From positions 1 through 20,006 of IMG/VR virus record IMGVR_UViG_3300044533_000620: a stretch of DNA of 20,006 nucleotides. One strand, written 5' to 3'. Under the pieces are notes generated by a model. It made no database searches. It had not been told where the DNA came from and saw only the letters and a program-made list of their open reading frames with translations. Shown here piece by piece: positions 1 through 20,006 of the stretch. Position 1 is the first letter of the stretch; each line of letters opens with the position of its first letter. The position numbers were made by a program, and so were the translations under genes. This DNA comes from a virus.

Positions 1-765
1 CCAAGCGGTGGTCTGCCCCTTTGAGAATACCTTTGTCCAACCCAGTGGCAGCAAGATCTCGTCCCAAGTCGTCTTTGCGTTGTAGTCGTCGCCTGGCAGT
101 GTCGAGTTCGCGTCCCGAGGCCTCTCCGTGACCTCTGAAGCTACCACCGACGCCTTTGGAAGTTGGTCGAAATATCTAAATAAGGAATGGAGACTTTCGC
201 GCTCGCCGACGCTGATAGTCGGGATTGTCTCAATCGAGCCCGAAATCAAAGACCAAGAACCACCTGACGGGTGACAAGACCCGCCGCTGGGGGCTGCAAC
301 CACGAAGCCACCCTCACCGCGGGTCTCGGCCAGCACATCAACGCCGTCGCCTGAAGCGGGGCGCCTAGCTAACTTTGTATTGCCTGGGACTTCGCCGTCT
401 ATGCGGTAGAACCAGTGCAGACCGCCGCTCGGGGTCATTTCGCAGTAGCCTTCGTTTAGCCGTTGCCAAAGTTCGCCAAGACCAGTTTCGATTGCCATGT
501 CTTTGATTTCGGTGTGAATGCCGTCAGCCACAGCGCGACCTTCGACTTCGAGCATCTCGAGATTGCCTGAGATCTTGCCCGTGATGATACCAACGCCCTT
601 GGCGTCTTTAAACCAAGACTGAAGCTCTTCAACGGTTGGCAGCTTGTGCTGGTACTCTTTCCACGCACCAATGCCAGGGCGCTTGGAGCCGTCTGCCATG
701 ACTGGCACAACCGAGCAGCCAGCTGCCGCGAATCTAAGCGCTGCTGTTAGCACCTCTAAGGACAT
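1..765 (-). CDS. Primase-polymerase (bifunctional DNA primase/polymerase N-terminal domain), 3' end cut by window
   Basis: The open frame runs 255 codons from ATG at 765 to the window edge without a stop, so the C-terminal part is missing. The N-terminus (residues 5-35, AAAGCSVVPV then KRPGIGAW) and VGIITGK (58-64) match the opening of the prim-pol domain. LEVEG (72-76) occupies the place of the family's paired acidic metal ligands, here E73 and E75. TPSGGLHWFY (111-120) carries the conserved His117, and TRGEGGFVVAAPSGG (148-162) is the usual closing block. In phages such proteins normally continue into a helicase domain and prime replication; that part lies outside the window. GGGGGGTGG sits 5 nt before the start. 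The structured RNA candidate lies immediately upstream. Confidence 0.85.
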   Translation of the reverse strand, partial: MSLEVLTAALRFAAAGCSVVPVMADGSKRPGIGAWKEYQHKLPTVEELQSWFKDAKGVGIITGKISGNLEMLEVEGRAVADGIHTEIKDMAIETGLGELWQRLNEGYCEMTPSGGLHWFYRIDGEVPGNTKLARRPASGDGVDVLAETRGEGGFVVAAPSGGSCHPSGGSWSLISGSIETIPTISVGERESLHSLFRYFDQLPKASVVASEVTERPRDANSTLPGDDYNAKTTWDEILLPLGWTKVFSKGQTTAW

Positions 766-797
766 CTAAGCCACCCCCCGTTCGTTGTTTGTCTTGT

Positions 798-898
798 GCG
801 GTGTTGGGCCTCGAACCCACTGCGTCCCGACTGACTTCCCCTTTCAGTTGTACGCACCGCGCCTTCCCTAGAGACCAGTGGAAGGATACTGCTCTAGG
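798..898 (-). ncRNA. Structured RNA candidate with a tRNA-like 3' domain
   Basis: This stretch between two genes has no convincing reading frame but folds well as minus-strand RNA. The 3' domain has a 6-bp closing stem GCGGTG (860-855) with CACCGC (803-798). Inside it is a T-arm: TGGG (819-816), the perfect T-loop TTCGAGG (815-809) and CCCA (808-805). There is also a hairpin ACTGA (848-844)/TCAGT (834-830), with CGT (854-852)/ACG (825-823) beneath it. The closing stem is followed by ACA, reminiscent of a tRNA 3' end. At about 63 nt it lacks a separate D-arm and a normal anticodon loop, so it is not a standard tRNA. The 5' part contains CTAGAG (897-892)/CTCTAG (873-868) and an alternative CCTTCC (885-880)/GGAAGG (867-862). 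Seen in sequence: the helices. Inferred: that it is a functional RNA. Confidence 0.45.
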
Positions 899-902
899 AA
901 AT

Positions 903-1346
903 CTAGAGAGGCTTAGCCCCGAGTTGAGCTAAAAGAGCCGCGACCTCGGGTGGCACTCCACCTGCTGCGGCTGGTGCTGGCGTTACTGTTGCCCCTGGCT
1001 TGTAAGCCGCGGCCTTGGCAATCGCTGCCTGATCTGCAGAAGCGTCCACAATAATCCATGGGGCAGTCTTGCCAGGCTTAGCCACACCTTGTTGAATGCG
1101 ACCGAGTACGCGCTGGCCGATTAACGGCCTGAGTGCGTTTCGAATGGCGATATTAAAAAAGAGGACATCGCTGTACTCTTGGTTGGTGTCAAGGTTGGTG
1201 ACGTCGCACGAAATCGCGTCAGCTGGACCGTTGACCGTCTCGATACCTGAGCGGTATTCGATTGGCTTGAAGATGAGCAACTGACCTTGCAAGTCAGCTG
1301 GTTTTGGACCAGCGCTTGCGGCGGCTGGCGAAGCGAATGCTTCCAT
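903..1346 (-). CDS. Conserved actinophage protein, possible ssDNA-binding role
   Basis: This is a 147-residue protein. Residues 21-85 are rich in beta-strand pattern (QLLIFKPIEY, DVLFFNIAIRN, GQRVLGRIQQG) and are followed by APWIIVDAS. The Ala/Pro-rich tail (about 105-147) looks unstructured. The pattern resembles a small conserved protein common beside actinophage replication genes, and an OB-like fold is possible, but no diagnostic motif is present. Its position between an exonuclease and a primase would suit a single-stranded DNA-binding protein; that is inference from context. The ATG overlaps the stop of the tiny upstream gene (TAATG), and AGGGGA stands just before it. Its stop lies in the sequence that can pair with the start of the RNA candidate. 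Confidence 0.75.
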   Translation of the reverse strand: MEAFASPAAASAGPKPADLQGQLLIFKPIEYRSGIETVNGPADAISCDVTNLDTNQEYSDVLFFNIAIRNALRPLIGQRVLGRIQQGVAKPGKTAPWIIVDASADQAAIAKAAAYKPGATVTPAPAAAGGVPPEVAALLAQLGAKPL

Positions 1347-1450
1347 TATTCCCCTACTTTCTGTTGGTTGGTGTTGGTGGTGGGTTCCTCTTCAGCAGAC
1401 TCGAGCATCTCTTTGATGATGTCGTTGATGGTTTTCTCAGGCAGTGTCAC
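1346..1450 (-). CDS. Tiny hypothetical protein, 34 residues
   Basis: A GTG start at 1450 lies 14 nt inside the end of the exonuclease gene, with AGAAGG 8 nt upstream. The frame ends in TAA, sharing one base with the ATG of the next gene. The product begins with an amphipathic helix (LPEKTINDIIKEMLESAEEE) and ends in a Thr/Asn/Gln-rich tail. Function is unknown. The overlaps on both sides fit the translational coupling seen across this region and are the main support. Confidence 0.5.
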   Translation of the reverse strand: MTLPEKTINDIIKEMLESAEEEPTTNTNQQKVGE

Positions 1451-2171
1451 CTGGGCACCCTTCTACGAGAGACTTACTGAATGGTTTGAAGTATGGACAC
1501 CAAGCACAAAGCCTGTCGGGCTCTGCGGGTATTTGACTCCAAATCTCGGGGTTGGCTTCGACATCTGCCGCGGCCAGTAGTGCGTGAATCGAGTCAAGGC
1601 GGCCCAAAGCGTTGAGCGCGACTTGCTCGTCGTAATCTTGTAAGACCATGACCATGTCTGTAAGCGAGCCTGACGTTGGTAGGTAGCAGAGTGCCACTTT
1701 TTTGACATCAGCGCCTTGCTGAGCGAGGCCGTAGGCGTAAAGTTGAACTTGAATGATATGCTGGGCATCAGCCCCAAACCTGCGGTACTTGTCCAGCTTG
1801 CTCGCGCCTGTCGTTTTCCAGTCGAGCACCACACCGTTCTTGATGTCAAAGAGATCGACCGTACCTGCGAGGTTGCCTCGGATTGTGACGCGCTGCTCGA
1901 TAAGAAAGCCTTCGCGCTTGCCGAAGACCTCTGCGAGGTACGCATGAATAGCAGTGCCAACCTGAGCGGCCCAAGAGCCACCCTGCATTTCGTTTGGCTT
2001 GTCCCAGTCGAGGAGTTTGTATGCGAGACGCCGAGTGCACTTGTGCCCAACTTCGCTCGGGCCGATTTGGATTTGCCCTGCTCTCGGCGACCAGATGCCC
2101 GCCTGTACGACGACGTCTCGGACTGCATTTGCATACTCCTCTTGGTCGCTAAAAAGTCTCGCGTAACTCAC
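1437..2171 (-). CDS. PD-(D/E)XK exonuclease, RecB/Cas4-like, with probable 4Fe-4S cluster
   Basis: This 244-residue protein has the full set of RecB-family nuclease marks. C45 lies in GHKCTRRLAY, H76 in VGTAIH, D106 in GTVD, D117-x-K119 in LDWKTTG, and a QxxxY-type motif in QVQLYAYG (143-148). Three further cysteines near the C-terminus (C222, C225, C239), together with C45, have the spacing of the iron-sulphur cluster of Cas4 and AddB. Such phage enzymes resect double-stranded ends for recombination or replication. No cas1 or cas2 is nearby, so a CRISPR adaptation role is not indicated. Translation starts at GTG, overlapping the upstream TGA (GTGA). The upstream coiled-coil gene 2250-2576 is a usual partner of phage recombination exonucleases. 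Confidence 0.88.
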   Translation of the reverse strand: MSYARLFSDQEEYANAVRDVVVQAGIWSPRAGQIQIGPSEVGHKCTRRLAYKLLDWDKPNEMQGGSWAAQVGTAIHAYLAEVFGKREGFLIEQRVTIRGNLAGTVDLFDIKNGVVLDWKTTGASKLDKYRRFGADAQHIIQVQLYAYGLAQQGADVKKVALCYLPTSGSLTDMVMVLQDYDEQVALNALGRLDSIHALLAAADVEANPEIWSQIPAEPDRLCAWCPYFKPFSKSLVEGCPGDTA

Positions 2172-2263
2172 TCGTCGTCCTCGTCCTCGTAGATTTCGTG
2201 GTCGGGGATATTTGGCTGACGACCCCAGTCAGGAGCTGGCACGATTGGGTCAACTATTGACAT
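2168..2263 (-). CDS. Tiny acidic protein, 31 residues
   Basis: The ATG at 2263 lies 14 nt inside the end of the upstream gene and the TGA overlaps the GTG start of the exonuclease. The product (MSIVDPIVPAP, ending IYEDEDDE) is proline-rich at its start and strongly acidic at its end. The ribosome binding site is weak, so it may depend on coupling from upstream. It could be a linker that couples two larger genes or a small acidic partner of the nuclease; nothing in the sequence decides between these. Confidence 0.5.
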   Translation of the reverse strand: MSIVDPIVPAPDWGRQPNIPDHEIYEDEDDE

Positions 2264-2576
2264 CGGGCTCAACTATCGTGAAGCGACGAGACTCGGACTC
2301 CCGAGACAGAAACGTGTAAATCTTGGGGTCCAAGATCTCTTTGGCCTTGGCGATATCAAGCCTGTAAGAGGTGACTTTGGTCCAACGAACTGCGACCTTG
2401 CCGTCAAGCAGGCCGATCTCGCTTTCGCCCATCATCTCTTGGATTTTGGCTTTCGCTTGGTCTAGCTTCTCCTCAAGGCTTTTGATCTCGCCCTGAGTCT
2501 TTCGGTAGAGTTCAATCCACGCAGCCACGTCGAGTGGCAGGTCGATCTTTGGTTTGTCTTTGTCGAATGCGCTCAC
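2250..2576 (-). CDS. Coiled-coil protein of the type found beside phage recombination exonucleases
   Basis: This is a 108-residue protein with a GTG start preceded by AAGGGGGA. Residues 20-52 form a coiled coil (KTQGEIKSLEEKLDQAKAKI). It is followed by the conserved block GLLDGKVAVRWTKV (55-68), then a Lys-rich helix and SRRFTIV near the end. The same arrangement, a short coiled coil then a 'DGK..VRW' strand and a 'RRF.I' ending, is familiar from small proteins or C-terminal domains next to YqaJ-type and RecB-type phage nucleases. Its position two genes before the RecB-like exonuclease agrees with this. No catalytic residues are apparent; an accessory role is inferred. Confidence 0.75.
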   Translation of the reverse strand: MSAFDKDKPKIDLPLDVAAWIELYRKTQGEIKSLEEKLDQAKAKIQEMMGESEIGLLDGKVAVRWTKVTSYRLDIAKAKEILDPKIYTFLSRESESRRFTIVEPDVNS

Positions 2577-2585
2577 TGTTCCCCC

Positions 2586-3002
2586 TTAGTACCAGTTGTG
2601 CTTCTTAAAATGAGCCCACGCGGCGCATGGCCCCCCTGAGCCGTACTTTCGCCCGATATAGGCGAGAGTTGCGACCAGCTGTGGCACTTCGGCATCTGAA
2701 TGCTTCATGCCAAGATTCTTGTAAGTTGCATCAAGTAGCTGTCCGATACCCGAAGCACTGCTGACAGGATTCTCTGCCTGGGGATTCCAAGCGCTCTCCT
2801 TGCCAATCAGCTGGGTGAAGCACTTGAACGATTTTTCGTGTAGCAACTCCCGAGCCACGGCCTTCGCGTCCACTTGCATCAGAATTGGTCGCTCGGCATA
2901 TACAATCGGATTCGCTGGAACTGCTGACAACAGGTTCGATGTCGTCGATATTGCTAGTGAAACCCCTAGTATTGTAATCATCTTTTGTGTTAGTGGGCGC
3001 AT
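2586..3002 (-). CDS. Secreted lytic transglycosylase-like protein
   Basis: The 138 residues start with a signal sequence or membrane anchor (MRPLTQK, then a hydrophobic stretch at about 8-30). The rest is a small lysozyme-like domain: LIGKESAWNP (65-74) carries the probable catalytic Glu69, SASGIGQLL (82-90) is the SLT-type second motif, and the protein ends in CAAWAHFKKHNWY. Family knowledge says this fold cuts peptidoglycan glycan strands. C61 and C126 could form a disulphide outside the membrane. GAGAGGAG precedes the ATG. It sits among DNA metabolism genes, far from the late lysis cassette, so it is probably made early. It might remodel the wall, block superinfection or help with lysis; the sequence does not say which. 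Confidence 0.75.
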   Translation of the reverse strand: MRPLTQKMITILGVSLAISTTSNLLSAVPANPIVYAERPILMQVDAKAVARELLHEKSFKCFTQLIGKESAWNPQAENPVSSASGIGQLLDATYKNLGMKHSDAEVPQLVATLAYIGRKYGSGGPCAAWAHFKKHNWY

Positions 3003-3022
3003 AAACGCTCCTCTCGGGCAGA

Positions 3023-3370
3023 TCAGAACTTTGGTTTGTCATAACCCGCCGCTTTCAATAGGTCGATGAAAATATGGAGTGGCACGATGGCGGGCCAATC
3101 CGCGATATGAGCTTCGCCTTGGCCGTCCAAGCGGAGTATTGCCACTGGCAAATGCCCCTCTTGGTACCTGTCTCGGAGTTGCTTCATAGCCTCGGCGACT
3201 TTAATCCCCCGCCGAGCTTTAACTTCGACATCAACCCCTATTACCCCAGTGATGTCGGTTCCCGATCTGCCTGACCCTGCGGGTTGCGCATATGGCCAGC
3301 CATTACTTCTGAAATACTCAGCGACGAGGCGCTGACTTTGGTACCCCCGTTGGACGCGGGAGCTGCTCAC
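3023..3370 (-). CDS. PD-(D/E)XK nuclease, Holliday-junction-resolvase-like
   Basis: I place the start at GTG 3370, giving 115 residues, because GGAG stands 6 nt before it and the codon overlaps the TGA of the upstream membrane protein gene (GTGA). The frame stays open upstream to an ATG at 3487, but that extension is the shadow of the neighbouring gene. The core reads E18 (LVAEYF), D39 (GTDITG), and E49-V-K51 (VDVEVKARRG), the arrangement of archaeal-type Holliday junction resolvases and related phage endonucleases. It is followed by a helix KQLRDRYQEG and a strand. The role is likely junction or branched-DNA cutting during replication and recombination, alongside the RecB-like exonuclease. 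A VRR-NUC-type or Mrr-type assignment is possible. Confidence 0.75.
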   Translation of the reverse strand: MSSSRVQRGYQSQRLVAEYFRSNGWPYAQPAGSGRSGTDITGVIGVDVEVKARRGIKVAEAMKQLRDRYQEGHLPVAILRLDGQGEAHIADWPAIVPLHIFIDLLKAAGYDKPKF

Positions 3371-3528
3371 CCAAGACTCCAAACTACCAGCACCAACACC
3401 CCTAAAAACAGGGTGATGAGGCGCCAGTTGACGGAGTTGGAGTCTTGAGCGGTCCCCCGCGATAACACTGCCTGAAACTTGAGCCATTGTGGGTCGATCT
3501 CAGACTTTGGTCTTTTTCGAGCTGACAT
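3367..3528 (-). CDS. Small single-pass membrane protein, 53 residues
   Basis: This gene is easily missed because it lies in another frame across the ends of two neighbours: 29 nt overlap the gene upstream, and its TGA overlaps the GTG of the nuclease. The ATG at 3528 has AAAGG 6-7 nt upstream. The product has a basic N-terminus (MSARKRPKSE), a polar middle and one strong transmembrane segment near the C-terminus (WRLITLFLGVLVLVVW, residues 35-50). Such a pattern would arise rarely by chance inside another gene. Function is unknown. An N-in topology is expected from the basic N-terminus. Confidence 0.75.
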   Translation of the reverse strand: MSARKRPKSEIDPQWLKFQAVLSRGTAQDSNSVNWRLITLFLGVLVLVVWSLG

Positions 3529-3775
3529 TTAAAGCCTTTCCCATTTCGTACTCTAACACAGCAGGCGAGTGGTACACGCCCACCGAAGTGGTAAGGTTAG
3601 AGCGAACGGCGAGCGCCCAAACGCTCGCAGGTAGTTGTAGTTTGAACCAGCTGCCATGCACGTTCTCCCCTAAGTAGGTGACGTTTGATGGTAGCGGCTC
3701 CTTAAGAATCGCCGAGACTTGCCGAGACCAGTTGTTGTCAGTCTCTACTCGGACCGCGTGTTTAAAAGAGTACAT
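3500..3775 (-). CDS. Hypothetical protein, 91 residues
   Basis: This is the first gene after the promoter at 3803-3831. The ATG is preceded by GGGGGAAGGA at good spacing. The protein has alternating strand-like segments (FKHAVRVETDNNW, WFKLQLPASVWALAVR) and a basic C-terminus (SSKKTKV). I do not recognise a family. Being first in the transcript that carries nuclease and replication genes suggests an early role. Confidence 0.7.
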   Translation of the reverse strand: MYSFKHAVRVETDNNWSRQVSAILKEPLPSNVTYLGENVHGSWFKLQLPASVWALAVRSNLTTSVGVYHSPAVLEYEMGKALNVSSKKTKV

Positions 3776-3802
3776 TCGGATTCCTTCCCCCGTGTTGGAC
3801 CA

Positions 3803-3831
3803 AGTATAGCACAGCGTGATGACATTTTCAT
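3803..3831 (-). promoter_or_regulatory. Extended -10 promoter for the nuclease/replication operon
   Basis: On the minus strand TATACT (3808-3803) is preceded by TGC, the extended -10 signature. Seventeen bases further upstream is ATGAAA (3831-3826), a four-of-six match to TTGACA. The site overlaps the purB stop codon and lies about 28 nt before the next ATG, so the leader would be very short. Confidence 0.6.
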
Positions 3832-5069
3832 GCCAACGACACGCCGTTCATTAGCCTGGCTTCGTTGAGTGCTGTTTTGATTATGGACAAAGCGTCCCAA
3901 GTGTGCTGGACATCAGCTGGCGGGCAGTTGCCCACACGCGCCCCCGTCTTTGCGGCCTTGTACGCCTCATTTCTAGTCATGCCATTTTTGATGTATTGGT
4001 TGAGCATGAAGGTGCTGCCTTCACTAGTATTGTAACGCATTCCAGCCTCGTTCACTCTGAGATCTCTGACAAGCTTGAAGGTCTCGGTCAGCACATGCTC
4101 AGTGATAGCGCAAAGGTCAGGCACTGCAATTCTTTCAACAGATGAGTGGCTGATGTCGCGCTCATGCCACAGAGCAACGCCCTCGGTAATCGGCATGACA
4201 TAGGCCCTGGCCATTTTGGCCAACCCGCAGATCTTTTCAGAAGTTATCGGGTTCTCCTTGTGAGGCATTGAGCTGGAGCCTTCTTGGTGCGCCGACCTAC
4301 CTTCAAACAGCTCTTTGACTTCAGAGCGCTGACCGTGCCTGACTTCAAGTGCGAAGGCTTCACAGATCGAGACTAGACTAGCCAGCGAGTATGCCCAAGC
4401 GCCGAGAGAGTCTCGCATTAAGACCTGCGTGGCACTGTCAGGCGCGTTAAGCCTGAAGCGTTTGGCCACGTCCAGCTCGACACTGCGGGGCACGTGGGCG
4501 TAGTTGCCCAGCGGGCCTGAGATATGGGCGACCTGCACATCATTACAGGCAGCAGCAAAGCGGTCAAGTCCCCTGCTGATAGCCAAGGCAAAGTCTGCAA
4601 CTCGATAGCCCCAAGTCGTCGGCTCTGCGAACTGCCCGTGAGTGCGTCCAATTCGTTTGGTGTCTTTATATCTCAGAGCGTGATCGACAAAGGCCTCGAG
4701 CAGTTGATAGCCAGCGTTAGCAATAAGCCAGTTGGCTTCAGATAGCAAGACGGCTTGCCCTGTCTCGACCACGTCAGAGCTGGTCAGCCCGTAGTGTAGC
4801 CACCTGTGTATCTCGCGGTTGTCGGTATTGCACCGCCACGCTTCAAGGAATGCCATGACATCATGCTTTAGGCGCTCTTCATGCCTTGCTACTTGGTCGG
4901 GTGAGGGCACAAGCGCCATTTCAAGAGCCCGCCACAGTTCGACTTCAATGCCGAACTGAGATCTGCCCTGAGACTTCATGACTTCAACCTCAATGGCAGC
5001 CCAAGTGGCGTACTTGTTTTCGTCTGACCAAACGTTCTGCATTTCCCGCGAGGTGTAGCGCCCAATCAT
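3828..5069 (-). CDS. purB: Adenylosuccinate lyase, phage-encoded
   Basis: The 413-residue protein is complete and near the length of short bacterial PurB. It opens with MIGRYTSREM and has HYGLTSSDVVETG (92-104), RTHGQFAEPTTWG (142-154, catalytic-type His144), SGPLGNY (184-190), the superfamily signature SSSMPHKENP (265-274, flexible-loop catalytic Ser with Lys271 and Asn273) and HERDISHSSVER (302-313). Known reactions are adenylosuccinate to AMP plus fumarate, and SAICAR to AICAR. It is the last gene of a chain of tiny genes, coupled by ATGA to a ribbon-helix-helix protein. No other purine gene is in the window. It could raise adenine nucleotide supply or complete synthesis of 2-aminoadenine nucleotides if a PurZ gene lies elsewhere; both are inferences. 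Confidence 0.95.
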   Translation of the reverse strand: MIGRYTSREMQNVWSDENKYATWAAIEVEVMKSQGRSQFGIEVELWRALEMALVPSPDQVARHEERLKHDVMAFLEAWRCNTDNREIHRWLHYGLTSSDVVETGQAVLLSEANWLIANAGYQLLEAFVDHALRYKDTKRIGRTHGQFAEPTTWGYRVADFALAISRGLDRFAAACNDVQVAHISGPLGNYAHVPRSVELDVAKRFRLNAPDSATQVLMRDSLGAWAYSLASLVSICEAFALEVRHGQRSEVKELFEGRSAHQEGSSSMPHKENPITSEKICGLAKMARAYVMPITEGVALWHERDISHSSVERIAVPDLCAITEHVLTETFKLVRDLRVNEAGMRYNTSEGSTFMLNQYIKNGMTRNEAYKAAKTGARVGNCPPADVQHTWDALSIIKTALNEARLMNGVSLA

Positions 5070-5212
5070 GCGGACCTTTTTGTTGTGAAATCGCGCAAGG
5101 CCTCGTTGATAACCTCAGAAATCGTGGTGTCTTTGCGTTTGGCCTGGGTTTTGGCTGCTTTCCACAGTTTGTCATTAACCCTGACGGTACGAATTGGTGT
5201 CTCTTTACTCAT
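5066..5212 (-). CDS. Ribbon-helix-helix DNA-binding protein
   Basis: The protein has 48 residues. The N-terminal strand TPIRTVRVND (5-14) is followed by two helices, LWKAAKTQAKRK (16-27) and ISEVINEALRDF (31-42), with a TT turn between them. This is the Arc/CopG/MetJ pattern, in which the strand binds DNA as a dimer. GGAG lies 4-5 nt before the ATG, and the TGA overlaps the purB start (ATGA), so the two proteins are made together. It could repress its own operon, for instance at the repeated dyad at 6349-6363 and 7634-7647; this is inference from arrangement only. Confidence 0.8.
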   Translation of the reverse strand: MSKETPIRTVRVNDKLWKAAKTQAKRKDTTISEVINEALRDFTTKRSA

Positions 5213-5358
5213 TTATCTCCCAACATGCATTCAGTCATGCCGCCCCAGCAGTAGCCGTCTCCGACCCACCACAAATGCCCCATCACTTGCCAAGTGGCAA
5301 CGATTGCCACAAGGATAAAAACAGCACGAACTCTCTTGCCTCGCTTTGTCAACTTCAT
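5209..5358 (-). CDS. Small membrane protein, 49 residues
   Basis: The start is ATG 5358, with GGGAG 5 nt upstream and an ATGA overlap with the preceding gene; its own stop also overlaps the next start. A basic N-terminus (MKLTKRGKRVR) leads into one transmembrane helix (AVFILVAIVATWQVMG), then an aromatic and Cys-containing tail (WWVGDGYCWGGMTECM). Topology should be N-in. I do not recognise the family. Confidence 0.7.
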   Translation of the reverse strand: MKLTKRGKRVRAVFILVAIVATWQVMGHLWWVGDGYCWGGMTECMLGDK

Positions 5359-5510
5359 CTGATCTCCCTCACCATTGATATCAAGGTCGCTGCCCAAATG
5401 TGAAAATCGCGTTCGCCGACTTCGTCAGCTGAACGACATTCGGCTGCTTGGTGCAAATGCCAATCCATTAGCTTCTTAAGCTCTACGTTTTCCTTAGCTT
5501 TGACGGTCAT
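5355..5510 (-). CDS. Hypothetical protein, 51 residues
   Basis: The start is placed at ATG 5510 because it overlaps the upstream stop (ATGA); an in-frame ATG at 5537 would lie inside the neighbour. The product is mostly helical with several His and Trp residues (LMDWHLHQAAECRSA, DFHIWAATLI). No family is recognised. Confidence 0.6.
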   Translation of the reverse strand: MTVKAKENVELKKLMDWHLHQAAECRSADEVGERDFHIWAATLISMVREIR

Positions 5511-5674
5511 TCGGCCACCGTCCAGCCTGAGTTCCACACGCCATTGTAAAAGCGTGCGACTGCCTCTTTTTCATCGATGTCGTAGTAGGTGCGTATCTCG
5601 ACCCAAATGTCGTGGCCGTTGTTAACGGGCGCTGAGATCTGCCAAGCGCCTCTGCTGGTCTTAATTATGTTCAT
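5507..5674 (-). CDS. Hypothetical protein, 55 residues
   Basis: The start is ATG 5674, with GGAG 7 nt upstream and an ATGA overlap with the previous stop. The frame is open further upstream but that part shadows the Cys-rich gene. The sequence looks like a small beta-rich domain (GAWQISAPVNNG, DIWVEIRTYYD, ARFYNGVWNSGW). No family is recognised. Confidence 0.65.
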   Translation of the reverse strand: MNIIKTSRGAWQISAPVNNGHDIWVEIRTYYDIDEKEAVARFYNGVWNSGWTVAE

Positions 5675-5823
5675 TCCTTGTCTCCTTCGTGACAATCGCA
5701 GTCGCACGGGCGGCGACGGCTGGGAAATGCGCCCATATGGGCGACTTTGGTACAGCTGGCATGACTGCCCAGGGTGCACCGAGCTGAAGTGAACTCCTTC
5801 AGGTATTCGCGAGCGCCGTTCAT
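5671..5823 (-). CDS. Cys-rich small protein, 50 residues
   Basis: ATGA overlaps bound it on both sides. Five cysteines (C16, C24, C40, C42, C44), with the cluster CDCDCH near the end, suggest metal binding. The middle is basic (PSRRRP). No known family is recognised. The strict coupling to its neighbours is the main reason to accept it. Confidence 0.55.
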   Translation of the reverse strand: MNGAREYLKEFTSARCTLGSHASCTKVAHMGAFPSRRRPCDCDCHEGDKE

Positions 5824-6095
5824 GCGGCCAACTCGATTCGCATTGTGTAAGTGCCGTCGTACTTTGCAACGGTTAGACCAAACTCGCGCAGTGCAGCGTC
5901 AAGCTTGGCGACATACTCAGCGCGCTGCTCGTCTGTGCCGTATGAACGAATGTACACTGAATCGCAAAGCTGCCAGGCGTTGATGCCGCGTGCGATAGTA
6001 GGGTGGTAGGCGCGAACTGCATCTACGTATGGAACACCAACCTTTTTGATTGTGGCGCGGACCTTGCTTGATGAAATGAGCGGGCGGTTTGCCAT
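5820..6095 (-). CDS. Hypothetical protein, 91 residues
   Basis: The start overlaps the preceding stop (TAATG). The N-terminus is basic (ANRPLISSSKVRATIKK), followed by a mixed alpha/beta body with GTDEQRAEYVAKLDAALREFG as a clear helix and a closing strand YTMRIELA. The pattern resembles small phage proteins of unknown function. Its ATGA end couples it to the Cys-rich protein. Confidence 0.65.
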   Translation of the reverse strand: MANRPLISSSKVRATIKKVGVPYVDAVRAYHPTIARGINAWQLCDSVYIRSYGTDEQRAEYVAKLDAALREFGLTVAKYDGTYTMRIELAA

Positions 6096-6331
6096 TATGC
6101 ACCCACTGTGACGCGGTCATTGATGCGGCATTCCTCGCACCAGTCTGCTACTTCATCAGCACTGCCCCAAAGACGGCGCTTGTTGGTGTCTTGAATGATT
6201 GAGCTGTGGTCCTCACATATTAGAAGCCACTTGCCACCATCATTGATGTCAAGTCCTTCGTCCTCTGTCAAGCAGATCGTGACTGTCACGGTCTCGCTTC
6301 CTACTAGTACCTTCTTGCTTTTGTATGTCAT
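6095..6331 (-). CDS. Hypothetical protein, 78 residues, first gene of second early chain
   Basis: The start at ATG 6331 has GGAAGGGG 6 nt upstream and lies just downstream of the promoter at 6349-6390. The frame is open to 6508, but the extra part would cross the promoter and a neighbour. Residues 5-22 form a strand pair (KKVLVGSETVTVTICL). A C-terminal segment has CEEC (DWCEECRIND), which might bind metal. Function unknown. Confidence 0.7.
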   Translation of the reverse strand: MTYKSKKVLVGSETVTVTICLTEDEGLDINDGGKWLLICEDHSSIIQDTNKRRLWGSADEVADWCEECRINDRVTVGA

Positions 6332-6348
6332 TTTGGGCCCCTTCCTGA

Positions 6349-6390
6349 GCTTATGGGATAAGCGTAGCACACCCGTGTATACGTTGTCAA
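6349..6390 (-). promoter_or_regulatory. Early promoter with downstream dyad, copy 2
   Basis: On the minus strand TTGACA (6390-6385) is followed after 18 nt by TACGCT (6366-6361), itself preceded by TGC. The dyad GCTTAT-GGG-ATAAGC (6349-6363) overlaps the -10 box and the likely transcription start. The spacer contains CGTATACACGG. The -35 box, spacer core and dyad recur almost unchanged at 7634-7675. Confidence 0.75.
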
Positions 6391-6404
6391 TACGACACGC
6401 CGAG

Positions 6405-6536
6405 CTACTTCTCAAACGCAGCCTCTTCCATAGTGTCGGGCTGGCCACAGGCGCAGAAATGCGCCATTTCGTCACAGATCTCGCAGACGTCACCGTAACC
6501 CCTGGCATGGTCGTCCTCGAGTATTGGCTCGCTCAC
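6405..6536 (-). CDS. Small Cys-rich (zinc-binding type) protein, 43 residues
   Basis: The GTG start at 6536 overlaps the upstream TGA (GTGA). The centre has CEIC then HFCAC (C18, C21, C28, C30, with His26), a zinc-knuckle-like spacing, set in an acidic protein. A longer form from ATG 6590 is possible but would run back over the neighbour. It is the last gene before the copy-2 promoter. Confidence 0.6.
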   Translation of the reverse strand: MSEPILEDDHARGYGDVCEICDEMAHFCACGQPDTMEEAAFEK

Positions 6537-6709
6537 TTGGACCACATATTGTGGTAGCGGCGAGTGACTACCGCCAGCTTGGCGGTGCATTCGATCAGAG
6601 TGTCATAAATCAACTCGGGCTCGCCGTCCTCGGTGGCATACTCTAGCTGCCTTGCGACTGCACGCATCTCGTCCTGCATGTCTATAAATACCTCTTTAAC
6701 TGCGCCCAT
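6533..6709 (-). CDS. Hypothetical helical protein, 58 residues
   Basis: The ATG at 6709 is preceded by GGAAGG at 8 nt. The product is predicted all-helical from its heptad-like pattern (VFIDMQDEMRAVARQLEYA and LIYDTLIECTAKLAVVTRRY). Function unknown. Its stop overlaps the next GTG. Confidence 0.65.
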   Translation of the reverse strand: MGAVKEVFIDMQDEMRAVARQLEYATEDGEPELIYDTLIECTAKLAVVTRRYHNMWSK

Positions 6710-6710
6710 T

Positions 6711-6857
6711 TCAATTACCTTCCGTTAGTTGGTGAAGTTTCTTGCCTAGCTGTTGTGCGTCCCATTGGCGGTTTGAACTAAAGCGCCTATCTTGAACCAT
6801 CGAGCCCAGCCCCGCCAGGATTATTTCGAACTCCTCGGGTGTCAGCTCCAGCTTCAT
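6711..6857 (-). CDS. Hypothetical protein, 48 residues
   Basis: The start is ATG 6857 in an ATGA overlap with the upstream gene. The opening MKLELTPEEFEIILAGL is a typical beginning of a small helical phage protein. It ends one base before the next ATG. No family is recognised. Confidence 0.6.
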   Translation of the reverse strand: MKLELTPEEFEIILAGLGSMVQDRRFSSNRQWDAQQLGKKLHQLTEGN

Positions 6858-7021
6858 GCGCTGGCTCTATTCGCCTCTTCAAGCGACACTTCTTTGATGT
6901 CCCACTCGCCGCCGCCAACCATGGCCGCAACTGCAAATGAAGCGGCCTCGCTCTGTGTGGCGTAGTAACGAACAGGGTGCCAGGTGCGATTTCTAAAAAT
7001 GCGAACTGCCCAAAGATTCAT
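6854..7021 (-). CDS. Hypothetical protein, 55 residues
   Basis: The ATG shares a base with the upstream TAA (TAATG), and its TGA overlaps the next ATG. The first half is basic and aromatic (NLWAVRIFRNRTWHPVRYYA), followed by a helix with Ala and an acidic end. It reads like a small phage protein that takes the shape of a short sheet plus helix. No family is recognised. Confidence 0.6.
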   Translation of the reverse strand: MNLWAVRIFRNRTWHPVRYYATQSEAASFAVAAMVGGGEWDIKEVSLEEANRASA

Positions 7022-7332
7022 TAGAGAAGTCCCTTCGCGATTTGAGCCAAAAGCTCTGCTGAGATGTCGCCGTCAAGTGTGACCTTGCTTGCGACGAGTC
7101 CCTTGCCTACGAACTTGATGACGCTGATGGTCTCGTCATCGGTTGCAAGGCGAACGCCCTCTGCAAGGTACATGCGGCCTTTGCTGTCAGTTAAAAGGCC
7201 AGTCTGCCCTTCTAACCAAATGTCAACGCCACCAAATGGGTTATCCTGTGGAACTGCGCATTCGCCGTCTGCGATTACTAGTAGGACTGCTTCGTCGATC
7301 TTTAGTGCTGTTGGTGTGGCTACTCCATTCAT
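7021..7332 (-). CDS. Hypothetical protein, 103 residues
   Basis: TAATG couples its start to the gene upstream. The sequence alternates short strands (AVLLVIADGECAV, MYLAEGVRLAT, ISVIKFVGKGLVASKVTL) and ends in a helix (AELLAQIAKGLL). It looks like a compact beta-rich domain; no motif identifies it. Confidence 0.65.
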   Translation of the reverse strand: MNGVATPTALKIDEAVLLVIADGECAVPQDNPFGGVDIWLEGQTGLLTDSKGRMYLAEGVRLATDDETISVIKFVGKGLVASKVTLDGDISAELLAQIAKGLL

Positions 7333-7601
7333 TATGCACCTGCCTTTGCAAGGTAGTTAAGCTCGCACTGCAATTCGTAGACTGCCATTTCGAAGTTCTC
7401 GATGTCGCGAATGTGGACGTCTGTAGCGACTGCCTCAAGGCGGTTGCCGATTTTGAAGTCTGTGCTGTCTGCGTTCCAAATCATTTCACGACCGACTAGG
7501 TAAAGACGGAACAAACCGCCGTCTTTGTAAGCGCGAATGTGGCCGTCTGCTGTCTTTGCGTAGCACTTGCCTAGCTCTGCTGCGTATTGTGTCTTTGTCA
7601 T
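7332..7601 (-). CDS. Hypothetical protein, 89 residues, first early gene
   Basis: ATG 7601 is preceded by GGAAGG at 7 nt and follows the copy-1 promoter (7634-7675) by about 35 nt. A longer frame to 7739 would translate the promoter and is rejected. The protein has a beta-rich front (HIRAYKDGGLFRLYLVG) and a helical end (ENFEMAVYELQCELNYLA). Being first in the early block, it could act early against the host; there is no direct evidence. Confidence 0.7.
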   Translation of the reverse strand: MTKTQYAAELGKCYAKTADGHIRAYKDGGLFRLYLVGREMIWNADSTDFKIGNRLEAVATDVHIRDIENFEMAVYELQCELNYLAKAGA

Positions 7602-7633
7602 TTTCTTGCCTTCCGTTCGTTGGTCCCTTTCGG

Positions 7634-7675
7634 GCTTATGGGATAAGTCTATTGTATCCGTGTATACGCTGTCAA
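7634..7675 (-). promoter_or_regulatory. Early promoter with downstream dyad, copy 1
   Basis: On the minus strand TTGACA (7675-7670) is separated by 18 nt from TAGACT (7651-7646). CGTATACACGG is in the spacer, and CTTAT-GGG-ATAAG (7635-7647) overlaps the -10 and start region. This is nearly the same element as 6349-6390. It drives the first early gene. The dyad is in the position of an operator. Confidence 0.75.
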
Positions 7676-7695
7676 TACAAGAGCAATATCGGCGT

Positions 7696-7715
7696 GGTGT
7701 CTTGTTTGTCACACC
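7696..7715. promoter_or_regulatory. Small dyad upstream of early promoter
   Basis: GGTGT and ACACC flank a 10-base T/G-rich centre, upstream of the early promoter's -35 box and downstream of the late terminator. It could be a protein binding site. Five-base arms are weak evidence. Confidence 0.25.
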
Positions 7716-7730
7716 TCGAACATAGCGAAA

Positions 7731-7765
7731 GACCCCCACCGCTGGGGGTGCCAGTGGTGGGGGTC
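7731..7765 (-). terminator. Strong hairpin terminator after the late operon
   Basis: GACCCCCACC (7731-7740) pairs with GGTGGGGGTC (7756-7765). Inside it a G-T pair and CTGG/CCAG extend the helix to 15 bp around the loop GGGTG. On the minus strand only TTT follows, so the U-tract is short. It lies between the last late gene and the first early promoter, the expected place for late transcript termination. Confidence 0.75.
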
Positions 7766-7779
7766 GTGGTAAAGGCTGG

Positions 7780-8004
7780 TTACTCGGCTACGTTCTTATT
7801 CGCCTCGAACTCGTCGGAGCCCATTCCGAACTGCTTTTCTTTAGGGTCGATGGCCTTGATGATAGGTCCAAGGACGGCTGCCAGTCCCGCGGCCGCGTAG
7901 TCGCGGAGTGGGCGGTTTGGGTCAGCTAAAAATAAGGCGGCGACTGCCGCTGCGGCTGCTCTGAGGTAGGTCTTGACGATAGGTGGGACAGCGTACTTGT
8001 TCAT
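7780..8004 (-). CDS. Holin candidate
   Basis: The protein has 74 residues with two hydrophobic stretches: YLRAAAAAVAALFLA (13-27) and AAAGLAAVLGPIIKAI (37-52). These are separated by a short polar turn with DPNRPLRDY, and the tail is acidic. It lies directly after the endolysin, with a start overlapping the endolysin stop (TAATG), and is the last late gene before the terminator. Small alanine-rich holins of this shape are common in actinophages. A second membrane protein at 8449-8676 could share or take this role. Confidence 0.7.
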   Translation of the reverse strand: MNKYAVPPIVKTYLRAAAAAVAALFLADPNRPLRDYAAAGLAAVLGPIIKAIDPKEKQFGMGSDEFEANKNVAE

Positions 8005-8477
8005 TATGCTCCTTTTTTGGGTCTAGCGATTGCCATGATGGTCTTGTAGGGGCGTCTCTTAATATAGAAGCCGTCGCCGTTGGACTGGCTACCCGTGGCG
8101 TTGCCGCTGGTGTTGCCTTCCCAAACGTTGATGTACTTCAAAGCGGTGTTGTGCCAGCGAACAATGCCGACGTGGTCAGGTTGTGCGTCATCGTCAAACT
8201 GGAAAAAGACCAGATCTCCGAGTTGCGCCTGTCCGATTGGGACCAACTGGTTGTTCTTGGTCAGGTATTTGAGCCACTCATCGCAAGAGGCAAAGCCTTT
8301 TGGCTTGGTCTTCGGTGCGACAGTGTCAATCATACCAGCTTCATGGTAGATCTTTGAGGCTGCCATAGCGCACCACGGTTGGTTATTAAGTCCAAACCAC
8401 TTGCCGAAGCTGGTGTTGTTGTTTGGCCCCTCGGTGTAGCCGACGTAACTATCTGCGGATTCTTTTAGGCTTTTCAA
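8004..8477 (-). CDS. CHAP-domain endolysin
   Basis: I place the start at TTG 8477 (157 residues), because AAAAGGGG lies about 6 nt upstream and the longer in-frame ATG at 8561 would overlap the upstream gene by over 100 nt. With this start the catalytic Cys36 lies in QPWCAMAASKIY, His102 in PDHVGIV, and an acidic third residue in VWEGNTSG (Glu120). GDLVFFQFD is the usual strand before the His. CHAP enzymes cut peptide bonds in peptidoglycan. No wall-binding domain is attached, so this is a minimal lysin. The 29-nt overlap with the membrane protein gene suggests coupled translation within the lysis cassette. Confidence 0.88.
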   Translation of the reverse strand: MKSLKESADSYVGYTEGPNNNTSFGKWFGLNNQPWCAMAASKIYHEAGMIDTVAPKTKPKGFASCDEWLKYLTKNNQLVPIGQAQLGDLVFFQFDDDAQPDHVGIVRWHNTALKYINVWEGNTSGNATGSQSNGDGFYIKRRPYKTIMAIARPKKGA

Positions 8478-8676
8478 CCTTGTCCCCTTTTGTGAGTATC
8501 TTGATGACGAGTTCCATTTGGCTCTCGAGTCTTGTGACAGAGTCTTTGAGGCTTGAACCACCGTTTGGCTTCAGTTCATTCAGGAAATGCTTGACGAGCC
8601 AGCGCACGGCCACAACAAACGAGCCCAGTATTGAGATGACTGCCAGTATTAGTGCAGCCCAGTCATTCACGGTCAT
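8449..8676 (-). CDS. DUF2746-like membrane protein of the lysis cassette
   Basis: Seventy-five residues with one transmembrane helix near the N-terminus (ALILAVISILGSFVVAVRWLV, about 8-28). A Gly/Ser linker, a coiled coil (LKDSVTRLESQMELVIKIL) and a very basic end (KVEKPKRIRR) follow. This layout matches the actinophage DUF2746-type proteins found beside endolysins, which are considered holin or antiholin candidates. AAGGAG lies 4-5 nt before the ATG. Confidence 0.75.
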   Translation of the reverse strand: MTVNDWAALILAVISILGSFVVAVRWLVKHFLNELKPNGGSSLKDSVTRLESQMELVIKILTKGDKVEKPKRIRR

Positions 8677-8809
8677 TCTTCTCCTTAAGTTCTGCTTCGA
8701 GATCTCCGATTCTCGCAGTCAGCATCGCTTTGTCTAGAGCTAACAGACCGATCTGCTCTCTAAGTGCTGCGATTACGATATTGATGTCGAGCTCTGTGTT
8801 GTTATCCAT
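8663..8809 (-). CDS. Small coiled-coil protein, 48 residues
   Basis: ATG 8809 is preceded by GGGGGA. The whole protein reads as one amphipathic helix with leucine spacing (IVIAALREQIGLLALDKAML, then IGDLEAELKEK). It overlaps the next gene by 14 nt. It may be a small structural or chaperone-like partner of the tail fibre or lysis proteins; function unknown. Confidence 0.65.
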   Translation of the reverse strand: MDNNTELDINIVIAALREQIGLLALDKAMLTARIGDLEAELKEKNDRE

Positions 8810-8963
8810 TTGTTCCCCCTTGTTTGAGCCATTTGACGAATATGATTGGCAAATCTGGGTGCAGTGGCTGTGCCTCTGCTTTCGCTTCGTCAGGGTCAGT
8901 GGCTGAGACCTGCTCTGTGACCAAGATGCCGTCGTCGTTGAATCCGACTATGTACTCCTTCAT
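8802..8963 (-). CDS. Hypothetical protein after tail fibre, 53 residues
   Basis: The ATG overlaps the tail fibre stop (ATGA). The sequence (KEYIVGFNDDGILVTEQVSA, then DPDEAKAEA and PIIFVKWLKQ) suggests a small alpha/beta unit. Its stop falls 8 nt inside the next gene. No family is recognised. Confidence 0.65.
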   Translation of the reverse strand: MKEYIVGFNDDGILVTEQVSATDPDEAKAEAQPLHPDLPIIFVKWLKQGGTNG

Positions 8964-10651
8964 GGCTTCCCCTCGAGTGTGGCGACTCTGCCGTGCAGGT
9001 CTTGAATCAAAGCCAACATGCCAGGAATGACGAAACGTTCGTTCCAGTTCTCGACCACCCCGTCGTTGCCGCGGTCGGCGGCGATTGGGTAGTGTTCTGC
9101 GACTTCTTCAGCGATTAACCCTGGCACTACCATGCCCGCCCTGTTGTCGGTTGGGTCGAGGTAGTCGGATTTGAACTTGAATGCGCGGATTGGAATGCTG
9201 AGCAGCTTGCTTGGGTCAAGGTCTACAACAGTCGAAATGTTTGCAATCTCCTCTTTGAAGCGAGCGCTGGAAGCGGTGCTGCGTCTTGTGCGACCGTCAG
9301 TGTCCATGCGGGTGTTAGCGGCGTTTGCGCTTGTTGAAGGGTCTTGGTTGTAAAAAGCGTCCAAGGTATAAACGTTGCCGTTCATGACCACACCTGTGGA
9401 ACTTACTTCTACATACTTGGCGGCTGCTTGCGCTATAATGACCGAGTTAGAACTCACATAAGCTAGCGGGTAAGTCGTAACGTTTGGATTAAAAGTTGAA
9501 CCGTAGTGAATAACAACGCCGTCGGTAGCAGCTGGGCCAACGTGACCAACGGTTGTGCTGGACTCTGTAAATGAGATCGAGTTGGTAGAGGCTGAGACTG
9601 TGACGCGGCGAGCGCCCGATGAAGTTCTGAGTGTAAACGCGGTGAGTGTGCCAGCTGACAAGCGGTCCACAGTAATAGAGCCAGCCTCAATTTCGAGGGC
9701 TGTGATTGTATTGGCCGCGATTTCGTCTGCAGTGATTGTGCCACCCGCGATTTGTGTTGCAGTGATTGTGGCAGTGGCGATGTTGCTGGCAGTGATTGTT
9801 CCAGCGGCTATCTTGGTGCCAGTGATTGTACCTGCGGCGATTGAGACCGCCTCAATGGTGCCGACTGCAAGCTTCGCACCTGTGATTGTGTTGGCCGCGA
9901 TAGAGACCGCTTCGATTGTGCCCGCAACGAGTTTTGCGCCAGTGATGCTGGCTGCCTGTATGCGGTCTGCGTTGAGGTTGCCAGTTGAAATATTGCCAGC
10001 GTTAATGTTGGAGACCGTGATAACCGAGGCATCAATCGTGCCAGCTGTTAGCTTATTGGCTGAAAGAGAAGCAAGAGCTTCGTTGCCAAGAGTGAAAGCA
10101 GCAAACGCACCAGCGGTGTACCTATAGAACTTGTTGTCGTCATCAGTGTCAAACCAAAGGTCACCCTCTGCAAATGGCCCAGTAGTTGGCATTGTGGTCT
10201 GTCTGTAGATGCGGTTTTTGCCGTCGGCTGTCGTTTGTGCTGCTGTTGCTGCTGCTGCTGCCGCCGCCGCTGCGGCTGTTGCAGATGCGGCCGCTGATGA
10301 GGCCGCTGCTGCTGCTGCCGTTGCTGCCGCTGCACCAGCTTCTGCTGCTGCGATTCCAGCGTCTTGCACTGAGACCCAGGCTGTGCCTGTCCAGTAATAT
10401 TGCTTGTTGCCGTCGTCTGTGTCAAACCAAACGTCGCCCTCGGTCAGCGGGAACGCAGTGCCGTCGGGAGCTGTTGGTTGACGATAGATGTGGTTCTTGC
10501 CGTTGACTGATACTTCGATAGTGTCGATCTCGACTTGAAGCTCGTCAATCTCCTCGGTTGAAGCTGCTACGATTGGAATGATAGAGGTCTGAGTCATGCC
10601 AGTTGAAGTGACGGTGATTGGCGTGATTGTGATTTGCGGGCAAAGTGGCAT
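8960..10651 (-). CDS. Tail fibre with C-terminal S74-type intramolecular chaperone
   Basis: The 563-residue protein has clear modules. Residues 52-93 and 145-186 are two copies of a unit with IYRQ and EGD.WFDTDD.NK.Y. Between them is a 40-residue polyalanine-rich linker (99-139). Residues 200-337 hold about a dozen 10-residue repeats of the form GTITA..IAA, likely an intertwined trimeric shaft. A strand-rich section follows. Residues 457-563 resemble the S74 chaperone: SSARFKEEI (461-469) is the self-cleavage type motif, with GLIAEEVAEHYP (511-522) and a final helix. Such domains assist trimer folding and usually cleave off. It probably binds the host surface. AAGGGGGA precedes the ATG. Confidence 0.85.
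   Translation of the reverse strand: MPLCPQITITPITVTSTGMTQTSIIPIVAASTEEIDELQVEIDTIEVSVNGKNHIYRQPTAPDGTAFPLTEGDVWFDTDDGNKQYYWTGTAWVSVQDAGIAAAEAGAAAATAAAAAASSAAASATAAAAAAAAAATAAQTTADGKNRIYRQTTMPTTGPFAEGDLWFDTDDDNKFYRYTAGAFAAFTLGNEALASLSANKLTAGTIDASVITVSNINAGNISTGNLNADRIQAASITGAKLVAGTIEAVSIAANTITGAKLAVGTIEAVSIAAGTITGTKIAAGTITASNIATATITATQIAGGTITADEIAANTITALEIEAGSITVDRLSAGTLTAFTLRTSSGARRVTVSASTNSISFTESSTTVGHVGPAATDGVVIHYGSTFNPNVTTYPLAYVSSNSVIIAQAAAKYVEVSSTGVVMNGNVYTLDAFYNQDPSTSANAANTRMDTDGRTRRSTASSARFKEEIANISTVVDLDPSKLLSIPIRAFKFKSDYLDPTDNRAGMVVPGLIAEEVAEHYPIAADRGNDGVVENWNERFVIPGMLALIQDLHGRVATLEGKP
9641..10054. repeat. Array of degenerate 30-bp coding repeats in the tail fibre gene
   Basis: The plus strand shows 'gtgattgt' recurring about every 30 or 60 bases, encoding 10-residue units with alternating TIT and IAA/LA cores. 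The units differ in third positions, so the array is kept at protein level and is not recent. Confidence 0.7.
10235..10357. repeat. GCN microsatellite coding a polyalanine linker
   Basis: Runs of GCA/GCG/GCC codons (minus strand) encode an Ala-rich linker between the two IYRQ modules of the tail fibre. The run produces long open frames on the plus strand that are not genes. Confidence 0.75.
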
Positions 10652-10660
10652 CGCTCCCCC

Positions 10661-11755
10661 TTAGAGTGTAATGGTGTAAGGGTCAACTACCGAGGTGAAG
10701 TAGCTGACGCGCCAGTTGTCAGAAGTAATCGAATGGGCAAGGCCCTCAACCACGCTGTTAATAGTAATGTTGCGACCGTCGTAGGTCAGGCGCTTGACTT
10801 GAACTAGGTCATTAAGCTCTGTCTCTAGCATGTCAGTAGCAAGAGCGCCAATGCCGATTGCTGTGAAGTCAATCTGCTCAGCCAAAACCACGGCGTCTGC
10901 GTCTTTGCGTGCGGCGTACAGTGCTAGGTTGGCAGCGCTGGTCTCACTCAGAATTGGAGCGTCTAGCTTCTTAGACTTTAAGCCATAAGTTGAAACGCTG
11001 GCTGCGTACCGAGCGGTTTTTTGCGCTTTCTTTGGGCCTCTGAACACAATGCCTTCGTTATATACAAAGTCTGTGCCAGGGTTGGTGATCAGGCCGTCAT
11101 AACCGACGCTGTTGGCGTCGCCTTGGTCTGAGAATAAAAGTCTAGTTGGGCGGGTGAACTTGTCTGCGATATCCACAAGGGTTGCAACTCCAGTGCGACT
11201 GACGTAGAAACGGCCACCGACACAGTTCGCACACTGCTCGAGCATCTCGAGGCAGCTCATGTTCTGTTTGGTTTTTTGCATGACAGTCGTGCCAGTTAGG
11301 CTACGAGAACCACCCCCTGGCCAGCCAGCAAGGTCGAGCGCTCTTGCAGCTCTTAGAGCCGCGGTCTCGGAGAAACTGCTGGTGGCGAGCGCTGGGGCGA
11401 TTGCTTGCGCGATCTGCGCCAGGCCGTCAACAAAAACGAGCGATACGGTTGGGTAAATGCCTTGGTTTACTGCGTTGTCCTCGAGGACACCAGTATAAAT
11501 GACGGTCGAGTTCGCAGTGATACGCACTTGCATGCCTGCGACCAAAATGCTGTAGTAGGCGCTGGACGTGTTGCTTGGGTCAAAAGCGCCTGATTGATTG
11601 TTCAAAATGACGGCTGCAGTACCAGATTCCAAAAAGTCATTTTGGTACTGACGTCCGCGCCTGATATCGACCTCAAGAATGAGGTCAGCGCTAACATTGG
11701 TGTATGAGCCATTGATGCCAAAAGCGACGGTGATGCTGGGTGCGTTAGCTGGCAT
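10661..11755 (-). CDS. Minor tail protein
   Basis: The 364-residue protein directly follows the tape measure gene, with a TAATG overlap. The sequence has the pattern of distal tail or baseplate hub proteins: an N-terminal beta domain containing VDIRRGRQYQNDFLESGTA (about 29-47) and NNQSGAFDPSN (52-62), a middle part with LARAARALDLAGWP-like helices, and a beta-rich end (RNITINSVVEG, SDNWRVSYFTS). The 'RGR...F..G.A...L.N..G.FDP' motif is familiar from siphovirus minor tail proteins. It probably forms part of the tail tip, joining the tube to the fibre encoded next. Confidence 0.8.
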   Translation of the reverse strand: MPANAPSITVAFGINGSYTNVSADLILEVDIRRGRQYQNDFLESGTAAVILNNQSGAFDPSNTSSAYYSILVAGMQVRITANSTVIYTGVLEDNAVNQGIYPTVSLVFVDGLAQIAQAIAPALATSSFSETAALRAARALDLAGWPGGGSRSLTGTTVMQKTKQNMSCLEMLEQCANCVGGRFYVSRTGVATLVDIADKFTRPTRLLFSDQGDANSVGYDGLITNPGTDFVYNEGIVFRGPKKAQKTARYAASVSTYGLKSKKLDAPILSETSAANLALYAARKDADAVVLAEQIDFTAIGIGALATDMLETELNDLVQVKRLTYDGRNITINSVVEGLAHSITSDNWRVSYFTSVVDPYTITL

Positions 11756-13320
11756 TAGAGTACCGCGAACTGACTGCCCGCACGGCGGCGCATTAGCGTG
11801 GCTAGGCCGTTTTTAATACCGTTAATGAGATCTCCTTGCGATACCACAGAGCCCGCGACATTCACCGTGATGTTGCCCCCGTTCATAGTGGTGTTCTTTG
11901 CAATATTGCCGTGGCCAGCAGAAGCGAGCAGTGAGATAGTCGGACTAGAGAGGCCCAGCGCTCGTTGCTTGAGCTGATTTTTGCGAATCGCTTCCAATGT
12001 GACTGGGTCGGTTTCTTTTAAGCCCTTGAGTCCGAACTTGTTCTGTAACTTGAGCAAAAGCGCAGACGCTTGCGCCGCACCTTTAGTCGCTGCAGTGACA
12101 CCGTTTGTGGCTGAAGTGATGCCGCCCAGTCCTTTGGTGTAATCGTCAGCGCTAACGGTTAGTCCTTTAAGATCGACGCCGAACTTGCCGAGCGCGTCGG
12201 TTGCTTTGTCGGAGTCTGAATTGAACTTCTTGGCGGCTATTCCTATGCCAACCAAAGCGACACCGAAAGCAGCGGCGCCTGCTGCTGCAGAGACTCCACC
12301 CGTTGCCAATGCAGTTGCCGCGGCTGATGCAAGTGAGACCGTCCGAAGGGCTTTCATTACTGTGATAATGGCTTGAATGCCCTTGATTAAGCCCGCAACT
12401 GCGGCTGCAGTCTTTGCGCCGAAAAAGGCGGCCACAATGATGGCGCCAATAGTGGCAAACACTTTTGCGTTGCGTGCCACGAATGAGAATAAATCGATTA
12501 TGAGCTTGAAAAAGGCTACACCATACGAAATGCTAGTCTGAAATGCAGCCGCCAGTTTGGCTCCGTTTTGCTCAATCCATACAGACAACGCTGGCAAGAC
12601 CTTGTCTCGCACTGTGTTGGCTAGTTTTTCTAAAAATGGGATTAAAGCATAGCCGACCTGGTCGAGAATCTGGTTGAAGGCCAGCCTAAGTCTACCTAGT
12701 TGGAACTCGAACGTTTGTGCTCGCTTGTTGGCCTGCCCGCTAAAAGTCTCTCCCAGTGAGGTCAAAATGGCGTTCAAGTCTTTTGCTTTTACTGCATCGG
12801 CATCTAAAGGCACACCGAGCCTGGTCAAAGCGGTAACGTTGCCACCGACTGCCTTGGCAAGCGCGATTGAAACAGCTTGCAAATCTTTGCCAGATGCAGC
12901 CGAGATGTCAAGGGCTAGGCCTTGCAGTGTTTGAGCCTGTGCGACGTCTTTTGTCGCCTGCGTTAATACTTGTAAAGATGGAATCAATTCGCGGTTGTCA
13001 ACGCCGACCATTAACTCGAGTTTGTCTAGGTACGCGGTAGTGGCAGCAATTGCTTCATCTGTGGCGCCTGTTGTGTTGCGCAAAGCCTGTGCCAAAGCGA
13101 CTTGCTGTTTTTGGTCTTCCATCGCGCCTTGAACGGCGTCTTTTCCGATCTTGATTGCAAAAGCGCCAGCCGCGAGAGCCGCTAACCCAAATGCTTTGGC
13201 TGTTTTGTCTGCGAACTTGGTAAACTTCTTCTCCATTTTGGAGATGTCTTTGACAGCGGCTTTTGTGCCTTTGTCAGAATACTGGGTGAGTATGCGAGCG
13301 ACTACTGCGCCGATTGCCAT
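11755..13320 (-). CDS. Tape measure protein
   Basis: The 521-residue protein comprises a helical, basic N-terminus (KAAVKDISKMEKKFTKFADK), long Ala-rich helices, and strongly hydrophobic segments at about 265-280, 289-325 and 330-362. Segments such as LQALTQATKDVAQAQ-type (116-131) and ALAKAVGGNVTALTRLG (153-169) are standard for the family. This protein fixes tail length and later forms a channel for DNA entry. Using the usual 1.5 angstrom per residue, a tail shorter than about 80 nm is expected. Gene order (chaperones before it, minor tail after it) fits. The C-terminus has GHGNIAKNTTMNGGNITVNV, like many tape measure ends. Confidence 0.9.
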   Translation of the reverse strand: MAIGAVVARILTQYSDKGTKAAVKDISKMEKKFTKFADKTAKAFGLAALAAGAFAIKIGKDAVQGAMEDQKQQVALAQALRNTTGATDEAIAATTAYLDKLELMVGVDNRELIPSLQVLTQATKDVAQAQTLQGLALDISAASGKDLQAVSIALAKAVGGNVTALTRLGVPLDADAVKAKDLNAILTSLGETFSGQANKRAQTFEFQLGRLRLAFNQILDQVGYALIPFLEKLANTVRDKVLPALSVWIEQNGAKLAAAFQTSISYGVAFFKLIIDLFSFVARNAKVFATIGAIIVAAFFGAKTAAAVAGLIKGIQAIITVMKALRTVSLASAAATALATGGVSAAAGAAAFGVALVGIGIAAKKFNSDSDKATDALGKFGVDLKGLTVSADDYTKGLGGITSATNGVTAATKGAAQASALLLKLQNKFGLKGLKETDPVTLEAIRKNQLKQRALGLSSPTISLLASAGHGNIAKNTTMNGGNITVNVAGSVVSQGDLINGIKNGLATLMRRRAGSQFAVL

Positions 13321-13321
13321 G

Positions 13322-13876
13322 TTATACTCGCTCTCTGTCTAAGTTCTTCTGCAGCTCTGCCTTGGCTTCGTTCAGCGCTGCCAAGACCTTGATTTCTGCT
13401 GGTTTCTTTTTAGCATCGACAGCTTGCCAAATCAAGCGAGAAGGATTTTTGATCTCGTCTGTTAGGTTGTTGATGAATTGAATGCCTGTGCCTGTGCCAC
13501 CCGATTTGCGACCCGCAACCTCGATGATTGCGCCAGCAGCAGACTCGTTGATGAGTGCACCAGCGCTGGTGGTGTAATCGGCTCGGACCTTGCCTTGCAC
13601 TTTTGTCTTGCGGATACCTTGCTGAATCACGCCTTGGTTATAGGCAGGCCAGCCCGCACCGCCGCGAGTTGTCTTTTTAGGCTTGAGTGGGTCTGAGGTT
13701 TTCCAGCCCCTCATGGGCGGGTCGGCCTTGACAAAACCCCGAGCCGTACGCTCTGCGTCGATAAGCACGTCATTCAAGACCTTTTTGAAGCGTTTGATTG
13801 CTTCTTTGTCGAACTTTTTAAGGCCTTCTAGCGTGTCTTCGATTCCTATGAGGATAATCTCGCTCTCATCAGCCAT
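13322..13876 (-). CDS. Probable tail or neck component, HK97 gp10-like
   Basis: The 184-residue basic protein has an N-terminal helix pair (GLKKFDKEAIKRFKKVLNDVLIDAERTAR, about 18-47, here split for reading), then an Arg/Gly-rich region and a helical end. The general pattern resembles HK97 gp10-type minor proteins, but these are usually encoded before the tail tube gene, whereas this gene sits between the chaperones and the tape measure. Either the order is shuffled or this is a different small tail protein. The start lies 8 nt inside the end of the chaperone extension. Confidence 0.5.
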   Translation of the reverse strand: MADESEIILIGIEDTLEGLKKFDKEAIKRFKKVLNDVLIDAERTARGFVKADPPMRGWKTSDPLKPKKTTRGGAGWPAYNQGVIQQGIRKTKVQGKVRADYTTSAGALINESAAGAIIEVAGRKSGGTGTGIQFINNLTDEIKNPSRLIWQAVDAKKKPAEIKVLAALNEAKAELQKNLDRERV

Positions 13877-14024
13877 GCTTTTTCGCCCGTTCTTTGATGT
13901 AGGCCGTTATTGCTTCAAGCACTCCCTCGGGAGCATCTAGCAACGCGGTCGGAGATATGCCAGTCTCCACCGAGATAGCGGCGATTGTATACGTTAGGCT
14001 ATCTCGGTGGATTCGAAAGACGCG
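13869..14024 (-). CDS. Second part of tail assembly chaperone, reached by -1 frameshift
   Basis: In the -1 frame relative to 13994-14272 there is an open stretch with no good start codon. It encodes TIAAISVETGISPTALLDAP followed by EGVLEAITAYIKERAKKHG. The 'TGISPTALLD.P..VLEA' string is the hallmark of the second chaperone in actinophages (the G-T type pair). It should be made as an extension of the first chaperone after ribosome slippage near 14016-14021. The -1 frame is blocked by TGA at 14025-14027, so the shift must occur downstream of that. Expected product: about 86 residues of the first frame plus about 48 of the second. Confidence 0.8.
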   Translation of the reverse strand, partial: RVFRIHRDSLTYTIAAISVETGISPTALLDAPEGVLEAITAYIKERAKKHG

Positions 14025-14272
14025 TCAGAGTCCAGTTCGGCCGATATGATGGTGTCTAGGAACTCGGGTCCCCACGGCTTTACTACAACGCCGCTGAGTT
14101 GCATTGATTTCCAAGCTAGCCAAAAAACGTGCTCGATCTTTTGTTCCTCGCCAAGCAGTTTAGGCATTCCCTTACCGTATTGTTGCTCGAATGCCACGAT
14201 GACTCGAGGAGTCAGTTTGTACGACGCCTCGACGCCTTCTGTGGTTTTGACCTTGATTGATAGACCGTCCAT
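13994..14272 (-). CDS. Tail assembly chaperone, first frame
   Basis: The 92-residue protein begins at ATG 14272 after AAGGGGGA. It has the small beta-then-helix form of siphovirus gpG-like chaperones: TPRVIVAFEQQYGKG (21-35), then KIEHVFWLAWKSMQ (45-58) and a short acidic end. It lies between the tail tube genes and the tape measure gene, as in lambda-like gene order. These chaperones bind the tape measure protein and recruit tube subunits. Its normal stop is TAA; a minority of ribosomes should shift into the next feature. Confidence 0.82.
   Translation of the reverse strand: MDGLSIKVKTTEGVEASYKLTPRVIVAFEQQYGKGMPKLLGEEQKIEHVFWLAWKSMQLSGVVVKPWGPEFLDTIISAELDSDASFESTEIA
14012..14024 (-). other. 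Probable -1 ribosomal frameshift site
   Basis: The only shared open window of the two frames runs from 14024 down to the TAA of the first frame (13996-13994). Within it, codons GCG-TCT-TTC-GAA include the run TCTTTC, where Phe-tRNA on TTC can re-pair with TTT after slipping back one base. It is not a perfect X XXY YYZ heptamer, so the exact site is uncertain. Confidence 0.5.
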
Positions 14273-14290
14273 TTGTTCCCCCTTGTTAGG

Positions 14291-14680
14291 TTATGACTTG
14301 GTTATTACGCCGCTGATCGGCCAGGTGACCGAGGCGGTTGCGAGTTCGCCGACGGCTCCGTTGAGCGGAGTCCATTCGGAAACCAACGCGGTAAAACTGT
14401 ATGCAGGCGACACGCCAGCAACTGGGCGCACGGTCATTGAGACTCCTGTGCCAAGTGTTGGGTAGATTGTCGCTTCTAGCGCACTAGTGGCGTAGTCCTG
14501 GTTGAACTCCAAGGTTACGCTGTTGTCTGCAAGTCCTGCGACTCTTGTGCGGGCCGTGTTGCCAAAAGCTGTTGTCTCAACTACGTCGAAAGTCGAGCCG
14601 AGTGTTACTGAAGTGACGTAGCTCGAAACATCAGTAGTGCCGAAAGTGACGGCAACGTTGGTTAGAACAATGCGTGCCAT
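14291..14680 (-). CDS. Tail tube-like protein, copy B
   Basis: The 129-residue protein is a close paralogue of its neighbour at 14680-15087. It starts MARIVLTN, shares DVVETTAFG.TARTRVAGL (about 32-50), QDYATS and EATIYP, and has an identical C-terminal segment containing SEWTPLNGAVGELA. The small all-beta character and position just before the chaperones point to a tail tube protein. One of the pair may be the main tube subunit and the other a variant or decoration. The start shares a base with the stop of copy A (TAATG). Confidence 0.75.
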   Translation of the reverse strand: MARIVLTNVAVTFGTTDVSSYVTSVTLGSTFDVVETTAFGNTARTRVAGLADNSVTLEFNQDYATSALEATIYPTLGTGVSMTVRPVAGVSPAYSFTALVSEWTPLNGAVGELATASVTWPISGVITKS

Positions 14681-15087
14681 TATGAAACCGCCTTTGTTAC
14701 TTCACCGCTGATTGGCCAAGTCACGCTTGCAGTTGCGAGTTCGCCGACGGCGCCATTCAAAGGAGTCCACTCGGAAACCAAGGCTGTGAAGCTGTATGAT
14801 GGGTTGTCTGCTGCTGTGGTTGAACCGTTTGGCTTGATGACTACTGCAGTGGTGCTACCAAGCAGTGGATAAATCGTTGCTTCCACGTTGCTTGTTGCGT
14901 AGTCTTGGTGGAACTCGAGTGCAATTGAGTTGTCGCCGAGGCCTGCCACGCGAGTGCGAGCTGTTGAGCCGAAAGCAGTTGTCTCAACTACGTCGTCATT
15001 CGTGGTTAGTGTGACGCTAGCGATGTGGTCACTCAGATTGACTGAGTTGATTGTGATATACGCGTTTGTTAGGACTAATCGGGCCAT
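14680..15087 (-). CDS. Tail tube-like protein, copy A
   Basis: The 135-residue protein (MARLVLTNAYITINSV) is the upstream copy of the tandem pair. It has DVVETTAFGSTARTRVAGL, LEFHQDYAT and EATIYPLLG in the middle and the same C-terminal segment as copy B. The N-terminal third differs more. Copy A is six residues longer, chiefly in the segment before YSFTALV, which contains a Thr/Ala-rich loop (GSTTAADNP). The start overlaps the upstream TAA (TAATG). Tail tube function is inferred from size, beta content and position. Confidence 0.75.
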   Translation of the reverse strand: MARLVLTNAYITINSVNLSDHIASVTLTTNDDVVETTAFGSTARTRVAGLGDNSIALEFHQDYATSNVEATIYPLLGSTTAVVIKPNGSTTAADNPSYSFTALVSEWTPLNGAVGELATASVTWPISGEVTKAVS

Positions 15088-15260
15088 TATTCTGCGGCTC
15101 CTTCTGCTTGTGGCTTAGTTGGGCTATTGCTAGAAAGATGCCCACCACTAACAAGCGCAGCGATGTTGCATCCAGCTTCGAGCAATTCTTTGGTAGCGAC
15201 TTGGTCGCCTTTTTTCTTGGTGCCGACCTCGAGTGTGTCCGAGGCGATTGTGTAGTTCAT
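15087..15260 (-). CDS. Hypothetical protein in the tail module, 57 residues
   Basis: The start at ATG 15260 has AAGGAG 7 nt upstream; the longer frame to 15371 shadows the neighbour. The sequence (TIASDTLEVGTKKKGDQVAT, then KELLEAGCNIAALVSGGHL) looks like a small domain with a Ser/Pro-rich tail. Similar short proteins with 'G..V....L...G.N...L...G.L' lie between connector and tail genes in many actinophages, without known function. Confidence 0.65.
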   Translation of the reverse strand: MNYTIASDTLEVGTKKKGDQVATKELLEAGCNIAALVSGGHLSSNSPTKPQAEGAAE

Positions 15261-15262
15261 GG

Positions 15263-15670
15263 TTAGTCTCCTTGACCCCATACAGTGATTCGATAACGAT
15301 AAGACAGGTAGTCGATATCGCCCATTTGGAAAGTGCCCGACTCTGCTGAAGTAACTCGCAACGTGTTGCAAGCACCGCCCAAAGTTCGGTCTGACTCGAT
15401 GGCCGCCTTGATTGAGTAGTTACCTGAGCCAGCTAGGTATTTGTCCAGCTTGTCTTGCCCTGTGCGCTCCGAAAAGCGCTGGACGATAACAAACACATCA
15501 AGATTGGACTGGTCGAGGCCGCGGGCGTTGTTCAAGTCAAAAGTAAAGTCAAGTTGTCCGACGATTGCGCAAGGTGGAACGATGACATCAGGCACTTGGT
15601 CGTAGCACCGTAGCCCGTCAATATCGCTGAGGTTCTTTTTCAAGCCTTCTCTGATCTCACTTGGAATCAT
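15263..15670 (-). CDS. Tail terminator / tail completion-like protein
   Basis: The 135-residue alpha/beta protein opens with MIPSEIREGLKKNLSDIDGLRCYDQVPD, here typical of the N-terminal helix and strand of tail terminators. VPPCAIVGQLDFTFDLN (31-47) and DVFVIVQRFSERTGQDKL (58-75) follow, then LAGSGNYSIKAAIE, and it closes with YLSYRYRITVWGQ. This order of elements recurs in siphovirus tail completion proteins, and the gene is in the right place between the connector and tail tube. The start overlaps the upstream stop (ATGA). Confidence 0.7.
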   Translation of the reverse strand: MIPSEIREGLKKNLSDIDGLRCYDQVPDVIVPPCAIVGQLDFTFDLNNARGLDQSNLDVFVIVQRFSERTGQDKLDKYLAGSGNYSIKAAIESDRTLGGACNTLRVTSAESGTFQMGDIDYLSYRYRITVWGQGD

Positions 15671-16275
15671 GCTACTAAGCCGCTCATCTTGCGGAATGGG
15701 CGAATCAAGGCTTCAACATCTGGGTCAAGCCGAGATGTGAGCCTAACTGTGCCGATTTCGGGAGTGCCCGCGATGCCAAAAGGCGACTGGCGCCGAATAA
15801 AGAGGCGTGAGGCCTGTAACTTGGTGGCCATGGCGATTTCTGCTGGTACAGACGGCCAACCCCAAACAGCTTGGACTCGAACCGATTGCGGGTAAGCATA
15901 AGGGAAAATGTAGCGGTCGATAGCGGTGATTCGAGTATATGGCCAACCACGCCGTGCGTTATTGACTGGGTCGATTAAGTAATCGCTAGCTGCAAGAATA
16001 GTGGTGTAGGTTTGGTCAAAGTCGTCGTCTAGTGCGATTTGATTAAGAGAGACAAAGTCGTCTAAGTTGGTAATGTACCAACTGTCGGGCGTGTAGTAGC
16101 GAGTAATGGGCGCTGCTGTGGTGCCGTCTCGATAAAAGAATCTGCCAGTGTAGTCGTCAATCATGCGGCTAGCGGTCAGAATCGCAGCTTCAAGCGCGGT
16201 GTCGTCCTGTATGTCCTCGATTGCAAGCGAGGTCTTCAGATCAGACAGCGTGCAATAGCAGTTGGTTAGAGCCAC
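15667..16275 (-). CDS. Head-tail connector (gp6/gp15-like adaptor)
   Basis: The 202-residue protein starts at GTG 16275, with AAAGGA upstream. The N-terminal helices (CTLSDLKTSLAI, DDTALEAAILTASRMIDDYTGR) have the classic adaptor form, with 'D....L..AI..AS..ID..TGR.F'. Later it has QSVRVQAVWGWPSVPAEI (129-146) and a helix KLQASRLFIRRQSPFG. In the capsid such proteins form a ring below the portal. Order after the capsid gene agrees; the glycosyltransferase gene is inserted between. Confidence 0.82.
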   Translation of the reverse strand: MALTNCYCTLSDLKTSLAIEDIQDDTALEAAILTASRMIDDYTGRFFYRDGTTAAPITRYYTPDSWYITNLDDFVSLNQIALDDDFDQTYTTILAASDYLIDPVNNARRGWPYTRITAIDRYIFPYAYPQSVRVQAVWGWPSVPAEIAMATKLQASRLFIRRQSPFGIAGTPEIGTVRLTSRLDPDVEALIRPFRKMSGLVA

Positions 16276-16290
16276 GTTGTGTCCTTTTCT

Positions 16291-16986
16291 CTAGCTGTCT
16301 TTGTTGAGCTGCCTGTCAATGTGATGCCTCTCGTCAAGCCAGTAAGTCTTTTGGTGCGGCAAGATAGCCGCGGTGTTTGCGTAGATCGGAAAGCCCAGTT
16401 GTCTAATCCTGCGGCAAAAAAGCAGATCTTCACTTATCCACTCGCCATTGATAGGCCCGTCCCAAAACCAGCACCAGTCGGTGCCTTGATTTGGGTCTGC
16501 AGCTTCGCGCATTTTTTCAAGCACGCTGCGATGAATAAGCATGCACCCAGTGCCGCAAGCGTCAACCTCGAAGATCGAGTTGCGTTGGTAGTCGTTGATA
16601 GGTGCAAAGCCTTTGGGTGTGTCTTTGAATATTAGTGGCACGGGCACAGGGTAAAGGTTTTTATTGGCGTCCCAAGCCCCGAAGTACAGGCCCGCTATTA
16701 CTGGTCGCTCTTTGTCGTGTGCAGTGTTGATGAGTTGGTCGAATGCTTGCAACGACAGTTGTTCGTCAGCGTCGATCAGCAAAAGCCAATCGGAGTTGGT
16801 GTCGTCGAGAAAAGACTTAACTACTCGGTTGCGTAGCTTGCTAAGCAGACCCGAGCCTTTGGTACGCACAAACGGACCAAGCCTAGAAGACCGCGATTGT
16901 GCGAGTTGAATCATGCGAAAGGCGAAATCGCCGTTCACCATGCCAGGGTCACAGACCCCGATAGATATTTTGTGGCTTGCTTTCAT
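16291..16986 (-). CDS. Glycosyltransferase, GT-A type
   Basis: The 231-residue protein has the GT-A essentials: SDWLLLIDADEQLS (65-78) with the DxD motif at D72-D74, an acceptor-type motif ISEDLLFCRRIRQLG (184-198) with E186/D187, and a late His211 (LPHQK) that could complete metal binding. No membrane segment is seen. GGGGGAG precedes the ATG. It sits within the structural operon directly after the major capsid gene, so a role in sugar decoration of capsid or tail proteins is plausible; glycosylated virions are known among actinophages with such genes near structural genes. Modification of host surface or DNA is an alternative. Confidence 0.8.
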   Translation of the reverse strand: MKASHKISIGVCDPGMVNGDFAFRMIQLAQSRSSRLGPFVRTKGSGLLSKLRNRVVKSFLDDTNSDWLLLIDADEQLSLQAFDQLINTAHDKERPVIAGLYFGAWDANKNLYPVPVPLIFKDTPKGFAPINDYQRNSIFEVDACGTGCMLIHRSVLEKMREAADPNQGTDWCWFWDGPINGEWISEDLLFCRRIRQLGFPIYANTAAILPHQKTYWLDERHHIDRQLNKDS

Positions 16987-17000
16987 ACTCTCCCCCTAAG

Positions 17001-17046
17001 AGGTGCAAGGCAAATGAGTCGGGGGAGTCCCACTTGCCTTGCACTT
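17001..17046 (-). other. Hairpin behind the major capsid gene
   Basis: GTGCAAGGCAA (17003-17013) pairs with TTGCCTTGCAC (17034-17044), extended to 13 bp by a G-T and an A-T pair, around a 20-base loop. It lies 25 nt after the capsid stop and just before the ribosome binding site of the glycosyltransferase. No U-tract follows on the minus strand, so it is more likely an RNA-processing, stabilising or attenuating structure than a full terminator. Confidence 0.6.
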
Positions 17047-17070
17047 GTACTTTAGTGCCGAGCCTTCGAT

Positions 17071-18417
17071 TTAGAAGGACGGTGCAGCTAGACCAGTTCC
17101 TGAGATGATGGAAGCGGCCAACGGATAACGCTCTGCGGTGAACGCTGCGTATCCATAAACTACGGTCTTGATGGTCAAGTTGCCTGGGGCAGTTGCATCA
17201 AAGCGTAGTGCGAACGGTGTGCCTGGTTGCTCCCATAGGTGCATTTCACGGCTGTCAACCAAGTAGATTTCGTCTTGGTTTGTGCCTGTGCCGTAGGTTG
17301 TGCCTACGCTTGCATCTGTGATGATTGGGAGTCCGAGCAACTGATAGCCTGAGTTTGCATACTGTGCAACTCCAGCGCCAGTTGATACAGCGTTCATTGG
17401 TGCGCCCGCTGCTGGTACAACAAGTGGACGATTTGAACCGTCAACGCCAGCTAGCAAGAATGCTAGGCGACGTGGGTGCATAATCCAGTGTGTTGGTGTT
17501 GTGAAGACGTTGCTTTGTACTTGCTGCAACGCATCAGCTAGCTTTGGGTAAAGGAGTGCAACAGTTGGTGCAGTTGATGTGAAAGTAACTGCGTTGCCAC
17601 CTGAGTTGCGAATGCCTTTGATTGTTCCTGAAGAACCAGCACCGTTTAGGATTTGGCTGTCAAGAGTGGTGTGCCATGAACGAACAAGGTCTGCAACGAC
17701 GAAGGTGTCGATACCAGTTCCACGCTCGATTGCCTGGCGGCTGAGGTCCTGTTGTCCAGCGATTGTGCGCACGTCAACAGTTAACAGTGTGTCATCAACG
17801 TCAGTCTCGCTGACAGCTGCATTTTCAGTTGCCTGAATCGCAGTTGATGAGCCCGTTGTCATACGGGATATTTCCAACTTCATGCCTGATGCAGGCAAGG
17901 TCATCTTGTTGGTTGCGAAATCTGCAGTCGGTCTGCCGCTTCGAGCTAAAGGTGCGGCTAGTTCGATGAGATATTGAGGGACCACTAAGCCTGCGAAAGC
18001 TGAAGTGCCGACATCGCGGCGCTCGATAGCTTCCTCTTTCATGTGGCGAGCAAGGCGCTCAGATGCTGCGAAATCGTTGCGTACTTGTGCATTGAATGCG
18101 TCGCGTACGAATGAGTTCTCAGAACCCTGTGCGTAGGTGCGTGCCTCTGACACGACCTTGATGCTTGTAGATGCTGGAGTTGCAACTGCTGCAACTGAAG
18201 CGCGGGCCTCTGAGGCCTTTGCATCAGCGTCGGCTTGTGCCTTCAGCTTTTCGATCTTTGTATCGAGTGAACGTGACTCTTCAACGAGAGCGTCAACCTT
18301 CTCGGTCTCCTCTGCAGTAAGGTCGGTGCGGTTCTCTTCAGCAACTGCTTCAAGAACTGCGTCCATTTCTGCCTTAACTGCATCACGGCGCTCGACTACT
18401 TTGTCAAGGTATGACAT
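17071..18417 (-). CDS. Major capsid protein, HK97 fold, with delta scaffold
   Basis: The 448-residue protein starts with a coiled coil (1-65, rich in Glu/Lys/Ala), the delta domain that scaffolds assembly. An Ala-rich linker follows, then the capsid body from about residue 135 (GTSAFAGLVVPQYLIELAAP, E-loop and spine regions). TPTHWIMHPRRLAFL, GYQLLGLPIITDASV and FTAERYPLAASII near the end are typical of the phage HK97 family. The protease gene upstream should remove the delta domain. AAGGAG lies about 10 nt before the ATG. Confidence 0.93.
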   Translation of the reverse strand: MSYLDKVVERRDAVKAEMDAVLEAVAEENRTDLTAEETEKVDALVEESRSLDTKIEKLKAQADADAKASEARASVAAVATPASTSIKVVSEARTYAQGSENSFVRDAFNAQVRNDFAASERLARHMKEEAIERRDVGTSAFAGLVVPQYLIELAAPLARSGRPTADFATNKMTLPASGMKLEISRMTTGSSTAIQATENAAVSETDVDDTLLTVDVRTIAGQQDLSRQAIERGTGIDTFVVADLVRSWHTTLDSQILNGAGSSGTIKGIRNSGGNAVTFTSTAPTVALLYPKLADALQQVQSNVFTTPTHWIMHPRRLAFLLAGVDGSNRPLVVPAAGAPMNAVSTGAGVAQYANSGYQLLGLPIITDASVGTTYGTGTNQDEIYLVDSREMHLWEQPGTPFALRFDATAPGNLTIKTVVYGYAAFTAERYPLAASIISGTGLAAPSF

Positions 18418-18507
18418 TGTATTCTGCTCCTTATGAGTTTGAAATCGAGGTGGTGGCGATTGAGCTCACGGCGCTTTTAGGGTGTGAGTCTCGCTCCGAC
18501 TTCGGTA

Positions 18508-18530
18508 TCTGCTAGCGATTTGCCAGCAGA
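18508..18530 (-). other. Hairpin between protease and capsid genes
   Basis: TCTGCTGG and CTAGCAGA on the minus strand form 8 bp with one G-T pair, around a 7-base loop, starting just after the protease stop. The rest of the 116-base gap shows no clear promoter. It may uncouple capsid expression from the protease by RNA processing or weak termination. Confidence 0.4.
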
Positions 18531-18533
18531 ATC

Positions 18534-19517
18534 TTATTTTGTGCTGTTGACTAGGGCTTTTGCAAGACGAAGTGAGATCGAGCGCGGTGTCGCGGCTTCG
18601 GTCTCCATGATATCCTCGAGTTCGTCCTCGTCCCCATGGACTGCGGCCTCGTCTTCAACTGGTTCTTCTTGGGCGCCCATTAGTGCGGCCATCATTTCGA
18701 CAGCTTCCATGACGTACTCATGGCCTTCAGACATCTTCTCAAAGACGCTCTGCAAGACGACGAGTGATTCGCCTGAGATCTCGCGGCCTTCTTTGACGGC
18801 TTGAATCGCCCGAGCCAAATGCTCACGCGCCTCGACCGTTGTCGTTGGATAAGCTGGGTAGGTAACAACACTGACGTCTCCGTCAGCCAGTGACACTTCA
18901 GTCAGTGTGCGCTCGCTGCGGTCTTTGTTAAACTTCTGCCTTATCACGCGAAATGCGAAGCTCATCTGATCGACGTCGCCCCGCTCAATAAGTGTGTAGA
19001 GGTCTCGAGCCTCGCTTGTGTCAGGCAGTTCTGCGTCGAATCGCAAGCCGACCTCGTCCTCGGTTAAAGTAAGGGTGCCATTTTTGGTGCGTGCCAGCGG
19101 CAGACCTTCGTGGTTGATTAAAAGGCGCACGTCAGGAGTCTCGCTAAGCGTCTTGCGGAAAGCACCAGGCGCGATGTACTCGATGAACGGAAGCGGTACG
19201 CTGGCGTTATTAAAAACGGCAGCATAGCCCGACAGGCGCATTTTGCCGTCGTCCTCTGTTCGTGTCACCACGTTTCGTACTGTGTAGGTACGACGTTCGA
19301 TCTTCTTCATCTTGCTCCTATCGTCCCCGACGGTTGTTCGTTGGCCAACTTCGCCCCCAGGCTCTATGCTTTCGGAGATCGAGGTGGCGACCATTTGGTC
19401 AATCGCGTCTTGTTTGTTGTCATGGCAGCCCACTGTGGTGTAACTGCCGTCTGCTTCTTGTTTTACAGTTGCCCAGCCCGAGCAGTCGCTCTGCTGGTCC
19501 GAAATGTAGTATGGCAC
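18534..19517 (-). CDS. HK97-type prohead protease with N-terminal extension
   Basis: The 327-residue protein starts at GTG 19517, sharing a base with the portal stop. Residues 75-230 are the protease: GYAAVFN (98-104), YIAPGAFRKTL (114-124), INHEG (135-139, catalytic His136), MSFAFRV (185-191, catalytic Ser186) and VSLADGDVSVVTYPAYP (208-224). It cleaves the delta domain of the capsid protein. Residues 1-68 are a separate small module with C12 and C31 (SDCSGWATVKQ, TVGCHDNKQDAIDQMVA), seen fused to or beside proteases in many actinophages. The last 80 residues are acidic. M70 follows a linker and could be a second start. Confidence 0.9.
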   Translation of the reverse strand: MPYYISDQQSDCSGWATVKQEADGSYTTVGCHDNKQDAIDQMVATSISESIEPGGEVGQRTTVGDDRSKMKKIERRTYTVRNVVTRTEDDGKMRLSGYAAVFNNASVPLPFIEYIAPGAFRKTLSETPDVRLLINHEGLPLARTKNGTLTLTEDEVGLRFDAELPDTSEARDLYTLIERGDVDQMSFAFRVIRQKFNKDRSERTLTEVSLADGDVSVVTYPAYPTTTVEAREHLARAIQAVKEGREISGESLVVLQSVFEKMSEGHEYVMEAVEMMAALMGAQEEPVEDEAAVHGDEDELEDIMETEAATPRSISLRLAKALVNSTK

Positions 19518-20006
19518 TATTTGACCTCATAAACTGCAAGTGGGTCCTCAGGGTCAAGTGTTGAGACTTGCTGGAGTTGACCTGTTGGAATGCCTGTGTG
19601 GTCCATAGGTGGCAAACCGACTGCTTCAAGCACTGACTTCGGTTCGAAGCCGACTTGAATCAAGTTGGTAGCGATTTCGGTGCGCAACTTCAGACCGACG
19701 TCTTTAGCGTCTGATGCGTCAATGTTCTGCAGCGGAACACGGTACTGATCTCCAGCCTCGCCTAGCGGGCTCAGGTCTTCAACGGCTCTGACGTCATTGA
19801 GCGACAAGAAGCCCTCGTTTAGTCCTTTGGTATAAGCCTCGTAGCGCTCGAGTGTAGTGCCGCGAAGCAGCGCGTCAAGGTTAAACTTGATAAAGCCGTC
19901 GGCCTCGGGCAAAAGTGGTGAGAGTGCTTGCTCTAAACGCTCGAGAAGCGGGCGCAGTGAGTGTTGCACGAAAGACAGGTTCTGAGCTTCAACTGATGCA
20001 AAGCTC
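19517..20006 (-). CDS. Portal protein, C-terminal part (gene cut by window edge)
   Basis: The frame is open from the window edge, so the N-terminus is missing; about 162 residues are present. VEAQNLSFVQHSLRPLLERLEQAL near the start matches the long helix of siphovirus portals ('VE......V...L.P.....E.A.'). FIKFNLDALLRGTTLERYEAY and GFLSLNDVRAVEDLSP follow, which is the usual 'N...L.R.D...R...Y......G..S.NE.R' pattern. The portal forms the dodecameric DNA gate. It precedes the protease and capsid genes, the HK97 order. Confidence 0.9.
   Translation of the reverse strand, partial: SFASVEAQNLSFVQHSLRPLLERLEQALSPLLPEADGFIKFNLDALLRGTTLERYEAYTKGLNEGFLSLNDVRAVEDLSPLGEAGDQYRVPLQNIDASDAKDVGLKLRTEIATNLIQVGFEPKSVLEAVGLPPMDHTGIPTGQLQQVSTLDPEDPLAVYEVK

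Follow-up and report, generated by a model that had tools for sequence, protein, structure and literature searches.

The purB gene of this virus most likely encodes the lyase step of a virus-encoded pathway for 2-aminoadenine (Z), to judge from the genes that accompany it. Conversion of dSMP to dZMP, which has been assigned to host enzymes (PMC12884076) and for which bacterial PurB has been named (PMC12783734), would then probably be carried out by the virus itself. The DNA analysed, called the window here, is a single IMG/VR virus record of 20,006 bp. A sequence-only reading of it had proposed that a viral PurB could free a Z-DNA phage from the PurB of its host, provided that Z genes are found in the rest of the genome. 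Such genes are present in L058, a contig of the same lineage, and the proposal is supported. That reading also held that a lack of purine modification genes would count against the role; L058 encodes PurZ, a DmtZ homologue and a dUTPase.

purB and its neighbours in the window

The purB ORF (413 aa) is at 3828–5069 on the minus strand. It had been described as complete with its signature motifs, and every catalytic residue examined is indeed intact. Its ATG overlaps the TGA of a gene for a 48-aa ribbon-helix-helix (RHH) protein (5066–5212) by 4 bp, as ATGA. The minus strand of the window runs from head and tail genes through lysis genes (CHAP, ~8,000–8,560), a block of small genes, the RHH gene and purB to a replication module, which encodes a resolvase, a transglycosylase, a Gp157-like protein, an exonuclease, a phrog_870 protein and PrimPol. 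The features around purB are:

1–765, minus strand: 5' part of PrimPol (PF09250 and AAA_25), cut at the contig end
903–1346, minus strand: phrog_870 protein
1437–2171, minus strand: PDDEXK / Cas4-type exonuclease
2250–2576, minus strand: putative Gp157-like protein (phrog_434 / phrog_1956)
2586–3002, minus strand: transglycosylase (SLT) protein
3023–3487, minus strand: RusA-like Holliday junction resolvase (phrog_244)
3500–3775, minus strand: conserved 91-aa gene directly downstream of purB
3803–3831, minus strand: possible sigma70-like site in the interval from purB to the gene that follows, with TG ahead of the second hexamer (TATACT); the evidence is weak (2 such sites observed, 1.1 expected in shuffles)
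3828–5069, minus strand: purB, adenylosuccinate lyase, 413 aa (profiles, PDB matches, AlphaFold model, alignment, dN/dS)
5066–5212, minus strand: Arc-like ribbon-helix-helix protein, 48 aa (phrog_6506)
5209–7739, minus strand: small early-gene block upstream of purB (includes 5355–5537, 5820–6095, 6533–6709 and 7021–7332)

The next gene on the same strand begins 52 bp downstream of purB (at 3775), and same-strand genes run on to the contig end in PrimPol, so purB does not close an early operon, contrary to what had been thought. Elsewhere in the window, a glycosyltransferase-like gene (phrog_34859, 16291–16986) is located within the head-gene region.

The RHH protein matches phrog_6506 (Arc-like) over residues 4–45 of its 48 (E 9e-11) and has no match in Pfam. 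The earlier claim that it is coupled to purB stands for the window, where the two genes overlap, but the coupling is not constant among relatives, in which the small-gene block between the lysis genes and purB has two orientations. The block is directed towards purB, with the RHH gene adjoining and in most cases overlapping, in the window, L005–L010, L012–L014, L086, L088 and L090. In seven relatives (L016–L019, L021, L071 and L073) it is inverted, with the RHH gene at its far end, 1.3–2.8 kb from purB on the other strand, leaving purB on its own downstream of a divergent intergenic region. By visual comparison with the PurB tree, the orientation switched at least twice. Since the block flips with the RHH gene inside it, the RHH protein belongs to the block and could plausibly regulate its own expression.

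The PDB matches and the fold of the viral protein place it in the PurB family, and its profile matches are consistent with this. It matches Pfam Lyase_1 (E 2e-32), and its best model is TIGR00928 purB at 318.3 bits; the equivalog cut-off is 326.2, and a score below it is in line with a shortened C-terminus, from which the ca. 18 last residues of bacterial PurBs are missing. PurBs in the PDB match it at E down to 3e-74, and its AlphaFold model (pLDDT 89.1) has PurB structures as its top folds (TM 0.80–0.86). In an alignment of 29 PurBs, residues H69, H92, H144, S265/S266, K271, N273 and E278 are invariant and the signature loop SSxMPHKxNP is kept; the correspondence of H92 and H144 was read from an alignment with PDB PurBs. 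The bacterial enzymes of T. maritima (1c3u), B. anthracis (2pfm) and S. aureus (2x75) share the fold and the catalytic residues with the viral protein, while identity to them is 32–36%, the viral protein is without their C-terminal end, and it belongs to a separate lineage. Three changes are specific to the viral group: D to E102, P to R195 and A to S267. No change in the pocket was found that marks a preference for a 2-amino or deoxy substrate, and reading specificity from the sequence was abandoned, as it was not possible to locate the group-specific changes with respect to purine C2 or ribose 2'.

Z-DNA genes in the lineage of the window

A search of the 20,006-bp record with PF00709 found no purZ, because the contig stops inside PrimPol, just before the position of purZ in relatives. 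A scan of IMG/VR with the PurB yielded 19 relatives, and a scan with the PrimPol N-terminus yielded contigs of the same lineage. A PF00709 synthetase is encoded a few kb downstream in 9 of the 20 records then searched, and in relatives one small gene separates PrimPol from purZ. L058 is 97.6% identical to the window over 774–3775 and 96.0% over 1–758 at the nucleotide level, which places the two in the same species-level lineage by sequence. Its gene order is PrimPol, a 112-aa gene, PurZ, a 128-aa gp51-like gene, a nucleoside deoxyribosyltransferase and a dUTPase.

The PurZ of this lineage has serine in place of Asp13 of PurA – the motif is GGQYGSEGKG in L057–L061, which belong to the lineage of the window, and GGQ[YF]GSEGKG in relatives. 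The bacterial PurA in these data reads GLQWGDEGKG, and the aspartate is kept in the bacterial PurA of L133 and in L216. The change from aspartate to serine has been reported for all 147 phage PurZ (PMC12884076). The best PDB match of the viral PurZ is 7vf6, a PurA-like synthetase, and a PurZ tree puts it in the PurZ0 group, together with Ghobes, Lennox, Galactica and Hiyaa and apart from VP2, ZP6, JeffCo and OH. The DmtZ homologue carries PF05014, and residues Y6, D12, P57, N77 and E103 of Ghobes DmtZ, which were those mutated in PMC12884076, are invariant in it. The dUTPase is 42–46% identical to Ghobes DutZ and may be a DutZ or a plain dUTPase. The 128-aa protein encoded after purZ has kinship to Ghobes gp51. 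A MazG/MazZ identity for it is not supported, as it has no Pfam match, does not match the PF18909 protein of Lennox and gave a low-confidence model.

A search for DatZ, run without a positive control, found none in the clade. PF00476 (PolA) was absent from the 20 records, two apparently complete genomes included. The gene set is of the PurZ0 type (DmtZ and a DutZ-like dUTPase), not PurZ/DatZ/DpoZ.

Two apparently complete relatives, G013 (34,098 bp) and G015 (35,464 bp), have a common end between an HNH gene and the small terminase gene (...CAGAGAC), and contigs in which the HNH–terminase junction is joined have ca. 10 extra bases there (CCCGCTGCCC). Both are apparently complete linear genomes with cos overhangs. 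Neither contains a family A or B DNA polymerase, which leaves PrimPol as the only polymerase candidate. PolA is treated here as usual in PurZ0-type Z phages, not defining, since S-2L manages without it (PMC8065100). The matches of the large terminase are overwhelmingly to actinobacteriophages, and this lineage of freshwater siphoviruses therefore probably infects Actinomycetota.

Several other features of these contigs are of interest. The gp51-like protein (6709–7092 in L058) matches phrog_474 weakly. This family is labelled phosphofructokinase, yet the gene beside purZ in Ochrobactrum phage OH (L245, 1–275) also bears the label, and such matches near purZ make it doubtful. A gene for a C5-cytosine DNA methyltransferase (PF00145 in L061) is located just upstream of PrimPol in L009, L010, L012, L014, L015, L060, L061, L065, L081 and L086–L088, and is absent from the window and L058. 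Collagen-like repeats (GPTGATG...) are found in a structural-region protein (2538–4190 in L034, 9591–11429 in L059).

Linkage, ancestry and selection of purB

The purB gene is carried by 26 distinct contigs of the clade, down to 59% identity. Both purB and purZ are present in each of the 16 contigs long enough to cover the two loci (L007, L011, L012, L013, L015, L017, L019–L022, L071, L079, L080, L086, L088 and L090; at contig ends, purB is partial in two of them and purZ in one). Clade contigs with purB alone stop before the position of purZ, and no clade contig was seen that spans the purB site without purB.

In deposited phages, the PurB matches in Streptomyces (5 records) and Gordonia (6 records) equal the PurZ matches in number, and Galactica, Hiyaa and Ghobes, each checked, have both. 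Among 35 further PurB-positive IMG/VR records outside the clade, 19 encode a PF00709 synthetase (16 Ser-type and 3 Asp-type), counts that include related and so non-independent records. A scan of IMG/VR with the Ghobes PurB found Ghobes itself alone. Among Arthrobacter and Microbacterium phages, 105 and 18 records respectively match PurZ and none of these matches PurB, which would therefore be an improvement to the PurZ0 pathway and not a requirement of it.

In annotated isolates, PurB occurs chiefly in Hiyaavirus and Ghobesvirus records and in Microcystis phage MaAM05 (L004, MW495066.1; 274 kb), which has no PF00709 match. The purB of MaAM05 lies among genes for FtsH, LepA, ProS, MetG and GabD, and its product is 70% identical to the PurB of a Vampirovibrio MAG; this context and kinship suggest that the record may be bacterial DNA. 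Five records of 62–427 kb (L219, L220, L224, L225 and L227) have, in addition to PurB, a divergent PurA homologue of ca. 400 aa with the motif WGSSGKGK, in which Asp13 and Glu14 are both serine. The four intact homologues group with PurZ of the VP2 type, and these records possibly represent a second family of phages with Z or a different modified purine. The PurZ-like ORF of L227 (820 aa) looks interrupted by an intein (CCGEDTYITTNRG...). In L221, a P-loop nucleotide-kinase-like domain precedes a Ser-type PurZ in a single fused protein of 563 aa.

A tree of 74 PurB sequences compared 24 from phages with Ser-type PurZ (16 of the clade, 5 Hiyaa-type and 3 from L184, L189 and L197) with 38 cellular PurBs, thinned from the 80 best matches, and 12 from other phages. 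The PurB of Ghobes and six others on long branches were removed before the final tree, after long branches had joined each other. The 24 are on one side of a branch with UFboot 100 and SH-aLRT 96. The viral PurB is not nested among the sampled cellular PurBs, and simple host acquisition, which nesting would have indicated, is not borne out. The dN/dS of purB is 0.03–0.05 between the window gene and its relatives and 0.03–0.12 in all pairs tested; the gene is under strong purifying selection.

These results bear on the explanations that do not involve Z. If purB were a passenger, captured recently from a host and without selected function, one could understand that the nearest cellular PurBs are actinobacterial (41–45% identity) and that L058, L074 and L077 start precisely on the ATG of the gene that follows purB, a position that suggests removal of purB as host-like during construction of the database. 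The low dN/dS, the presence of the gene in 26 relatives with none seen to span the site without it, and its position outside the host PurBs in the tree refute this reading, which is extremely improbable. A general metabolic role, with the viral PurB raising the supply of AMP/dATP (or AICAR) and no special link to Z, is rather unlikely. The catalytic residues and fold of PurB are ordinary, three large viral records pair PurB with an Asp-type PurA, and bacterial PurBs accept both adenylosuccinate and SAICAR, all of which would suit such a role. However, purB is strictly linked to Ser-type PurZ in the clade, no other purine-synthesis gene was recognised in the gene list of one apparently complete relative, and the adjoining DutZ/DmtZ-type enzymes would lower dATP and dAMP (PMC12884076).

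Another modified purine, such as an N6-modified 2-aminopurine, could also be the product of the PurZ/PurB pair, with a shifted substrate for PurB or PurZ. The three group-specific changes in PurB and a gene set without the PolA that other PurZ0 phages carry point in this direction, but the residues associated with the Z pathway as known are retained in PurZ and DmtZ, and PurZ falls inside the PurZ0 group, which makes a different purine quite improbable.

Related phages and the proposed pathway

As a lyase of the Z pathway, the viral PurB would act in the following sequence. The DutZ-like dUTPase would hydrolyse dATP and dGTP and shift the nucleotide pools, and the DmtZ homologue would cleave dAMP. 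PurZ, of the PurZ0 type, would join aspartate to dGMP to give dSMP, from which the viral PurB would remove fumarate to give dZMP; host kinases would take dZMP on to dZTP, and PrimPol would copy the genome with it. The phage steps other than that of PurB rest on characterised homologues, and the PurB step on known PurB chemistry and the linkage. From these we infer the substrate of PurB in vivo, the presence of Z in the DNA, and the benefit, whether in flux or in independence from host PurB. It is possible, and put forward tentatively, that this is a dedicated viral PurB lineage tuned to dSMP, giving a full route from dGTP to dZMP and Z-DNA regardless of host PurB, with replication by PrimPol and without DpoZ.

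The closest known systems are in cultured actinobacteriophages. The Streptomyces phages of Hiyaavirus (Galactica, Hiyaa, Spocter and Keanu) resemble the clade in having a PurB (40–42% identical, in the same tree group), a Ser-type PurZ (50–55% identical), and a gp51-like domain and dUTPase in one region. They differ in their 81–83 kb genomes, DNA polymerase I and gene order, and their PurB is ca. 460 aa, with a longer C-terminus. The Gordonia phage Ghobes (Ghobesvirus), a PurZ0 phage with characterised DutZ and DmtZ (PMC12884076), shares PurZ0, gp51, DmtZ, a PurB gene and a primase/polymerase with the clade, whose dUTPase may be the counterpart of its DutZ. Unlike the clade, it has DNA polymerase I, and its PurB is ca. 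30% identical, too divergent for the tree, and encoded on the strand opposite to that of purZ. The Wayne/Lennox type of Arthrobacter phages has PurZ0 and the deoxyribosyltransferase and dUTPase, fused in this type, but has PolA, no PurB match, and a DUF5664 (PF18909) protein that was not recognised by sequence in the clade. Cyanophage S-2L, whose Z-cluster is PurZ, MazZ, DatZ and PrimPol (PMC8342488, PMC8065100), likewise has a PurZ-type synthetase with PrimPol as its only polymerase; it uses DatZ and MazZ, whereas the clade has PurZ0, DmtZ, a DutZ-like protein and PurB. Neither PurB nor adenylosuccinate lyase is mentioned in these two S-2L papers.

The literature searched, with the 2023 PurZ0 and 2021 Science papers outside its coverage, held no report of a phage PurB with Z-DNA. 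Annotations of Hiyaavirus and Ghobesvirus already show PurB beside PurZ, and the pairing is therefore not of a new kind. As far as this literature shows, what is new is a third lineage, uncultured and compact, that combines PurB, PurZ0, DmtZ and PrimPol without PolA, together with the finding that Z-phage PurBs group separately from their cellular counterparts, and the strict linkage of purB to purZ.

The lineage offers a compact candidate set for Z-DNA – PurZ, PurB, DmtZ, dUTPase and PrimPol in a genome of ca. 34 kb. That a PurB lineage has been kept with PurZ suggests that the conversion of dSMP to dZMP can limit infection, or that it merits securing.
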